Assembly (NCBI GenBank): GCA_001796515.1
Contig: MGMS01000005.1
Span: 1 to 61,061, forward strand
Length of the DNA: 61,061 nucleotides
Source: Chloroflexi bacterium RBG_13_51_36
GTDB taxonomy: Bacteria > Chloroflexota > Dehalococcoidia > GIF9 > AB-539-J10
Direction: 5' to 3'
In this document: positions 1 through 61,061 of the stretch, piece by piece
Layout: each line of letters starts with the position of its first letter
Numbering within the stretch: position 1 is the stretch's first letter
The notes under the pieces: generated by a model
The model's input: the letters and a program-made list of their open reading frames with translations, nothing else
What the model was told of the DNA's origin: nothing
The model's database searches: none
Position numbers and translations under genes: made by a program

Positions 1-639
1 ACGAGACTTCATCTGCTGGGCAAACTGGGGGTTAGCTAAGGCAGCGCGGGTAAGTCCCGTTTCCACAACGGTGGGCGCCAGCGCGTTCACCAGTACGTTG
101 TACTTGGCCCACTCACAGGCCAGCGTCCGTGTCAGCGTGTCCACCGCTCCTTTGCTGGCACAATAGGCCGCATAGTCGGCAGGGAGGCCGTATCTGCCTC
201 TCACCGACGACAAGTTTATGATTTTACCACTGCGCTGCTTGATCATCACGCGCCCAACGGCCTGGCACGTCAGGAAAGTGCCGCGGGTGTTGATATCCAT
301 GACTTTCTGCCACTCATCAATAGGAAAGGCGTCCGCAGGTCTGCGGATCGCCAGACCATGAGCGTTTACCAAAATATCAACGTGAGGGAATTTCTTCAGG
401 ACACTATCGACCATAGCCGCTACAGATTTCTCATCAGTAACCTCCGCGGCGACGGCCAGTGACTTTCTGCCCCGGGCTTGTATCTCCTCAGCTACCGGTT
501 CGAGATGTTCAAGTTTACGGCTAGCCACAATGACATCGGCGCCGGCCTCCGCCAGGCCCAGAGCCTGCGCACGACCGATGCCACCAGCACCACCAACCAC
601 TATGGCAACCTTGCCTGTCAAATCAAATAAATTGCTGAT
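1..639 (-). CDS. Short-chain dehydrogenase/reductase (SDR), C-terminus outside window
   Basis: NAD(P)-dependent oxidoreductase of the classical SDR family; the substrate cannot be assigned. Reading leftward from 639 the protein starts SNLFDLTGKVAIVVGGAGGIG, the Rossmann dinucleotide loop (GGAGGIG instead of TGxxxGIG). The catalytic YxxxK is visible as YCASK, preceded by the NLSSVRG strand with its serine. About 212 residues are present and the C-terminal substrate loop runs off the left edge. The start is odd: the AAGGAGG ribosome site at 646-652 is followed six bases later by ATC, an in-frame TGA lies just upstream, and no ATG, GTG or TTG lies between. Either AUC is used or there is a base error. 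Family assignment is secure. Confidence 0.87.
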   Translation of the reverse strand, partial: MSNLFDLTGKVAIVVGGAGGIGRAQALGLAEAGADVIVASRKLEHLEPVAEEIQARGRKSLAVAAEVTDEKSVAAMVDSVLKKFPHVDILVNAHGLAIRRPADAFPIDEWQKVMDINTRGTFLTCQAVGRVMIKQRSGKIINLSSVRGRYGLPADYAAYCASKGAVDTLTRTLACEWAKYNVLVNALAPTVVETGLTRAALANPQFAQQMKSR

Positions 640-914
640 ATTGCACCTCCTTTTTCAGAATTTCCTGCACTTACGCAGGACCTGTGTGGTAGTTGGAAAG
701 AGCCAGATTCTGGTTTAAGCTTCAGTTCATCCCCTATCTCTATTGCCTCCAATCCGGATGATTTCACGCCCAGGGACGACCTGTCTCAAGGATATCATCG
801 TCATGTAGCAAGCGTCAACTCCTGGCTCCATCGCGTGTTCTGTGGCAAGAACGCCCTAGGAAATATATCGTGGCAGGCATCCTTGTATGGAGAAACCCGT
901 GCCAACTACTTCCG
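640..914. other. Intergenic stretch without a gene
   Basis: No convincing coding frame is seen between the dehydrogenase and the tRNA pair. The 62-residue frame running through 530-718 is antisense to the dehydrogenase start and has no ribosome site. The part nearest 900 belongs to the degenerate tRNA-like sequence. Confidence 0.5.
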
Positions 915-998
915 TAATCAGACAACCAGCGGCGTCACCGAACGGCACCAAACCCATCCTCAGAAGGCCGCCGCTTTTGTACGTTGAGCTACAGGCGC
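915..998 (-). pseudogene. Degenerate tRNA-Arg-like sequence with an insertion in the anticodon loop
   Basis: Ten bases after the CCA of tRNA-His the minus strand reads GCGCCTGTAGCTCAACG, the acceptor and D-arm start of a tRNA-Arg. An anticodon arm GCGGC plus a loop CTTCTGA (anticodon TCT) follows, then about 25 extra bases, then the matching 3' stem GCCGC and TGGTTG. No T-arm with a TTC motif and no 3' acceptor strand complementary to the start can be found, and the D stem is mismatched. It is therefore read as a dead or interrupted tRNA gene, not an intron-containing functional one. Boundaries are approximate. Confidence 0.38.
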
Positions 999-1008
999 AA
1001 AAGTAAAT

Positions 1009-1085
1009 TGGGGTGAACGGTGGGATTTGAACCCACGATCTCCAGGGCCACAACCTGGCGCCTTAACCGCTGGGCTACGCTCACC
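1009..1085 (-). tRNA. tRNA-His (GTG anticodon)
   Basis: A full cloverleaf is present on the minus strand. The acceptor GTGAGCG pairs with CGTTCAC (one G-U pair), the anticodon stem CCAGG/CCTGG encloses TTGTGGC (anticodon GTG), and the T-arm carries GGTTCAAATCC. The histidine-specific extra G at position -1 (base 1085) faces discriminator C73 (base 1012), and CCA is encoded at 1009-1011. The G-1/C73 pair is the family's identity element, so the assignment is firm. Confidence 0.96.
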
Positions 1086-1189
1086 ACAATCAGCCACATT
1101 ATACTTCACAATGGCTGCCGCTTTCAATTCTGAAAACAAGCGTCTTTCTGACATCTACCGTCGGGTGAAGTCAGGCCCCCCAAACATGA

Positions 1190-1195
1190 TATAAT
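1190..1195 (+). promoter_or_regulatory. Probable -10 box for the glycosyltransferase operon
   Basis: A perfect TATAAT lies 35 bases before the ATG of the glycosyltransferase. No good -35 hexamer is found at 16-18 bases, so the assignment rests on the -10 element and position only. Confidence 0.35.
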
Positions 1196-1229
1196 TGTCC
1201 CTTCCGAAAGCGCCATCCGAGTAGAAAAC

Positions 1230-2486
1230 ATGAGAATTTGCCTGCTGTCCTATAGAGGGAATCCTTACAGCGGTGGGCAAGGTATTTATGTTTACTACCT
1301 GTCGCGCGAGCTCCAACGGATGGGTCATGATGTGGAGGTGATCAGCAGCGCACCTCTCCCCGAAGTGAGCGAAGGCATAGTCCTGCACCAACTCAGAAGC
1401 TCAAGCATATATCATCCTGGAAGCTCTTTCAGGAAGAACCTCCTCAAAGTCAGGAACCTCGTCGACTTACATGAACTTTGCGCCAGCCGCCTGGGAGTCT
1501 TCGCCGAGCCCTGGGCATTTAGCTTCAGGGCTTACGCCAAGATTAAGGAGCGTTGTAAACAGCGCCGTTTTGACATCGTTCACGACAATCAAGGCCTTGG
1601 CTACGGGCTGCTCTCAGTAAAAAGGTTGAACATACCAGTAATAGCTACTATTCATCATCCGCTCCCCATAGACAGGCAAGCTGACCTGGAGCAAGCCACC
1701 GGGTTCAGGCAGAGACAGCGGATCAGAAAGTTTTATTCCTTCATCCGCATGCAGGCCTTCGTTGCCCGGCGTCTTGACCGCATAATCACGGTATCTCAAA
1801 GCTCTGCCAAGGATACGAACCTTTTCTTCAGGGTGCCCCCTGACAAAATAAGAGTGGTCTACAATGGCATAGATACCGAGATTTACAGAGGCAATGAAGA
1901 GGCAGGCCGGAATCGCCATGGCTTAATCATGGTCGCCAATACTGACGACAGAAAGAAGGGGGTACTTTATCTACTGCAAGCACTGCAATTGCTAAGGGAC
2001 GATGGAATAAAGCTGACCATTGTAGATGATGCCGCGCGTCATTCTTCCTACATAGAGGATGTAGGACCGCTGCCTTCGTATGGCTGCAAGTTGGTGAACA
2101 AGCTCAATTTGGACGCGATGGTGCACTTTACCGGGCGGCTCACGCGTGAAGAACTGGCACAACATTACTCAGCCGCTCAGATAGCAGTAGTTCCTTCCCT
2201 TTATGAAGGTTTCGGAATACCTGCTGCCGAGGCTATGGCCTGCGGCACCCCTGTTGTAGCCACAAGCGGTGGAGCACTGCCCGAGGTGGTAGGCGATGCT
2301 GGTATTCTGGTCCCTCCGGCAAACGCCGATGCCTTGGCCGCCGCAATTAAACAGTTGCTCAATGACAAACAGGCGCAACGGCAGATGAGCGAGGCAGGGA
2401 AGAAAAGAGTAAGAGAGAAATTCAATTGGGAGCAAGCCGCCAGAAAAACCGTCGAGGTCTACCAGGAGGCGATGACCACAAAATGA
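1230..2486 (+). CDS. Glycosyltransferase family 4 (GT-B fold)
   Basis: Transfers a sugar from an activated donor to a glycan or lipid acceptor; the acceptor is unknown. It is 418 residues, the usual GT4 length. The N-terminal half has the glycine-rich acceptor-side loop (SGGQGIYVYYL, residues 14-24). The C-terminal half has the donor-binding EGFGIPAAE signature with the two glutamates at 326 and 334, followed by GTPVVATSGGALPEVVGDAG. No signal peptide or membrane helix is visible, so it probably acts at the inner face of the membrane. It overlaps the next gene by ATGA, so the two are translationally coupled. The pairing suggests a surface-polysaccharide or glycolipid pathway. Confidence 0.9.
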   Translation: MRICLLSYRGNPYSGGQGIYVYYLSRELQRMGHDVEVISSAPLPEVSEGIVLHQLRSSSIYHPGSSFRKNLLKVRNLVDLHELCASRLGVFAEPWAFSFRAYAKIKERCKQRRFDIVHDNQGLGYGLLSVKRLNIPVIATIHHPLPIDRQADLEQATGFRQRQRIRKFYSFIRMQAFVARRLDRIITVSQSSAKDTNLFFRVPPDKIRVVYNGIDTEIYRGNEEAGRNRHGLIMVANTDDRKKGVLYLLQALQLLRDDGIKLTIVDDAARHSSYIEDVGPLPSYGCKLVNKLNLDAMVHFTGRLTREELAQHYSAAQIAVVPSLYEGFGIPAAEAMACGTPVVATSGGALPEVVGDAGILVPPANADALAAAIKQLLNDKQAQRQMSEAGKKRVREKFNWEQAARKTVEVYQEAMTTK

Positions 2487-3208
2487 TTACGATAGAATCT
2501 GACCTCCTGGGTATCAGGGATGGAGACATTACTCTGGACGCCGGCTGCGGCAATGGCCGACACTCCTGGGAAGTCTATAACAAAAATCATTCCACCGTCG
2601 TGGCATTTGATATTGACCCAGTGTGCGTCAAAAAGAACAAGTATATGCTGGACTCACTAAAGGAGGAAAAAGAGATTAAGAGCGACTATCATCTTCTGAT
2701 GGCGAATGTGACAAAGCTGCCATTCAAAGATGGTAGCTTCGATAAGATTATTTGTTCCGAAGTCCTGGAGCATATTCCCGAAGACAAAGTTGCAGCCGAT
2801 GAATTGCTTAGGGTGCTGAGCAAGGACGGCTCCATCGGGATTAGTGTCCCTCATTATTTGGCTGAATCAATCTGCTGGAAGCTGTCTAGAGACTACTATG
2901 GTTTCCCCGGTGGGCACATCAGAAAATATAGGACTCGGCAACTTCTCGATCTCGTGGATACTGCCGGCTTATCCGTTTACAGTATTCGCCACAAACATGC
3001 GCTTCACTCTTTTTACTGGATGCTTCGCTGTATTTTCGGGGTCAAAAAAGAAAAGGCCCCGATCCCCTCGCTCTATAACAGGTTCCTAGAATGGGACTTA
3101 CGCACTAACCATCAGGCCTTCCGTTGGGTGGAAGGATTATTAAATCACTTGTGCCCCAAGAGTGTCGCCATATACGCCAAGAAGAAAGAATACGTCAGAT
3201 CAGGATAG
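2483..3208 (+). CDS. Class I SAM-dependent methyltransferase
   Basis: 241 residues from the ATG that overlaps the glycosyltransferase stop (ATGA). Motif I LDAGCGNGRHS (residues 18-28) binds S-adenosylmethionine, an acidic FDIDPV strand end follows, and FDKIICSEVLEHI is the typical motif IV/post-motif region of Methyltransf_11 proteins. A longer frame opens at 2426 but would overlap the glycosyltransferase by 60 bases, so the shorter start is preferred. The substrate is unknown. Coupling to a GT4 enzyme suggests methylation of a glycan or lipid carrier intermediate. Confidence 0.85.
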   Translation: MITIESDLLGIRDGDITLDAGCGNGRHSWEVYNKNHSTVVAFDIDPVCVKKNKYMLDSLKEEKEIKSDYHLLMANVTKLPFKDGSFDKIICSEVLEHIPEDKVAADELLRVLSKDGSIGISVPHYLAESICWKLSRDYYGFPGGHIRKYRTRQLLDLVDTAGLSVYSIRHKHALHSFYWMLRCIFGVKKEKAPIPSLYNRFLEWDLRTNHQAFRWVEGLLNHLCPKSVAIYAKKKEYVRSG

Positions 3209-3358
3209 CGCCGCATCATCTAACTGGCCAGATTTCCAGCACACCAGCTTGCTCTGAGATCAAAATCCCGCCATCCCTTCAGCTTGTCTCTCTCTAAGCT
3301 CACAAAGGTCGCGGCTCTGACTCTCTGGTGTCTGTCAACAGATGCTGCCGGCTTCAGC

Positions 3359-3523
3359 CTAAGTGAAATAGATAATAAGCGCCACCACCCCTAACAGGAT
3401 GAGCCAGATACCCACCAGATAATTGAGGATTTTGGGGAAAATCATCACTATGATGCCGAAGATAAGGCTGATGATTCCTCCGATGAGTCCCAATCTAGGT
3501 AGTGAATCGAAGATACCAAACAT
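3359..3523 (-). CDS. DUF3096-like small membrane protein
   Basis: A 54-residue peptide beginning MFGIFDSLPRLG, preceded by a strong GGGAGGTGAT ribosome site seven bases before the ATG at 3523. Two hydrophobic helices (about residues 12-30 and 36-53) are separated by PKILNYLVG. That motif and spacing match the DUF3096 family of tiny two-helix proteins common in archaea and anaerobic bacteria, whose function is unknown. The gene stands alone, convergent to nothing nearby. The 150 bases to its right-hand neighbour 2483-3208 hold no other frame. Confidence 0.75.
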   Translation of the reverse strand: MFGIFDSLPRLGLIGGIISLIFGIIVMIFPKILNYLVGIWLILLGVVALIIYFT

Positions 3524-3758
3524 AGACTATCACCTCCCATAATTGAACTATCACTAGTATGATATGAAGACAAGTATTTCGTCAATAGGTGAGTCCCCCA
3601 TTGTTATCGATTGAGCACTATCAAACGTCAAGCTTGATTTTGTTTACCCATCCATTACCCTGTATCCCTCTTTCTTGCGTAGTGAAGAGGCAGGAGGTAG
3701 TTGCCACACAACCGCAAACTTGAAGTGGGCGATGTCTCCGAGTAAAATAGCAGACACC

Positions 3759-4964
3759 ATGATTGGATTTGAGCATATGAGGAAGATATCCCGGACATCC
3801 TTGTCCAAAATAGTGCTTCTGATCATAGATGGCCTGGGCGGTCTGCCTCCCCCTGAAACCGGCAAGACAGAATTGGAGTCAGCCACGAAGCCCAACCTCA
3901 ATCGCATAGCCAGGGACTCCATCTGCGGACTCATCGACCCTGTTAGCCCGGGAATTACGCCGGGCAGTGCACCCGGCCATCTAGCTATTTTTGGCTACGA
4001 CCCTATCCAATACCACATCGGGCGGGGAGTCCTTGAAGCGTTAGGAATAGACATAAAACTGAAGCCAGGTGATATCGCGGCTAGGGGCAATTTCTGCACG
4101 GTTGATGCCAAAGGAATCATCACCCATAGGAGAGCAGGACGGATTTCCACAGATAAAAACACCGTGTTATGCCGTTTATTGAACAATATCACCATAGAAG
4201 GAGCTGAGATTTCCGTGCTGCCAGTGAAAGAACATAGATTTGTGCTCATCCTGCGGGGCGAAGCTTTGTCTCCCGACTTAGGAGATTCTGATCCGCAGCA
4301 AATAGGGCTAGCCCCCAAGAAGATAGAGGCATTATCGCCACAGGCACAGAAGACCGCGGAAATTGCCAATGAATTTGTATCTCAAGCAAGCAGTCTCCTA
4401 CAAGGCAAGACCCCCGCCAACATGGTGCTTCTGCGAGGCTTCTCCCGCCGACCTCACATTCCCTCCATGTCTGAGATCTACAAACTAAAACCAGCCGCCA
4501 TTGCCGCGTACCCTATGTACCGGGGACTGGCTCGGCTGGTAGGGATGAAGGTATTGCCGGGGGGTGAAAGCATAACAGACCAGCTGAACAGTCTACAGCA
4601 CCACTATGCCAAATATGACTTCTTCTTCATCCATTTCAAGAGCACCGATGCCCGAGGAGAAGATGGCGACTTCCAGGCCAAAGTTCACGCTATAGAGGAA
4701 CTCGATAAGGCCCTTCCCAGTTTGCTCAGCTTGGACCCGGATGTTCTGATTGTCACTGGAGACCACTCCACCCCAGCAACCTTGGCCATGCATAGCTGGC
4801 ACCCGGTCGCGTTCATGTTGAAGTCCAGGTGGTGTCGCCCCGATGATGTCACTGAGTTCTCGGAACGAACCTGCCTGACCGGTGGTATGGGGCGTTTCCC
4901 AGCCACGGAAATAATGCCCTTAGCCATGGCTAATGCGTTGAAATTGGACAAGTTTGACGCCTAG
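3759..4964 (+). CDS. apgM: 2,3-bisphosphoglycerate-independent phosphoglycerate mutase, archaeal type
   Basis: Interconverts 3- and 2-phosphoglycerate in glycolysis and gluconeogenesis. It belongs to the alkaline phosphatase superfamily and has two metal ions. The metal-binding start KIVLLIIDGLGG, the nucleophile region GSAPGHLAIFGYDP and the C-terminal GDHSTPATLAMHSWHPVAF are the hallmarks of the archaeal-type (aPGAM) family; length (about 400) agrees. The start is uncertain. In-frame ATGs lie at 3675, 3732, 3759 and 3777, none with a strong ribosome site. 3759 or 3777 puts the catalytic strand at the usual distance from the N-terminus. Related homoserine kinase-like proteins exist, but the GYDP motif favours the mutase. 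Confidence 0.88.
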   Translation: MIGFEHMRKISRTSLSKIVLLIIDGLGGLPPPETGKTELESATKPNLNRIARDSICGLIDPVSPGITPGSAPGHLAIFGYDPIQYHIGRGVLEALGIDIKLKPGDIAARGNFCTVDAKGIITHRRAGRISTDKNTVLCRLLNNITIEGAEISVLPVKEHRFVLILRGEALSPDLGDSDPQQIGLAPKKIEALSPQAQKTAEIANEFVSQASSLLQGKTPANMVLLRGFSRRPHIPSMSEIYKLKPAAIAAYPMYRGLARLVGMKVLPGGESITDQLNSLQHHYAKYDFFFIHFKSTDARGEDGDFQAKVHAIEELDKALPSLLSLDPDVLIVTGDHSTPATLAMHSWHPVAFMLKSRWCRPDDVTEFSERTCLTGGMGRFPATEIMPLAMANALKLDKFDA

Positions 4965-4990
4965 CAAGAATAAATACTAAGCACCAAATT

Positions 4991-5088
4991 CGAAATCCTA
5001 AACAATCCCAAGACACCAATTACCGAAGCCCAAAACGAAATTGCTTTTGACATTTGGATTTCAAATTTGGGATTTGTTTAGGATTTCG
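4991..5088. repeat. Long inverted repeat between convergent genes (MITE-like, possible bidirectional terminator)
   Basis: CGAAATCCTAAACAA (4991-5005) is exactly complementary to TTGTTTAGGATTTCG (5074-5088), with AT-rich sequence between that is itself partly self-complementary (AAATTC, TTTGGATTTCAAATTTGG). It fills the gap between the convergent mutase and ftsK stops. Similar AT-rich palindromic units are a known recurrent intergenic element in anaerobe genomes. A transcription-termination role is inferred. Confidence 0.6.
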
Positions 5089-5091
5089 ATA

Positions 5092-7203
5092 TTAGAGTTT
5101 CTCTGTTTCGGGGGGAGCCTCTTCCGCCAAACCTGTTCGCTGCAGTTCTTCCATAAGACGGGCAGCTCTGGGATAACCAATACGAAGACGACGCTGTAAG
5201 AAAGAAGTGGAGACATGTTTGTATTCTTGTGCCAGACGCTTTGCTTCCTCGAAGAGAGGGTCGGGGGGAGCGGCTGTCTGACCACCCGAGGGCTTCTCAG
5301 CCACCTCATCAAAGTCTACAGAGTTCACCTTAATCTCCCGCTGGTTGCCCCAGAAATATACTAGCCTTTCGATCTCAGCGTCAGTAACAAGGCTTCCCTG
5401 CAACCGCTTAGGCTTGCCAGCTTCAGTAGGCATGTAGAGCATATCTCCTCGACCCAGCAATTTCTCAGCACCTACCATGTCGAGTATGGTCCGGGAATCA
5501 ACCTGAGAAGTAACGGCGAAACTGATACGAGTGGGGAAGTTAGCCTTAATGAGCCCGGTAACGACATCTACTGAAGGGCGTTGTGTAGCCACGACGAGAT
5601 GAATGCCTGTAGCTCTGGCCAACTGAGCCAACCGACAAAGTGTATGTTCTACCTCATCGGATGCCGTCATCATCAAGTCAGCCAGTTCGTCAATGAGGAG
5701 CACCAGATATGGCAGCATCTCTCCAGGCGCACGGTCCTTGTTATAACCCTCAATATTCCGTGCTCCCGCTTTGGCAAACTGGCGATATCTGCTATCCATC
5801 TCCTGATTTAGCCATCTTAAAGCCTTTATCGCCTTATCAGTATCCACGACCACAGGGGCAAGCAGATGAGGCACTCCGTTAAAAGTCACTAGCTCCACCC
5901 TTTTGGGGTCAATCATGATGAACCGAACATCGTCGGGGCTGTTATGTAAGAGCAGGCAACAGACAACAGAATTAAGACAAACTGTTTTGCCGCTGCCTGT
6001 AGCTCCAGCGATAAGCAGATGTGGCATCCTGGTCAAGTCGCCTGCCATTGCCTCACCGCCAGCACCTTTACCCAGAGCGATAGCAAGCTTGGAACGGGCC
6101 TTAATTCTCTGAAAAGCAGCGCTCTCTACCGCACCGCGCAGGGCAACCGAGCCAAACACCGTGTTAGGAACCTCAATGCCCACCACAGGCGCCCCGGGAA
6201 CAGGAGCCTCAATTCTGATACTGGGCGCAGCCAGGGCCAAAGCCAAATCGTTAGCCAGAGCAGTAATCCGGTCTACCCTTACCCTGGTTCTTGATACTTC
6301 CTCCACTTTAGTTTCATAGTTACCGTCCCTGCCTCTTTCTCTCACTTCCTTATATTTCTTGTCCCAACCAGGCTCAACACCAAACTGTGTCACAGTAGGG
6401 CCTATGTTTACCTGCACAACCTTGGCTTCTACCCCATAACTGGCCAGAGCTTCCTCAATCAATCGGCCGCGCTGGTCAATGGCATCCTTGTCCAGTTTCA
6501 CCTCAGCCGGCTTATCCAGAATATCAATCGGTGGAAGATGCCACCCTCCCGGGGTGAGAATCGGTTCGTGTTCCGATCGCCACACAGGAGGAGCCGAGCG
6601 CTCTCGGCGTTTGCTGCTGGCCGCTTCCACTTCGTCAATTGCCGCCACCTCAGGGGAGGCAGCCTCGGAATACACAGCTTTAGCCGGAGCTCGCTTGCGG
6701 AAGGTGAAGTCGAAAGCGCGTCGAAAAGCTCTGGTCAAAAGACCCCAGCCATTCTTAGCAGCGCTCCAACACTGCCGAGGGATTATAAACACAACGCCCA
6801 AGAGGACAAGTCCAGCTACTCGCAGTCCTCCCACCACATTGGAGGCACCTATAATGCCTTCCCCGAATGTGCCTCCTAAGGCAGAGAAGGCAAGGATTCC
6901 CCACACCGCAAAAGCCAGGCTAAGGCCTCCGAGAACCCAATTCCACCTGTGTTTCACAAAAGAGAACCGCCCCCGCCATGCCACCCAGACCAGCGCGCCT
7001 ACAGCAATCGCCATTATTATCAATCCATAGCCAAACAATGTGAGTATGCGGTCCCATAATACGTATAGTAGGACTACTACTACGGCAATTAAGATAAGCC
7101 TTCTAACTATCGGTGAAGCGATGAAGCTGAAGAATCGCCTCCATGCGGGCTGGCTTTTCTTTGCCTTCCGCCCCGACTTGGACCCACCTTTTGTTTTAGC
7201 CAC
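5092..7203 (-). CDS. ftsK: FtsK/SpoIIIE DNA translocase
   Basis: Membrane-anchored, ATP-driven DNA pump for chromosome segregation at the division septum. It is 703 residues. Four N-terminal membrane helices lie at about 36-50, 58-76, 88-109 and 124-142. A short charged linker carries the RSEHEPILTPGGWHLPP segment. The alpha/beta motor has Walker A GATGSGKT at 400-407 and Walker B LVLLIDELADLMM, and a C-terminal winged-helix gamma domain (STSFLQRRLRIGYPRAARLMEEL) reads polarity sequences. GTG start at 7203 with GGGAG nine bases upstream. It closes the minus-strand block that begins with tldD. The linker is short, as in SpoIIIE rather than enterobacterial FtsK. Confidence 0.95.
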   Translation of the reverse strand: MAKTKGGSKSGRKAKKSQPAWRRFFSFIASPIVRRLILIAVVVVLLYVLWDRILTLFGYGLIIMAIAVGALVWVAWRGRFSFVKHRWNWVLGGLSLAFAVWGILAFSALGGTFGEGIIGASNVVGGLRVAGLVLLGVVFIIPRQCWSAAKNGWGLLTRAFRRAFDFTFRKRAPAKAVYSEAASPEVAAIDEVEAASSKRRERSAPPVWRSEHEPILTPGGWHLPPIDILDKPAEVKLDKDAIDQRGRLIEEALASYGVEAKVVQVNIGPTVTQFGVEPGWDKKYKEVRERGRDGNYETKVEEVSRTRVRVDRITALANDLALALAAPSIRIEAPVPGAPVVGIEVPNTVFGSVALRGAVESAAFQRIKARSKLAIALGKGAGGEAMAGDLTRMPHLLIAGATGSGKTVCLNSVVCCLLLHNSPDDVRFIMIDPKRVELVTFNGVPHLLAPVVVDTDKAIKALRWLNQEMDSRYRQFAKAGARNIEGYNKDRAPGEMLPYLVLLIDELADLMMTASDEVEHTLCRLAQLARATGIHLVVATQRPSVDVVTGLIKANFPTRISFAVTSQVDSRTILDMVGAEKLLGRGDMLYMPTEAGKPKRLQGSLVTDAEIERLVYFWGNQREIKVNSVDFDEVAEKPSGGQTAAPPDPLFEEAKRLAQEYKHVSTSFLQRRLRIGYPRAARLMEELQRTGLAEEAPPETEKL

Positions 7204-7245
7204 GGCTTATGCTCCCGAAATGATTTACCAGAAAGAAGTCCAGCC

Positions 7246-8937
7246 CTACTGGCTACTGACTTCTGAATTCTTCGCTCTTACTTCCACAACCGCAGGGATG
7301 ATGACGGGACGACGATGGATTTGTTCATAGAAGAATCGGCTCAGAGAGTCCTTTACTTTGGCATCAACGAAGCCTGGTTCACTTAAGCGTCTTCCATCAT
7401 GGTCTAAGACAGCTACTACCACGTCTCGGCCTTTCTCAATCAATTTCTGTTCCTCTCCAGAATCAATAAGACCTCGCGTTATGATGCGAGGTCTTTCAGC
7501 CAGTTTACCATTTTCAGCATCTACAGCGATGGTCACCACAACAACGCCGTCTCGCGAAAGCACTTTGCGGTCCCGAAGCACGCTGCCATCCAGTTCACCC
7601 GTTATCAGACCGCTTACATAGATAACCCCAACACGGGTTCTGGCAACCACCTTTCCTGAATCTTGCCCGAGTTCAAGGATATCCCCATTTTCGAGCACAA
7701 AAATGTTCTCTTCTGGTACACCCATACTTCGAGCGAGCTCGGCGTGTAACTTTAGATGGCGATACTCACCGTGGACAGGAACAAAGAATTTAGGCTTCAC
7801 CAGACTGAGCAGAAGTTTCAACTCTTCTTGACTACCGTGCCCGTGCACATGAACCTGAGCCAGCTTGTCGTAAATTACGTTGGCACCTTGACGGAAAAGA
7901 CTATCTGTAGTCTTGCTGACTAACGCCTCATTGCCGGGAATAGGGGTTGCTGAAATCACCACGGTGTCGCCACGGATTATCTGGACTCGACTACTGGGGT
8001 CGCGATTAGCCATGCGTACCAGGGCTGAGGTGGGCTCACCTTGACTTCCCGTGCTCAACACGATAACCCGATTGTGAGGCAAAGCCTTCAGTTCGTCCAG
8101 GCGACAAATAATGCCGGGGGGAGCAGTCAGATAACCCGTTTTCAATGCCATGCTCGCTATTTCCTTCATGCTCCGCCCGATGATAAACACACGGCGGCCG
8201 TGTTTGACGGCAACATCGAACACCTGCTGCATGCGAGATATCAGAGAGGCAAAAGTAGTCACGATTACTCTTCCCTTGGCCTCGCCTACAATCCTATCTA
8301 GAGTATCGCTAACTACCTTCTCGGAAAGAGTATATCCAGGAAGCTCGGCATAGGTGGAATCAGAAAGAAGAAGTAAAACACCCTTGGCCCCTAGGGAAGC
8401 CAATTGGTTGAAATTGGTAGCCTCGCTGATAGCCGGGGTATAATCAATCTTGAAGTCACCGCTGTGAACCACAATTCCCAGAGGAGTGTGAATTACCAAC
8501 CCCACAGAATCAGGAATACTATGGCAAACAGAGAAGAATTCTATGGTGAACCTGCCCAGTGTAATCCTGCTCCCCGGGCTAACCAAATTCAATTTTGCGT
8601 CAGTCTTCACTCCTCGCTGTTTGAGCTCCACGAGAATGAGCTCTCGAGTGAACTTGGTAGCATAAATAGGAGGGGTGATGCGAGACAAGATGTAAGGTAG
8701 CGCCCCGATGTGGTCTTCGTGCCCGTGAGTAATCACTATACCCCTTACATTCCTTTGTCTCGCCAGAAGATAGCTAATATCCGGGATAAGCAGGTCAACT
8801 CCCAGCATCTCCTCGCTGGGGAACATAAGCCCGGCATCAATGACGACGATGTCATTGTCATACTCCAGTGCCATCATGTTTTTGCCAATTTCCCCCAGTC
8901 CTCCCAGGGGGATAATTCTCAGATTATGTGTCGGCAT
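7246..8937 (-). CDS. rnj: Ribonuclease J (metallo-beta-lactamase/beta-CASP)
   Basis: Endo- and 5'-3' exoribonuclease for mRNA decay and rRNA maturation. The zinc site HGHEDHIG (His71, His73, Asp75, His76) is intact, and the beta-CASP region contains LSTGSQGEPTSAL and the later HVHGHGSQEELKLLLSLVKPKFFVPVHGEYRHL. The 563-residue length is typical. The ATG at 8937 is chosen because AAAGGAAC precedes it at good distance; an ATG 15 bases upstream is also possible. Only 42 bases separate it from ftsK and 28 from the upstream glycosylase, so co-transcription is likely. Confidence 0.95.
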   Translation of the reverse strand: MPTHNLRIIPLGGLGEIGKNMMALEYDNDIVVIDAGLMFPSEEMLGVDLLIPDISYLLARQRNVRGIVITHGHEDHIGALPYILSRITPPIYATKFTRELILVELKQRGVKTDAKLNLVSPGSRITLGRFTIEFFSVCHSIPDSVGLVIHTPLGIVVHSGDFKIDYTPAISEATNFNQLASLGAKGVLLLLSDSTYAELPGYTLSEKVVSDTLDRIVGEAKGRVIVTTFASLISRMQQVFDVAVKHGRRVFIIGRSMKEIASMALKTGYLTAPPGIICRLDELKALPHNRVIVLSTGSQGEPTSALVRMANRDPSSRVQIIRGDTVVISATPIPGNEALVSKTTDSLFRQGANVIYDKLAQVHVHGHGSQEELKLLLSLVKPKFFVPVHGEYRHLKLHAELARSMGVPEENIFVLENGDILELGQDSGKVVARTRVGVIYVSGLITGELDGSVLRDRKVLSRDGVVVVTIAVDAENGKLAERPRIITRGLIDSGEEQKLIEKGRDVVVAVLDHDGRRLSEPGFVDAKVKDSLSRFFYEQIHRRPVIIPAVVEVRAKNSEVSSQ

Positions 8938-8965
8938 AGTTGTTCCTTTCATTCACCGCCCGGCC

Positions 8966-9562
8966 CTAAAACAAGCTTAATTGTTGAGATTCAATTGCGT
9001 CTTCAGGCACGTCTCCGCTTTGAGCCAATATCTGTGGAATCTTGAGCATGTCGGCTTCGATAGTCCGTCGTAGAGAGCCCTGATGGAGAGCTGCCGCCGG
9101 ATGATACATGGGATAGTAAAGGACGTCTCCCAACTTTCGGGGCCTTCCATGAATCTTTCCTATGCTCTCGTTGGGAAAATACCGTGCCAGGGAGTAACGT
9201 CCCAGAGTAACAATCATCTGGGGGCGAATTATCTCTATCTGAAGGTCAAGCCATTTGCGACAGCTTTGTATCTCAGCCGGTAGTGGCTCACGATTCTGGG
9301 GTGGACGGCACTTAATCACATTAGCGATATAGACTTCTTCCCGCCGCAAACCAATCGAGGTCAACAGTTGATCCAAGAACTGTCCTGCCGGTCCGACGAA
9401 GGGACGCCCCTGCTGATCTTCGTGCCACCCCGGTGCCTCGCCGATAAAGACTAAATCCGCATCCTCAGCCCCCTCACCAGGTACCACCTTGGTACGATAC
9501 TTAGCTAGCTCACACTCCCGACAAGCCGCAATTTCCTCACAAAGTTGTGCTAAAGCTGACAT
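8966..9562 (-). CDS. Type-4 uracil-DNA glycosylase (Fe-S)
   Basis: Removes uracil (from cytosine deamination) from DNA to start base excision repair. The four cluster cysteines are visible at residues 14, 17, 85 and 101 (CRECELA; KCRPPQN; SCRKW). Motif 1 GEAPGWHEDQQGRPFVGPAG and the C-terminal MYHPAAALHQGSLR complete the family 4/5 signature; GEAPG is the family-4 (UDGa) form. 198 residues, normal length. It sits directly upstream of RNase J. Confidence 0.94.
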   Translation of the reverse strand: MSALAQLCEEIAACRECELAKYRTKVVPGEGAEDADLVFIGEAPGWHEDQQGRPFVGPAGQFLDQLLTSIGLRREEVYIANVIKCRPPQNREPLPAEIQSCRKWLDLQIEIIRPQMIVTLGRYSLARYFPNESIGKIHGRPRKLGDVLYYPMYHPAAALHQGSLRRTIEADMLKIPQILAQSGDVPEDAIESQQLSLF

Positions 9563-9679
9563 CTAATTTGAACCCCAAAAAGTCTTGTGACTCTTCGTGG
9601 GCAGTTTTGATTCGATGGTAGCATATCTACCTTTGTCGGTCAATGTGGGCTCTTCCTAGAACAGGAATGCTCGACTCGT

Positions 9680-10471
9680 TCACTCCTCCTCCTCTTCTTC
9701 GTGCTCCCAAATAGGCTCGGTGAATTGGTCAATAAATTCAGCCGTGACTCTCTTCGCTATTCTGTCCATCTCTTCATCCACTCGCTTGGCCAGATGGCCA
9801 AGCTCGGTCAAGTCCAGTGTAATGCCCAACATCTTAATCAGGACGCCAAGCACAGCCAGGGACGCTTTAGGATTCGTTATTTGCGTAGCATAAGCTGGCA
9901 CTTCACCCAGCAAGCAAATGCCTTCCATCCCCCTCTCCCTAGCCATTCCCAATATCAATCCGTTCAACCCAGCGATGCGTAGACCACCTCTAAGAGTCAC
10001 ATTGTGCTTGCCCAACTCGTCAACTAGATCGGGACTTGTAGCTGCTCCCCAGACCTTCATCTCTTCGCTATGGTGGACACGTGTTACCGCGGCAGCGCAA
10101 CTATATACTCTTGACACTCTAAGCCTCTGCGCTACATCCAGAACACAGTTGACTAGCTCGTACCCTTTAAAAGCCGGTTGCTCCTCCCCGATAAAAATCA
10201 ACAAACCTTTACTGGCCTTGGGATACTGCCAATAGTAAAACTTGCTCTCAGGAAAACGAGGACTTTCAACCAAGTTGTCCCTGACTGTAACACCCACCGG
10301 TTCAAAGAAGTTGACAGGTTCAATCTCTCCTATGTCTGCAGCATTTAGCTTCTCCACAAGATACTTCGCCGCAGTCAATGAAACGTCGCCTATGCCGGGC
10401 CAGGAGGCGAGCATGAAACAACTCCTGGGGCGTGGTTGCTTACTAAGCTTTATTAGGTCTCTTGCGTCCAT
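9680..10471 (-). CDS. PAC2-family protein (proteasome-assembly-chaperone-like)
   Basis: 263 residues matching the PAC2 family (COG1938/COG2047): SCFMLASWPGIGDVSLTAAKYL at the start and GLNGLILGMARERGMEGICL followed by YATQITNPKASLAVLGVL in the second half. Archaeal and bacterial members have no settled function; the eukaryotic relatives assist 20S proteasome assembly. The protein ends in an acidic tail (HEEEEEE). Its ATG lies one base after the stop of the TldE-like gene, so it is translationally tied to the TldD/TldE protease. A role with that protease is an inference from context only. Confidence 0.8.
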   Translation of the reverse strand: MDARDLIKLSKQPRPRSCFMLASWPGIGDVSLTAAKYLVEKLNAADIGEIEPVNFFEPVGVTVRDNLVESPRFPESKFYYWQYPKASKGLLIFIGEEQPAFKGYELVNCVLDVAQRLRVSRVYSCAAAVTRVHHSEEMKVWGAATSPDLVDELGKHNVTLRGGLRIAGLNGLILGMARERGMEGICLLGEVPAYATQITNPKASLAVLGVLIKMLGITLDLTELGHLAKRVDEEMDRIAKRVTAEFIDQFTEPIWEHEEEEEE

Positions 10472-10472
10472 C

Positions 10473-11798
10473 TTAGCTTCCCCTGGTCGTCACCGATACA
10501 CCAGAGCAATACAAAGGAGGAGTCTGCAGAATTCCGCCAACCCACCTTGTTTCCTGTCCTACGCCCAGAAGCTCCCTTGACACCTGATATACATTACCGG
10601 CAATCATAGTGTCTTTCACTCTGCCCACTATCTCACCGTTCTCCACTTTGTATCCCAGTAAAACGTTGCCCCCAAAGTCACCACCCAGAAGATTACCCTG
10701 TTCAGCACCGATAACTTCCTCCACAATTAATCCTTCTTTCATATCTTCCACCATCGCCTGAAAAGAAATGCCTCCTTTCTCCACAATAAGAGAGCTTATA
10801 GCTGGGCTGGGAGAGCCCCCTCCTCGCCTGCCATTACCCGTACTGTGCGTGCCAGCCAAAGCTGCCGTCTGTAAATCATAAAGAAAATTCGTCACGACCC
10901 CATTGGCAACAAGTGGCAGACGCAGGCTGGGCACTCCCTCGTCATCAAAAGGATAACTACCCACACCGTAAGCTACGGTAGCATCATCCCATAAGCTAAG
11001 CCTTTTGTCAAAAACTTGCTTTCCCAGTTTATCTTTTAAAGGCGAAGCCCCCTCGAGGACTGTTTTACCGTTGAACGCCAGCACTAGCGGGCTCAACAAA
11101 ACACTGGCTACTCCATGAGGTGTGAAGATTACCGGCAGCAACTTACTACATACAGCGGCTTTCTTCTTTGCCATCTCCAGCTGCCATATCACTCTATTAG
11201 CCAGATCATCAATCCCGATTAAGTCGGGACGACATGAGCTTGCACTATCTTCCACCCACAGTATGTCTGTATCCCGGACAAGAATGCCTTCCAGGCCAAG
11301 TCCAAAAAAGCTCTTTTCATACCCTCCTTCACCGCCTTGAGAATTGACTAAAGAGACGGAGCTTGTCCCTTTGGTTACTTGAACATCGCACAGGATCTCA
11401 AGAGTATGTCCCTTAATTCTGGCTATGAGCTCCTTTCCCATCACAACCATCTTTTCCATAGGTACTTCTTTTATTTTGGGGTCGTAGATGCGCACTTTCG
11501 AATAGTTTTGAGAGGAGGGGAATTCGAAGTTGGCCGGGCCGCCAAATTGAGATGTTTCCACAGCCATGTCCACCAAAGCTTCCCAACCGCCTCCAGTAGC
11601 AACGGCAAAACCAACCTTGCCTTCCCTGAAAATTCTCAAGGCAATACTGCTGCTCTCCTTGGTCTGGACTTGCTTTAACTCATTAGCTTCAAACTGTATC
11701 GTCGTCGCCCGAGCAGAAGCTGAAAAAACCTCAGCTTGCTCAGCCACTTTCTGAGCAGAGTGAAGAACCTTCCGAAGATCTTTCATCTTGAATCGCAA
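10473..11798 (-). CDS. tldE: TldE/PmbA-like metalloprotease subunit
   Basis: Partner subunit of the TldD/TldE heterodimer that digests unfolded or modified peptides (microcin maturation and CcdA decay in Escherichia coli). It is 441 residues. The N-terminal domain starts AEQAEVFSASARATTIQFEANELKQV, and the C-terminal part has VANGVVTNFLYDLQTAALAG, GNGRRGGGSPSP and LIVEEVIGAEQGNLLGGDFGG. It lacks the HExxxH zinc motif, as expected for the E subunit. It follows tldD by 30 bases and is followed immediately by the PAC2 gene. A nearby upstream ATG (MRFK) and the MKDLRK start are both possible. Confidence 0.9.
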   Translation of the reverse strand: MRFKMKDLRKVLHSAQKVAEQAEVFSASARATTIQFEANELKQVQTKESSSIALRIFREGKVGFAVATGGGWEALVDMAVETSQFGGPANFEFPSSQNYSKVRIYDPKIKEVPMEKMVVMGKELIARIKGHTLEILCDVQVTKGTSSVSLVNSQGGEGGYEKSFFGLGLEGILVRDTDILWVEDSASSCRPDLIGIDDLANRVIWQLEMAKKKAAVCSKLLPVIFTPHGVASVLLSPLVLAFNGKTVLEGASPLKDKLGKQVFDKRLSLWDDATVAYGVGSYPFDDEGVPSLRLPLVANGVVTNFLYDLQTAALAGTHSTGNGRRGGGSPSPAISSLIVEKGGISFQAMVEDMKEGLIVEEVIGAEQGNLLGGDFGGNVLLGYKVENGEIVGRVKDTMIAGNVYQVSRELLGVGQETRWVGGILQTPPLYCSGVSVTTRGS

Positions 11799-11828
11799 AC
11801 CTCGAAATCGGAATTTGGGGTTTATCCG

Positions 11829-13187
11829 CTATCTACCTCCTACCACGCAATGGCGAATCCTGATGTGCGGGCTCCCATCAGAAACGGGTAACGGATATTG
11901 TCCCCCTTTGCCGCAGCCGCCGCCCTGATTCATATCCAAATCATCGCCTATGGCGTCTATATTGTGTAGAGTATTGAAGACATTACCGGTCAGCACCACA
12001 GGGCGCAATAGCTCGGCCAATTTGCCGCGACGAATCATGTAAGCTTCCCCGGCAGAGAAGGTAAACATCTCCAGGCTGGTCGTCCCGCCGTACCAATCCT
12101 TCACATAGACGCCTTCCTCAATGTCACCAATCATGTCTTCAAACGAAACCGCGCCTGCCTCAATCCATGTATTGCTCATCCGCACAATAGGGGGAAATAG
12201 GTAATTAATGGCTCGAGCATTTCCCGTCGCTCTCTCTCCCATCTTGGCCGCCGTTTCTCGGGAATGCAGCCTTCCCTCCAGAATGCCCTCCCGGACAAGA
12301 TATGTTTTATTCGTTGGCGTCCCCTCATCATCGTATGCATAACTTCCCCGCAGGTCAACCATCGTCGGGTCATCAATGATATTGAGATGCTTCCCGCCAA
12401 ATCTCTTTCCCAGCACCATAATTTGTCGCAGATTCTCATTTTGATATACGTGGTCGGACTCCGATAAATGTCCGAACGCTTCATGAGCAAACACCCCCGC
12501 CAGAATAGGGTCCAGAATCACGGTATACTCTCGGCCCTTCACCTGAGGCGCAGAAAGAAGGGCCGCGGCACGCCTTGCTACCTCCCCGGCTTTCTCATGT
12601 AGTCCTTCCACAGCGGAGAACTCGCCATTGCTGCCCAGGCTTATTCCGGCTTGTTGAACCTCGTTATCCTCGCGAGCTATGGCCGTCAATCGTCCAGCAA
12701 GGTCAGTTTTATGTTGTTCTATGTAACTGCCTTCCGAATTAGCGAATGTGATTCTTCGCTTCACGTCACGATAGTTAATTCTTGTGCTTTGAATCTTAGG
12801 GCTACTTAACATAATATCATTGTAGCCCTCCAGAAGCTCCTTCTTGGTTGCCAATGGTACGGCCGTGGCATCCCGCTTCAACTGCGGCGTCACCGTATCC
12901 ACTACAGGCTTTGTGGGGAAAAGCACAAACGGTTCCCTGCTGGCTAACTTTGCTTCCTCCACAGCCAGAGCCACTTTCTCCCTCAACCCATCCAGACGAT
13001 TGAAGCTGACGAATCCCCAGCTACCTTGGACCAAAGCGCGGACATTACCACCGGAATTGAGAGCCCTGCTTATCTCCTCCAACCTCTCCCCTCTGTACAC
13101 AATGCTGGTAGCCTGGCTCTCCTCACAGCGGATTTCAATATAATCGGCTCTCTGGCCCTTCAAGACGTCAGTAATCAAGTCACGCAC
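11829..13187 (-). CDS. tldD: TldD metalloprotease, catalytic subunit
   Basis: Zinc protease subunit pairing with TldE. The HExxxH motif is HEAFGH (His235, Glu236, His240 in the trimmed protein), followed downstream by DDEGTPTNKTYLVREG and the glycine/cysteine-rich end GGGCGKGGQYPLPVSDGSPHIRI. An open frame reaches 13277, but its first 30 residues are encoded by a dispersed GTCATTGCGAGCGAAGC repeat and are not homologous. The likely start is GTG at 13187 or TTG at 13178, just behind AGAGG. First gene of the minus-strand block that runs to ftsK. Confidence 0.93.
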   Translation of the reverse strand: MRDLITDVLKGQRADYIEIRCEESQATSIVYRGERLEEISRALNSGGNVRALVQGSWGFVSFNRLDGLREKVALAVEEAKLASREPFVLFPTKPVVDTVTPQLKRDATAVPLATKKELLEGYNDIMLSSPKIQSTRINYRDVKRRITFANSEGSYIEQHKTDLAGRLTAIAREDNEVQQAGISLGSNGEFSAVEGLHEKAGEVARRAAALLSAPQVKGREYTVILDPILAGVFAHEAFGHLSESDHVYQNENLRQIMVLGKRFGGKHLNIIDDPTMVDLRGSYAYDDEGTPTNKTYLVREGILEGRLHSRETAAKMGERATGNARAINYLFPPIVRMSNTWIEAGAVSFEDMIGDIEEGVYVKDWYGGTTSLEMFTFSAGEAYMIRRGKLAELLRPVVLTGNVFNTLHNIDAIGDDLDMNQGGGCGKGGQYPLPVSDGSPHIRIRHCVVGGR

Positions 13188-13252
13188 GCCTCTATTGTAG
13201 CCTTTGATACGAATAAAGAAAAGGGCGCTGTGATTCTGAGCCCTCTCTCTTT

Positions 13253-13280
13253 TGTCATTGCGAGCGAAGCGTGGCAATCG
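13253..13280 (+). repeat. Dispersed GTCATTGCGAGCGAAGC repeat
   Basis: TTGTCATTGCGAGCGAAGC followed by GTGGCAATCGAG is a member of a short intergenic repeat family. Related copies are at 39239-39264 (minus, GTCATTGTGAGTAGCGAG) and 46045-46129. Translated in reverse it gives the recurrent peptide RFARND, which falsely extends tldD and rel. Confidence 0.6.
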
Positions 13281-13368
13281 AGTGAGGTATTACCAGCGCC
13301 AAGCTGCACAACGACCTCCCATTGTAGTAGAATGTTCCAGATCACGTGACATTATCTGGGGTACGGTA

Positions 13369-13506
13369 ATGAAATTCACCGATAGACTGCTTGGCGCCAG
13401 CCGAAAGAACAAGAGCCGGCTTTGCATCGGGCTTGACCCGGACCCCGAGCTTATGTCCGGGGTAGACGTCCTGCAATTCAACGGAACCATCATCGAGGTC
13501 ACCTAA
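13369..13506 (+). pseudogene. 5' remnant of a resident pyrF (OMP decarboxylase)
   Basis: ATG at 13369 begins a frame reading MKFTDRLLGASRKNKS and then LCIGLDPDPEL, the start of a type-2 orotidine 5'-phosphate decarboxylase, and stops after 45 codons at IIEVT. In an intact enzyme this position is directly followed by the DLxCAYKPN strand. It aligns with residues 1-47 of the complete pyrF that begins 89 bases later, but clearly differs from it. The matching 3' remnant is at 16740-16826, so the resident gene was split and lost its centre. Confidence 0.8.
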
Positions 13507-13523
13507 AGGTAAAACGGCGAAGG

Positions 13524-13553
13524 TTGACAATACGACGTGTGTACTTGTATTAT
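13524..13553 (+). promoter_or_regulatory. Strong sigma-70-type promoter for pyrF
   Basis: TTGACA at 13524-13529 (perfect -35) and TATTAT at 13548-13553 (-10) are separated by 18 bases. Transcription would start near 13560, about 35 bases before the GTG start of the complete pyrF. It lies just inside the left border of the inserted segment, so the incoming gene brings its own promoter. Confidence 0.7.
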
Positions 13554-13594
13554 TAGTTTATAAGTAACCGGTGCCCACCCCATGGAGAAGTAAA

Positions 13595-14548
13595 GTGAGT
13601 TTTTTCGAAAAGCTGGCCATTGCTTCGCGAAAGAATAGCAGTCTGCTCTGCGTCGGGTTAGACCCAGACCCACAAATGAAGCTATCAAACGCTGATAACG
13701 TGGTTGCGTTTAACAGTCTCATCATCAAGGCAACAGTCGATCTAGCATGTGCTTACAAACCTAATCTGGCAATTTACGAGTCCATGGGAATAGAGGGACT
13801 GTCAGCGCTACAAGAGACGCTGAACCTCATACGTCAAGCTGACCCCTGCATCCCTATCATAGGAGACGGAAAGAGAGGCGATATCGGAACCTGTTCCACG
13901 GCATATGCAAAGACACTACTCGAAGACTATGACTTTGATGCCGTCACGGTCAACCCGTACATGGGGTCGGATGCGCTTAAACCATTCTTAGAGCACAAGG
14001 AAAAGGGGGTATTTGTGCTGTGTCGAACCTCAAATCCAAGTGGCATGCAAATCCAAGAGTTAATGGTAGTACGGGGTGGAGTTCGTCGCCCACTTTACCA
14101 AATTGTGGCTGAACTGGCACTAAGCTGGAACTGGAATAGGAATGTTGGGTTAGTGGTCGGCGCCACGTATCCCGAACAGATTTCGCGCGTAAGAGAGATT
14201 TGCCCGGATATGCTCTTTCTAATCCCTGGTGTTGGCGTTCAGGGTGGTTCAATAGAAAAGACAGTGCGGAGCGCGGCTGACACCCAAGGTGAGGGGTTCA
14301 TAATCAACGTTTCTCGTCAAATTATGTATGCCGCCAAGACACCTATAGGTACACGAAGCAAAGATAGCGAAGCTATGAGGAAAATGAGGCATGTCGCCCG
14401 ACAGCTTAGGGACGAGATCAATAGCTATTTACCAAGCTCCTTGAAGAAAAACCTAAAGCAAATATGTCAAAGCCACGAAGATCAGGCCAACCGAGGGGAG
14501 TCATATCGGCAGACAGAATCGTCGGTGATGGCCACTAGCGGCAGGTAG
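13595..14548 (+). CDS. pyrF: Orotidine 5'-phosphate decarboxylase, type 2 (incoming copy)
   Basis: Converts OMP to UMP, the last step of pyrimidine synthesis. The start VSFFEKLAIASRKNSS with LCVGLDPDPQ, the catalytic D-K-x-x-D region GDGKRGDIG (Lys93, Asp96) and the phosphate-binding end FLIPGVGVQGG are all present. GTG start at 13595 behind GGAGAAG. 317 residues, longer than usual because of a roughly 30-residue polar tail after the last helix (LKKNLKQICQSHEDQANRG). The only complete pyrF in the window, it lies inside the broken resident pyrF and points at the PRTase-DAC fusion. It probably supplies the OMP decarboxylase lost when the resident gene was broken. Confidence 0.92.
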   Translation: MSFFEKLAIASRKNSSLLCVGLDPDPQMKLSNADNVVAFNSLIIKATVDLACAYKPNLAIYESMGIEGLSALQETLNLIRQADPCIPIIGDGKRGDIGTCSTAYAKTLLEDYDFDAVTVNPYMGSDALKPFLEHKEKGVFVLCRTSNPSGMQIQELMVVRGGVRRPLYQIVAELALSWNWNRNVGLVVGATYPEQISRVREICPDMLFLIPGVGVQGGSIEKTVRSAADTQGEGFIINVSRQIMYAAKTPIGTRSKDSEAMRKMRHVARQLRDEINSYLPSSLKKNLKQICQSHEDQANRGESYRQTESSVMATSGR

Positions 14549-14632
14549 TCCGGCTCGGCGTCGACATTCACATCAAATGCCTCAGATGCCAACCATGGGC
14601 TCTTCTTCAATCCAGGTAAGCACGAAACTCTA

Positions 14633-16396
14633 CTATCCAGACAACCCTGCTATTGGCTCGAACACTGGCCATGTTTTGCCCCTCACAAATATCTCTACAG
14701 TACCGTTTTGAGAAATGCACACTACTGCCACATTACGACACTCTTTGCTTGTTCGATATGCAGTTTCTTTTCTGCTCCCTCCAGCACTGGAATAGTAGGC
14801 AGTACCCAACATGTCCGATGTTGCCTCCCCTTTGACAGTGTTTCTAATGATAACAGAAGCGTCCTGGACTTCCCCGTCTCCAGAGATGAATACAGCCCCG
14901 TCTAACTTTGCTATCTCCGCAGCCATCCTTGTGCCCAGGAGCACTAATGGTTGCTCAATGACTTTAATCTTCGGTGGCTTCCGTTGCAGACTCGAGGGAA
15001 TATCACCAACCACGAAGAGACCCCCGTAACCACGGGTAACCATTTCCTGAGCTATTTCAAGCACCGTTTCAAGAGTCTGACCAATGCCGCTAATCATGCC
15101 CTCAATCTCCCCTACAATTGGCTTGGGTGTTGTAAACTCCCAAGCACCCGTTCTTTGTGACAGTTCCGCAATTGCTTCTAACCTTCCCTCTCGATACACA
15201 CTTAGTGCCTTACGGTTGCGGCGAAGAACCAAACCAATCGCATCGAATTGACCAGTTATCTGTCTGAGCACCTCTATGCCACGCACTTCGCCCGAGTCCA
15301 TTGAACGTACTAGACGCCTGATTCCAATGAGTTCGCCATCTTTATCAAAGAGGAAAGCTGCTTCCGTTTCTGGGAGAGCGTCATAGTAGGGGACTAAATC
15401 CCCCAGGTTGCTGGCTCCAATGCGAGACTGAGTCCTAACAGGAGCATCCAGAGGAAGAACAGTGGATACTGTCTTTCTGTCACTAATTAAAACAGAACAC
15501 CCCACAGATCGCCTTTCCACTCTAATGTGGGTGGTTGCTAGTAGATGTCCCACAAGTTCTGTCAGTACCCTTCTTTTCCTAGGGTCTGCTTCTCCACGAT
15601 GCACAAAACGGCGAATGAACTGTGTCAGCGCACTATCCTGCGCAACCGTTGTGACCGGTAAACCTTCCAGCAGCACTGGCAGCCAAGGTCTCCACTGATC
15701 AATCAATTCCACCTGCTCGTGGTCACGCTGCAACCCATAGACTTCTCGATACTGAGCGATGATTGTATCGGTCATGCCCGGTGGCATAGATAGTACTACT
15801 GAGAGGAAGTCCTCCTCAGGGTTATAGAGGTCAACGCACGATTTGGGACAGAGTGGGCAGTCACTTGGATCCCACTTGTTTAAAGCTAGCTGAACTAACG
15901 AACTGACCTCATATCTGACTCCTTCTAGGAGAATCTCCCCCTCGCCACCACTGCGGTCAACAGCAACACCGACCCCAGCTACAACTGCCCCAATTGCCCT
16001 GAGAGACTGCAATGCAGACGCGAGAGTTCCCCCCGTTGTCAGTATGTCATCAATCAAAACGATCCTGTCCGTCACTCCTTGGCCCACCTCGCCTGGGTTG
16101 ACCCAGTCAATAGTTTTGCCAGACTGACGGCCTATCAGTAAAGGTATCCCCAATCTATTAGAGGCTTCCCTGGCCAGGAGGATCCCCCCAACGGTGTCTG
16201 CCGCAAGGGCTAAGGGCTTCCAGTCGGCCACCTTGCGAGCCATTCTCGTTCCAAATACCTGGCTTATCTCCGGATACATCATGGCAATACGGACTTGGAT
16301 ATAACCGTCCGAATGTTTTCCACTTACCAGCCGAAAGTGACCCTCCAGATAGCAGCCGGCCTTCCTCAGAAGGTTTAAAAGAACTTGCGAATCCAC
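14633..16396 (-). CDS. PyrE-like phosphoribosyltransferase fused to a DisA_N/DAC-like domain
   Basis: 587 residues; ordinary PyrE is near 200. Residues 1-185 are a type I PRTase of the orotate family, with SGKHSDGYIQ near 25, PRPP loop VLIDDILTTGGT at 113-124 and the PyrE-type end WDPSDCPLC at 175-183. The mobile catalytic loop, usually RKExKxHG, reads GRQSGKTID at 89-97, so orotate activity is uncertain. Residues 440-575 follow the diadenylate cyclase layout: GGLFVVGD (458-465), LDGAVFISGDGEV with the DGA motif (499-501), and GGSRKETA (539-546) where cyclases have GTRHRAA, then VAVVCISQNGTVEIF. RHR has become RKE, suggesting a nucleotide-binding sensor rather than a cyclase. Residues 345-405 resemble a second, weaker half-copy. 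GTG start at 16396 with GAGG. It faces pyrF tail to tail. Confidence 0.8.
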   Translation of the reverse strand: MDSQVLLNLLRKAGCYLEGHFRLVSGKHSDGYIQVRIAMMYPEISQVFGTRMARKVADWKPLALAADTVGGILLAREASNRLGIPLLIGRQSGKTIDWVNPGEVGQGVTDRIVLIDDILTTGGTLASALQSLRAIGAVVAGVGVAVDRSGGEGEILLEGVRYEVSSLVQLALNKWDPSDCPLCPKSCVDLYNPEEDFLSVVLSMPPGMTDTIIAQYREVYGLQRDHEQVELIDQWRPWLPVLLEGLPVTTVAQDSALTQFIRRFVHRGEADPRKRRVLTELVGHLLATTHIRVERRSVGCSVLISDRKTVSTVLPLDAPVRTQSRIGASNLGDLVPYYDALPETEAAFLFDKDGELIGIRRLVRSMDSGEVRGIEVLRQITGQFDAIGLVLRRNRKALSVYREGRLEAIAELSQRTGAWEFTTPKPIVGEIEGMISGIGQTLETVLEIAQEMVTRGYGGLFVVGDIPSSLQRKPPKIKVIEQPLVLLGTRMAAEIAKLDGAVFISGDGEVQDASVIIRNTVKGEATSDMLGTAYYSSAGGSRKETAYRTSKECRNVAVVCISQNGTVEIFVRGKTWPVFEPIAGLSG

Positions 16397-16420
16397 CGCG
16401 TTTCTACCTCAGTTCATCGC

Positions 16421-16426
16421 ATTATA
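16421..16426 (-). promoter_or_regulatory. Probable -10 box for the PRTase-DAC gene
   Basis: The minus strand carries TATAAT 24 bases upstream of the GTG start. No clear -35 hexamer is found at 16-18 bases, so the element would be weak or activator-dependent, if it is a promoter. Confidence 0.4.
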
Positions 16427-16521
16427 TAGGAGTGTTTTGACCCCATTTATCCGATGTCGTCCCCACAACCATTCTAAATCCTGTGCTGGCCTCCGTCAAT
16501 ACGGGCGCGGGCAGTACGGAA

Positions 16522-16740
16522 CTATCCTTTTGCGATTACGCAATGCGCCAAAAAGTCGGCTTTATCGACTCCGTGCGCTGCTTCGTACTGCTGCATGGCT
16601 AGCTTTATCCTACATATTAATTTGGGTGCCTCCCTCGTTTCTGTGAGCAGGCATTCAACCGAGAGCGAAAGCAAAGACCCGTGACCGTCAGGGGAGATCC
16701 TAAGTCCCACGGTTTTGCATCGGCTTCTTAGTGTTCTCAA
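16522..16740 (-). CDS. Small hypothetical protein upstream of the PRTase-DAC gene
   Basis: A 72-residue frame from a TTG at 16740, lying within the inserted segment and in the same direction as the fusion gene, 125 bases ahead of it. It is not recognised. A C-terminal helix-like stretch (RIKLAMQQYEAAHGVDKADF) looks protein-like, but no strong ribosome site precedes it and its first bases touch the resident pyrF remnant. It may be a small partner of the fusion, a relic, or chance. Confidence 0.25.
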   Translation of the reverse strand: MRTLRSRCKTVGLRISPDGHGSLLSLSVECLLTETREAPKLICRIKLAMQQYEAAHGVDKADFLAHCVIAKG

Positions 16741-16826
16741 AGAAAAAGGATTTTGCCCGGGCAGCTAGAACCGTGGCCGAAAAAATCCGCAACCAGATCA
16801 ACGAATATACACACAAGACTCGGTGA
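16740..16826 (+). pseudogene. 3' remnant of the resident pyrF
   Basis: The frame from about 16740 to the TGA at 16824-16826 reads KDFARAARTVAEKIRNQINE and then YTHKTR. This is the C-terminal helix of type-2 OMP decarboxylases (compare MRHVARQLRDEINSY in the complete copy). With the 5' remnant at 13369-13506 it brackets the 3.2-kb insertion. The central ~200 codons are missing. No clear target duplication is seen at the two edges. Confidence 0.75.
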
Positions 16827-16930
16827 TATAGTCCGGCTGCGCAAAGCGCACCCCGGCGGCAGCCATGGATGGGAAGCGCTGACGGTGGGTGACGGCCTCG
16901 GCCTCAAGTGCCACAGAAGTGCCCGAGAAA
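16813..16930 (+). pseudogene. DUF951-family relic overlapping the old pyrF end
   Basis: In the frame -1 to the pyrF remnant the sequence reads TRLGDIVRLRKAHPGGSHGW and then EALTVGDGLGLKC, the body of a DUF951 protein (family pattern LGDIVRLKKPHPCGSxxWxV...DIGLKC.xC). The usual HPCGS is HPGGS, the second CxxC half is lost by a shift after KC, and there is no proper start codon. The overlap implies that pyrF and this gene once formed an operon. Confidence 0.55.
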
Positions 16931-17015
16931 ACGGCAAGAGAATTCAATTGTCATTCGGCACGTTGCTTTGGCCGGTAGTATTCCCTCCAGGAACGTGGCT
17001 TTCTGCGAACTCATA

Positions 17016-17037
17016 TTGACTCATTATGTTGACTCAT
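17016..17037 (+). repeat. Tandem TTGACTCAT motif
   Basis: TTGACTCAT occurs at 17016-17024 and again at 17029-17037, a 13-base period, about 250 bases before the MarR gene. It could be an operator or a duplicated -35 region, but no properly spaced -10 box follows. Confidence 0.3.
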
Positions 17038-17207
17038 AGTAGTATATTTGTGGGAAGCTGACCAGTAGGGACAGACAGCACCGCTATTTAACACAATGCC
17101 CACTATTGTTGGGCGTCTTACGACGGCCTGTGCGGCAGGGTCGTACAACAGACTTGTGTTGCCTGAATTGAACGATGTGGAAGAAGTTGTTATGGAGATA
17201 TCTTGAT

Positions 17208-17236
17208 TTGCCGCGAATAGTGAAGCTTGCTATAAT
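17208..17236 (+). promoter_or_regulatory. Probable promoter of the marR-family gene
   Basis: TTGCCG at 17208-17213 and TATAAT at 17231-17236 are 17 bases apart, 54 bases before the ATG. MarR repressors commonly bind their own promoter, but no perfect palindrome is seen here. Confidence 0.55.
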
Positions 17237-17289
17237 AACGAATTTCCCAGGCGAGTAAAGAACTAATGAAATAACAGGAGGAGATAAGT

Positions 17290-17880
17290 ATGCCAATAAA
17301 GTTTAAATTCCAAAACATGGATAAGGGTGCATGGGTCCTGCTGCGCCAGGTCTATAACCTGGTTTTGAAGTGTGAGGACCAGGTATTTAGTGAACACAAG
17401 CTCACTACGGAGCAACACACTCTTCTTATGGCTGTGAAGAACATCAGTGGGCCGGTACGAATAACCGACATAGCCCAGTGGTTAGACCGTACGCCAAATA
17501 GCGTCAGTATGCTGGTCGACCGCATGGTCAAAGCTGGTCTGGTCAAAAGAGTAAGAGACAGGAAGGACCGCAGGACCGTGTTTGTGAGTATGACCGCTAA
17601 GGCGGAGAAAGCCTATGCACCGGCAACTGCAGCGGGCTGGGCACTCATCCAGGAAATCCTGTCACCACTATCTAATGAGGACAAGCGTGCCTTGATCAGT
17701 CTGCTCGAGACGCTCAGAGACAAGACATACGATTATCTCGGGTCCGGAGAGGTTACAGAGGAAGTGAGGAGAAATGAGACCCAGGTTGTCCAGCTTACAA
17801 AACGGGCAGCCAAGTCCAAGCAACGGCCCGGTCTTAAAACCAAAGGCCAGGGTGGTAGGAAGAAGCGGGCTGTACGATAA
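17290..17880 (+). CDS. MarR-family transcriptional regulator
   Basis: 196 residues with a strong AGGAGG seven bases before the ATG. The winged helix-turn-helix is visible as RITDIAQWLDRTPNSVSMLV followed by DRMVKAGLVKR and the wing RVRDRKDRRTVFVSMTAKAE, the classic MarR DxRxxR pattern. The protein is about 50 residues longer than usual, ending in a lysine/arginine-rich tail (KSKQRPGLKTKGQGGRKKRA) that may add non-specific DNA contact. There is no adjacent co-directional effector gene, so its regulon is unknown. The ligand is not inferable. Confidence 0.88.
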   Translation: MPIKFKFQNMDKGAWVLLRQVYNLVLKCEDQVFSEHKLTTEQHTLLMAVKNISGPVRITDIAQWLDRTPNSVSMLVDRMVKAGLVKRVRDRKDRRTVFVSMTAKAEKAYAPATAAGWALIQEILSPLSNEDKRALISLLETLRDKTYDYLGSGEVTEEVRRNETQVVQLTKRAAKSKQRPGLKTKGQGGRKKRAVR

Positions 17881-18145
17881 GAGCAACTGGCTTTAGTCAA
17901 TGCCAGGTGGCATAGAGCAGTTGTTACGTCTCCGCTAATCGCACCCGAACGAGACATAGTCCCCGTTTCAACTCACTGGTAAAACAGCTTAGCCAGCGCG
18001 GAACAACGACGACATTTTGATTAGTACGCAAATGCCAGAACTGTTGGGTAACAGCACAGACCAATTTTCCCCAATCACGAGACCATAAGCCCCAATTATG
18101 GTACTCTGTCTCCTTAATGTCTTCAAGTTTTGAAACACTCTTTTC

Positions 18146-18658
18146 ATGAATATGAAAATACTCGTTTTCTTACACGGAACAACTATAATGCACGAGAATG
18201 CCAAAGGGCTTGCTCGAGAAGAGGTAGTCAGGCAAGTCATGGAGGGTGCGCAATCTGTCCATGATTTCGCATCATACGTCCCTGTCGGCAGTGCTGCTAA
18301 GAAATTACGGCAATGGAAGGGACAAGGAGCAAAAATATGTTATTTGAGCTCCCACAAAGATGCTGAAGATGTTGCAGAGGACAAGTTTGTTCTGAAGAAA
18401 TATGCTTTCCCCGATGGTCAAATCTTCTATCGCCGAAATAGAGAGGCATACAAGGATGTTGTTGAAAAAATTCGGCCTCTTCCAGATGTGATTGTTGAAG
18501 ACGATTGTGAATCAATAGGCGGAGAAGCTGAAATGGTCTATCCTAATCTCAAGCCAGAATTGAAAAGCAAAATCAAATCAATTGTTATCAAAGAGTTCGG
18601 CGGCATAGATTATCTTCCTGATAGGATTTCCGAGTTGATGAAGTGGAATTGGAAATAG
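18146..18658 (+). CDS. HAD-like hypothetical protein
   Basis: 170 residues. The order of elements fits a HAD-type Rossmann fold: MKILVFLHGTTIM as strand 1, AKICYLSSHK as motif II (serine after a strand) and PDVIVEDDCESIGG as the acidic motif IV. The first aspartate that HAD phosphatases need is replaced in FLHGTT, so catalysis is doubtful. The family is unnamed as far as can be told by eye. Start is at 18146, with a second ATG two codons on. It stands alone between marR and the protease. Confidence 0.5.
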   Translation: MNMKILVFLHGTTIMHENAKGLAREEVVRQVMEGAQSVHDFASYVPVGSAAKKLRQWKGQGAKICYLSSHKDAEDVAEDKFVLKKYAFPDGQIFYRRNREAYKDVVEKIRPLPDVIVEDDCESIGGEAEMVYPNLKPELKSKIKSIVIKEFGGIDYLPDRISELMKWNWK

Positions 18659-18748
18659 GGCTTGTGCCGAAATTGGTGTTTGGCACCCTCTAATCCTTGT
18701 TGATGGCTGCGACAGTATGTAATACACTGTTCTTCGACTGGCCGAGCA

Positions 18749-19990
18749 ATGATGAATATCTTCTTCTTTGTCATCCTTTTCGCCCTCCTTCTTGAGTATG
18801 CGATAGAAGTGGCCGCCAGCCTGCTTAATCTCAGGTCCCTGAAATCGGAACTACCTCCCGGGCTGGAAGGGGTCTATCAACCGGAGGAATATCGTAAGTC
18901 TCAGGAGTATATTCGCACCAATACCCGTTTTGACTTCATAACCAGCACATTCAGCCTCGCGGTCCTGCTTGCTTTCTGGTTTGCGGGCGGCTTCAATTAT
19001 CTTGACCAGATAGTCAGGCCCTGGGGTTTCACGCCTGTCCTGAGCGGACTGTTTTACATTGGTATTCTGCTGATGGGCTATAGCATTCTCACACTGCCTT
19101 TCAGTATTTACCATACCTTTGTAATTGAGGAGAGATTCGGCTTCAACAGGACTACCCGCCGCACCTTTCTGATGGACAGGATCAAGGGCCTGGGCCTGGC
19201 AGCGCTGATCGGTGCTGCCTTGCTAAGCGGTGTTCTGGCCTTGTTTCAATATGTAGGCTACTACGCCTGGATCTACTGCTGGATTGCCGTCACCGTATTC
19301 TCGCTGATTCTGGAGTATGTGGCTCCAACGTGGATCATGCCGCTGTTCAACAAGTTCACCCCGCTGGAGCCAGGCGAGTTGAAAGAGGCTATTCTCAACT
19401 GCGCCAGCTCGGTTGATTTCCCCGTCAAGAACGTTTTCGTGATAGACGGTTCTAGGCGCTCCAGCAAGTCCAATGCTTTCTTCACCGGATTTGGTCGCAA
19501 CAAAAGAATTGCCCTCTATGACACCCTGATTGAAAAGCATACGGTGCCCGAACTGACAGCCGCGCTGGCGCACGAAATCGGTCATCACAAGAAGAAGCAC
19601 ATACTGCAGGGCACCATAATCAACATTGTCCACTTTGGAGTGCTCTTCTTCATCCTGTCTATCTTCCTAGGCAGCCCCGGGCTCTACGATGCATTCTATA
19701 TGGAGCAACAGTCAGTTTACGCCGGGATTCTGTTTTTCGGCTTGCTGTACACCCCGCTGGAAATGATACTCTCGGTCGCAATGAATGCGCTGTCGAGGAA
19801 GAACGAGTACGAGGCTGACCGCTTCGCAGCACAGACTATTGAGCTTCCGCAGCAATTGACAGAGGCATTGAAAAAACTCTATGCAGGCAATCTCTCGAAC
19901 TTGACGCCTCATCCCTTTTACGTGTTTCTCAACTGTTCCCACCCTCCCCTGCTTCAGCGCATACGTGCTATTCTGCGATATGAAGCGTGA
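18749..19990 (+). CDS. M48 (Ste24-type) membrane metalloprotease
   Basis: Integral-membrane zinc endopeptidase, 413 residues, as usual for Ste24/CAAX prenyl protease 1 homologues. The zinc motif HEIGHH (His275, Glu276, His279) and the third-ligand region NEYEADRFA near 352-360 are intact, as is EERFGFNRTT near 127. Hydrophobic helices lie at 3-25, 63-80, 97-120, 146-170, 174-190 and two after the zinc site. In bacteria such enzymes clear membrane proteins; the substrate here is unknown. Alternative starts MM are adjacent. Confidence 0.93.
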   Translation: MMNIFFFVILFALLLEYAIEVAASLLNLRSLKSELPPGLEGVYQPEEYRKSQEYIRTNTRFDFITSTFSLAVLLAFWFAGGFNYLDQIVRPWGFTPVLSGLFYIGILLMGYSILTLPFSIYHTFVIEERFGFNRTTRRTFLMDRIKGLGLAALIGAALLSGVLALFQYVGYYAWIYCWIAVTVFSLILEYVAPTWIMPLFNKFTPLEPGELKEAILNCASSVDFPVKNVFVIDGSRRSSKSNAFFTGFGRNKRIALYDTLIEKHTVPELTAALAHEIGHHKKKHILQGTIINIVHFGVLFFILSIFLGSPGLYDAFYMEQQSVYAGILFFGLLYTPLEMILSVAMNALSRKNEYEADRFAAQTIELPQQLTEALKKLYAGNLSNLTPHPFYVFLNCSHPPLLQRIRAILRYEA

Positions 19991-20007
19991 CTTTCCCGAC
20001 AGGAAGG

Positions 20008-21231
20008 CTATAGCCGAAATCGGCGGGCCCACAAGTAGTATCCCACCGCAGCAATCAATGCTATCGAGGCGATGGGCGCCCAAACGAGTCTCATATCGGA
20101 GGGGAACGCATCAAGCAGTAGTCCTCCGACCAGCGGACCAGCTGATATACCCAGGGTTTCGCTCAACCCGTAGAACCCCATATATCGTCCCCTCTGGTCC
20201 TGCGGAGCAAGTTCCCCTATCACCGAGAGCGTAACCGGAGAATGTATAATCTCGCCTGTTGTGATTATCGCCATTGCTCCCAGAGCCCATCCGAATTGTG
20301 TTATCCAACCAAAGGATAGATAGCCGAACAGGTAAAACAAACTCCCAAGTATGAGAGCGTGGAATTTCGCCAGCCGCCTGATGACAAGAGTCATCGGGTA
20401 TTGAAAGAAAATCACTATCAAGCCGTTCAAAGTTAGTAATAGACCGTATTGAGAGGTGGAGAAGCCGACCTTATCCACGGCAAAGATAGACAAGGTACTT
20501 GCCATTTGCCCCATAACTATGAACAGCAGGAGACTCACCATGGTGAAGACCAGGAAGGCCCGGTCGCCGGCAGGAGGGAGTATGCTCCGAAAGCCTACCG
20601 TCCTATTCGTCCCGGGTGAAGATTCACGGAGAACGAAAAGGACAATGAGGCAAACGATGCCGGATGTCAAAACCGGGACCCCAAAGAGCCAGCCGTAGGG
20701 CAAAAAAGTGGCCAGATATCCCCCTATGGCTGGGCCGGCAGCCCACCCCATGTTAGCTCCTATGCGCAAGATTCCATATGCTTCTGTCAGCCTCCCTTTC
20801 GAGGTGAAGTCTGCCACCATGGCTGAGATCACAGGGCGTGCTATAGTGAGCCCTGACCGACTGGCGATGTAGACAATCGCAATGGCCCACACCGGTGCCG
20901 AAATCCCAATGAGAATGGCCAGCCCTGCAAACAAGAACATACCTACCGAAGCGGCAACAAGTAGAATCGGCCGCCGGCCAAATCTGTCCGAAAGCGCTCC
21001 TCCCAATGCCTGGCTAACGGCTGAGCAAAGCCCGGCAGCCAGGATGATGACTCCGACCAGGGTCATGGAAAGGCCTCTATCCTGATAGAGATACAAACTC
21101 AGAAACGGCATGCAGATGGAGAAACCGATTACTGTGAAGAACTGCATGATAGCGACAATCCATACCCCTGGTTCAAATCGGTGAAAGACGTTTCGCAGTG
21201 GGCTTGTGGCTTTTCCCAACAATTCTTTCAT
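20008..21231 (-). CDS. Major facilitator superfamily transporter
   Basis: About 407 residues with 12 predicted membrane helices. The cytoplasmic loop after helix 2 reads GGALSDRFGRRPILL, the MFS signature, and the second half repeats it as LAPQDQRGRYMGFYGL, typical of drug/proton antiporters. The frame opens at 21249 (MCFRHAMK); the second ATG at 21231 seems the better start. Convergent with the M48 gene, 18 bases apart. Substrate unknown. Confidence 0.88.
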   Translation of the reverse strand: MKELLGKATSPLRNVFHRFEPGVWIVAIMQFFTVIGFSICMPFLSLYLYQDRGLSMTLVGVIILAAGLCSAVSQALGGALSDRFGRRPILLVAASVGMFLFAGLAILIGISAPVWAIAIVYIASRSGLTIARPVISAMVADFTSKGRLTEAYGILRIGANMGWAAGPAIGGYLATFLPYGWLFGVPVLTSGIVCLIVLFVLRESSPGTNRTVGFRSILPPAGDRAFLVFTMVSLLLFIVMGQMASTLSIFAVDKVGFSTSQYGLLLTLNGLIVIFFQYPMTLVIRRLAKFHALILGSLFYLFGYLSFGWITQFGWALGAMAIITTGEIIHSPVTLSVIGELAPQDQRGRYMGFYGLSETLGISAGPLVGGLLLDAFPSDMRLVWAPIASIALIAAVGYYLWARRFRL

Positions 21232-21290
21232 GGCGTGCCTAAAACACATGATTATAACTCTTTTGGGTCCGCTTGCATTCTAGTGCAACT

Positions 21291-21410
21291 AATAATCCCC
21301 GCGGTAGCTATGAGTGGAAGGTAGAGAGTGTGAGCCTCGATATCGGCCTCAGATGCCTCAAATGCCAGCGAAGAGTTTTATGGCCAGACATGCGTTCGGG
21401 ACAAGGGCGA
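21291..21410 (+). pseudogene. Second DUF951-family relic (C-terminal half)
   Basis: The frame reads RGSYEWKVESVSLDIGLRCL and then KCQRRVLWPD, the C-terminal two thirds of a DUF951 protein including its CxxC, with C-to-R at the usual HPCGS. The N-terminal LGDIVRL segment is absent and no start or ribosome site is present. It is not the missing half of the relic near 16.8 kb, because the two overlap in the GS-x-x-W segment. Confidence 0.55.
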
Positions 21411-21519
21411 AGTAATTTGTCTCCAAAAGTGACTAACTACCCAGCCTCGCGACAATAGAAAAGCCCCGCGATGGTTTGTGTAGTGAACTAACAAAACAAG
21501 TCAATCTGTGGTCTGAGCC

Positions 21520-22028
21520 TCAGACAGACTCTCGAACTCTGCTTCGTCGTCTCAACATGAGCAGGCCGATCCCTCACACAATGCCAGCCAGCAGAACAGT
21601 CCACACGGGATAAGCTGTGCCAACCGGGGGGGGTGACAGGCGGCGTCGCTGCATTCAGTAGTATGGAGACATCGTCGCTGTAATAGTTGTCCACGGCTAG
21701 GTCAAGATAGCCGCCCCGTTGAAACTTCCCACGGCAATAGAGTTGGGCTCGTCTCCCCCGGCATAGGTTAGCGCCGGTACGGTGAATGTGCCGTCGCCAT
21801 TACCCAGCAGTATCGAGACATCCGTGCTGTCAGCATTAGCCACGGCCAGGTCAAGGTTGCCATCCCCGTCAAAATCGCCCACCGCGACGACAGAGCGGGG
21901 CCGGACTCCCGCGGCGTAGTTCACGGCAGGGTTGAAGGGCATAGCCCACACATTCTCACTAGATACGGCAGGAATACTAGGCAGAAGACCAGTGTAACAA
22001 GCATCCTTACCCATTTCTCGTTTTTCAT
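21520..22028 (-). pseudogene. Broken secreted FG-GAP/VCBS-repeat protein
   Basis: A GAGGTGAC ribosome site precedes ATG at 22028 and a signal peptide (MKNEKWVRMLVTLVFCLVFL). A frameshift then leads to NPAVNYAAGVRPRSVVAVGD and FDGDGNLDLAVANADS, a Ca-binding FG-GAP/VCBS blade. A one-base loss near 21705 breaks the next blade (YLDLAVDNYYSDDVSILL). A run of eight G at 21628-21635 and an in-frame TGA interrupt the C-terminal anchor (VWTVLLAGIV, then GIGLLMLRRRSRV). Intact relatives are much longer, surface-attached proteins. This copy is a decayed remnant with one repeat left. Confidence 0.75.
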
Positions 22029-22398
22029 AGCGGTCACCTCATTTGTCTCGTAACAGATTGGTTTTCACAAGAATCTTCACTGACAACGTGTCTCCTCAAC
22101 CTTTCAGTATCAAGCATTTGTGCAGGCTGACCACACGGGTAACACCGAGGGCGATATCCAAGCAACTGAGCGGCATTTCAGACGGCTGTTGCCCGAGTTC
22201 AACAATGCGGACTTTGTTACCCTCACAGGCAGTTACAGGTATAGGTCAAGCGGCAAGAGCGACATTGGTCCCGTGCAAACTACACGCGACCATGGCCTAC
22301 TCCTCAGAATCACATGACCCGGGATAGCAGTTTCGGCTTACCTGCAATGCTGAATAGTCGGACGTAGAATTGAATATTGCCCTGGCTAGGCTATCTTT
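22029..22398. other. Intergenic stretch, no recognisable gene
   Basis: One plus-strand frame (about 22120-22317) reads HTGNTEGDIQATERHFRRLL and then PEFNNADF but has no ribosome site and no family I recognise. It includes one copy of a loosely repeated TGTTGCCCGAGTTCAACAAT string also seen near 26412. Confidence 0.4.
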
Positions 22399-23328
22399 TT
22401 ACCGGCCTATATCTACCTTGAGACCATAAGACTCAACCAGCTTCTTGAATCTCCCCATCTGCTCATCGCTGATCAAGGCAACATCTTGATACGGGTATAC
22501 TCTCCCCTTTGCGGCATATTTCAACTCCCCATACTTATGGTAAGGTAGCAGGGAGATCTTCTCGACTGGCCGATCAAGGGTAAGGACAAATTTGCATAGC
22601 TTCTCCAGGTCCTCCTCAGAGTCGTTGAAACTAGGGATTACCGGGCGTCGAATCCACACCTTGGCCTTGGATTTGGCCAAGATCTTTTGCAGATTATCCA
22701 GTATCCGTTCATTGGATACCCCGGTGGCTTCTTGGTGTTTTTCCGAGTCCATGTGCTTGACATCGTAGAGCACCAGGTCAGTGTAGTTCAGTACCTCATC
22801 CAGTATTTCCCACTCGGCATACCCAGCAGTATCCAGAGCGGTGTGAAACCCTTGCCTCTTAGCTTCCCGGAGTAATCCCAAAGCGAACTGCCACTGCAGC
22901 AACGGTTCACCCCCGGAGAGAGTCATGCCGCCATTAGTGCGCCGATAATAGTTGCAGTCTCTCCCCACCGTGTCTATAACTTCAGCAATAGTCATATGCT
23001 CCCCCGCAGCCTCTATCGCCTTGGAGGGACAAACTTGAGCACACTTCATACAGTAGTTACATCTCTCCCAATCAATGATCCTGGTTTTCTCCACGAAAGT
23101 AATCGCCCGCTCCGGGCATATTTCAGCACACTTGCCAGAGCCGATGCACTTGATGTCCCTGGTGATTATCTCAGGGGATAATCTCATCGACTCTGGATTG
23201 CTACACCACAAGCATCGCAGAGGGCATCCCTTCAAAAATACCGTAGTTCTTATCCCCGGCCCGTCCTGAATGGAAAAGCGCTGGATGTTGAATACAATGC
23301 CCTCGCCTGCAGCGATATCATTCTCCAT
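22399..23328 (-). CDS. Glycyl-radical-enzyme activase (radical SAM)
   Basis: Generates the glycyl radical on the adjacent enzyme using SAM. 309 residues. The radical SAM cluster CPLRCLWC (Cys35, Cys39, Cys42) is followed by a ferredoxin-like insert. One site is complete, CNYCMKCAQVCP (Cys90, 93, 96, 100). The other reads CIGSGKCAEICP (Cys61, Ser64, Cys67, Cys71) with serine where a cysteine is expected, so that cluster may be altered or absent. MTLSGGEPLLQW is the SAM-binding GGE motif. It lies 204 bases downstream of its substrate enzyme on the same strand. Confidence 0.93.
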   Translation of the reverse strand: MENDIAAGEGIVFNIQRFSIQDGPGIRTTVFLKGCPLRCLWCSNPESMRLSPEIITRDIKCIGSGKCAEICPERAITFVEKTRIIDWERCNYCMKCAQVCPSKAIEAAGEHMTIAEVIDTVGRDCNYYRRTNGGMTLSGGEPLLQWQFALGLLREAKRQGFHTALDTAGYAEWEILDEVLNYTDLVLYDVKHMDSEKHQEATGVSNERILDNLQKILAKSKAKVWIRRPVIPSFNDSEEDLEKLCKFVLTLDRPVEKISLLPYHKYGELKYAAKGRVYPYQDVALISDEQMGRFKKLVESYGLKVDIGR

Positions 23329-23532
23329 GAGTTTGCCCCTTCACCGGGTCTCAGGACTTATAGTTGTGGAGCTTTCTGAACCGCTTCACGCTACAACCAG
23401 AATATAAGAACCCGTTACATAAGAAATTTCTTGAAGCTGGTTGCCGTACTGTTTCAAGTTCGGCCGGGTGGTTTGCCCCAAAGCCCCATAGGACATAATT
23501 TGCCCGCAGGCTCCATGATAGCAAATAGTGCA

Positions 23533-26076
23533 CTATAGGCTGTGCTCTGTTCTGGCGATGATGCTGTCCTGAGTATCTTTGGGCAGGTCGATCCAGAAGG
23601 CACTGTACCCGGCGACCCTTACCTGAAGGTCGGTGTAGTTTTCTGGATGCTTCTGGGCATCCCTCAGAACACCACTGTCTACCATATTGAACTGGATGTG
23701 TGGAATAGTCCCTTTCTCGTACCACTCCCTAAGGTATTGGGCAAACAGCGCCCTGTTCTCTCCTTCCAGAAATACCGGCATAAACCTCTGATTAAAGAGC
23801 TCGGTATGCATGAAGGGTATCTTGGCCGCTGAATTAAGAGTTGCTGTTGGGCCCTTCTTATCTGCACCAGCCATAGGCGAACGACTGCCGTCGGTTAAGT
23901 GGCTCATAGCCCGCCTTCCATCGGGAGTAGCTCCACAGGCCAAACCCGTCGTCTGGTACCCCGCTGCTGTACCTCCATCACTGATGAAGGTGAAACCCCA
24001 GGCATCCCTGACCTGACTGATTGTCTCCTCAAATCTTGTAGATACTTTCACAGCCCATGCATCAGCATAGTCATCGTCATTGCCATATTTGGGGGCATTA
24101 AGGCAATCCTGGCGCATCTCCTCATATTCCTCCCAGTTTGCCCTCAGTGCCTTAAGTAGCTCCTCCATAGTATATTTTCTCTCATCGAAGACCAGCTTCT
24201 GAACCGCTATTAGAGAGTCAACCACGGTTATCATTCCCAGAGGGTATATAGACGGATAGGTATCGTACTCTTTATGTATTTTCTTCAGGTCAATTCCTCT
24301 CTCAAGAGGCTCATCCTTAAGCAAAGAATTGCATGGATCTGGATTAGTATTCATAAGCATATCGTGGGCCAGATTCCAGGAAATATTCATTTGCTTAACA
24401 TAAAACAACACACGCTCGCAGAAAGCATCCAGCAACTCATCCGCAGATGCCATCTCTCCGGGGTCTTTTGTCTCAGGTTTGTCTGGTCTGGCCGCCGTCC
24501 TACTAATGCCACCCTCGAACAGAGTTTCCTCCAGCACCCTGGGGAGGATCATACCGCCGGCTCCCGCCGCGCCTGTTGAAACCATATACCTGCCGGTGAC
24601 GCTATTGGTAACACAGCCACCCACCTGCGTCCTCTTAGCATCCTCAGGGGAATAGCCTCTCATCAGCGCCCATCTCTCAAGCAAATCTTCGTTGAACCAC
24701 GAAGGATGCCCCGTGCCAGCGCGCAATAGGTCGATTGCTCGTTCCACAACCTTGGGCGAGATATTACGGTGGTAAAGAACTGCAATAGGCGGCTGGTTAA
24801 TGTGGAGATTGCTCATAGCCTCGAGAATCAGGCAGCTTAGGTCGTTGGACGCATCCCTGCCGTCTCTGGTACTTCCGCAAATATTGAGAGTGTAGAATGT
24901 CTCACCGCCAGCCTTTCCGGTAAAGGTCACGGGCCACTCCAAAGCAATGCCCACATCTTGGATCTTGATGAAGAGACACTCCAGAAGCTCCAGTGCCTTT
25001 TCCCGGGTGATCCGCCCTGCTTTCATATCAGCTTCATAATAGGGCCACCATATCCGGTCAACTCTGTAACCACCGCCATTACCATTTACTGCCAGGAAAT
25101 GTGCTGCTACTTCAATAATCCAAAAAAACTGAAGAGCTTCGTGGAAGCTTCGTGCAGGATTGGCTGGCACCCACTCCAAAACGTCAGCCATCTCCTCCAA
25201 CTCCTTCCTGCGGACCCTGTCCTTCTCCGCCTTAGCCTGTTCCCTAGCCAATCCAGCATATCTCTGGCTAAAGCGTATTATGCCCCTGCCGCACATCGCC
25301 ATCGCCTCCCAGTTATTCTTCTTCTCAATATACTCAGCCGGGTTCATCTCCAAGACTTTGCGGTCCAAATCCTTTAACTTGGCCTCGGCTCGCTCAATCC
25401 TTGACTTGAGCCCTTCCTTGAAAAGCGTAGCGTAGTCATAACTTAAGTTGACTATGCCCATCTCCCAGAGTTTCGCCTCGATTGGCGTAGCCAGCCCCGC
25501 CAGCACATCTGGAACCACGTCTCTGGGCAGCATTGCCTTTATTCGGTCTGCTATACACTTACCTTTCCAAAACTCACAGATATCCTCGACTATTTCCTTT
25601 CTCTCGTCATCAGTCACCATCTCCGAGAATCCGCCGCTGGTGACGGCTTCAGACATATGTTGCATGGCAATCTCGGGATACCATCTCAATTCGTCTGGAG
25701 CACTATTGGGATCCCCTACAATGAGCTCACCAGGCTTGATGAAGATGGGAAACTTTTCGCACAGGTTGACGAAAACCTTCGCCACTCGCGTGACCCACGG
25801 CTGTCCATCGGTTTCCCTGTGGGATTCGGTTACTAGCCTTGCCCTGTCTAAGTCAACCTTGATATTCTCTCCCTGACGAAAGGTGCACTTTGCTAACCCA
25901 ATAGCGATGTTAATGAAGTCTTTTACTACTGCTGCCTTCCATTTCAAACCTTCCCTCAGTTTGGCAGTACGAGGCGTGGAACCAAATCCCCACTCGTAGG
26001 GCGGCCTCCTTTTTGTCCTGTCCTCAAATGACAGATTGCCGGGCTCCGGTATTTTCTGCCCTGCTACTTGCCTCAT
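23533..26076 (-). CDS. Glycyl radical enzyme (PFL-like), substrate unassigned
   Basis: 847 residues, the usual length. The C-terminal radical loop RVAGYSAFW places the glycyl radical at Gly823. The active-site cysteine is Cys488 in QVGGCVTNSVTG. Eliminases and decarboxylases of this family (choline, glycerol, hydroxyproline, isethionate, hydroxyphenylacetate types) have GCVE, with the glutamate acting as acid/base; here the residues are Thr and Asn. This excludes the well-known eliminases and leaves an X-succinate-synthase-like or novel chemistry open. The activase gene follows. No microcompartment genes or small subunits are nearby. Confidence 0.92.
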   Translation of the reverse strand: MRQVAGQKIPEPGNLSFEDRTKRRPPYEWGFGSTPRTAKLREGLKWKAAVVKDFINIAIGLAKCTFRQGENIKVDLDRARLVTESHRETDGQPWVTRVAKVFVNLCEKFPIFIKPGELIVGDPNSAPDELRWYPEIAMQHMSEAVTSGGFSEMVTDDERKEIVEDICEFWKGKCIADRIKAMLPRDVVPDVLAGLATPIEAKLWEMGIVNLSYDYATLFKEGLKSRIERAEAKLKDLDRKVLEMNPAEYIEKKNNWEAMAMCGRGIIRFSQRYAGLAREQAKAEKDRVRRKELEEMADVLEWVPANPARSFHEALQFFWIIEVAAHFLAVNGNGGGYRVDRIWWPYYEADMKAGRITREKALELLECLFIKIQDVGIALEWPVTFTGKAGGETFYTLNICGSTRDGRDASNDLSCLILEAMSNLHINQPPIAVLYHRNISPKVVERAIDLLRAGTGHPSWFNEDLLERWALMRGYSPEDAKRTQVGGCVTNSVTGRYMVSTGAAGAGGMILPRVLEETLFEGGISRTAARPDKPETKDPGEMASADELLDAFCERVLFYVKQMNISWNLAHDMLMNTNPDPCNSLLKDEPLERGIDLKKIHKEYDTYPSIYPLGMITVVDSLIAVQKLVFDERKYTMEELLKALRANWEEYEEMRQDCLNAPKYGNDDDYADAWAVKVSTRFEETISQVRDAWGFTFISDGGTAAGYQTTGLACGATPDGRRAMSHLTDGSRSPMAGADKKGPTATLNSAAKIPFMHTELFNQRFMPVFLEGENRALFAQYLREWYEKGTIPHIQFNMVDSGVLRDAQKHPENYTDLQVRVAGYSAFWIDLPKDTQDSIIARTEHSL

Positions 26077-26482
26077 CTTATCGCTTCAAAAGCCTCCTCC
26101 TCGGTTACTTGCCGAACCTTCACTTCGATTTCCTGCCCTTATTCTACCAGTGTCTTTCTCAAAGTCAATATGCCCATCCAGCCCATTAGTGTGACGTGAA
26201 CCCCATTAAGCTGGAGTAAATCGCGCCACGAATAAGCTACTCCTTTCTGCTCTTTTTGCACAACTCTGCGGACTCTGCTAAGCCAGGGCACCGTGCGGCC
26301 GCTCCTCGCGATACCACGCCGCTAGGGGGTCTCGCGTGTTCATTGCGCTTCCTTCTAGTGGAGATTGCACATCTTGGACGTTTGTTGCCCGCAATGAACA
26401 ATTCAGGCTTCTGTTGCCCGAGTTGAACAATACTCACTGCTGAGTAATTGTAACCGTCACGCGCTATGTTATCCCGAATATC
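26077..26482. other. Intergenic stretch, no supported gene
   Basis: A 66-codon minus frame (26237-26437) is arginine-rich, lacks a ribosome site and matches nothing. The stretch includes TGTTGCCC-type strings (26382 and 26410, the second continuing GAGTTGAACAATACTCACT) related to a degenerate copy near 37115. Promoters for the flanking genes should lie here, but none is clear. Confidence 0.4.
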
Positions 26483-27406
26483 TTACTCTTCAGCCATTCG
26501 TGAAGGTGTCTGGGAACTAAGCATGAAGCCCATTTGCCGGGCATTTACGACTGCCTTGTCTTGGTAGCAGTTGTTGAACAGGACGTGCATTCCCTTCGTT
26601 TGAGCCATGAGTTTGCCAATCTTCTCGACCCAGGGCTTGAGTTGCTCCTCGGTGTAGAGGTAGTTGAAACGCTCGGCCGGGCCGATACCTTTCTTTTCCC
26701 ACGTCTCGGTGTTCCTGCCGTGGAAGCGAACCAGCCCGACATCGGACGTCGCCTCGGCGACAGGCGGCACACTGGACTTGAAGCCCTGAGGCTCGTCCAC
26801 GCACACGAACGGCAAATCATTGTCTCGAAGAAAGGCCAGTGTTCTCTCCATGTTTTTGCTGTTGAGCCAGGAATTGTGACGAAACTCGATTGCTAGCCTG
26901 TACTGAGGAAGCTTCTGCTTGCAGGAAAGGATGTACTCACGCTGTTCATTACCAGGGTAAAACCAGGATGGGAACTGGAAGAGCACCACACCAAGCTTCC
27001 CGGCGCTGTCCAGGGGCAGTAGGGCGCTTTCAAATCTCTTCCATAGATCATCCGTCAGCTCAGCCGGAAGGTCGCGATAGTAAAGATTGGCCTTTTGACC
27101 CATCTCAGGAGGCAGTTCTTGTCGGATAGCTTTGGGTAATGAGTTGAGCGGGGTCGGGTGCTGTGTAAACAGCCTGAAAACCTTGAAGTCGAAGATAAAG
27201 TCGTTGGACGTCCGCTCCGCCCACAGATAGCTATTTCTCTCGTTGGGCAACGCATAATAGCTGCTGTCCACTTCGACGATGTTGAACTGGCTGGCATAGT
27301 ATTGCAGGCGGGCTTCGGCCGAGCGCGCAGAATCGGGGTAGAAGCAACCGCAACTTATCAGTGTGGGATCAGTCCACGAGCAAGTTCCTACGCGAATGAT
27401 TGCCAT
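26483..27406 (-). CDS. DUF72 domain protein
   Basis: 307 residues from the ATG at 27406 (MAIIRVGTCSWTDP), chosen over an upstream start because GGAAGG precedes it at ideal spacing. GTCSWTDP, YASQFNIVEVDSSYYALP and FDFKVFRLFTQH are typical of the TIM-barrel DUF72 family (YecE-like), as are LAIEFRHNSWLNS and VRFHGRN. The family's role is unknown; a nuclease or sugar-related function has been proposed but not shown. No operon partner is evident. Confidence 0.9.
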   Translation of the reverse strand: MAIIRVGTCSWTDPTLISCGCFYPDSARSAEARLQYYASQFNIVEVDSSYYALPNERNSYLWAERTSNDFIFDFKVFRLFTQHPTPLNSLPKAIRQELPPEMGQKANLYYRDLPAELTDDLWKRFESALLPLDSAGKLGVVLFQFPSWFYPGNEQREYILSCKQKLPQYRLAIEFRHNSWLNSKNMERTLAFLRDNDLPFVCVDEPQGFKSSVPPVAEATSDVGLVRFHGRNTETWEKKGIGPAERFNYLYTEEQLKPWVEKIGKLMAQTKGMHVLFNNCYQDKAVVNARQMGFMLSSQTPSRMAEE

Positions 27407-27496
27407 TCCGTTCCTTCCTGCTCTTATTTTACTGGGAGCACGAGCAAGGGGCAACCAGAGAGCTTACCTGGCGGCAACCGGTAGGTTTTGCCGCAG

Positions 27497-27960
27497 TTGC
27501 CCCTCTTAAGGTAAGAGGGGCAAGGCCTGCCCGCCGAATAAATTCTTTGGCAGGCGGGGGAGTTATGAAGGAGAGAACTATGCCTTCAGCGATAAGGCGC
27601 AGGCATAACCCCCCAATATCCCCCCTTATCTTGAGGGGGGATATTGGATGAGAGTTCCGTGGTTTTGAGGGCGTCCTTGCGGAAGGGTCATGCAGCACGA
27701 GGCTAACCCGCCTGCCGAGCCCTGGCGAGCAGGAGCCTCGCACTACATTTTGGAGCAGGGCTCCTCATTCAGGTGATTAGGGTGCGATTTACGTAGTCGC
27801 GGAGCGGTCATAACCCCCCTATCCCCCCTTATCTTAAGGGGGGAAATCATTGTGGGCGAACTTTGTCTTGATGGGGAAATTACTGGGGGAGAACCATATC
27901 TTAAAGGGGGGACGTTGGATGGGAGTTCTGTGGTTCTAGAGGGGCATTGCGGAAATGTCG
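27497..27960. repeat. Cluster of palindromic and direct repeats
   Basis: Three hairpins are seen: TTGCCCCTCTTA/TAAGAGGGGCAA (27497-27523, 12 bp), AATATCCCCCC/GGGGGGATATT (27615-27645, 11 bp) and CCCCCCTTA/TAAGGGGGG (27823-27843, 9 bp). A ~50-base direct repeat follows the second hairpin (27631-27682) and recurs at about 27900-27952 (GGGGGGAC, GTTGGATGGGAGTTC, TGTGGTTCTAGAGGGGC), the second copy covering the end of dnaE2. GCCTGCCCGCC and GGCAGGCGGG form another inverted pair at 27526-27556. No gene is present from 27407 to 27900. Confidence 0.75.
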
Positions 27961-30900
27961 AAGCGGAATGAGGGTCCGGGCAATGATGTTCAGGGTGCCA
28001 TCTCGCTTCTGGACTGTCCCTTCAACCACGATTAGCGGCTCAAGTCTGAACACCTGACGATACCGTTTGTATACATCAGGTCTGGCTACTACATTTATCA
28101 TGCCTTCCTCATCCTCCAGCGTCATGAAGGCGAAACCTTTGGCAGTAGGTGGCTTCTGCCTGATAACGACATAGCCGGCTATGCGTACCTGGGCATCTGA
28201 GGGAAAACGGGCCAACTCGGAGCTTTTGAGCAAGCCATCCCCGGATATGTCCTTTCTAAATACCTGCATCGGGTGGTATTTCGTGGACAGTCCCTGCACT
28301 TCGTAGTCCACCTTCATCTCCTCCAGTTCGGTGAAATCAGGCAGTGAAACCGTGATATCGCTAAATCGTAAAGGCAACTCCCCCGGGCATGTCTTCTCCA
28401 AGAGGCCAAGCTGCCACAGTAGCTGCCTCTTCTGGCAGCCGAAGGAATCAAAGGCGCCGGCCAGGATAAGGTTTCCCACAGGCTGCCTCTCCAGTCTGGT
28501 CCTGAGATAGAAATCTTCCAGCGAACGATAAGGAGCCCTTTCCCGTTCAGCCACTATCTGGTTCATGGCTTTTTCTCCCATTTCCTTTATGTACATAAAA
28601 CCAAGCCTGACCCTTCGCTCAGGACAGTCTTTGCCGCCTTCGATGGTACACCTGGCGGCGCTCCTGTTGATGTCTGCCGGCAAGATTTCGATTCCATGCC
28701 TCTTGGCATCCCGCACAATGACCTCCGGTAAATAGAATCCCATGGGCTGATTATTGAGTAAGGCGCAATAAAACTCGGCCGGGTAATAGTGCTTGAGCCA
28801 GGCAGATTGATAGCACAGAAGGGCAAATCCGGCGGCATGGCTCTTGCAAAAGCCGTATTCAGCAAAGCCTTCCAGGGCTTCAAAGATGCGACCCGCGAGG
28901 TCTGTCTCCATGTCATTTTTCTTTGCTCCGTCAATGAACTTCTGCCTCAACTCGTTCATGGCGTCCTTCGACCTTTTCCTGCTCATGGCCCTTCTCAAGG
29001 AGTCGGCCTCACCCGGCGTAAAACTGGCTATGGCAGAAGCAACCTGAATCACCTGTTCTTGAAAAAGGAGGACTCCCAGGGTATCTTCAAGTATTGGCTC
29101 CAGCTCTGGATGCAGATATGTTACCTTTTCCAGGCCCTTCCTTCTGCGAATATACGGGTGGACCATATTTCCCTGCAGCGGCCCCGGCCTGATTAGAGCT
29201 ACCTCGATAGTCAGGTCCTCGATAGAGCGCGGCTTTATCTGCGGCAGGGTCTGCATCTGCGCCCGGCTTTCCACCTGGAAGACGCCTATTGTGTCGCCCT
29301 GGCAAATCATGTCGTAGACCTTCTCATCATCCAGAGGCAATTTATCCAGCCCAGCACTCACGGCGGTGAGTGCTGGGCTCGTGTCGTGATTTTTCTCAAC
29401 AAGCTCGCAGGCTTCGCGGATGAGCGATAGCATCCGCAGGCCAAGCAAGTCCACTTTTATCAATCCGGCATCGGCAACGCTGTCTTTATCCCACTGGCAG
29501 ACTATCCTGCCGGGCATGGTAGCTTTCTCCAGGGGCACTATTTCAGTCAAAGGACAGGAGGAGACGAGCATCCCCCCATTATGAATTGACAGGTGCCTGG
29601 GGAAATCGTAAATCTCCCGACAGAGAGAGGTGAATTCCTGCCAGGGCATAGACTTGAGATAAGGCGAAAATTCCTCAATGCCGGCAAGGTCCTGCTCTAT
29701 ATCTTTAGCGCTGTATACCCAGGCCGACTTTGCCATCCTATCAAGCAGGTGGTCCGGCATCCCCAGCGCCTTGCCCACCTCTCTGACGGCATTTCTGGCC
29801 TGGAAGGTTACATAGGTGCAGACCATGGCGGTATGCGCCTGTCCGTATTTTCCATAAACGTATTGAATGAGCTTTTCCCTGTGATTTGTGGACACGTCTA
29901 TATCTATGTCGGGAACAGATGACATTTCCTCATTCAAAAATCTGCCCAGAAACAGCTTATTCTTTAATGGGTCCACCCTGGTTATGCCCAGAATATAGGC
30001 CACTATGGAATTGGCCGCCGACCCTCTGCCCTGAGCGGGAATTCCATTTCTTTCAGCATAGTCCATAATGTCCCACACGATGAGAAAGTAGCCCGACAGT
30101 CCGAGTTTCTCTATCAGATTAAGCTCGTGATTGAGCCGACTCTCTACCTCCGGACTCACATCCTCGTACCTGCCGTGCGCCTTCTGCCAGCATAACTCGG
30201 CCAGATATTCTCTGGCAGTTTCACCCTGCGGTAAGAGAAATTCCGGGAAACGATAGCCGGAGAAATCCAGATTGACGTCGCACTGCTCGGCTATGGCAAG
30301 CGTATTTGAAATCGCACGGGGATAATCCCGGAAAAGCTGTGCCATCTCTTCAAATGATTTGAGGTGAAATTCGGAGTTCAGTCTCAAGGAATCGCATTCG
30401 TCCAGTATTGTCCGGTCCCTGATGCAGGTGAGCACGTCGTGAATCCTGTGGTTTTCCTTCCGGGCATAGTGAGCATTGTTGGTAGCTACATAACCCAGCC
30501 TGAGACCTTCAGCCAGCCCGACCAATGCGTGGCAAAGGTGTTTATCCTCGGGATAGAGGTTGTTTTGAAGCTCTATGTAGAAGTTCTCCCGGCCGAAAAT
30601 CCCGATATACCTTTCGGCCAGTTCGTAAGCCTTTTCCGTTCGTCCGAAAATGATTGAACTGGCGACTTCTCCCTTCCGGCAGCCGGAGAGGCAAATTAGA
30701 TTGGCGGAGTGACGGGCGAGAGTTTCCAGATTGAGGACGGGACTGCCCTTCCTCTGTCCTAACTGGGCCCTAGTTATCAGGCGGCACAGGTTGGAGTAGC
30801 CTTCGTTATTTTTCGCCAGCAATGTAAGATGATTCTCGTTTTCCAGCGTCATCTCCGCTCCAATAATGGGCTTGATGCCGGCTTTCAGACAGGCTTTGTA

Positions 30901-31053
30901 GAAGCGGATAGCTGCATATAACCCGTTATGGTCGGTAAGAGCTAACGCAGGCATTTTGAGATATGCTGCCCGGCTTACCAAATCCTCCGGATGAGACGCG
31001 CCATCGAGAAGAGAAAAATTAGAATGGCAATGAAGCTCCACATAACTTTTCAT
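27901..31053 (-). CDS. dnaE2: Error-prone DNA polymerase III alpha subunit
   Basis: C-family polymerase of the SOS mutasome, 1050 residues as for DnaE2. The N-terminal PHP domain reads YVELHCHSNFSLLDGASHPE. The catalytic acidic motif PDIDID is at 381-386 (Asp382, 384) and the third aspartate in GLIKVDLLGLRML. A C-terminal OB fold (VRIAGYVVIRQKPPTAKGFA, then FMTLEDEEGMINVV) is present. It ends the operon with lexA, imuB and DUF6504, which identifies it as the translesion paralogue rather than the replicative DnaE. The last residues (NSHPTSPL) and the stop are encoded by an intergenic repeat, so the native C-terminus has been altered. Confidence 0.93.
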   Translation of the reverse strand: MKSYVELHCHSNFSLLDGASHPEDLVSRAAYLKMPALALTDHNGLYAAIRFYKACLKAGIKPIIGAEMTLENENHLTLLAKNNEGYSNLCRLITRAQLGQRKGSPVLNLETLARHSANLICLSGCRKGEVASSIIFGRTEKAYELAERYIGIFGRENFYIELQNNLYPEDKHLCHALVGLAEGLRLGYVATNNAHYARKENHRIHDVLTCIRDRTILDECDSLRLNSEFHLKSFEEMAQLFRDYPRAISNTLAIAEQCDVNLDFSGYRFPEFLLPQGETAREYLAELCWQKAHGRYEDVSPEVESRLNHELNLIEKLGLSGYFLIVWDIMDYAERNGIPAQGRGSAANSIVAYILGITRVDPLKNKLFLGRFLNEEMSSVPDIDIDVSTNHREKLIQYVYGKYGQAHTAMVCTYVTFQARNAVREVGKALGMPDHLLDRMAKSAWVYSAKDIEQDLAGIEEFSPYLKSMPWQEFTSLCREIYDFPRHLSIHNGGMLVSSCPLTEIVPLEKATMPGRIVCQWDKDSVADAGLIKVDLLGLRMLSLIREACELVEKNHDTSPALTAVSAGLDKLPLDDEKVYDMICQGDTIGVFQVESRAQMQTLPQIKPRSIEDLTIEVALIRPGPLQGNMVHPYIRRRKGLEKVTYLHPELEPILEDTLGVLLFQEQVIQVASAIASFTPGEADSLRRAMSRKRSKDAMNELRQKFIDGAKKNDMETDLAGRIFEALEGFAEYGFCKSHAAGFALLCYQSAWLKHYYPAEFYCALLNNQPMGFYLPEVIVRDAKRHGIEILPADINRSAARCTIEGGKDCPERRVRLGFMYIKEMGEKAMNQIVAERERAPYRSLEDFYLRTRLERQPVGNLILAGAFDSFGCQKRQLLWQLGLLEKTCPGELPLRFSDITVSLPDFTELEEMKVDYEVQGLSTKYHPMQVFRKDISGDGLLKSSELARFPSDAQVRIAGYVVIRQKPPTAKGFAFMTLEDEEGMINVVARPDVYKRYRQVFRLEPLIVVEGTVQKRDGTLNIIARTLIPLRHFRNAPLEPQNSHPTSPL

Positions 31054-31074
31054 GCCCGGGATGTGTTAAGACTC

Positions 31075-31329
31075 CTAATCATAGATGCGCTGCAGGTACC
31101 AGACTCCGGTAAGCAAATTGCGGTAGAGATCGCAGACGGTGCCGGACTCAGTCCTGACCTGGAAGTATTCCCTTTCGACCGGTCTCCTCCACCATCCCTG
31201 AACTACCCGCCATTGTTTCAGCGTCTCTCCCACTCCTTCCCTTCTTCCTCTATAAAGAAGGGCGGCCGGCTCGTGCTGGACGCCTTCCTCGACTTCCAGC
31301 CTTTTAGCTTCTTTGAATAACTTACTCAT
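31075..31329 (-). CDS. DUF6504-like small protein of the mutasome operon
   Basis: 84 residues. The C-terminal half WWRRPVEREYFQVRTESGTV, then CDLYRNLLTGVWYLQRIYD, matches the DUF6504 pattern often found beside imuB and dnaE2 in actinobacteria and relatives. The first half (KLFKEAKRLEVEEGV) is helical and charged. It lies between imuB (3 bases) and dnaE2 (21 bases), so it is certainly co-transcribed. Its function is unknown; location suggests a mutasome accessory, perhaps filling the place of the missing ImuA. Confidence 0.7.
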   Translation of the reverse strand: MSKLFKEAKRLEVEEGVQHEPAALLYRGRREGVGETLKQWRVVQGWWRRPVEREYFQVRTESGTVCDLYRNLLTGVWYLQRIYD

Positions 31330-31332
31330 CTT

Positions 31333-32514
31333 TCACAGGTCGAATTCCGTGAAGGAAAAAGAGTCCTCCGGCAACGGACTGTTCGGTTTAACGAGCACCT
31401 TGCCAACCACTCCTTTGCCGTATCTCTGCCGGAGCCAGCTTATCGCTGAAGCCAGCCTTTCCCTGTGCCTTAGCGGCCCGGCTAAGAATAAAGCTTGCCT
31501 CCCGCTTTCGGGGCAGAAATCGGTCACAGTCAGCCTCATTTCGCCTACGGAAGCCGTGAATCTTGCCTTCTCCAGGTACTGTTTTAAGTGACGCAACATC
31601 GTTTCTGTACAGGAAGTCGCTTCCTTGAAGTGAACCACCCGCTGAGCAATATGGTCATTGCTAAAATGCAGGGATATTGATAGCCGCAGACAGCATTGCC
31701 AGCGCTCCCTCAATCGTTGGCTTAGCCTGGTCAGGAGTTCATCACCACCAGCTAAAACTTGACCGATAGTCTCTGCCGCAGGCTCGAAATAAATATGCTC
31801 TTCCAGCATCGGCACCTTGCTCCAGGGAATTAACGTTGACCCATCGATGCCGTTGGATAGTTCCCACAACCGCTTGCCCTCATTTCCAAATTCCAGGCTG
31901 ATTACCGCCAGCGATAAACTGCCCAGTTGTCCCATTCGATGGATGCCCAGCAATTCAAGCCGCTCCAGGGTTCTGGATGAGGCCGGTAAAAAGCATACAG
32001 GCAAGTCTTTAAGGAAATCCTTTTCCTCTCTTTCATTAATAACAATAACCTTTCCCGGCCCGGCAACCCGGCTGGCCGCCCAGGCCGCAAATTTATTCGG
32101 CGCAATTGATGCGAGGGGATGAAGCTGGAAACGTTCTTCGATTATCTGCTTGACCTCCCCAATAAATCGAAGTTCATCGCGTTCGTAGCTCAAATCAATG
32201 AAAGCAGAGCCGGGGGTCCCTGCTTCCACCACCGGGCTGCAATCGGCGAGCAAGGTCAAGATAGCGGTAAAGGCACTGGCGTATTTTCCCTCGTCCAGCG
32301 GCAGGAATACCCCCTGCGGGCATAGAGCATATGCCTCTCTCAGGGGCATGCCCTGCCTTACGCCACATGATAATGCCTCCTTTGAGGCATCATATACGAC
32401 TTTCCGTTCATAAGGCAGGCCACCGATAATAATCGGTTTTCCTCTTAACGAATCGTTATCTCTTACCTCGACTTGAACAACGAAGTGAGGAAAGAAGAAA
32501 CATGCGACTCTCAC
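31333..32514 (-). CDS. imuB: ImuB-like catalytically inactive Y-family polymerase
   Basis: 393 residues with a Y-family fold (RKVVYDASKEALSCGVRQGM palm/fingers; ERLELLGIHRMGQLG helix-hairpin-helix). The catalytic acids are gone: motif I reads MRVACFFFPHFVVQVE where polymerases have a metal-binding Asp, and the SxDE motif is GTPGSAFIDLS (100-108). This is the ImuB pattern, a non-catalytic hub linking DnaE2 to the beta clamp. No obvious clamp-binding pentapeptide can be named by eye. It is 14 bases downstream of lexA. An active Pol IV is excluded by the missing residues. Confidence 0.88.
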   Translation of the reverse strand: MRVACFFFPHFVVQVEVRDNDSLRGKPIIIGGLPYERKVVYDASKEALSCGVRQGMPLREAYALCPQGVFLPLDEGKYASAFTAILTLLADCSPVVEAGTPGSAFIDLSYERDELRFIGEVKQIIEERFQLHPLASIAPNKFAAWAASRVAGPGKVIVINEREEKDFLKDLPVCFLPASSRTLERLELLGIHRMGQLGSLSLAVISLEFGNEGKRLWELSNGIDGSTLIPWSKVPMLEEHIYFEPAAETIGQVLAGGDELLTRLSQRLRERWQCCLRLSISLHFSNDHIAQRVVHFKEATSCTETMLRHLKQYLEKARFTASVGEMRLTVTDFCPESGRQALFLAGPLRHRERLASAISWLRQRYGKGVVGKVLVKPNSPLPEDSFSFTEFDL

Positions 32515-32528
32515 CCCAGCCCCCTTGA

Positions 32529-33152
32529 CTAATCTTCCAGCTTTCTCAGGACGGCAACCACTTTACCCTGCACCTCAACGTTTTCAGGCCTGGTGTATAT
32601 GGATTTCATTTCGCTATTCGCCGGCTGCAGGCGAATACGTCTTGGTTCGCGGTAAATCTTTTTCAGCGTTACCTCTTGCTCATTCTTAAGCCACACTGCT
32701 GCCGTTTCGCCATCTGCCACGGTTTGCGTTGCTTCCATAATCACGATATCGCCGTCATTGATGAGGGCATCAAGCATGGATGTCCCTTTTACCTTCAGGG
32801 CATAGATATCGCCCCTCCTCCCTACCAAATCTGTTGTGACCCTCAGCGTTTCTTCAGCATGGTTGGTCCAGGTGCCCGAATCTACGACAGGAATCGGTTC
32901 TCCAGCAGCAATCGTCCCCAGCAGCGGCACCTCTATAATGTCCTTTTCCACAAGCTGGATGCTTCTGAAAACCTCAGGGTCGCGGCGAATTTGTCCTTCT
33001 CTCTCCAGGATATTCAAATGATACTGGACCAGCGAGGTCGAACTAATGTTGCAACCTCTCATGATATCTCTGACAGTCGGCGCATAGCCTTTTTCGTCGA
33101 GAGAATGGCGTATATATTCAAGAATCCTCTCTCTAATCTCGGGCTTCCTCAT
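32529..33152 (-). CDS. lexA: LexA repressor
   Basis: SOS repressor with self-cleavage. 207 residues. The N-terminal winged helix reads RERILEYIRHSLDEKGYAPT and VRDIMRGCNISSTSLVQYHL. Cleavage is expected at Ala83-Gly84 (IAAGEPIP), and the dyad is Ser125 (KGTSMLD) and Lys164 (EVTLKK). The C-terminus ENVEVQGKVVAVLRKL is typical. AGGAGG precedes the ATG. First gene of the mutasome operon, with a probable LexA box in its own promoter, so the operon is likely autoregulated. Confidence 0.95.
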   Translation of the reverse strand: MRKPEIRERILEYIRHSLDEKGYAPTVRDIMRGCNISSTSLVQYHLNILEREGQIRRDPEVFRSIQLVEKDIIEVPLLGTIAAGEPIPVVDSGTWTNHAEETLRVTTDLVGRRGDIYALKVKGTSMLDALINDGDIVIMEATQTVADGETAAVWLKNEQEVTLKKIYREPRRIRLQPANSEMKSIYTRPENVEVQGKVVAVLRKLED

Positions 33153-33178
33153 GATAGCCTCCTATCACAATTTGTATT

Positions 33179-33190
33179 TAACAAGTGTTC
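33179..33190 (-). promoter_or_regulatory. Probable LexA (SOS) box
   Basis: The minus strand reads AGAACACTTGTTAA, matching the Gram-positive-type GAAC-N4-GTTC operator in 7 of 8 fixed bases, 27 bases upstream of the lexA ATG. TTGTGC and ATACAA at 17-base spacing flank it as a possible -35/-10 pair, which would place the operator in the promoter spacer. The promoter pair is weaker evidence than the box. Confidence 0.6.
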
Positions 33191-33354
33191 TATAGCACAA
33201 GTGTAGCAACCAGGGTGGTGAGTTGTCAAGACCCTTCAGTAGAAGCGAGCGAAATATCCTGAATAGGCGGCTAACTGTTCTGTCTTATATACCAGGCGCT
33301 TTGATGGACTTATCGTCCGCACAAATAATCCGCTAGAATGCTCGCTTCCAAGGA

Positions 33355-34167
33355 CTATCGCCACTGGATAGCGATGGATTCTCTCCGGAAAAGATGCACC
33401 GCCGCACGCAGGGCGATGATATCCACGGCGATGATTACCAGTGCCAGCACCAGGGTCCGCAAGGTAGTAAACCAGATGATTCCGGTGACCTGAATACCAA
33501 TCAAAGCCAGGATTGGGAAGACAACAATCAAGGCAATATTCTGGGCGCCTTTGGAGTCTTTCGCCCGCGAAGACCCGATGACACCGAGCATGAAGCTGAG
33601 AATAGCAACCGCCGGCGTAAGCAAAAAGAGGCTGAGAAACCAGCTGGGTGTGAGCACTAGTCCGCTGAGATTACCCCATCCCAGCAAACTTATCACCAAC
33701 AGAAAGAACCCTGCCGAAATCCAGGTCATCAGAACCGCGGGTATTGCCCCAGTCAGCGTCTTGCCCAAGAGAAGTTCCCAGGTCCTGACCGGTGTCGCCA
33801 GCAGGGCTTCCAGGCTGCCCGTCAGCTTTTCGTCAACAATACTGAAGGCAGCTATGCCGATGCCAATCATAACAGGAATGAGCAGTAGAATGAACTGAAA
33901 CTGGTTGAGCAATAGCACAAGGAGCTGCTCCGAAGCCGGAAGTGCAGCTGCCTCCGGAATAGTCTGAAGGAGCTTCTCCAGTGCTGTTTGAAATATCGAG
34001 CTCCCCAGCATACCCTCACTTCCGAACCTGAACGCAAGCCAGAAGTAGAGAATGAACTGCCCTACGACTGCAAACGGAAGCAGCGTCACCAGAAGAGCGC
34101 TGTTCGGGTCGGTAAACAGCAGACCCCATTCCTTGCGCAGGATGTTACGAATGCGCCTGAGCGTCAC
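33355..34167 (-). CDS. ABC-2 type transporter permease
   Basis: 270 residues with six hydrophobic helices, including LLVTLLPFAVVGQFILYFWL near 28-47 and FILLLIPVMIGIGIAAFSIV near 111-130. The signature VDEKLTGSLEALLATPVRTWELLLGK between helices 2 and 3 is the hallmark of ABC-2 (NatB/CcmB-like) permeases. Its start overlaps the ATPase gene by 23 bases, so the two form an exporter. The substrate is unknown; drug or sodium export are common annotations for this type. Confidence 0.88.
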   Translation of the reverse strand: MTLRRIRNILRKEWGLLFTDPNSALLVTLLPFAVVGQFILYFWLAFRFGSEGMLGSSIFQTALEKLLQTIPEAAALPASEQLLVLLLNQFQFILLLIPVMIGIGIAAFSIVDEKLTGSLEALLATPVRTWELLLGKTLTGAIPAVLMTWISAGFFLLVISLLGWGNLSGLVLTPSWFLSLFLLTPAVAILSFMLGVIGSSRAKDSKGAQNIALIVVFPILALIGIQVTGIIWFTTLRTLVLALVIIAVDIIALRAAVHLFRRESIAIQWR

Positions 34168-35086
34168 TAATCTTCTCCTCGTTCATCAGCCTGAGATAGA
34201 CCTGCTCGAGCGTATACTGCTCTTCAGAGACGGTAACCACCTTGCCGCCAGCTTCAACAATTGCCCTCACCAGTTCGGGGCGGTTACGTTCCGAATCCAT
34301 GAGTTCCACACTGAGGCGAGAGCCCTCTTTCCGTGCCTCCTGGACAAACGGCAACCCCTTCACCACCGCCAGAATGTTGGGGTCCGGCGACTGCAATTCT
34401 ACGATCACCTTGCGCCGGAAGAAGCGCCGGCGCAGGCTCTCCGCTGTATCCAGGGCCAGAAGCCTGGTCTGAATGACGGCAATGCGATTACACAGCATTT
34501 CCGCCTCAGCAAGATTATGGGTGGAAAGAAAGACGGTGCACCCCTCCTCTTGCATTCTGCGTATCAACTGGCGGACCTCACTGGCAGCTTCGGGATCCAG
34601 CCCGGATGTCGGCTCATCCAGGAAAAGCACCTTCGGCTCGTGCATCAGGGCTCTGGCCAGGGCCAAGCGTTGCTTCATCCCCTTGGAAAACGTGCCCGCC
34701 CTGTCATCCCTCCGTTCCCAGAGCCCCATCAACTTGAGATACTTCTCCACCCTTGTGCTCACATCGTCGATGGGGTAGAAGCCTGCGAAATACTCCAGGT
34801 TACGCCTGGCGCTGAGGCGGCCATAAAGACCGGGCGTCTCCGTCAGCATGCCGATAACCTCGTGCAGTTTCTCCACATCCCGGTCAATTCTGTGGCCAGC
34901 GACGACAGCTTCTCCGCCAGTCGGCCGGATTATTCCTGCCAGCATGCGAATTGTGGTCGTCTTCCCCGCCCCATTTGGTCCCAGGAAACCAAGCACCTCG
35001 CCGGACTCAACCGCCATGGTCAAGTCGTCCACCGCGATTACGTCCTTGAAGCGGCGTGAAAGACCAGAAGTCTCAATTATCGCCAT
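34145..35086 (-). CDS. ABC transporter ATP-binding protein
   Basis: 313 residues. Walker A GPNGAGKTTT starts at 36, the signature helix is FSKGMKQRLALARAL, and Walker B is VLFLDEPTSGLDP followed by the switch histidine in LSTHNLAEAE. The C-terminal 80 residues (IVELQSPDPNILAVVKGLPF onward) are the extension seen in DrrA/NatA-like exporters. Paired with the overlapping permease gene. Confidence 0.94.
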   Translation of the reverse strand: MAIIETSGLSRRFKDVIAVDDLTMAVESGEVLGFLGPNGAGKTTTIRMLAGIIRPTGGEAVVAGHRIDRDVEKLHEVIGMLTETPGLYGRLSARRNLEYFAGFYPIDDVSTRVEKYLKLMGLWERRDDRAGTFSKGMKQRLALARALMHEPKVLFLDEPTSGLDPEAASEVRQLIRRMQEEGCTVFLSTHNLAEAEMLCNRIAVIQTRLLALDTAESLRRRFFRRKVIVELQSPDPNILAVVKGLPFVQEARKEGSRLSVELMDSERNRPELVRAIVEAGGKVVTVSEEQYTLEQVYLRLMNEEKISDAQAHS

Positions 35087-35505
35087 GCAATAATACCCCT
35101 TGTTGCAGTCCTAAGAAGCATGTCCGGAAACCCTGGAAACGTGCGCTACGGCAGTATTATATAGTAAGGGCTCGGCGAGTGTCACGGATTGACTTCTGGC
35201 TGACATTCTCTGGAATTGTCGAACAATGCGCTGCTTTGTCCAAGCCATTGACAACTGTCTGGCAGAGACGTAATATACTGACGATGGCGACAGGGTAATT
35301 CCTGGCAACCAAAATGAACTGATTGATGGTTGCTTTAGTATACAAGTCCTTACAATCTGTTTTTGTCTGCTGGCTCAAGTGGCGGACACGTCGGGGATCC
35401 TGGCTAGAGCGAAACCCGCATCCGATTGTTTCCAGGAGCCCTACGTGTGACCCAAATCCAGGATGCATGCGCTGTTGTCATCCCGCGTGAAGCAGGTAAA
35501 CTACC
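35087..35505. other. Divergent intergenic region
   Basis: Holds the promoter of the ABC operon (below) and presumably that of the MFS gene. No protein frame with a ribosome site and no RNA gene is recognised here. Confidence 0.4.
35154..35183 (-). promoter_or_regulatory. Promoter of the ABC exporter operon
   Basis: On the minus strand GTGACA (35178-35183) and TATAAT (35154-35159) are 18 bases apart, 67 bases upstream of the ATPase start. Confidence 0.55.
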
Positions 35506-36891
35506 ATGTCAGTTCACATACCTTTTCTGCGCCGTCCTCATGACGTCCCATCCCATCTGAGCGAGGAACAGGTCAAAAAGAGCCTGAGGAAGAGCATCTT
35601 CGATGGCTCGGCTTATTCCGTAATGCTGGGGCTGACGCAGAACTACATTACGCCCTACGCGCTGACAATGAAGGCAACTACTCAACAGATTGGCTTGCTG
35701 ACCAGCGTGCCCAATTTCACCATGGCAGCGGCGCAGTTCGCAGCGCCGGCCTTCTCTGAAAGAATAGGGAGTCGAAAGGGCTTCATACTCCCCATGGTCC
35801 TTATGCACGCCTTGATGTGGCTGCCGGTTCTCCTCGTTCCCTATCTGTTCCAGACACACCAAGTCTGGTGGCTGATAGCGTTCATGACCCTGAGCACCGC
35901 CTTCGATTCTGCCGTGAACCCCGCGTGGGGAAGCCTGATGGCGGACCTGGTGCCGACGCAGATGCGCGGCCGATACTTCGGCCTGCGCAACCGCATTACT
36001 GCCTTTGTCTCCATGGCATTCAGCTATGCCGCCGGGGGCATCTTACAATTGCTCACCGGAAATACCAACCTGGCTTTCACCATCATATTTGTCGGAGCAA
36101 TGGCATCGAGGCTGGTCTCGTTCTATTTTCTGTCAAAGATGTACGAACCACTGAGCCTGGCGACCCAGAGGCGCGGCCATGACAGCATGCTGAAAATGGC
36201 CCGGGGCCTGTTCTCCACCAACATCGGCATGTTCATAGTTTTCTGCGCATTGATGAATTTTGCGACGACTGTGGCCGGACCGTTCTTCTCTCCATATATG
36301 CTGCGCGACCTCAATCTCAGCTACATCGTTTATACCATGCTGAACTCCGCGGCGGGGCTGGCGACCGTCGGTTTTATGACCTGGTGGGGCAAACGGATCG
36401 ACAGGGCAGGAAGCATCAAGGTTTTGAAAATCACATCACTCTTTGTTCCATTTGTACCGCTCGGGTGGCTGCCAAGTCACAGTCTATGGTGGCTCACCAT
36501 CATGCAGGTATTTTCGGGGTTTGCCTGGGCGGGTTTCCAGCTTTCGAGCGGCGTCTTTATCTTCGATGCGGCTCCCCCACAAAACAGGACGCGGTATATA
36601 GCTGTTTACAACTCTCTGATCTACCTGGGGGTCAGCCTGGGGGCTCTGGTCGGCGGTGTTGTGACGCCACTCTTGCCACCTATCATGGGGAGTTCTTTCC
36701 TCTCAATCTTTGCAGTTTCAGGAGCAGCCCGGTTGGCCGTGTCGCTCTTTTTCCTGCGGCGCATCAAGGAAGTGCGCAAGGTGCAGCAAATTGATGCCAG
36801 CGAACTGCTATTCAGCGATTTTCAGCGCCCCTGGATAAATCAGGCATATGGCTACATGGCAGACCATTTCCGCCGTCGAAAAACGCACTGA
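35506..36891 (+). CDS. Major facilitator superfamily transporter
   Basis: 461 residues with about 12 hydrophobic helices. The loop signatures LMADLVPTQMRGRYFGLRNR and the second-half equivalent AAPPQNRTRYIAVYNSLIYL mark an MFS carrier. An N-terminal cytoplasmic segment (SEEQVKKSLRKSIFDG) precedes helix 1. It is unrelated in detail to the MFS gene at 20-21 kb. Substrate unknown; no partner genes. Confidence 0.87.
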   Translation: MSVHIPFLRRPHDVPSHLSEEQVKKSLRKSIFDGSAYSVMLGLTQNYITPYALTMKATTQQIGLLTSVPNFTMAAAQFAAPAFSERIGSRKGFILPMVLMHALMWLPVLLVPYLFQTHQVWWLIAFMTLSTAFDSAVNPAWGSLMADLVPTQMRGRYFGLRNRITAFVSMAFSYAAGGILQLLTGNTNLAFTIIFVGAMASRLVSFYFLSKMYEPLSLATQRRGHDSMLKMARGLFSTNIGMFIVFCALMNFATTVAGPFFSPYMLRDLNLSYIVYTMLNSAAGLATVGFMTWWGKRIDRAGSIKVLKITSLFVPFVPLGWLPSHSLWWLTIMQVFSGFAWAGFQLSSGVFIFDAAPPQNRTRYIAVYNSLIYLGVSLGALVGGVVTPLLPPIMGSSFLSIFAVSGAARLAVSLFFLRRIKEVRKVQQIDASELLFSDFQRPWINQAYGYMADHFRRRKTH

Positions 36892-37291
36892 ACCTGGTCA
36901 AATCTCCCGCACAGCAAAGCACTGGTTTGTAATGAGCCTAATCGGCCGCTATCTCTAGAATTCGCATCCTGATGAAGCAGCCTGCATCATATACAGAGCC
37001 ATTACGCCACCTCTGGATGGAGGGTTGGCTTCAACAGTTCCATGTCCAGGACATACTGCGGAGTTAGCGAATCGCAAAACGACGCGTTCGTATGCCATAG
37101 CTGACAAAAGAACGAGCTCCTACTGCTTGAGCTGAACAATACGCACTACGTGACAGCATCGAACCTTCCGTCTCTTGTTCGACTCAGAGACTCTATTCCA
37201 GGGTATCCCCTTAATGCTATAATTCGACCCTCCAGTTCGACCCCGATCATCTTATTCGTACCAATAACAGACATCGATAACAGGATAGGCA
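36892..37291. other. Intergenic region with a dispersed repeat and a -10 box
   Basis: Contains repeat copy A (37032-37090), a TGCTTGAGCTGAACAATACG string related to those near 22.2 and 26.4 kb, and TATAAT at 37218-37223 with no clear -35, about 70 bases before the methyltransferase ATG. No coding frame is supported. Confidence 0.45.
37032..37090 (+). repeat. Dispersed repeat, copy A
   Basis: CAACAGTTCCATGTCCAGG continues ACATACTGCGGAGTTAGCGA and ATCGCAAAACG. It aligns over about 59 bases with 40344-40402 (CAGCAGTTCCATGTCCAAG, then ACATGCCTGTGGAGCTAACG, AGTCACAGAACG). A partial third copy near 39510-39545 shares GGTCACAAAACGATGGATTG. All three are in gaps between single genes. Confidence 0.6.
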
Positions 37292-38071
37292 ATGAACATT
37301 CGAGAGTACAATAGAGACGCCTGGGATCGTGAGGTGAAGAAAAGCAACAAATGGACCATCCCGGTGAGTGCCGAGACCATCGCGAAGGCACGCCAAGGTG
37401 ACTGGCAGATTGTTCTCACACCAACCATACCCGTTCCGGCGGCCTGGTTTCCGCAACTCAAGGGAGCGGATGTATTATGCCTCGCAAGTGGAGGCGGGCA
37501 GCAAGGTCCGGTGCTAGCAGCGGCAGGCGCCAATGTAACCGTCCTGGACAATTCACCGTTGCAGTTGGAGCAGGATCGCTTCATAGCCCAAAGGGATGGT
37601 CTGAGTATCCGCTTAATAGAAGGAGATATGGCGGACCTCCATATGTTTGATTCCATGAGTTACGACCTGATAGTTCATCCGGTCTCAAATACATTCGTAC
37701 CGGACGTGCGGCCAGTCTGGCGGGAAGCGTTCCGTGTATTGCGGCACGGGGGCGTGCTTCTGGCAGGTTTCATGAACCCTGCTGCCTACCTGGTGGACTA
37801 CGAACTGGCGGAGCGTACGGGTGTGCTGCAGGTGAAATACCGCATTCCTTATTCGGACATCTACGATCTGCCGGAAGAGGAGAAGAAACACAGACTGGAA
37901 CAGGGCGAACCAATGGAATTTAGCCACACCCTTGACGATCAAATAGGCGGGCAACTTGCAGCCGGTTTTATTATTACGGGTTTCTATGAAGACAGGACTC
38001 CTCCTTCAGATAAGGAACCCCTCACTACGTATATGCCTAATTGCATGGCGACGCGGGCAGTCAAGCCTTAG
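37292..38071 (+). CDS. Class I SAM-dependent methyltransferase
   Basis: 259 residues. The SAM-binding motif is [20 protein letters not shown] followed by the acidic strand NVTVLDNS, and motif IV appears as [17 protein letters not shown]. The first 50 residues ([20 protein letters not shown]) are a conserved lead-in for a family of small-molecule methyltransferases whose substrate I cannot name. Single gene. Confidence 0.82.
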
Positions 38072-38320
38072 TAAGTGCTTTGCCGTGTCCTCCCGAGTGC
38101 CACCACAGACCTCACCGGAAACCAAACTCGAACATAAGCTATCTGACTTGGAGGACAATTCAACTACTCTCTGTTTTAAAAAGACGAGTTGTCGTCCAAT
38201 CCGGCAAACTGCACAAAAGTCAGAACTGTTGGGGCACTTTTCGTCATTTCGTTTCAGGGATGCTTGACCATATGAAATGGATGATATTTCTGTATCGAAC
38301 AGTGGAAATCTAATGGACTG

Positions 38321-39238
38321 TTACTCACCGAGTCTGTCACCTATTTCCAGTCTCGCCTGCCTGGCAAATTCGGTCGCCTCCATCTTGAATGATTTGTCCA
38401 TTTGAACCTTCTGAACTAATATCGCCCCGCGTTTCAATGATACCACGAATCCATCTGCGCTACTGTTGATAATCTGACCCGGTAGACCACCCGCAATGTC
38501 ATGAATTGGCTTCGAATCAAAGATCTTGAGCTTCTTACCATGAAAGTACGTTGTTGCTCCCGGTTGAGGGTTGGTGCCCCGAATGAGGTTATATACCCTC
38601 TCAATAGATGCAGCCCAGTTGATTATGGCATCCTTTTCAGTGCACAAGCCCTCGTAAGTGGCTTGTGATTCATCCTGAGAGATTCGCGGAGCCATTCCCC
38701 TCTTAATCAGCTCGATACTCTCCACCAATGCCTCTATACCCAAGGGAAAGAGTTTCTCAAAATAGAGCGAGCCGACAGTATCATCAGGAGAGATTTCCAC
38801 CTCCTTCTGCAATAGGATAGGACCAGTGTCTACACCTCTGTCGGGCCAAAAGATGGTTATGCCTGTCTTAGTCTCGCCGTTGATGATAGCCCAGTTAATC
38901 GCACTGCCACCTCGATGCTTTGGAAGCAACGATGGGTGGTATTGTATTGTTCCTATATTGGGATAGTTTAAGATAGAATCCGGCAGAATACTGGTCACAA
39001 AAGCCATGACATTCAGGTCGGGATTCAATCTTGTGTACTCTTCATAGATTTCAGAGACTCGCATTGACCTTGGCTGAAAGACTGGTATACCCAGCTGGAT
39101 TGCTAATTCCTTTAACGGGTTCCTCTTGCCCGCAGCGTCTTGAGGTGTATAGACTGCAACAACTTCTTCGCCCCTTTCAGTCAGCTTCTGAAGGACTTTC
39201 TCGCCAAAGGCTGCTTGTCCAATGCAGACAATGCGCAT
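38321..39238 (-). CDS. Fmt-like formyltransferase (second paralogue)
   Basis: 305 residues of the formyltetrahydrofolate-dependent transferase family. The catalytic region reads YHPSLLPKHRGGSAINWAII with His and the following WPDRGVDTGPIL aspartate, as in Fmt, ArnA and the N-terminal domain of 10-formyl-THF dehydrogenase. The C-terminal domain (VYNLIRGTNPQPGATTYFHG) is also present. A true fmt lies at 54780-55724, so this copy probably formylates another substrate, for example a sugar amine or acyl carrier. It is a single gene, so context does not choose. Confidence 0.82.
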   Translation of the reverse strand: MRIVCIGQAAFGEKVLQKLTERGEEVVAVYTPQDAAGKRNPLKELAIQLGIPVFQPRSMRVSEIYEEYTRLNPDLNVMAFVTSILPDSILNYPNIGTIQYHPSLLPKHRGGSAINWAIINGETKTGITIFWPDRGVDTGPILLQKEVEISPDDTVGSLYFEKLFPLGIEALVESIELIKRGMAPRISQDESQATYEGLCTEKDAIINWAASIERVYNLIRGTNPQPGATTYFHGKKLKIFDSKPIHDIAGGLPGQIINSSADGFVVSLKRGAILVQKVQMDKSFKMEATEFARQARLEIGDRLGE

Positions 39239-39631
39239 CGGTTAATTCTCTCGCTACTCACAATGACGGCCATCTACATTATAGACGCTGACGCAACTAA
39301 TCAGAAGCAACTTCGTGAATATACGAGGGGTTCCCCCAACAGTTAGCCACTTTGTTATGCCTTGCCTGATAGCCATAAGAGCGGAGTGGAAGAGACGCGC
39401 GACAGAGCAGCGCAAGAGGGTGGAGAACAAGCCCGATAACAAAGAAGATACTAAGGTGGAATCAAGTGGAACATAGCGACAGACCCCATAGAAACAACCT
39501 GGCTGATCATTAGGTCACAAAACGATGGATTGCTCAGTGACTTCACTTTCATAAGGCAAACCAATATAGTGCTTCAGCGGCGGCCTTCAGTACGACTACA
39601 TAGTGCGTCCAAAATACCGCTTCCACAGGAC
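39239..39631. other. Intergenic region with repeat fragments
   Basis: A GTCATTGTGAGTAGCGAG repeat unit lies at 39239-39264 (minus) and a partial dispersed repeat at 39510-39545. The plus frame from 39530 to 39631 is continuous with the Fe-S protein but looks non-homologous, so no separate gene is called. Confidence 0.45.
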
Positions 39632-40306
39632 ATGGCAGGAGGAAACACACTGGTTCTGGCTGAGACTGTCCTTGATAAGGTTCTGCAGCCGTACAATTGC
39701 CGCTCATTCTGGACGGTCGGTATCAGGGACCTAGCCGTGCCGGAGAGGGATTTTTTTCATCACTCCATGCCACGTGCCAAGACGGCTGTTGTTGTTGGCC
39801 ACCATGTCACAACCAGAGAGGAATGGAAGTGGTACGTCTCAGCAAGCAGAGGCGCACACTGTGCCGCCGACGATCACGCTCGGAACGTGTCCCTACACCT
39901 CGAAGAAGCACTACTAAGACAAGGTTTTCCAACTGAGATAGTGCCCTATCCCGGGGAGAGCGGCCTGCAATTAAGGTTCGTGGCTCAATCAGCAGGCGCA
40001 GGTGAAATTGCCAAAAACGCATTTCTTCTGCACCCGCAATGGGGGCCATGGATACACTTACGTGTCTTAGCCACACAGGCTCTGACGAAGAACAAACCAC
40101 GCCGTGTGATCTCAGTCTGCAATAATTGCGGTGCGTGTGTCTCGGCATGCCCTGCAGGTGCGATCGAAGATGATACCTTCAACGGACTCAAATGTCGCCA
40201 ATTTCGCAAAGCGAGGGGAGAATACCATCCAGTTGGGCCAAAGCGCGAACTTAGATATTGCGAAATCTGTGCAGATATCTGCCCGATTGGATCGAAGCCC
40301 GACTAG
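39632..40306 (+). CDS. QueG-like double 4Fe-4S protein
   Basis: 224 residues from ATG 39632 (MAGGNTLVLAETVLDKVL). Two ferredoxin-type sites near the C-terminus read CNNCGACVSACPAG and CEICADICPIG, in the arrangement of epoxyqueuosine reductase and related reductases. The N-terminal part (MPRAKTAVVVGHHV, RGAHCAADDHARNVSLHLEE) matches the QueG-like cobalamin-domain remnant, but is too short for full QueG (~350). A frame opens earlier, at 39530, over repeat-derived sequence. An electron-transfer or corrinoid-activation role is inferred. Confidence 0.7.
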   Translation: MAGGNTLVLAETVLDKVLQPYNCRSFWTVGIRDLAVPERDFFHHSMPRAKTAVVVGHHVTTREEWKWYVSASRGAHCAADDHARNVSLHLEEALLRQGFPTEIVPYPGESGLQLRFVAQSAGAGEIAKNAFLLHPQWGPWIHLRVLATQALTKNKPRRVISVCNNCGACVSACPAGAIEDDTFNGLKCRQFRKARGEYHPVGPKRELRYCEICADICPIGSKPD

Positions 40307-40343
40307 TAACTATGCAATGATCGGATGCAGTAGTAACACTCAG

Positions 40344-40402
40344 CAGCAGTTCCATGTCCAAGACATGCCTGTGGAGCTAACGAGTCACAGAACGTTAGAT
40401 TG
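40344..40402 (+). repeat. Dispersed repeat, copy B
   Basis: Partner of the copy at 37032-37090; about three quarters of 59 aligned bases are identical. It lies just downstream of the QueG-like gene. Confidence 0.6.
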
Positions 40403-40469
40403 CTACCTGTCACTCAGAAGTTATTATCACTGTTTGTAGTTTATGTGATACATGTGGCTGCCAAATAAC

Positions 40470-40985
40470 TCAGAACCGGTGGATAAATCTGATTGTATTG
40501 AGCTCCACCCCTACGCCGACACGGACAAAGCTATTCTTTTCTAGAACTCGGACTGAAGCTCTATTATCAATATTTGTCTCGGCCTCGATGCGTCTTGCCT
40601 CAGGTTGGTCCTTCGCCCATTGAGTTACACCAGCGACCATTTCTGTTGCCAGACCCTGTCCCTGGAATTCAGGAAGGACTGAATACCCAATCTCAACTGT
40701 TCCTTGTTTGTCCGGAGGACCTTTGAAACCAATACTCCCACAGAGCACCGGATAATCATTGTCAACTCTAATTGCATACCATGCAAGCCAGCCTTCCCAT
40801 TCCGGGTGTTCTTTATGGAGTCCGTAGAAATGACCCAGAACGTCTCTAAGATTGTCTGGGGGCCAGGTTTCCGGTACTAAAGCTCCCAAAAGGTTGGCGA
40901 ACTCCACTCTGTCTTCAATTTCGGCTGCTGCAAGTATTTCTGTTCCTGCAACCAGTCTCAGTCTGTCTGTTGTTTGAACTATCAT
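40470..40985 (-). CDS. GNAT-family N-acetyltransferase
   Basis: About 171 residues. The acetyl-CoA loop reads VLPEFQGQGLATEMVAGVTQ (Q/R-x-x-G-x-A form), preceded by GSIGFKGPPDKQGTVEIGYS and followed by EAETNIDNRASVRVLEKNSF, the standard RimJ-like layout. A frame open to 41162 would overlap the transporter gene by 88 bases, so ATG 40985 (or 41000) is preferred. Substrate unknown. Confidence 0.85.
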   Translation of the reverse strand: MIVQTTDRLRLVAGTEILAAAEIEDRVEFANLLGALVPETWPPDNLRDVLGHFYGLHKEHPEWEGWLAWYAIRVDNDYPVLCGSIGFKGPPDKQGTVEIGYSVLPEFQGQGLATEMVAGVTQWAKDQPEARRIEAETNIDNRASVRVLEKNSFVRVGVGVELNTIRFIHRF

Positions 40986-41074
40986 CCTGTTAACACACAT
41001 TATGGCACTACGATTTGGACGCCTTCTTCGTTTCCGTCGAGAGGGCACCCAGTTTGGGGCCGAAGGGACCCAAT

Positions 41075-41653
41075 CTAGATTGATCGTTGCCCGACCAGCG
41101 GTTTCCCAAGAGGGATTCTCACATTCAGCGGCGCAAGCACAATATGTGCCATGATATACCAAGCAGTGAGCGCACAGATCGTGAGATCTACCGCTGCGAC
41201 GATGGTGAAGAACGACATCGCAGGCCCACCAAGATGGCTAAGGTCCAGGAAGACAAAGCCGAGAAGTAGTGTGAAGAATAGAAGCCCATGCGCGCGACTT
41301 ATCCGTATTGCACCCATGAGGAATATTGCGGTGATCAACGTGAACATGACAAGGAACCAACCAATATCGACACTCGTGGGCTGAAGAATGCCAAAATGAG
41401 TTCCCAGCAAGATGCCGCCAAGGGCCATCCAGAACCCACCATATGACGAAAAAGCAGCAAAGCCGAAATTGTTGCCAGTTTCGAACTCTTTCATACCGGC
41501 CATGAGTTGCATCAGGCCACCGAAGAACAATGCTGTCCACAGAACGGGGCTGGCGCCGCACCAGCCAAAATTGTGAAACTGCAGCAGCAACGTTGTGCCG
41601 CCGAAGCCAGCAAGTCCCACCACCGCAGGGTTAGCTGAAGTTTTCCCGTTCAA
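41075..41653 (-). CDS. AceTr (GPR1/FUN34/SatP) acetate-type transporter
   Basis: 192 residues with six membrane helices. NPAVVGLAGFGGTTLLLQFH carries the family's NPA motif at the start of helix 1, and FETGNNFGFAAFSSYGGFW is the second family signature. These channels or symporters move acetate, succinate or related monocarboxylates. In a fermenting or syntrophic organism it could export or take up acetate. Single gene. Confidence 0.9.
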   Translation of the reverse strand: MNGKTSANPAVVGLAGFGGTTLLLQFHNFGWCGASPVLWTALFFGGLMQLMAGMKEFETGNNFGFAAFSSYGGFWMALGGILLGTHFGILQPTSVDIGWFLVMFTLITAIFLMGAIRISRAHGLLFFTLLLGFVFLDLSHLGGPAMSFFTIVAAVDLTICALTAWYIMAHIVLAPLNVRIPLGKPLVGQRSI

Positions 41654-41873
41654 TCCAGATTAATCCTCCCTTTTATTATTCTGTGATAGGCATTCCGTTC
41701 AGAGTCAGTGTGTCTGCACTGGTCCTTTAAGATACCAGGCGTAACCTGCAAGTGATGGGCGGACGCTGGACAGACTGACTGAATCGAAAAGGTTGCCTTC
41801 TCTACTGCCCAAAACCACCCATAATAGGCTAACTGGCGGGCGGAGTCAATACGTCCCCTTTGAATTGAGGGCC

Positions 41874-41903
41874 TTGTTTTGGGTTCACGACACCAGGTAT
41901 AAT
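41874..41903 (+). promoter_or_regulatory. Promoter of the aminotransferase gene
   Basis: TTGTTT (41874-41879) and TATAAT (41898-41903) are 18 bases apart, with the ATG 32 bases downstream behind AAGGGAAGC. Confidence 0.6.
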
Positions 41904-41934
41904 TGATTACCTGCGCATAACAAAGGGAAGCAAG

Positions 41935-42867
41935 ATGCCAGATTATGCTTTTTTCCACAAACAATTTGTGCCGCTACCTGAAGCCAAAATCGGAGTCCTG
42001 ACCCATGCCCTCCACTACGGCACCGCCTGCTTCGAGGGCATCCGTGGCAACTGGGACAGCAAAGAGAAACGGTTTTGTATTTTTAGAATCCAGCACCACT
42101 ATGAGCGCATGCTTGATGGCTGTCGTATCCTGAAAATGAATCTCCCCTACACAGTTGATAAGCTTTGCCAATTGACGAGGGAGGTCGTGGAAAGAAGTGG
42201 CTATCAGGAAGACGTGTACATCCGTCCTCTAGCCTACAAAAGCTCCGAAGTTGTAGGAGTCCGTCTTCACAATCTGGAGGATGATTTCTGTATTATCGTC
42301 ACCACGCTCCCTCCCTACCTAGATGCAGAAAATGGCGTTCGTTGCTGCACGTCGTCATGGCGTCGCGTGGATGATACCATGATTCCACCTCGAGGCAAGA
42401 TTTGCGGCATTTACGTGAACAGCGCTCTGGCCAAAACAGAGGCCTGGGAAAATGGCTTTGATGAAGCAATACTGCTAACTCAGGATGGGCATGTCTCCGA
42501 GGGCAGCGGTGAGAATATCTTTCTCCTTTTAGGAGGAAAATTGATAACTCCTCCATCCTCCGACAACATTCTCATGGGCATCACCAGGGACACGGTCATG
42601 AAACTGGCCAGGAATGAGTTAGGCACAGATACCATTGAGAGGCCAGTGGACAGAAGTGAACTATATGTCGCTGAAGAATGCTTTTTCACCGGAACCGCAG
42701 CCAACGTGGCTCCGGTATTGGAGATTGACCATCGCCCGATAGGCACGGGCAAGATTGGCGAAATGACCGCCAAATTGCAGAAGCTCTTCGCCGAAGTGAT
42801 GCTGGGAAGAAATTCTAAATACCCCGAATGGTACTACCTGGTTTCGCCTAAACCTGTGAAGGCATAA
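41935..42867 (+). CDS. ilvE: Branched-chain amino acid aminotransferase (class IV PLP)
   Basis: Interconverts Leu, Ile and Val with their 2-oxo acids using PLP. 310 residues, the usual length. HALHYGTACFEGIRGNWD is the substrate-loop start, the PLP lysine is in YVNSALAKTEAW, and EAILLTQDGHVSEGSGENIF with GITRDTVMKLA completes the class IV signature. D-amino acid transaminase and aminodeoxychorismate lyase share the fold, but the FEGIR motif is that of IlvE. It has its own promoter. Confidence 0.93.
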   Translation: MPDYAFFHKQFVPLPEAKIGVLTHALHYGTACFEGIRGNWDSKEKRFCIFRIQHHYERMLDGCRILKMNLPYTVDKLCQLTREVVERSGYQEDVYIRPLAYKSSEVVGVRLHNLEDDFCIIVTTLPPYLDAENGVRCCTSSWRRVDDTMIPPRGKICGIYVNSALAKTEAWENGFDEAILLTQDGHVSEGSGENIFLLLGGKLITPPSSDNILMGITRDTVMKLARNELGTDTIERPVDRSELYVAEECFFTGTAANVAPVLEIDHRPIGTGKIGEMTAKLQKLFAEVMLGRNSKYPEWYYLVSPKPVKA

Positions 42868-42876
42868 CAGAATTTA

Positions 42877-43449
42877 TTAAACGGTGGTCACCCCGGGATT
42901 TACCTGTAAAGCTTTAAGCAGATAGAGGAGGCGACAACTCTGCTCCAGGACAACGGTATAGTAATAGGCTTCCTCTAACAGCTGACTGGCGGCAAAACTT
43001 CCGTGCCCCCGCACCAGGACCACCCTGCACTCACTTAGCAGCCTGGCTATCCTCTCAGCGAGCTTCGCTGCCTTCACCTCCTTGCCTGCACTCAGAATAG
43101 GCACCCTAGCCAACAAAGCCCGCCCTTCCACATCGCGGGGCACAATCTCCTTTTCCGTGAACGATAAGGCAACAGCATAGGGCGGATGGGCATGCACCAC
43201 TGCCAATGCGGAGGTGCTTTTGTAGATACAGCGATGAACCTCCAACTCTGTTGAAGCTAACGGCGTTGCCCGATTGTTCTTACATATCCCTGTCTCCACC
43301 AGATCTCCTTCCTGAATAGAGCCCAATGCACTGCCCCGATGGGTAATAACAAGATGCTCTCCAAGTTTGACGCTGAGATTACCTCCCTGGGGAGAAACCA
43401 ATCCTTGAGTGAAGAGAGCTTGACCTATCGCCTGGAATTGAGACAACAT
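42877..43449 (-). CDS. Class II aldolase/adducin-family protein
   Basis: 190 residues. The zinc ligands appear as VVHAHPPYAVAL (HxH) and VRGHGSFAAS, with the catalytic LVSPQGGNLSVKLGEHL phosphate-binding loop, as in L-fuculose/ribulose-phosphate aldolases and epimerases. The substrate cannot be chosen from sequence alone. Convergent with ilvE, nine bases apart. Confidence 0.87.
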   Translation of the reverse strand: MLSQFQAIGQALFTQGLVSPQGGNLSVKLGEHLVITHRGSALGSIQEGDLVETGICKNNRATPLASTELEVHRCIYKSTSALAVVHAHPPYAVALSFTEKEIVPRDVEGRALLARVPILSAGKEVKAAKLAERIARLLSECRVVLVRGHGSFAASQLLEEAYYYTVVLEQSCRLLYLLKALQVNPGVTTV

Positions 43450-43457
43450 TTCATAAC

Positions 43458-43584
43458 CTACGAGATGCGCCGTATCACAGCCACCACCTTGCCCCAGATC
43501 CTGACATTGTCCGGACTGTCATAGAGCCGATCACTCGCTCCTGCTTCGGTGAAAGCGACTTCGTAGCCATCGGTGACCAGCCGA
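43458..43584 (-). pseudogene. LexA/S24-like C-terminal relic
   Basis: Minus-strand translation gives VTDGYEVAFTEAGASDRLYD and SPDNVRIWGKVVAVIRR before a stop at 43458-43460. This matches the last ~40 residues of LexA-type S24 proteins (compare ENVEVQGKVVAVLRK in the intact LexA). No catalytic serine or DNA-binding domain is present upstream, where rpsT ends instead. It is a gene fragment. Confidence 0.55.
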
Positions 43585-43842
43585 TTACTTCTTGTTTGGT
43601 TTCTTCATCAGGCGGGACTTAAGTCTGGCGCCCTTATTTCCGTGGATAATGCCCTTGCTCACTGCTCTATCTATCTTACTTACGGCCAGCACCGCCTTCT
43701 GATGCGCCGATTCTTCCCCGGCAGCAATCGAATCTTTCGCTTTGACCGTAGATGTCTTAACACTACGGCGCACCAGCCGATTCCGTAACCGCCTTCTTTC
43801 CGCTGTCCTGGCTACATCACTACTGCCTTTACTTGTTGACAC
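43585..43842 (-). CDS. rpsT: Ribosomal protein S20
   Basis: 85 residues, a basic three-helix protein of the 30S subunit. RRRLRNRLVRRSVKTSTVKA and AVSKIDRAVSKGIIHGNKGA followed by RLKSRLMKK are the conserved S20 helices. The N-terminus (STSKGSSDVART) is slightly unusual. It overlaps the end of rel by 14 bases on the same strand and may be co-transcribed with it. Confidence 0.92.
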   Translation of the reverse strand: MSTSKGSSDVARTAERRRLRNRLVRRSVKTSTVKAKDSIAAGEESAHQKAVLAVSKIDRAVSKGIIHGNKGARLKSRLMKKPNKK

Positions 43843-45991
43843 TTATTTCCCCCTTTCTGGCTACATTTACTACGTTCCATACTGAATGAATCTTCGACAT
43901 TATTTTGCTCAACTGAGCAGCACTTTTCACCTCTAAGGTGAAATGCAGTGCGACACTATCGTCGCGATGATTGTCCATGCTTACCTCACTAAGGTTTACC
44001 CCTTCCTCGGCTATAATAGCACTAATATCCCGAATCAGGCCAACTCTGTCCCAAGCATCAACCTGAAGTGTCACGGGGTAGACCTGCGCCACGGCACCCC
44101 ACTCTACTTTGACTAACCTTTCTTTCTCTTGTTCATGGATGATATTAGGACAATCCCTCCGGTGGACAGTGATACCTCGGCCTTGAGTAATATACCCAAT
44201 AATCTTGTCTCCCGGCAAGGGATGACAGCAGTTAGCCAAACGAGTAAGCAGGTCTCCCACACCCAGTACATTAACGCTCACAGGGCTGATCTTCCGTGAA
44301 GGCACAACCTCAACCCCCTCTGCAGTTGGCTCCAGGTCTCCGCTTAATTTAAGAATCACCTGCGAAGAATTGATGCTGCCATTGCCCAGGGCGGCAAAAA
44401 GGTCATCTGCGCTGTCATAGTTAAGCAGGCGCGCTACCTTGTCTACACCGGGTAGACCAATGCCTAACCTCTTGAGTTCCTTATCCCAAATTTGCTTGCC
44501 GCTCTCAATGCATTGACTTCGTTCTTGCCTGGTAAACCATTGCCGAACCTTGTCTCGTGCGTGGGACGTCTTAACATAGCCAAGCTCGGTATTAAGCCAG
44601 TCCAAGCTCGGGCCCTTATCCACTTTGCTGGCCATAATCTCCACCACATCGCCATTCTTAAGAGCATAATTCAAGGGTTCCAGTCTGCCATTCACTTTCG
44701 CCCCAATACATCTATAGCCCAGATCCGTATGAATACGAAAGGCGAAATCCAGAGGAGTGGCGCCCCTGGGCAACTCTTTTATCTCCCCCTTAGGGGTATA
44801 GACAAACACTCGATCTACAAGAACATCGGTCTTGACAGACTCCAGAAACTCTTCACTGTCGAACTCTTCTCTCCAATCACCAAGCTGTCGCAACCAAGCT
44901 ATTTCGTCCTTGAACTGCTGACCTACTTTCCCTTCTTTGTAGAGCCAGTGAGCCGCCACCCCATATTCGTTGACCCGATGCATATCATGGGTCCGAATTT
45001 GAATTTCCAGCGGTGTTGTGCCCTGGCACATTACCGTAGTGTGCAAAGCTTGATAGCCATTGTCTTTTGGATTAGCAATAAAATCGTCGAATTCTTCAGG
45101 GATAGGCCGCCAGAGATTATGAATCACCCCCAATGCCTTATAACAATCCGAAACGGAGTTCACCAACAGGCGCAAAGCAAAAAGGTCGTGGATATCCCCA
45201 AAATGTTTGCCCTGCGCATCATATTTAGCCATTTTTTGATATATGCTATAAATATGTTTTGGCCGGCCATAAACCTTGGCTTCTATGCCGGCTTTATCTA
45301 ATTCCTGGCTTAACTTCTGACTAACCTCGGTTATGAAGCTTTCCCTTTCGACTCGCTTTCCAGCCACTAAACGGGCAATCTGATGATATACACGTGGCTT
45401 CAAGTAGCGAAACGCCAAATCCTCTAACTGCCATTTCGCCTCTCTCATACCCAGACGGTGCGCCAGGGGAGCATATATCTCCAGAGTCTCTTGAGCGATG
45501 GTGCGCCGTTTCTCTACGGGCAAAACACCTAGTGTCCGCATGTTATGTAATCTGTCTGCCAACTTGATAAGGACCACCCGCAGGTCCTCAGCTGTGGCCA
45601 GAAGCATTTTGCGCAAGTTCTCCGCCTGAGCTTTCGATTTTGCCTCTCCTGCCCGAGCCCGACTTGCCAGCTTGTCTAGCTTCGTGACCCCATCAACAAG
45701 TTTAACGACCGGCACACCAAACTTGGCTTCTATCTCATCTAATGACACACCGCAGTCCTCGGGGACGTCATGCAACAGGGCAGCAGCTAAGGTTTCGGCA
45801 TCGAGGTGCATTTCAGCCAGAATCATGGCCGTATTTAGAGGATGTTCTACATAAGGCTCTCCTGTTTTGCGCAGCTGCCCCTGGTGAGCTATCGCAGCGA
45901 ATTCGTAAGCCGCTTTGACAAGAGCTATCTTATCTTCAGGCAGGTAAGTGCCAGCCTGTTCTACAAGCTTACTGCCATCCATCCAATTCAT
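43829..45991 (-). CDS. rel: Bifunctional (p)ppGpp synthetase/hydrolase
   Basis: Stringent-response enzyme of 720 residues. HD hydrolase: HPLNTAMILAEMHLDAETLA followed by ALLHDVPED. Synthetase: YSIYQKM, DLFALRLLV and NGYQALHTTV with EIQIRTHDMH. TGS: VYTPKGEIKELPRGATPLDF. ACT at the C-terminus: VDAWDRVGLIRDISAIIAEE. The HD motif looks intact, so both activities are likely. An open frame to 46234 is encoded by repeat sequence and overlaps hisS; ATG 45991 (MNWMDGSK) or 45977 is the probable start. Divergent from hisS. Confidence 0.94.
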   Translation of the reverse strand: MNWMDGSKLVEQAGTYLPEDKIALVKAAYEFAAIAHQGQLRKTGEPYVEHPLNTAMILAEMHLDAETLAAALLHDVPEDCGVSLDEIEAKFGVPVVKLVDGVTKLDKLASRARAGEAKSKAQAENLRKMLLATAEDLRVVLIKLADRLHNMRTLGVLPVEKRRTIAQETLEIYAPLAHRLGMREAKWQLEDLAFRYLKPRVYHQIARLVAGKRVERESFITEVSQKLSQELDKAGIEAKVYGRPKHIYSIYQKMAKYDAQGKHFGDIHDLFALRLLVNSVSDCYKALGVIHNLWRPIPEEFDDFIANPKDNGYQALHTTVMCQGTTPLEIQIRTHDMHRVNEYGVAAHWLYKEGKVGQQFKDEIAWLRQLGDWREEFDSEEFLESVKTDVLVDRVFVYTPKGEIKELPRGATPLDFAFRIHTDLGYRCIGAKVNGRLEPLNYALKNGDVVEIMASKVDKGPSLDWLNTELGYVKTSHARDKVRQWFTRQERSQCIESGKQIWDKELKRLGIGLPGVDKVARLLNYDSADDLFAALGNGSINSSQVILKLSGDLEPTAEGVEVVPSRKISPVSVNVLGVGDLLTRLANCCHPLPGDKIIGYITQGRGITVHRRDCPNIIHEQEKERLVKVEWGAVAQVYPVTLQVDAWDRVGLIRDISAIIAEEGVNLSEVSMDNHRDDSVALHFTLEVKSAAQLSKIMSKIHSVWNVVNVARKGEISVNK

Positions 45992-46044
45992 AATACTGCA
46001 AGAGCAAGAGTAACGCAAACCACAGTCAAGAAGGTGCTGACAAA

Positions 46045-46129
46045 TGTCATTCCTCGCGAATCTTGTCGTGGGCAGAGTTGGATTGTTCGCTTTCTCAGAA
46101 TAACAGGTAGCGAAGCGCTCATAATGACA
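46045..46129. repeat. Short interspersed repeat between rel and hisS
   Basis: Bounded by TGTCATT (46045-46051) and its complement AATGACA (46123-46129), with TCGCGAATCTTGTCG inside and GGTAGCGAAGCGCTCA near the right end. Related to the repeat at 13253-13280 and 39239-39264. It lies in the divergent promoter region of rel and hisS. Confidence 0.55.
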
Positions 46130-46186
46130 ATAGCAGGCGGGATAGTTACAATATGGTAAACTAGAAGACAGAGAGGGAGGATTTCT

Positions 46187-47446
46187 TTGTACAAAGCACC
46201 TCGAGGAACATTCGACATCCTGCCACAAGAACATGCCTGCTGGAAATACGTAGAGGAAAAGGCTGCTTTCCTATGCCGGCTCTACGGCTACCAACCCCTG
46301 AGTACGCCGATTTTCGAAGATGCCCAGGTTTTTGCCAAAACTGTGGCCGGGGGGACGGATATCATCGACAAGGAAATGTACATCTTTAAGGACAAAAGCG
46401 GACAAGAATTGGCCTTAAGGGCGGAGGGAACGGCACCGGTTTGCCGAGCATACCTAGAGCACGGACTATTTAACTTGCCACAACCTGTGAAGCTTTATTA
46501 CATTGGACCAGCCTTCAGGTATGAGCGTCCCCAGTCCGGGAGGTACCGCCAGCATCATCAGTTTGGTTTTGAGGCATTGGGGGAGGCCGACCCTGCTCTC
46601 GATGCAGAGGTGATTGAAATGGCTCAACAATTCTTCTATTCTTTAGGGCTTCCTCAACTCACTATCCACCTCAACAGCATCGGCTGTAAGCTATGTCGTC
46701 CCCGGTATTTGGTAGTACTGAAGCAGCATTATTCTAGCTATATGGACCAGCTTTGCCCCGACTGCAAAGCCAGGCTGGTCAAGAACCCGCTACGCTTGCT
46801 CGATTGCAAGAAAGTCTCTTGCCAAGAGATAGCCAAAACCGCACCGAAAATCCCGGACTATCTGTGCCATGAATGCCAAATCCACTTTCAGAGCGTGCAA
46901 GAATATTTAGGGGCAGTGAGCATTCCCTTTCAACTGAATCCCAGGTTGGTGCGCGGACTGGATTACTACACGAGGACAGTGTTCGAGATTGAACCCCGAG
47001 AGGCAGGGGGACAAAGCACGCTCGGCGGAGGGGGGCGCTATGATCACCTCATTGAGGAATTAGGGGGAAGACCTACTCCTGCGGTGGGCTTTGCGACTGG
47101 CTTGGAAAGAATAATATTGAATCTGAAGAACCAGAGATTAGATATTCCACCATTGCCAAAGCCTGATGTTTTCATCGCCTACCTGGAACAGGAAGCGAAG
47201 ATTGAGGCAATGAAGATTGCCTCAGAGCTACGCAGGGAGGGCATTCCTGTCATCATGGCTACGGGCGACAAAAGCCTGAAAGGACAGATGAGGCAAGCTA
47301 ATTCCTTAGACATTGCCTACGCCCTCATCCTCGGCGAGCAGGAGCTCCTCCAGCGAACAGCAATGTTGCGGGACATGAGAAGCGGAGAACAGAAGAGCAT
47401 TCCGTTAACTGAAATAGCCGGATTTCTCAAACAGTTCAAAATGTGA
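46187..47446 (+). CDS. hisS: Histidyl-tRNA synthetase
   Basis: Charges tRNA-His. 419 residues. Class II motifs: GPAFRYERPQSGRYRQHHQF (motif 2), LVRGLDYYTRTVFEI (histidine A loop) and AVGFATGLERIIL (motif 3). The C-terminal anticodon-binding domain starts at PDVFIAYLEQEAK. TTG start behind a strong GGGAGG seven bases upstream. The tRNA-His gene is at 1009-1085 in the same window. Confidence 0.96.
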   Translation: MYKAPRGTFDILPQEHACWKYVEEKAAFLCRLYGYQPLSTPIFEDAQVFAKTVAGGTDIIDKEMYIFKDKSGQELALRAEGTAPVCRAYLEHGLFNLPQPVKLYYIGPAFRYERPQSGRYRQHHQFGFEALGEADPALDAEVIEMAQQFFYSLGLPQLTIHLNSIGCKLCRPRYLVVLKQHYSSYMDQLCPDCKARLVKNPLRLLDCKKVSCQEIAKTAPKIPDYLCHECQIHFQSVQEYLGAVSIPFQLNPRLVRGLDYYTRTVFEIEPREAGGQSTLGGGGRYDHLIEELGGRPTPAVGFATGLERIILNLKNQRLDIPPLPKPDVFIAYLEQEAKIEAMKIASELRREGIPVIMATGDKSLKGQMRQANSLDIAYALILGEQELLQRTAMLRDMRSGEQKSIPLTEIAGFLKQFKM

Positions 47447-47553
47447 TATAATTACCAGATAATTGATTATATGCTAATGCCCTCGAACGGAAAGCCTGAG
47501 TCTTCCCTCTTTGAGTCTGACTTCGTACTTCTGCAAATGTAACCAGGAATAAA

Positions 47554-49491
47554 TTGCTAATGCCTCAAGACGACCTGAATAACCAGATAAATCACGCAAA
47601 TTCGGAATATACCGCCAAAGACATCCAAATCTTGGATGAACTCAAGGCCGTACGTTTACGTCCAGGAATGTATATTGGCGGCACCGATAAGTACGGACTA
47701 CACCAAATCCTCTACGAAATAGTGTACAACAGCATCGACGAAGCCATGGCCGGCTGCTGTGACCGAATCGAAGTGACAATCCACGAAGACAATAGCATCA
47801 CCGTAACTGATAATGGGCGGGGTATCCCTACGGAGAATATCCCGGGGCAGAATATCACAGCTCTGGAAGCAGTTATGACTCGTCTGCACGCCGGAGCCAA
47901 GTTTAGTAATCACGTCTACGGTGTATCCAGTGGGCTGCACGGCGTTGGTGCTTCAGTGGTAAACGCCTTGTCTTCCTGGCTTAAGGCTGAGGTCAAGCGC
48001 CAGGGAACACTCTACCGCCAGGAATACCGTCAGGGAGTTCCCCAAAGCGGCGTAGAGACTGCTGGCGAAGCCCAGGACACAGGCACTTCAGTTTCCTTTC
48101 TTGCTGACAAAGCAATCTTCGAGAGCATTGACTACGATTTCGACATGGCCTGCCAGCGTCTGAGAGAGCTAGCTTACCTTAACAAAGGGGTAGAAATAGC
48201 TATCAAAGACAAGAGGGCCGACCAGGAGAAAGCGTTCTACTTCGATGGCGGAATAGCCAGTTATGTTCGGCGCCTCAACAAAAATAGAGGCGTTGTTCAT
48301 CCTTATCCCATTTATATCTCCACCATGACAGATAGCACCGTCATAGAAGCAGCTTTGCAATATAATGACAGCTTCACGGAATCCACTCTCTCCTTCGCTA
48401 ACTGTGTCAATACCAGAGACGGCGGCAGTCACCTCACGGGCTTTCGCTCGGCACTAACCCGGGTCTTCAACGATTATGCCCGTAGCGCGAAAATCTTGAA
48501 GGATACGGACCCCAACTTAACCGGGGAAGATGTGCGCGAGGGGGCGGTGGCCATCATCAGTGTAAAACTACCCCAGCCCCAGTTTGAAGGGCAAACCAAG
48601 GCAAGGCTGGGCAATCCCGAGGTGAAAAGTCATGTTGAATCTGCTGTAGCTAGCAGCTTGTCCCTCTACCTCGAGCAACACCCGAACGAGGCCAGGGCAA
48701 TCATAGACAAGTGTCTCACGGCCGCCAAGGCCAGAGAGGCGGCACGCAAAGCTCGCGACCTCGTTCTAAAGAAGACCGGATTCGAAACATCAACCCTGCC
48801 CGGGAAATTAGCCGATTGTTCAGAGAAGGAGCCAGCGAAATGCGAGATCTACCTGGTCGAGGGCGACTCAGCCGGCGGCTCAGCTAAACAAGGGCGAGAC
48901 CGCCGCTTTCAAGCCATTCTCCCGCTGAGAGGCAAAATACTGAATGTGGAAAAAGCGGCCAAGGATAAGATCCTGGAGCATGAGGAGCTAAGGGCCATCG
49001 TCACAGCGTTAAGAGCGAGTGCTGACGAACAATTTGATAGTTCGAGACTTCGCTACCACAGAATAATCATCATGACCGATGCCGATGTTGATGGCTCGCA
49101 CATTCGCACTTTGCTCCTTACCTTCTTTTACCGCCACATGACAGAGTTGATCAACCAGGGCTACCTATACATTGCCCAGCCGCCTCTTTATCGACTCAAG
49201 TCCGGTAAACAGGAGTTCTGGCTTTACTCCGAACAGGAAAAGGAAAAAAGAATTAAGGAGCTGAAACAAGACAAAATAGAGATTCAGAGATACAAAGGGC
49301 TAGGGGAGATGACTCCCGTACAATTGTGGGAGACAACCATGAACCCCGCTAACAGAACCCTGCTCAAAGTAGAGGTAGTGGATGCCATAGCCGCTGACCA
49401 GTCTTTTCGTATGCTCATGGGCGACGAAGTTTTGCCTCGCAAAAGATTCATCCAGGCTCACGCCCAGAGCGTGAGGAACCTCGATATCTAG
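47554..49491 (+). CDS. gyrB: DNA gyrase subunit B
   Basis: ATPase subunit of the topoisomerase that introduces negative supercoils. 645 residues. GHKL motifs: EIVYNSIDEAMAG, DNGRGIP and SSGLHGVGASVVNALS. The TOPRIM domain contains LVEGDSAGGSAKQGRDRRFQ and MTDADVDGSHIRTLLL. The end YKGLGEMTPVQLWETTMNP is typical. AGGA fits a TTG start at 47554 (five bases), or an ATG at 47560. ParE is the alternative, but no partner gyrA/parC is adjacent. Confidence 0.94.
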   Translation: MLMPQDDLNNQINHANSEYTAKDIQILDELKAVRLRPGMYIGGTDKYGLHQILYEIVYNSIDEAMAGCCDRIEVTIHEDNSITVTDNGRGIPTENIPGQNITALEAVMTRLHAGAKFSNHVYGVSSGLHGVGASVVNALSSWLKAEVKRQGTLYRQEYRQGVPQSGVETAGEAQDTGTSVSFLADKAIFESIDYDFDMACQRLRELAYLNKGVEIAIKDKRADQEKAFYFDGGIASYVRRLNKNRGVVHPYPIYISTMTDSTVIEAALQYNDSFTESTLSFANCVNTRDGGSHLTGFRSALTRVFNDYARSAKILKDTDPNLTGEDVREGAVAIISVKLPQPQFEGQTKARLGNPEVKSHVESAVASSLSLYLEQHPNEARAIIDKCLTAAKAREAARKARDLVLKKTGFETSTLPGKLADCSEKEPAKCEIYLVEGDSAGGSAKQGRDRRFQAILPLRGKILNVEKAAKDKILEHEELRAIVTALRASADEQFDSSRLRYHRIIIMTDADVDGSHIRTLLLTFFYRHMTELINQGYLYIAQPPLYRLKSGKQEFWLYSEQEKEKRIKELKQDKIEIQRYKGLGEMTPVQLWETTMNPANRTLLKVEVVDAIAADQSFRMLMGDEVLPRKRFIQAHAQSVRNLDI

Positions 49492-49549
49492 CCGTTCGGC
49501 TTCCCGGACCACCCAGGCTGTTGTGTGATATGGGGGAATTCGCTAAGGA

Positions 49550-49598
49550 ATCCCGGTAATGGAAATAAATAACGGGATATGCGGAATTCTTTCCGCAT
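49550..49598. terminator. Double hairpin after gyrB
   Basis: ATCCCG (49550-49555) pairs with CGGGAT (49573-49578), immediately followed by ATGCGGAA/TTCCGCAT (49579-49598) with a four-base loop. A related but decayed unit (GATCCCAATAAATAATGGGA, then TATGCGGAGAAATTC) recurs at 50356-50390. No T-run follows, so termination is inferred only from structure and place. Confidence 0.45.
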
Positions 49599-49630
49599 AG
49601 TTACTGGCTAGAAGCCGTGACGAGCGCCAG

Positions 49631-50266
49631 ATGGCTAATGCGACAGGCACACCACCAACAATCTCAGAACCGATACTTGGTTTGTGTCGCTCAATATGTG
49701 CTTCACAGGAGCCTATGTATCTAAAGCACAGTCCAGAGTCATATGCTCAGGCTAATGAGTGTTTTCCAGCCATCGACAGAAAAGTACAAGAATGCGGTGG
49801 GAAAGTCCACTATGGATGGCAGATTTGGGAATGGCCTGGTGTTTTGCTTGAAGCTGAATTTCACGCGGTTTGGCTCAGCCCAGAACATGAGTTAGTGGAC
49901 ATAACCCCCAAGTCGTTCAAGGTTGAGAAGATACTATTCTTGCCCGATCCCAGTATGAGATACGAGGGAAAACAGGTTAACAGTATTCGTGTCCCACTTT
50001 CAGACAACCCGATAACGCGAGATTTTATCGGAATATGTGATGCGATATTCCGGATTCAAAACAAGGGTAATAGAGCCAAGCAGTCAGCGGTGTCTCTTGA
50101 AGGGCCCGAATCTCAATTGCATCAGCGGTTGCAGGAGACTAGGTTACTGACGCTTCAGATGCTCGAAGCTGGTCTAAACCGCAACAGTCTATGCCCATGC
50201 AATAGCGGGAAAAAATACAAAGCATGTCATGGTAGGAAACTGGAGAAGAAGCTTGCTAGAGTCTAG
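49631..50266 (+). CDS. SEC-C motif protein of a putative gene cassette
   Basis: 211 residues. The C-terminus NSLCPCNSGKKYKACHGRK is a SEC-C zinc motif (CxCxSGxxxxxCHG), as on SecA and many unrelated proteins where it binds partners or ribosomes. The first ~185 residues (CRSICASQEPMYLKHSPESY, then WQIWEWPGVLLEAEFHAVW) belong to a hypothetical family I do not name. A downstream attC-like hairpin and the absence of a promoter or operon fit an integron-type cassette. Confidence 0.65.
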   Translation: MANATGTPPTISEPILGLCRSICASQEPMYLKHSPESYAQANECFPAIDRKVQECGGKVHYGWQIWEWPGVLLEAEFHAVWLSPEHELVDITPKSFKVEKILFLPDPSMRYEGKQVNSIRVPLSDNPITRDFIGICDAIFRIQNKGNRAKQSAVSLEGPESQLHQRLQETRLLTLQMLEAGLNRNSLCPCNSGKKYKACHGRKLEKKLARV

Positions 50267-50275
50267 TAGTCCTGC

Positions 50276-50410
50276 TTCTAACAACTCGTTACAGTCGCCG
50301 CCTTAGGCGGTCGGCTGAAGCGCAGCGTTGTCTGGCAGATGTCAGGAATCTCGACGATCCCAATAAATAATGGGATATGCGGAGAAATTCTGTATAATTA
50401 CACGTTAGGC
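50276..50410 (+). other. attC-like recombination site between cassette 1 and cassette 2
   Basis: Starts TTCTAAC (inverse-core-like) with AACTCGTTACAG following and ends with a canonical GTTAGGC core at 50404-50410, 135 bases in all. Inside are CCGCC-TTA-GGCGG (50298-50310) and GCGTTGTCTGGCAGATGTC. The CTAACAACTCGTT opening closely resembles attC sites of environmental integron cassettes. Both outer cores are not perfectly complementary, so the site may be degenerate. Confidence 0.5.
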
Positions 50411-50427
50411 GGCCAGATAAACAGCCA

Positions 50428-51363
50428 ATGATTACTATCGACTCACGCTGGAAGCAAACAACAAACCCACTTTACCCATGGGTAGCAACGGTAAACCGTA
50501 TATTTGCTGCTTGCCAATTGCCACACCTGCTCGGCCCCACAATCGCTTTGATGTCGGACTATGGAGGTGAGCATCGAACAAGTCGATATGATACGATCTC
50601 GATTCTAGCGTTTGATTCTGAAGCAAGGGGTGAATGGGAATACAGACGACGGCAGATAAGGGGCAAGATTCTCAAAGACAGCAGGCGTATGAGTTTCAAG
50701 AACCTTGCTGACGGCAGGCGCAAACAAGCCTTGCTGCCCATCTTAAGTGCAGCGAATACGATTAACGGGATCTGTGCTACATTTGTTATTAGAAAGGAAA
50801 TCAAGCACCTTTGTTCTTTGCCCGAGCACTTCAATGAATTTCGAAAGCATGTGAATCTGGAGGGAAGCTGGAATTCCAGAAGCTTCGACCGAGTCATACG
50901 TTTAGTGCATTTCGTGAGCCTTTTGATTGCAGGCCTTTCCCACCCAAAGCAGAATGTGTACTGGATATCAGACGAAGATTCTCTCTTTGCAAATACCCGT
51001 TGTTCTCAAGATGTCGTCAATTTAGCCACCTACTTCACCAGTTACTACGTCAAGTACCCATTGAGAGAGCTGGGCATCGGAACCACTCAGATCGATGAAG
51101 CCGACCTAGGATTGGAAGACCTCACGGCGGTGCCTGACCTTGTGGCGGGTGGGTTAGCAGAGATTGCCACGAGTATAGCTGCCACATATGGTGGCCGCAT
51201 TCCTGTGGGCCTAGCATTATCTCTCCCCGCAAAACTGTCACCCAAGGCAAACGTACTAGCCGATTGGCTTGCGGATGATACTCAATCACTGAAAAGGCCA
51301 ACAATCTGTTTTGATTTGGCTGAAACTGGTGAACTCGGTGTATCGCGATTGACCCTGGCGTGA
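50428..51363 (+). CDS. Hypothetical protein, possibly RNase H-fold (DUF3800-like)
   Basis: 311 residues, no family named with confidence. Features suggest an RNase H-like nuclease of the DUF3800 type: a first strand with ALMSDYGGEH (acidic), a middle VYWISDEDSLFAN, and EDLTAVPDLVAGGLAEIATS near the end where DUF3800 proteins have their last aspartate. Lies 17 bases after a GTTAGGC core and 32 bases before a second attC-like hairpin, so it looks like a promoterless cassette gene. No partner. Confidence 0.5.
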   Translation: MITIDSRWKQTTNPLYPWVATVNRIFAACQLPHLLGPTIALMSDYGGEHRTSRYDTISILAFDSEARGEWEYRRRQIRGKILKDSRRMSFKNLADGRRKQALLPILSAANTINGICATFVIRKEIKHLCSLPEHFNEFRKHVNLEGSWNSRSFDRVIRLVHFVSLLIAGLSHPKQNVYWISDEDSLFANTRCSQDVVNLATYFTSYYVKYPLRELGIGTTQIDEADLGLEDLTAVPDLVAGGLAEIATSIAATYGGRIPVGLALSLPAKLSPKANVLADWLADDTQSLKRPTICFDLAETGELGVSRLTLA

Positions 51364-51395
51364 CGCCCTTACTTAAGAATGTCTCACAAAGAATC

Positions 51396-51480
51396 ACCTA
51401 ACAAGCCGCTGCCGTCGGCCGCCAAGGACAGCGGCTAAAGCACGCTATTATCCGACAGATGTCGGATATATGCTTTGTTC
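51396..51480 (+). other. Second attC-like hairpin, at the nadD border
   Basis: ACCTAAC (51396-51402) is followed by AGCCGCTG (51404-51411) paired with CAGCGGCT (51429-51436), then CACGCTATTATCCGACAG and ATGTCGG. The last part matches GCGTTGTCTGGCAGATGTC of the first site. No closing GTTRRRY core is found, so the site is truncated or merged into the 3' end of nadD. Confidence 0.42.
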
Positions 51481-52053
51481 CCTTATATATTCCTCTACTT
51501 CAACCGGCACCAAGTAGCGAATTGACAGCCCGCGAGCCAGACGCTGACGGATATCCGAGGAACTGATGCCGATTACGGGCATATCCAGCTGGATGATCTT
51601 GTCGAGCAGCCCGGGTATTTCTGTTTGCAGGCGCTTCAAATCTTTTGAACCCAGCCTGGGTGCAACCACCAAACGGCATAGCTGAGCCACTTTCTCCGGT
51701 TCCTTCCACAAAGGTAACTCGGCTAAGGTATCGCGTCCCAGGATGAAGAACAGGCTTGCTTCACTGTCTAGCTGCTTTCGTAGCATCGTCAGGGTATCCA
51801 CGGTGTAAGAGGGACCCGGGCGCTCTACCTCGAGAGCACTGAGCTTAAAGTGAGGGTTATCAGCTATGGCATGGAGCACCATCTCTACGCGGTGGGCCGC
51901 CGGAGTGATATGATGGTCTTGCTTAAGCCAGGGCTGACCAGCAGGCACGAAAAAAACTTCGCTCAATCCTAACTTTGTTCTTGCTTCCTCTGCAACGACC
52001 AGATGACCTATATGGATGGGGTCGAACGTACCTCCAAGAATCCCGATCTTCAC
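51448..52053 (-). CDS. nadD: Nicotinate-nucleotide adenylyltransferase
   Basis: Makes deamido-NAD from NaMN and ATP. 201 residues. GILGGTFDPIHIGHL is the nucleotidyltransferase HxGH motif, and GISSSDIRQRLARGLSIRYL is the ISSTxIR signature; both intact. It lies five bases after obg on the same strand. Its last residues (YPTSVG) are encoded by the attC-like border sequence. Confidence 0.95.
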   Translation of the reverse strand: MKIGILGGTFDPIHIGHLVVAEEARTKLGLSEVFFVPAGQPWLKQDHHITPAAHRVEMVLHAIADNPHFKLSALEVERPGPSYTVDTLTMLRKQLDSEASLFFILGRDTLAELPLWKEPEKVAQLCRLVVAPRLGSKDLKRLQTEIPGLLDKIIQLDMPVIGISSSDIRQRLARGLSIRYLVPVEVEEYIREQSIYPTSVG

Positions 52054-52057
52054 TTCT

Positions 52058-53110
52058 TCACTTTCTCGGCCTGGGACGGAATATCGCTATTTCAGCCTGC
52101 GAAGTCATGTCCTCCTCCCGGCTCGCCTGCTCCACCATGTCCATGGCTTTCCTGGTCAATTCTAGCACAGCTTGGCCACTAAGAGCAGAAATGTAGAAGA
52201 CAGGCGCCTCATGTTTGCTCAAGTGGCGCTTGATCTGCGGCAAGCGAACTTGAACCTCAGGCAAATCTACCTTGTTTACCGCCACGATTTTAGGCTTATG
52301 TGCCAAGCCTTTGTACAAGGCTATTTCTTTATCCAATGTCTTGAAGTCATCGATGACAGTCGGTGAACCTCCATCCAATAAATAGATGAACAACTTGGTT
52401 CTTTCCGCATGGCGCAAAAACTCGTTTCCCAGCCCCTTGCCAAGATGAGCGCCCTCGACAAGACCGGGAATTTCGGCGACAATAAAGTCCCTTTTGTCGC
52501 CCACCATAACGCCCAGAACCGGCAGACGGGTGGTAAAGGGATAATCGGCGATTTCGGGTCTGGCTCTTGATATCGCCGATAGCAGAGTGGATTTCCCCGA
52601 GTTCGGATGCCCGACAATACAGATATCGGTAACGACTTTCACCTCGAGGATAATATCCCGCTTTTCACCTGATTGACCCTTACTGGCGATCTTGGGAGCT
52701 TGATTTACTGCCGTGGCAAAACGCGCATTACCCAGTCCTCCCCGGCCCCCCTTGGCCGCCAAGACCTTTTGCCCGGGCGTTCTCAAGTCCGCCACCAATT
52801 TCTCCTGCCCCGACTTAGCTTTAGTGGAAACCAGTGTACCCACTGGCACCGAGATAACTAAATCCTCGCCATTCTTGCCACGCTTTCGCCAACTGCTTCC
52901 TCGACGGCCATGTCTGGCTACAAATTCCTTCTTCCATTTCATCCAGCCCAAGTCAACTAAGTTGGAATCAGCTACAATAATCACACTGCCACCATTCCCA
53001 CCATCTCCTCCATCCGGCCCGCCAGAAGGCACATACTTCTCCCGCCGAAAACTGACACAGCCGTCACCCCCAGAGCCACCCTGGACTGTGATTTCCCTCT
53101 TATATACCAT
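52058..53110 (-). CDS. obg: Obg-family GTPase
   Basis: GTPase linked to 50S ribosome assembly and stress. 350 residues. The glycine-rich Obg fold covers residues 1-155 (GGSGGDGCVSFRREKYVPSG, GGDGGNGG). The G domain has G1 GHPNSGKST, G3 AEIPGLVEGAHLG and G4 NKVDLP. The C-terminal OCT domain of Bacillus Obg is absent. Co-transcribed with nadD. Confidence 0.95.
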   Translation of the reverse strand: MVYKREITVQGGSGGDGCVSFRREKYVPSGGPDGGDGGNGGSVIIVADSNLVDLGWMKWKKEFVARHGRRGSSWRKRGKNGEDLVISVPVGTLVSTKAKSGQEKLVADLRTPGQKVLAAKGGRGGLGNARFATAVNQAPKIASKGQSGEKRDIILEVKVVTDICIVGHPNSGKSTLLSAISRARPEIADYPFTTRLPVLGVMVGDKRDFIVAEIPGLVEGAHLGKGLGNEFLRHAERTKLFIYLLDGGSPTVIDDFKTLDKEIALYKGLAHKPKIVAVNKVDLPEVQVRLPQIKRHLSKHEAPVFYISALSGQAVLELTRKAMDMVEQASREEDMTSQAEIAIFRPRPRK

Positions 53111-53268
53111 ATATTAATTACCTACTGTATATTAATTGATATAAGTAGATGAGTACTAACTATTATAATCGATGTTGTTAAGTGGTAAATAAGTAGCGCA
53201 GGAGATCAATACTGAGTGGGCCGTGAAGGCAGGCAAAACAACAACTTGTCCACAAACTATCAGCAATT
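53111..53268. other. AT-rich gap next to dnaA with a DnaA box (candidate origin)
   Basis: 158 bases between obg and dnaA hold a perfect DnaA box TTGTCCACA (53246-53254) and a direct repeat TATATTAATT (twice within 53111-53141) in very AT-rich sequence. Only one clear box is present, whereas origins usually have several, so the call is tentative. gyrB lies 3.6 kb away. Confidence 0.3.
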
Positions 53269-54648
53269 CTAGGCAGTTTGGTATGTCCCTCTACGGCCTT
53301 TCGGGGGGTTAAGCTTTGCCCTAATCTCTGCAATCTGGCTGGAAAGGTTAGGGTTGGTGCTCAGTTCGCTGGCTATTTTTTCGTAGCCATGGAGAACTGT
53401 GGAATGGTTCCGACCACCTAGTTCCTTGCCGATTTCTGACAGAGAGCAGTTATAGCCTTCGCGCATAAGATAGATTGCCACGTGTCGTGCCAATGTGGTC
53501 TTTCTATCTCTCTTCTTGTTAATTAGCTCTTCTGGCGAGATACTGAAGTGATCTGCGACCATGCGCAAAAGCAATTTTATGTCTTGTTTGCAGGTCATGC
53601 TTGTCAATAACTTGTTGATTGTCTCAGGAGTTATTTTGGTGCCGCTCAATTTAGACTGAGCAGTTAGATACACCAAAGCTCCTTCAAGCTGGCGGACATT
53701 CTCGCACACCTTCTCCGCTATAATATGCAACACCCCTTCCATTTCTGAGGCCATCGTCTTTTCTGTTTTAGCCCGTAAGATGTTGAGGCGTGTTTCAAAG
53801 TCAGGTGGTTGCAGGTCAACAACAAGACCTCCCTCAAGTCGTGACTTCAGCTTGCTACTCAGTGGCTGCATATCTCTGGGAGCACAGTCGGCAGTGATAA
53901 CAATTTGGCGGTTATTGCTGTACAGTTCGTTGAACGTGTGAAAAAAACATTGCAGGGTCTGTTTCTTGTCAATCAAGAAATGAACATCGTCGAACAGAAA
54001 GAGATGGATATTTCTGAATTTGCTGCGGAATTTGTCGACCTGGTTTTCTCTAACAGCTAATACGAATTCATTGGCAAACTGTTCCGCGGCAATATAGGTC
54101 GCTTGCAGTCCGTTGTTTGTCGTTAAATGTCCGATAGAATGCAGTAAGTGAGTTTTGCCTTGCCCAGTGCTGCTGTGGATAAAAAGGGGGTTATAACTAC
54201 TTCCCGGATTCTCAGCTACTTCTACAGCGGCAGCATAAGCTAAACGATTGGAATCACTGACAACGAAGTTGTCAAAGGTATATCTTGGATTGAATCTACA
54301 CTGCGGAGCTTTGCTGCTTGTCCCGCCGTCGGTCTGGGCAACCAAGGGGCTAGCTGACAGTTGTTCGCGATTGTGGACCTCGAACCGGACATCGACATCT
54401 TTGCCCATGATATCGGCTAAGGTCTTTCTGACAAGAGGGTAAAGGCGTTTCGATAGCCATTCAGCAACAAAAACGTTGGGGACACCGACGACAAAAGTGT
54501 TATTCTGGCAGCTTAGACCCCGGCTATCGCTAAGCCAGGTAGTGTAATTTGCCTTACTAACTTGAATCTGCAGCTTGCCGAGGGCAGTCTGCCAAATGTC
54601 TTTCGCTAGTTCCAATCTGTCCCCATTCCCAACAAAGCTCAGCCACAA
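53269..54648 (-). CDS. dnaA: DnaA-type replication initiator with a variant P-loop
   Basis: 459 residues. Domain I (AKDIWQTALGKLQIQVSKAN), Walker B LFLFDDVHFL, arginine-finger region SRLEGGLVVDLQPPDFETRL and the C-terminal DNA-binding signature LGGRNHSTVLHGYEKI are present. The P-loop reads HSSTGQGKTHLL (residues 158-169), where DnaA normally has YGGVGLGKTHLL, so two conserved glycines (159, 160) are serines. It might be the main initiator with altered ATP binding, or a second DnaA paralogue. The start codon at 54648 puts domain I at the expected distance. Divergent from fmt. Confidence 0.9.
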   Translation of the reverse strand: MWLSFVGNGDRLELAKDIWQTALGKLQIQVSKANYTTWLSDSRGLSCQNNTFVVGVPNVFVAEWLSKRLYPLVRKTLADIMGKDVDVRFEVHNREQLSASPLVAQTDGGTSSKAPQCRFNPRYTFDNFVVSDSNRLAYAAAVEVAENPGSSYNPLFIHSSTGQGKTHLLHSIGHLTTNNGLQATYIAAEQFANEFVLAVRENQVDKFRSKFRNIHLFLFDDVHFLIDKKQTLQCFFHTFNELYSNNRQIVITADCAPRDMQPLSSKLKSRLEGGLVVDLQPPDFETRLNILRAKTEKTMASEMEGVLHIIAEKVCENVRQLEGALVYLTAQSKLSGTKITPETINKLLTSMTCKQDIKLLLRMVADHFSISPEELINKKRDRKTTLARHVAIYLMREGYNCSLSEIGKELGGRNHSTVLHGYEKIASELSTNPNLSSQIAEIRAKLNPPKGRRGTYQTA

Positions 54649-54779
54649 AGATAGCTGAAATGAGTATTAAGATGCGGTAAAGGTGTGAGAACTTACTCGT
54701 TACAGAATAACAGGTTTTCCCAATCCTCCGCTAGGCAATGTTTGACATAATTAAAGAATTAATGAAAAATACGTTTGCG

Positions 54780-55724
54780 ATGAAAGTGGGCACTGTCTTC
54801 ATGGGCACTCCGCAGTTTGCGGTGACTATACTGGCGTCTCTGCTTCGGAGTTCCTACCAGGTGTGTGCCGTGTACACCCAACCTGACAAACGCGCTGGCA
54901 GGGGACGCCCGGTTGTTTTTCCTCCGGTGAAAAAACTAGCGCTGGAGCATCAAATACCAGTCATGCAACCCGAGACTTTGGCGTCCAGCGAGGCGCTGGA
55001 GCAGCTGGCCAGCCTTCAGCCGGAGCTCATAGTTGTGGCAGCTTTTGGTCTCATTCTGCCTCCGGAAGTGCTTTCCTTGCCTAGATTTGCCTGCCTTAAT
55101 GTCCACCCTTCACTATTGCCGCGGCACCGGGGGCCGTCTCCAATCGCCAATGCTATTCTCTGTGGAGATGAACTCACTGGTGTTACCATAATGTTAATGG
55201 ATGCCGGATTGGATACCGGGCCGATTCTGTCCCAGAAAAAAGTGGGAGTCTCTTTTATGGATACCACCGGGTCTCTTAGCCTCAGGTTAGCTGACGTGGG
55301 AGCCGAGCTTTTGTTGGAGACCTTGCCCAAATGGCTTGGGGGCGAACTCAAGACCCATGCTCAAGACGAGCCGCAAGCTACTCAGAGTAAGCTGATAACT
55401 AGTGAGGATGCCGAGATTGATTGGCACCTTGGCGCGGTTGAGCTCTGGCGGAGAGTCAGGGCGTACAATCCTTGGCCAAGCTGCTCCACCTGGTGTCAGG
55501 GGAAACGACTAAAGATCCATAAGGCTATTCCTCTTGGCGATAGGAGAGCAGGGCAGGTAGGGGAAGTAATCGCCTTGGCAGAACAGCCGGGAATCGGGGT
55601 GGTGACCGGGGAGGGCACTCTAGGTCTTTGCCAGGTTCAGATAGAAGGGAAGCGCGCAATGTCGGTAACCGATTTTGTCCGCGGGAAAAGAGATTTCATT
55701 GGTTGTATTCTGGGGGGGGAGTAG
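54780..55724 (+). CDS. fmt: Methionyl-tRNA formyltransferase
   Basis: Formylates initiator Met-tRNA using 10-formyl-THF. 314 residues from ATG 54780 (MKVGTVFMGTPQFAVTIL); an upstream frame to 54738 has no clear ribosome site. The folate/catalytic region NVHPSLLPRHRGPSPIANAI with the LMDAGLDTGPIL aspartate is intact, and the C-terminal domain has WRRVRAYNPWPSCSTWCQGK. The folate supply enzymes fhs and folD are 3 kb downstream on the other strand. Confidence 0.95.
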   Translation: MKVGTVFMGTPQFAVTILASLLRSSYQVCAVYTQPDKRAGRGRPVVFPPVKKLALEHQIPVMQPETLASSEALEQLASLQPELIVVAAFGLILPPEVLSLPRFACLNVHPSLLPRHRGPSPIANAILCGDELTGVTIMLMDAGLDTGPILSQKKVGVSFMDTTGSLSLRLADVGAELLLETLPKWLGGELKTHAQDEPQATQSKLITSEDAEIDWHLGAVELWRRVRAYNPWPSCSTWCQGKRLKIHKAIPLGDRRAGQVGEVIALAEQPGIGVVTGEGTLGLCQVQIEGKRAMSVTDFVRGKRDFIGCILGGE

Positions 55725-55765
55725 CTTTTCTCGCCGGCGTTTCCGGGCGCCTGCGAAATAGCTTC

Positions 55766-56440
55766 TCAGTCGAAACCAAGCCAGGCAGTCACCTCTCTTA
55801 TAGCCTCCCGCCCAGTTTCCACCTTGTTCGCAGGGAAATCCCAATCAGGGTAGCCGACGGCAATGGCTGCTATTATTCGCTTGGACTCGGGTATGTGGGC
55901 GTGTTTTCTTAATACCTCGGGATAGGCTACTCCCTGGTCTTCGATGCAGGTCCCCAGATCGAAGTGTAGCGCGGCTAGGCAGACGTTCTGTATCGCGGCG
56001 CCAATGTCGAGCAGCGGCCCGCTTTCGCTCAAGCAACGGTCGGTGGATATGATGATCACCGCCGGCGCATCGAAGTAACGAAATCCGCGCTCCAGCCATC
56101 TGGCCCGTTTCTCCTTATCCTCCCTGGGTATGTCCATAAGCTGGAAAAGCTGTTTGGCCAGGTCTACTTGGCGTTGACGGTAAATGCTCTCCTTTGGCCA
56201 GTTCACAACCACGTGCTCGGGGTTAGGCAGCGCTCCCGAGTTGAGAAGTGCAACGTTGCTCCGTCTTATGTTTTCCAGAACCTCGCCAGTGAGCACAGTA
56301 AACTCCCAGGGCTGGGTGTTCATAGCGGACGGGGCGTGGCTGGCCAGTTCCAGTATTTGCCCCAAAACCTCTTTGGGCACAGGGTCAGGTCTGTAACCCC
56401 TGATACTTTTACGCTTTTTCACGGCTTCGATGACATCCAT
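55766..56440 (-). CDS. Nitroreductase-family flavoprotein
   Basis: 224 residues. MDVIEAVKKRKSIRGYRPDP and SHAPSAMNTQPWEFTVLTG are the FMN-binding start of the family, with DIGAAIQNVCLAALHFDLGT in the core and IAAIAVGYPDW near the end. FMN-dependent NAD(P)H oxidoreductase of unknown substrate. It lies 28 bases downstream of the acyl-CoA dehydrogenase stop on the same strand, so the two are probably one operon. Confidence 0.9.
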   Translation of the reverse strand: MDVIEAVKKRKSIRGYRPDPVPKEVLGQILELASHAPSAMNTQPWEFTVLTGEVLENIRRSNVALLNSGALPNPEHVVVNWPKESIYRQRQVDLAKQLFQLMDIPREDKEKRARWLERGFRYFDAPAVIIISTDRCLSESGPLLDIGAAIQNVCLAALHFDLGTCIEDQGVAYPEVLRKHAHIPESKRIIAAIAVGYPDWDFPANKVETGREAIREVTAWLGFD

Positions 56441-56468
56441 AATCGGCTCGTTTTCCGTAACGGTAATA

Positions 56469-57728
56469 TTAAGGGGCAGCAGTTAGGGGTTCTGATTCGT
56501 AAATCCTTTCCTCCGCCAGCTCTGCTTGGGTGAGAGGAACGTCGGCTTCAATGTCTCTGCCCTCGATGCCTTTGGCCAGGATTTCCTTATAGTATTCATG
56601 CTGGATTATTAAGTTCATGATTTCGTTGCTGCCGGTCCAGATCATGAGAAGTCTGGCTTCTCTTAATACTCGCTCCACGGGGAAGACATTGGTATATCCG
56701 ATGCCACCGAGAATCTGCATGGCATCATTCACCACTTCCCAATTTGTCTGAGTAGCCAGCTTCTTCACCTCCGACACCAGTCTCCTTTGATAACCCGGCG
56801 TACCTACTCCATCATCGATGGTCCTGGCCACGGCGTATGCCAGAGCGCTGACAGCATCGAGCTTGGTGACGCAGTCGGCTATCCTGAAGCTTATTCCTTC
56901 AAAATTCCTTATGGTCTGACCGAAAGCTTTCCTCTTGTTGGCATAGCGGGCGGCTATTTCCAGAATCGCTCTGGCACCGCCCACACCGCCAGAAACAATC
57001 CTTTCCGGCACCATCAATTTATAGAATACCTTTGCTCCTTCGTTCTCTTTCCCCAGCAGATTCTCCTCTGGCACCGGCACATCGCGGAAGACTAATCTAC
57101 CTGTGCCTGTACCGCGGCTGCCCATCAAGCCATAGACATGCTTGACCTCCACGCCCATATCCCTCTCCACGATGAAGGTGCTGAGCGAGTCGCGGCCGGC
57201 CCCGGGATTGGTGACGGCGAATACTAGGAAGAAATCGGCGCCTTCCGAGCCGACGACAAAGCGCTTCTGCCCGGTAAGGTAATAGTGATTTCCTTTCTTG
57301 CGGGCCACGGTGGTGGCGCCGAAGAAATCAGAGCCGCCTCTGGGCTCGGTGAGTGCCTCGCCAGCCCATTGTGTGCCGGCAATTAACGGTTTCAGATACT
57401 TCTTTTTTTGGGCCTCGGTGCCGAACACATTCAAGCCCTCGCCAACTATGGACATGACTGAGCAGAGGCAGGCAAAAGGCACGCCCAGTTTATAAATCTC
57501 TCCTATGTAGATGAGTTCATCCACCCATTTCAGGTCTCTGCCGCCATATTTCTTGGGGAACCTGATGCCTAGTAGATTCCTCTTGCCAGCTTCCCGGACA
57601 AACTCGTAGGGGAACTTGATTTTATCGGCATCCATATCCAGTATAAGCTGCCGTGGTATGCTCTTGACCAGGTCCTGAACCTCCTGTCGAAACCTCTTGC
57701 GCTCTTCGGTTAAGAATACCTCCAACAT
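56469..57728 (-). CDS. Acyl-CoA dehydrogenase
   Basis: FAD enzyme of fatty- or organic-acid oxidation, 419 residues. GEALTEPRGGSDFFGATTVA and YLTGQKRFVVGSEGADFFLV are the family's substrate and FAD segments; FGQTIRNFEGISFRIADCVT and QILGGIGYTNVFPVERVLRE complete it. The C-terminus is about 30 residues longer than average. No electron-transfer flavoprotein gene is nearby, so the electron acceptor is unclear. ATG 57728 behind GGAGGGAGCA. Confidence 0.93.
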   Translation of the reverse strand: MLEVFLTEERKRFRQEVQDLVKSIPRQLILDMDADKIKFPYEFVREAGKRNLLGIRFPKKYGGRDLKWVDELIYIGEIYKLGVPFACLCSVMSIVGEGLNVFGTEAQKKKYLKPLIAGTQWAGEALTEPRGGSDFFGATTVARKKGNHYYLTGQKRFVVGSEGADFFLVFAVTNPGAGRDSLSTFIVERDMGVEVKHVYGLMGSRGTGTGRLVFRDVPVPEENLLGKENEGAKVFYKLMVPERIVSGGVGGARAILEIAARYANKRKAFGQTIRNFEGISFRIADCVTKLDAVSALAYAVARTIDDGVGTPGYQRRLVSEVKKLATQTNWEVVNDAMQILGGIGYTNVFPVERVLREARLLMIWTGSNEIMNLIIQHEYYKEILAKGIEGRDIEADVPLTQAELAEERIYESEPLTAAP

Positions 57729-58029
57729 TGCTCCCTCCTTTCTTGTCCCGGCAAGCAGATGGTAGATTCCCGGAATACCCCATACAGCGCTAGCTTTTCC
57801 AGAATCCTAGCCAATAGTATAGCACGTGTCTAATTATCCGAAACAGCTGTTGTTTGACGATGGAGGCGAATGTCACTTAGTTCAGTCCGCTTCTAGCCAA
57901 GAAGAACCATGGATGAGGTTCAACAGCAGTTGGCGAGATTACTTCTTGCAGCTTGCGAAGATCGGTCGCGCTGTAGTATAAGGAAAAACTGGATTGGTCC
58001 CTCGCATCTTCAATCGAGGTTGACTCTGC
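57729..58029. other. Intergenic stretch without a gene
   Basis: Between the Fe-S protein stop and the acyl-CoA dehydrogenase start, both on the minus strand. The 99-codon minus frame across 57939-58238 overlaps the Fe-S gene in another phase and is rejected. No hairpin with a T-run is evident. Confidence 0.45.
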
Positions 58030-58683
58030 CTAATGGACTTTGAACACCAGAGCACCGACAGGGCAGACGGTAACGCACTCACTGCAATCTTGGCAGCGGG
58101 ACTTACCCATAGGTTCATCCCCAAAAGTGGTGACCATTCTGCGGAAGCCGCGATAAGCAAAACCGATGGTTCCCCTGTGCAGTTTTTCCTGGCAGACCCA
58201 GACGCATCTGCCGCAGAGCACGCATTTGTTCGGGTCATAGATGAATAGGGGACTACTGGAGTCGATGGGCAACTCGGGCACGATCTTCTTGAACCTTTTG
58301 GTCTTGAGCTTCACGCCGAGATGGTTGGCTATCTTTTGAAGTTCACAGGAGCCATTCTTGAGGCAGTCGGCGCAGTCCACAGGGTGGCTGGCCAGGAGCA
58401 ATTCCAGAGCGGTGCGGGCCAGCCTCAATGCCTTTGCGGCTTTGGTATTGACCACCATCCCCTCTGCCACCGGTGTAGTACAGGCTGTAACCGGGTTATC
58501 CTTACCTTCAACTTCCACAAAGCAGAGGCGGCAGGCACCAAAAGGCTCGCTCCTTTCCCGGATGGCGCAGAGGTTGGGGATGTAGATACCGTTATCCAGA
58601 GCTGCCCACAGGACCTTTTTCCCCGGGGCAGCTCTTATCTTCTTACCATCAATCGTTAGAGAAACGCTCTTGACTTTTGCCAG
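58030..58683 (-). CDS. HoxU/NuoG-like Fe-S electron-transfer protein, non-AUG start
   Basis: 217 residues with three kinds of cluster site. N-terminal [2Fe-2S]: NLCAIRE, then FGACRLCFVEVEG and NPVTACTTPV. NuoG-type: HPVDCADCLKNGSCELQKIA. Two ferredoxin-like sites: CVLCGRCVWVCQEK and CQDCSECVTVCPVGA. This is the HoxU/NuoG N-terminal plan, a diaphorase or hydrogenase subunit. The frame with KVKSVSLTIDGKKIRAAPGK begins at CTG 58683. An in-frame TAA lies just upstream and no ATG, GTG or TTG lies between; GTG 58518 would delete half the [2Fe-2S] domain. It follows fhs by 80 bases. Confidence 0.85.
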   Translation of the reverse strand: MAKVKSVSLTIDGKKIRAAPGKKVLWAALDNGIYIPNLCAIRERSEPFGACRLCFVEVEGKDNPVTACTTPVAEGMVVNTKAAKALRLARTALELLLASHPVDCADCLKNGSCELQKIANHLGVKLKTKRFKKIVPELPIDSSSPLFIYDPNKCVLCGRCVWVCQEKLHRGTIGFAYRGFRRMVTTFGDEPMGKSRCQDCSECVTVCPVGALVFKVH

Positions 58684-58700
58684 TACCCTATCCCCTTATC

Positions 58701-58717
58701 CTCTCCTCAAGGGAGAG
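58701..58717. repeat. Small hairpin upstream of the Fe-S gene
   Basis: CTCTCC (58701-58706) pairs with GGAGAG (58712-58717) around a five-base loop. The TATCCCCTTATCCTCTCC context resembles a common intergenic palindromic unit and lies exactly in the translation-initiation region of the Fe-S gene. Confidence 0.5.
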
Positions 58718-58763
58718 AATGTCATTGGCCAGAAGTCATCTTCCCAGCCCGGTGTATCATCGC

Positions 58764-60524
58764 TTAGAAAAGCCCTTGTACCTTGCCGGTCTTGGTATCA
58801 ACATCTATCCTTCTGAATGCTGGATCGGAGCTCGTGCCCGGCATCAGGCTGATTGTTCCAGCGCAGGGACAAAGGAATTTCGCCCCGGAATAAATGAGTA
58901 CGTCGCGAATGGGCAGTGTCCATCCCTTGGGAACGCCCTTGATTGCCGGGTCGTGAGTCAGGCTCAGGTGAGTCTTCACCATCATAGTGGCGTACTCATC
59001 ATATTTCTTGTCTGCTTCAAATACCTTGGCCTTGGCTTCCGCTTCAGGTGTCCAGGACACGCCATCGGCTCCATAGACTACCTTGGCAATCTTTTCCACC
59101 CGCTCTCGTAGCTTCATTTCCATGGGATAAAGGAATTTGAAGTCGTTCTTCTGGTTGCAGGCTTCCATAACGGTATCGGCTAGCTCGAGTGCTCCATCGC
59201 CACCGTTTGCCCAATGAGACGAGAAAGCACAACGTGCCCCAGCAGCCTCGGCTGCCTTACGCACCATGGCGACCTCAGCCTTAGTGTCAGTGTGGAAGGA
59301 GTTGATGCACACCACCGGATTAATGCCTGCTGTTTTGATGGTATTGATGTGGTGTACCATATTGGCAAGCCCCTTCTCTAAAGTCTTCAAGTCTTCTTTG
59401 GTGTAGGCATCAGGCAGTGGCAGTCCCGCTACAACCTTGGGTCCGCCGCCATGCATCTTCAGTGCCCTGATGGTGGCGGTGAGTATTGATACGTGAGGCT
59501 TGAGGCCGCTGTAGCGGCACTTGACATTCCAGAACTTCTCAAAGCCAATGTCGGCAGCAAAGCCGCTTTCGGTGACAACGTAGTCAGCCATCTTGAGGGC
59601 AATGCGGTCGGCGATGATGGAGTTTTGGCCGACAGCGATATTGGCGAAGGGGCCGGCATGCACAAGAACGGGCTGATACTCCGCGGTGCTGCACAAAGTG
59701 GGGTTAATAGCATTGCACATGAAAGCGGTCATAGCACCAGCGACTTCAAGGTCACGGGTGGTAACCGGGTTACCCTTTTTATCGTAGGCCACGGTGATCT
59801 CGTCCATCCTCTTACGCAGGTCTGCTAAGTCATTGACTATGGCGAGCATAGCCATGATCTCAGAGCTTACCGCAATACCGAACTTGGACTGCATCAGAAA
59901 GCCGTCCATCTTGCCTCCGATGCCGATGATGATGTTTCTGAGAGTCTGGGCACAGAAGTCCATGACCCATCCCATTTCTACCCTGGTCGGGTCAACATCC
60001 AACCGGCGCAGGTTACGTTTGGCCAGTTCGGCGTCATCGTAATTGCGCTCATGCTGCATTCTCGAAGTAAGCGCTACCATGGCCAGGTTATGGGCATTCA
60101 CGAGCGAGTTGATGTCGCCGGTAAGTCCCATGGAGAATTCGGTCATGGGAATGAGCAAGGCATTGCCCCCGCCAGCAGCCGTTCCCTTGATATTCATAGT
60201 GGGCCCACCTGAGGGCTGGCGGATGCAGCCCATTACATTCTGCTTCCGTTTGCCCAGACCCTCTACGAGACCCATCAGGGTAGTCGTTTTGCCCTCGCCC
60301 AGTGGCGTGGGAGTAATAGCGGTCACCTCGATATACTTGCCGTCGGGCTTCTGCTTAAGGCGATCGATGATTTTCAGGAAGTCCAGTTTGCTTATTCGCG
60401 CATAAGGGACAACTTCATCCTTTTGCAGCCCAAGCTTCTTCTGCCATTCCTCGGGGGTGGGCATATTCTGTTCCGCCGCTTCTGCAATCTCCCAGTCCTT
60501 CATTTTCGTTGCATCGTAAGCCAT
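58764..60524 (-). CDS. fhs: Formate-tetrahydrofolate ligase
   Basis: Makes 10-formyl-THF from formate, ATP and THF, the entry step of the Wood-Ljungdahl methyl branch. 586 residues. The P-loop [13 protein letters not shown] is intact, with [20 protein letters not shown] and the folate-binding [20 protein letters not shown]; the end [20 protein letters not shown] is typical. It lies 30 bases after folD on the same strand; with the following Fe-S gene this looks like one operon. Confidence 0.96.
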
Positions 60525-60554
60525 GATAATCTCCTTTCTTATCGTTCTTAAGTA

Positions 60555-61061
60555 TTATTTTCTCGTACGCTCAGCTCTTCGTTCAGCCGCCACCACAGTG
60601 TTGACCATAAGCATGGTGATAGTCATGGGGCCAACCCCTCCCGGCACCGGCGTGATAGCACTGGCTTTTGCTTTGACCGCCTCGAAGTCTACATCGCCCC
60701 TGAGGTCAGGGACCTGCTTGGTGGGGTCCGTCTTGCTTTGTTTCCATCCCACCCGGTTTACCCCGACATCGATAACAACTGCCCCTTCTTTTACCATATC
60801 TGCTTTGATAACTTCTGGAGAGCCCATTGCGGCAACCAGGATATCCGCCTGTCTGGTGATTTCTGCCATGTTTTTGGTTCCCGTGTGAACAACAGTCACG
60901 GTGGCATTGGCACGCTTGTTCTTCTGCACCAGCATGGCCATAAGGGGCTTGCCTACTATGTTGCTGCGACCACATATGACCACATGCTTGCCTTCAGGGG
61001 GATTGCCGCTGCGAACCATTAGCTCCACTGCGCCGTGGGGTGTGCAGGGCATGAAATACGG
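60555..61061 (-). CDS. folD: Methylenetetrahydrofolate dehydrogenase/cyclohydrolase, N-terminus outside window
   Basis: Converts 10-formyl-THF to methylene-THF. Only the C-terminal ~168 residues are present; the frame is open at the right edge. [10 protein letters not shown], the Rossmann motif [33 protein letters not shown] and the end [20 protein letters not shown] are hallmark FolD segments. The catalytic Lys and Tyr lie in the missing part. First visible gene of the folD-fhs-FeS operon. Confidence 0.95.

Follow-up and report, generated by a model that had tools for sequence, protein, structure and literature searches.

DAC domains are known for synthesising c-di-AMP, and the presence of one behind a phosphoribosyltransferase of the PyrE type raises the question of what a signal-producing fold might do on an enzyme of pyrimidine synthesis. 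Such a fusion was proposed in an earlier note on the window (the whole 61,061-nt stretch of Chloroflexota DNA analysed here), and Pfam recognises both of its halves above the gathering score: Pribosyltran (PF00156, 1.1e-8) at the N-terminus and DAC (PF02457, 30.1 bits against a cut-off of 27, 3.8e-7) at the C-terminus. The note knew of no described PyrE-DAC fusion, and literature searches, largely among papers open without subscription, likewise yielded no description of one. The component domains are known, while the tandem DAC and its fusion to PyrE represent a new arrangement.

A single frame in place of the native pyrF

The fusion is encoded by a single 587-codon frame with a GTG start, which runs from 16396 to 14633 on the minus strand (Table 1). 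The coordinates and residue numbers given earlier hold for this strand; a plus-strand reading of 14633-16396 was rejected, as it is filled with stops throughout. All the motifs that had been pointed out are indeed found in this one frame, namely the PRPP motif (112-124), DPSDCPLC (176-183), GGLFVVGD (458-465), DGA (499-501) and GSRKETA (540-546), and with both halves above their Pfam gathering scores a chance resemblance is excluded. A search with Rfam over 12500-18200 gave zero matches.

Table 1. Coordinates of the fusion gene, its domains and motifs, and the surrounding replaced segment (window coordinates; residues of the fusion protein).
Feature	Coordinates	Strand	Basis or remark
PyrE-tandem DAC fusion gene	14633..16396	(-)	587 aa, GTG start
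PyrE-type phosphoribosyltransferase domain, residues 1-190, CPLC tail	15827..16396	(-)	PF00156, TIGR01367, phmmer to OPRT structures
PRPP-binding motif RIVLIDDILTTGG, residues 112-124	16025..16063	(-)	translation; matches MtOPRT 120-128
Helical linker, residues 191-285	15542..15826	(-)	outside any Pfam match; modelled as helices at low confidence
Degenerate first DAC domain, residues 286-425 (about)	15122..15541	(-)	strand/helix order, profile match, alignment to relatives
Second DAC domain, residues 437-579	14660..15088	(-)	Pfam DAC above cut-off; Foldseek to DisA/CdaA
DGA motif, residues 499-501, conserved	14894..14902	(-)	translation, alignment to relatives
GSRKETA, residues 540-546, replacing GTRHRAA	14759..14779	(-)	translation, alignment
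Promoter-like site TTGACG-17-TAGAAT, 5' of fusion gene	16471..16499	(-)	consensus match only
Replaced segment, 3.2 kb for about 0.6 kb of native pyrF	13505..16736	.	comparison with G010, G012, G019
5' remnant of native pyrF, first 45 codons	13369..13504	(+)	comparison with congeners
3' remnant of native pyrF, last ~29 codons and stop	16737..16826	(+)	comparison with congeners
Xenologous pyrF (orotidine-5'-phosphate decarboxylase), convergent with fusion gene	13571..14548	(+)	TIGR02127, identity, tree
Promoter-like site TTGACA-18-TATTAT, 5' of xenologous pyrF	13524..13553	(+)	consensus match only

Comparison with congeners revealed that homology ends near position 13504, where the native pyrF has reached codon 45, and returns from 16737 onwards, where about 29 codons of that gene are left ahead of its stop; in the congener G010, the HAD-M48-MFS flank is the same but the insert is absent. 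The pyrF within the segment scores 249.4 bits against TIGR02127 (cut-off 110.6) and shares 49-56% identity with its counterparts in the genus. A tree places it beyond the family and order, although its branch is long and its exact position therefore unsure. It is the sole PyrF found in the source genome, where no other intact pyrF was detected. Hence, the native pyrF has been replaced by a foreign two-gene cassette comprising a pyrF and the fusion gene.

The genes flanking the segment are native to the genus, with RNase J being up to 90% identical to its congeneric counterparts, and a contaminant contig was rejected on this ground. An assembly chimaera in this MAG, a possibility that the earlier note had itself raised, appears extremely improbable. 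The fusion comes from a single genome in many contigs and the native pyrF is interrupted at both ends of the segment, as a chimaera might produce; however, both flanks are in register with the congeners, and the 16397-16760 region upstream of the fusion gene is single-copy in the genome and partly resembles congener sequence, which argues against misassembly at a repeat. Further, the window contains zero Ns, and codon use is uniform along the frame and resembles that of the neighbouring genes; the PyrE and DAC halves share the same codon composition, making a chimaera of two genes unlikely. The fused module is also homologous across both of its DAC halves to a stand-alone protein from another genome (G500, see below). 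As a separate observation, the window regions 21297-21509 and 16736-16930 overlap in the part of the congeners' pyrF 3'-flank sequence that they share, such that this flank looks partly duplicated on either side of the MarR-HAD-M48-MFS genes.

The PyrE-type half

The best curated family for the N-terminal half is TIGR01367 (pyrE_Therm), at 93.1 bits against a cut-off of 150.25; TIGR00336 gives 59 bits against 106.8. As it stays below both cut-offs, PyrE-like is the right wording for this domain. In phmmer searches of the PDB, the first 200 residues match phosphoribosyltransferases only, with OPRTs at the top, the closest solved structures being a UMP synthase (3qw4, 8.8e-16) and the Mycobacterium tuberculosis OPRT (MtOPRT; 5hkf, 1.4e-13). 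The PRPP motif is intact, with the D-D-x-x-T-T-G signature formed by D116, D117, T120, T121 and G122. In MtOPRT, Arg38 and Arg94 bind PRPP, and Lys98 lies in the catalytic loop (PMC5430920). Alignment shows their equivalents to be retained in the fusion as R36, R90 and K94, while those of Lys95 and His100 are lost (Q91 and I96); of the four flexible-loop residues (R94/K95/K98/H100 in MtOPRT), two are therefore the same and two different. A second, separate PyrE is encoded on contig C17 of the source genome and passes the curated cut-off with 198 bits, so that it is not evident that the fused PyrE serves as the housekeeping copy. Together with the Q91/I96 changes and the sub-cut-off scores, this suggests that the OPRT activity of the fusion may be redundant or absent.

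A tandem DAC module with an altered active site

The C-terminal part holds an additional DAC unit, at about 286-425, that the earlier note had missed. While it has no recognisable motifs, its strands and helices follow the same order as those of the second unit in an AlphaFold model, the two units match each other in a profile comparison (prob 81.5, E 1.1e-5), and it aligns to the first half of the tandem-DAC relatives described below. The matching order of elements and the profile match establish that the module is a tandem DAC. The model, of moderate confidence, covers residues 195-587 and was built with seven relatives; its pLDDT averages 62.7, the second DAC reaching ~80 and parts of the first ~70. 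It speaks to the module itself and not to its packing against PyrE. A full-length model, in which the PyrE half was below 50 pLDDT, was set aside. By sequence, the C-terminal part matches nothing in the PDB; with the 195-587 model, Foldseek recovered DisA (3c1y) first (E 3.2e-6, probability 1.00), followed by CdaA and CdaM, which bears out the DAC fold that had been predicted from the motifs.

The earlier reading of the active site, with DGA retained and GSRKETA in place of GTRHRAA, also stands. In the RHR motif of the second DAC, the first R is kept, with H replaced by K and the second R by E. In addition, A496, K497, the DGA triad, G540, R542, S550 and E552, which are invariant in the tandem-DAC relatives, are unchanged in the fusion, suggesting that this copy has not simply decayed. 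In M. tuberculosis DacA, changing RHR to AAA abolishes both ATP binding and c-di-AMP synthesis (PMC3328451). Given this loss and the change of RHR to RKE, cyclase activity of the fused module is unlikely to judge from its sequence. Nucleotide binding by the RKE variant is uncertain: as the DacA variant loses ATP binding, this site may bind nothing.

These changes bear on the main rival explanation, under which the tandem DAC would be a tail that is either a relic or has a structural role alone (oligomerisation), and the fused phosphoribosyltransferase a redundant xenolog that accompanied pyrF. The separate PyrE above the cut-off, the missing RHR site and the differing OPRT loop residues all fit such a history. 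However, the 587 codons remain open, the DAC core positions are retained, and the codon use resembles that of the neighbours; we consider this an unlikely, though serious, alternative.

Relatives of the module and of the fusion

Searches for the tandem module covered 400 genomes from the phylum and 393 from the class, and a profile of it was run on 331 genomes from the phylum (the sets overlap); among these, only two further genomes were found to possess it. In G500, a groundwater Chloroflexi MAG, it is a stand-alone protein of 326 aa (34% identity over 298 residues, E 4.1e-37) with the motifs DGA and GRGRHATA; in a second MAG (G070), it is likewise stand-alone. A scan of genome contigs uncovered seven more loci with the module in Anaerolineae/Chloroflexi: six of these (L104, L106-L110) encode proteins of ~870-980 aa with an acyl-CoA ligase (AMP-binding) domain followed by a C-terminal tandem DAC with GARHSSAA, while the seventh (L105) has a broken frame. 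In some of these fusions (L104, L107), the ligase domain has an ATP-binding P-loop motif that looks degraded.

A second PyrE-DAC fusion was not found in the same genome sets or in the genome-contig scan, confining it to one genome. Peptide-pattern scans of genome and viral contigs and tblastn searches of phages and plasmids recovered only ordinary PyrE as relatives of the fusion, and no tandem-DAC relatives were found in the viral contigs, phages or plasmids. The tandem DAC is thus a rare, mobile or transferable module of Chloroflexota enzymes; its occurrence both as a stand-alone protein and on a second metabolic enzyme, the acyl-CoA ligase, is as expected of a transferable module.

It is also conceivable that the module is still a cyclase, possibly with an altered product, to which PyrE was fused as a metabolic sensor for signal synthesis. 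The retained DGA and the combination of DGA with R-H in the relatives favour this proposal, but the replacement of H and the second R by K and E, and the abolished activity of the DacA variant (PMC3328451), make it very unlikely.

Genomic context and conflict systems

A comparison of the pyrF 3' flank across loci of the genus (L051, L052, L136, L140) revealed different cargo in different congeners: G012 carries an Avs4 gene (1988 bits) next to one that is caspase-like, G005 a HATPase paired with a phosphoesterase, G001 glycine-cleavage genes and G010 MarC. This flank is therefore a variable cargo site and not specifically a defence island; the latter reading holds only partly, since the cargo of other congeners is metabolic or membrane-related.

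The earlier note had also drawn a parallel with DACN-type domains of conflict systems. The parallel is indirect: the source genome does encode one DACNV-DAC protein, but this protein is distinct from the fusion, comes from another contig and has GTRHRAA intact. It is encoded on contig C14 (G000, L131:6305-9114) and has an intact DGA as well. About 30 bp 3' of it lies a gene for a 487-aa protein whose start reads like SEFIR/TIR, and the two form a candidate nucleotide-signalling conflict pair. Elsewhere, genes for patatin phospholipase-like, DACNV-DAC-like and CD-NTase-like proteins are found together at L102 (G093:C68, 680-3930), giving this locus a CBASS-like look.

These contexts bring up the possibility of a conflict (anti-phage) cassette, in which a nucleotide signal on the tandem DAC would switch a PRPP- or pyrimidine-depleting activity. 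It is favoured by the variable cargo site with the Avs4 and caspase-like genes of G012, and by the SEFIR/TIR-looking neighbour of the genome's own DACNV-DAC. However, the cargo at the same site is glycine cleavage in G001 and MarC in G010, the partner gene encodes an ordinary PyrF above the cut-off, and PADLOC gives no strong match for the fusion, with only a weak one to ShosT (2e-4) over the PRPP loop. Hence, we regard an anti-phage role as clearly unlikely.

A proposed regulatory module on a metabolic enzyme

We tentatively favour, with somewhat less than even confidence, the explanation that the fusion, gained along with the foreign pyrF, joins an enzyme of the OPRT type to a degenerate, non-cyclising tandem-DAC module with a regulatory role. 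In c-di-AMP synthases such as DisA and CdaA, DAC domains form a face-to-face dimer; the two DAC halves of the fusion could pack in a like manner as an intramolecular pseudo-dimer. A nucleotide, either an adenine nucleotide or a cyclic dinucleotide, might then bind between them and thereby tune OMP synthesis and the use of PRPP up or down. The step from the fold to a regulatory role is one that we infer. The earlier note, which had suggested that a signal such as c-di-AMP may gate a PRPP- or pyrimidine-consuming activity, is supported in part: the fusion, the DAC fold and the loss of RHR are borne out, while c-di-AMP sensing and the gating of PRPP use would be hypothetical. This explanation gains support from the PRPP motif and the retained R36/R90/K94, the DAC fold, the recurrence of the module, its retained core, the uniform codon use, and the pyrF partner, which encodes the next pathway enzyme after PyrE in the same replaced segment. 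It is weakened by the loss of RHR, Q91/I96, the sub-cut-off PyrE score, the occurrence in one genome and the moderate-confidence model.

A broader proposal, possible but rather doubtful, is that the degenerate tandem DAC is a transferable nucleotide-receptor module placed on metabolic enzymes of Chloroflexota (PyrE here and acyl-CoA ligases in Anaerolineae), through which an adenine nucleotide, cyclic or linear, would exert direct control over pyrimidine synthesis and the use of PRPP. If so, DAC folds would act as receptors as well as synthases, and a DAC pair that lacks RHR but keeps its core on a metabolic enzyme would represent a signal synthase turned receptor, tying adenine-nucleotide signalling to pyrimidine synthesis within one polypeptide. 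As the module is common to the PyrE and acyl-CoA ligase fusions, it offers several proteins for testing, some of them with R-H as built-in controls.

Comparison with known systems

The fusion shares the PRPP motif, GHF.L.SG.HS, the CPLC tail and R36/R90/K94 with OPRT PyrE proteins (TIGR01367, TIGR00336, MtOPRT 5HKF), but differs from them in scoring below both curated cut-offs, in lacking the K95/H100 equivalents and in its C-terminal extension of ~390 residues. PyrF-PyrE fusions (PRK05500, UMP synthase) likewise pair these two functions; here, however, pyrF and the PyrE gene are separate and convergent, and PyrE is joined to DAC instead. With DisA, CdaA/DacA and CdaM (PF02457), it has in common the fold, the DGA motif and a Pfam DAC match above the cut-off, whereas it possesses two DAC units per chain (the first degenerate), RKE for RHR and an attached PyrE; no match to the other parts of DisA was seen. 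DACNV-DAC proteins (PF21751 and PF02457) resemble it in placing a DAC-like domain behind another N-terminal part, and one is found in the same genome; unlike the fusion, they have an intact GTRHRAA, a single DAC and no phosphoribosyltransferase. The tandem-DAC proteins of Chloroflexota (G500/L103, G070, L104, L106-L110) share the tandem order and the invariant positions, but retain the R-H (GARHSSAA, GRGRHATA) that is changed in the fusion and in no case have PyrE attached.

Follow-up and report, generated by a model that had tools for sequence, protein, structure and literature searches.

A glycyl radical enzyme subfamily that lacks both the eliminase glutamate and the fumarate-binding arginine

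Introduction

Few reactions of glycyl radical enzymes (GREs) are known, and so far each new subfamily has tended to have its own chemistry. The window analyzed here, a stretch of 61,061 nucleotides from the genome of Chloroflexi bacterium RBG_13_51_36, encodes a GRE that carries the sequence GGCVTN at its active-site cysteine, and the question is what kind of reaction such an enzyme might catalyze. An earlier note, made from the sequence alone, pointed out that the glutamate two residues after the cysteine (Cys+2) is missing, and it regarded this glutamate as the mark of dehydratases, lyases and arylacetate decarboxylases. Together with the lack of microcompartment and small-subunit genes, this was taken to indicate an unassigned reaction, possibly the activation of an aromatic or alkyl substrate.

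The enzyme, its activase and their surroundings

The protein matches the Pfam families PF02901 (PFL-like, 507 bits) and PF01228 (Gly_radical, 81 bits). It has the radical glycine in an RVxGY motif, the catalytic cysteine and a cognate activase, and it is a genuine GRE, an oxygen-sensitive radical enzyme, from an uncharacterized subfamily of this known enzyme class. The AlphaFold2 model (pLDDT 82.6, pTM 0.86) matches PFL2-type GRE structures with Z values of 34-41. The activase, which the earlier note does not mention, contains the CxxxCxxC motif and ferredoxin-like auxiliary cluster motifs, in which one cysteine is replaced by serine (CIGSGKC), and the reading frames of both genes are open. 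The serine lies in the first auxiliary cluster motif; the activases of G1193 and G1170 have serine at the same position, and those of L033, L034 and L038 have cysteine there.

Table 1. Coordinates of the features (positions without a locus prefix are those of the window)
Feature	Position	Strand	Remarks
GRE gene	23533..26076	-	ATG start, 847 aa, stop within coordinates
GRE activase (radical-SAM)	22399..23328	-	309 aa; next gene, same strand; TIGR02494 366 bits, cut-off 174
Active-site Cys loop, residues 486-491 (GGCVTN)	24604..24621	-	Cys488 codon 24613-24615; aligned with the catalytic Cys in 80/80 GRE rows
Radical glycine Gly823 (RVAGYSA)	23608..23610	-	Invariant in 80/80 rows; within the PF01228 match
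Asp700	23977..23979	-	Candidate active-site acid; two residues before the BSS Gln707 column in the alignment
Split GRE	L089:12274-14850	+	
Split GRE	L076:1328-3904	-	
Split GRE	L077:69-2645	+	
Split GRE	L088:6743-9320	-	
Inverted repeat and T-rich run	L089:13839-13903	+	Between the split halves
Inverted repeat and T-rich run	L088:7690-7754	-	Between the split halves
ChlI-like AAA ATPase and VWA protein	L033:3834-7218	+	Adjoin clade GRE
ChlI-like AAA ATPase and VWA protein	L089:9122-11812	-	Adjoin clade GRE (G1163)
Clade GRE with in-frame stops	L090:1345-3936	-	G1051
Ring-2 GRE neighborhood	L099:868-11499		Acyl-CoA dehydrogenases, carboxyltransferase
Ring-2 GRE neighborhood	L089:897-8570		Acyl-CoA dehydrogenases, carboxyltransferase
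Clade loci from the contig scan			L032, Asgard archaeon; L033, Deltaproteobacterium; L034, L035 and L036, Chloroflexi; L037, Proteobacterium; L038, Lokiarchaeote
Further clade members			G075 (Syntrophaceae), G1163, G1193, G1170, G1051

According to hmmscan, the neighbors on the activase side are an MFS transporter (1.1 kb past the activase), an FG-GAP fragment, an M48 peptidase and a MarR protein, and a DUF72 protein lies on the other side; all are unrelated to the GRE. DnaE2, ImuB and LexA, located past DUF72, were read from the sequences and are not hmmscan matches. The earlier statement on accessory genes stands for microcompartments, because the genome from which the window comes has no shell domain PF00936 (0 of 1; a control search was positive in 2 of 14 genomes). 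As to a small subunit, no Pfam-recognized one is present among the adjacent proteins scanned, but short open stretches, none of them assigned, flank the gene and may encode a tiny subunit. The neighbors scanned include no aldehyde-, amine- or sulfite-handling genes. CoA-transferase and dehydrogenase genes, which had been proposed as partners in relatives, do not recur consistently: L034 has a CoA-transferase III nearby, and the Pfam scan of the neighbors found neither type directly adjoining the window GRE.

Distribution and origin

The GRE belongs to a clade of 13 genes in 12 genomes, the window included, from Asgard archaea, Chloroflexi, Proteobacteria and Desulfobacterota. Most members share 51-70% identity with the window protein. 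Of 23 loci recovered by scanning genome contigs, seven carry this protein, with best-segment identities of 55-70%. Profile searches with a threshold of E <= 1e-170 matched a single genome of 400 in the window's phylum, which is the window's own, 8 of 227 in the Asgard phylum, 18 of 395 in the phylum of G061 and 1 of 400 in that of G062. Two of the Asgard genomes and five from the phylum of G061 contain the window clade; the other six Asgard matches (663-673 bits) belong to a second uncharacterized group, called 'ring 2' (L003-L009, L068-L073, L080-L084, L087 and others). The best non-self match among 60 genomes, the window's own included, was 40% identical. All plasmid matches found by tblastn were below 60% identity (34% for the best-ranked) and were kept as references. 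The member from G1051 is interrupted by two in-frame stops within the last third of the protein, and is either a decayed gene or an assembly error.

In the clade gene neighborhoods examined, the activase alone recurs with any regularity. In two loci the GRE adjoins genes for a ChlI-like AAA ATPase and a VWA protein (Table 1). The AAA protein was sought in 20 chosen genomes and a close copy (at least 64%) was found in three, G061, G1163 and G1170, all of them clade-bearing; it is missing from the eight other clade-bearing genomes of this set, one of which is the window's own. A further protein that recurs near the clade GRE, in L033, L076, L088, L089 and L090, has about 200 residues, contains Cys and has no Pfam match.

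In its own assembly (1.93 Mb, 91% complete) the window GRE is the sole match to PF01228. DnaE2 adjoins DUF72 in five of seven congener loci at 72-82% identity, and the DUF72-DnaE2(-ImuB-LexA) block is native to the genus. None of the seven contains the GRE; in four of them, enough of the GRE-side sequence is available to tell. Since the neighboring block is native and the GRE is missing from the congener loci, the GRE and its activase look like a horizontally acquired pair within a resident contig, whose composition is normal (GC content of 0.509 for the gene and 0.510 for the window). The absence from those four loci, and from the other genomes among the 400 drawn from the phylum, would also be expected of a decaying or misassembled gene without function in its host. 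This is highly improbable, however, given the open frame, the retention of all radical residues, the intact adjacent activase, the matching GC content and the native DUF72-DnaE2-ImuB-LexA side.

Active-site residues

Cys488, in the context AKRTQVGG-CVTNSVTGR, aligns with the catalytic cysteine of all other GREs examined, and the Val-Thr-Asn reported after it is confirmed in the open reading frame. The residue survey covered 80 aligned GRE rows, of which 45 are on the side of the X-succinate synthases (XSS, the benzylsuccinate and alkylsuccinate synthases) and 35 on the side of the eliminases. Position Cys+2 is Thr490 in the window GRE. The 12 aligned clade rows have Ala (six), Thr (four) or Asn (two) at this position and never Glu, so Thr490 is no sequencing slip. 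Glu or Asp is found at Cys+2 in none of the 45 XSS-side rows compared to 33 of the 35 eliminase-side rows, the exceptions being L111 (Val) and the arylacetate decarboxylase of Olsenella scatoligenes, 7E7L (Leu). The loss of the glutamate is therefore not private to the window clade but common to all XSS-side rows of this alignment. L111, a choline-lyase-side GRE from a plasmid of Peptoclostridium acidaminophilum, has the loop GCVVPHFRK: the eliminases, too, include a loss of the glutamate.

The glutamate is not a defining mark of arylacetate decarboxylases, since of the four such enzymes known two are without it: 7E7L and the phenylacetate decarboxylase, which has Gln at Cys+2 according to an excerpt of PMC9248008. 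Because the XSS enzymes and these two decarboxylases also lack the glutamate, its absence combined with that of a small subunit does not by itself signify an unassigned reaction.

A second position separates the window clade from XSS. In a direct count over 79 rows (without 7E7L), Arg occurs at Cys+15 in all seven XSS rows, in none of the 12 window-clade rows and nowhere else; the window GRE has Ala503 there. An excerpt of PMC12358834 describes this arginine, Arg508 in benzylsuccinate synthase (BSS) and Arg492 in MASS, as binding fumarate. The column of BSS Gln707 and MASS Glu690 contains Gln or Glu in XSS, Ser or Gly in the window clade and Ser or Thr in ring 2. With Thr490 in place of Glu and no arginine at Cys+15, the enzyme is neither a Glu-dependent eliminase nor, by the arginine test, a fumarate adder.

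At position 700, all 12 window-clade rows and all 25 ring-2 rows have Asp, L079 has Asn, and none of the seven XSS rows has Asp. In the 35 other rows, the six commonest residues, which account for 34 rows, do not include Asp. Strand periodicity with Gln707, Val709 and Leu711 suggests that Asp700 faces the pocket, where it could serve as a base. E380, P382, F385 and W469, like D700, are invariant in the 12 clade rows, and these four are markers of the window clade: E380 and F385 are each present in only 1 of 25 ring-2 rows, and W469 is not among the residues listed for that group. The E380-x-P-x-x-F385 loop lies within residues 378-393, a low-confidence region of the AlphaFold2 model.

Position among glycyl radical enzymes

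A careful tree was calculated from 46 rows; 34 of the 80 were left out, which shortened the calculation and removed long branches. The window clade has a support of 100/100 and is united with XSS (BSS, MasD orthologs and kin), a 13-row ring-2 group and L079 at 100/99, whereas the eliminases and 7E7L are on the opposite side. The XSS rows form a clade of their own (100/100), with the window clade outside it. A quick tree of 79 rows, without 7E7L, has the same two sides, of 45 and 34 rows. Either XSS or ring 2 may be the nearer sister of the window clade (93/88 in the careful tree). This position beside the hydrocarbon-activating XSS is in line with the suggested activation of an aromatic or alkyl substrate. 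The window clade, with its scattered occurrence in Asgard archaea, Chloroflexi and relatives of sulfate reducers, is kin to the enzymes of oxygen-independent attack on toluene and alkanes, and it offers a good comparative handle.

A true fumarate-adding XSS with an altered fumarate site is quite improbable. It would share the tree side, and forcing the window clade and XSS into one clade is not rejected (p-AU 0.253). Furthermore, the N-terminal extension is common to both: in phmmer, the window protein aligns from residue 33 onward with BSS from residue 42, whereas the other full-length GRE matches begin at 68-76. These points are opposed by the loss of the fumarate-binding arginine, by the Gly or Ser in the Gln707/Glu690 column and by the lack of small subunits among the adjacent proteins scanned. 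Filing the gene as an XSS was rejected because this arginine is missing.

Comparisons of whole chains rank the known enzymes differently. Among solved GREs, choline lyase scores 357 bits per domain, XSS 322-328 bits and 7E7L 309 bits over its full length. Profile searches give 494 for HypD, 488 for MasD, 479 for CutC and 475 for BSS, and structure comparison gives Z values of 41.1 for propanediol dehydratase, 40.5 for MasD and 37.5 for BSS. Neither these scores nor the fold comparison, which fails to tell GRE subfamilies apart, favors XSS in particular; all that follows from them is the distance of the protein from every solved GRE. That the top overall scores and Z values go to choline lyase and diol dehydratase could be read in favor of an eliminase, a dehydratase or lyase in which the invariant Asp700 replaces the Cys+2 glutamate as the base. 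Such an enzyme is distinctly unlikely, since the tree separates the clade from the eliminases at 100/99, Asp700 is on a segment other than the Cys loop and the window neighbors scanned contain no genes for the handling of aldehydes, amines or sulfite.

None of the curated NCBIfam equivalogs for GREs is reached (bits/cut-off: HpsG 450/1000, HypD 433/1100, CutC 427/1050, HpfG 400/1000, IAD 389/1100, HPAD 320/1150). To this extent the idea of an unassigned reaction is sustained, as no characterized subfamily carries the gene. An identity as HPAD or IAD decarboxylase was rejected on the scores and on Thr490 in place of the glutamate.

The Cys loop on its own has a different nearest relative. A 96-residue fragment around it matches 7E7L best (51.7 bits, the next match 28.2), whose loop is GGCVLHQVPGK, and this likeness is a serious reason not to read too much into the tree. 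It raises the possibility of a radical decarboxylase that abstracts hydrogen beside a carboxylate, loses CO2 and returns the hydrogen, a reaction that requires neither the glutamate nor a small subunit. An excerpt of PMC9248008 describes the Olsenella enzyme as lacking auxiliary subunits and the active-site residues of HPAD, and the MFS transporter past the window activase would suit a decarboxylase as well. Nevertheless, this alternative is unlikely: grouping the window clade with 7E7L is rejected (p-AU 0.001), although the 7E7L branch is long (1.54), the full-length score is below that of choline lyase, and no MFS-type transporter gene was seen by eye beside the clade GREs whose neighbors were read. 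Filing the gene as an arylacetate decarboxylase on the fragment match was dismissed by the same tree test. A 70-residue fragment of such a decarboxylase, used as a query against 291 genomes of one class, gave best rows of 41-52% identity, none of which was kept as an arylacetate decarboxylase.

A two-gene form

Four Desulfobacterota genomes (G1163, G1193, G1170 and G075) have the window ortholog split into two open reading frames, and in each of the four these have exactly 522 and 317 codons. The catalytic cysteine is on the 522-residue part and the radical glycine on the 317-residue part. The start of the second half was taken as the ATG after the ribosome site; a strong GAAAGGAGG site lies a few bases upstream of this ATG in all four. 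The split point corresponds approximately to window residues 522-530, over a loop (524-526) modeled at pLDDT <50. In G075 the two halves are in different frames. Between G1163 and G1193, changes at codon positions 1/2/3 number 69/35/214 in the first half and 38/27/150 in the second, a pattern that looks like purifying selection on both halves. The three split rows in the careful tree form one clade, and G1170 and G1193 are near copies, so the split traces to a single event kept through divergence. No whole-length clade copy was reported in G1163, G1170 or G1193, for which at most two candidates were scored per genome.

Between the halves, an inverted repeat of 10 bp with a T-rich run after it was noticed by eye; the arrangement is perfect in G1163 and nearly so in G075. 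It is terminator-like and might tune the ratio of the two.

To our knowledge, the split lineage would be the first case of a GRE built from two genes. Open-licence papers yielded no description of a two-gene GRE or of the window clade. The two-part arrangement already known is that of GrcA, which serves pyruvate formate-lyase as a spare radical domain, as described in an excerpt of PMC12338860.

Proposed reaction

The reading that we put forward, as possible if short of probable, is XSS-like C-H activation by a thiyl radical, with C-C chemistry on a partner other than fumarate. The activase would install the radical on Gly823, from where it would pass to Cys488. The Cys488 thiyl radical would then abstract hydrogen from an unreactive C-H bond of a substrate that is probably largely non-polar. 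C-C bond chemistry is proposed because there is no glutamate to deprotonate the alcohol or amine of a leaving group: the substrate radical would form or cleave a C-C bond, with addition to an unsaturated, presumably non-fumarate partner as the likeliest course. Asp700 and the clade-specific E380-x-P-x-x-F385 loop would be among the groups that hold this partner. Finally, the radical of the product would retake a hydrogen atom from Cys488. What the sequences themselves show of this scheme is the intact Cys488 and Gly823, the adjacent activase, the clade-wide loss of the glutamate, the loss of the fumarate arginine and the gain of Asp700.

Taken as a whole, the picture would be that of a subfamily with a reaction new to GREs, C-H activation followed by radical addition to a non-fumarate acceptor, that was transferred among Asgard archaea, Chloroflexi and Desulfobacterota and has one lineage in which the thiyl cysteine (522-residue protein) and the glycyl radical (317-residue protein) are on separate polypeptides. 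We consider this full picture possible, but somewhat doubtful.

Comparison with known enzymes

The GRE eliminases (CutC, GDH, HypD, HpsG, IslA) carry the Cys+2 glutamate and occupy the other side of the tree, although choline TMA-lyase, diol/glycerol dehydratase and hydroxyproline dehydratase resemble the window GRE in fold, overall length and full-length scores. The Olsenella decarboxylase has the Glu-less GGCV loop of the window GRE and no small subunit, none having been recognized beside the window GRE either, but differs from it in tree position and has a low full-length score.

Ring 2 is like the window clade in having neither Glu nor Asp at Cys+2 and in sharing the DG motif that contains Asp700, but is only 36-40% identical to it in the members directly compared. 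Some ring-2 GREs adjoin acyl-CoA dehydrogenases or a carboxyltransferase, and the neighborhood in L099 contains genes that by eye resemble 2-hydroxyacyl-CoA dehydratase/benzoyl-CoA reductase and its activator. The ring-2 GREs L003-L007 have RVAGFAA for RVAGYSA in the radical loop and NNCMVP at the cysteine.

The XSS are without the glutamate as well, with CMSP or CLSP around Cys+2. The BSS alpha subunit (4PKC) and MasD (9O8U) are 26-29% identical to the window GRE in structure alignments; it differs from both in lacking the Cys+15 arginine and the Gln707/Glu690 residue. XSS enzymes need small subunits, whereas no beta, gamma or delta subunits were detected for the window GRE. The arginine is a simple check for readings such as that of the Hermodarchaeota GREs, for which an excerpt of PMC8163825 bases an assignment to the alkyl/benzylsuccinate synthases on one cysteine and an identity of 29-33%. 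Placed between the eliminases and the hydrocarbon-activating XSS, the window clade and ring 2 have kept the radical machinery and exchanged both known substrate-handling groups, the Cys+2 glutamate and the Cys+15 arginine, for an invariant aspartate, which makes them well suited to testing how the activation of C-H bonds by radicals was redirected.
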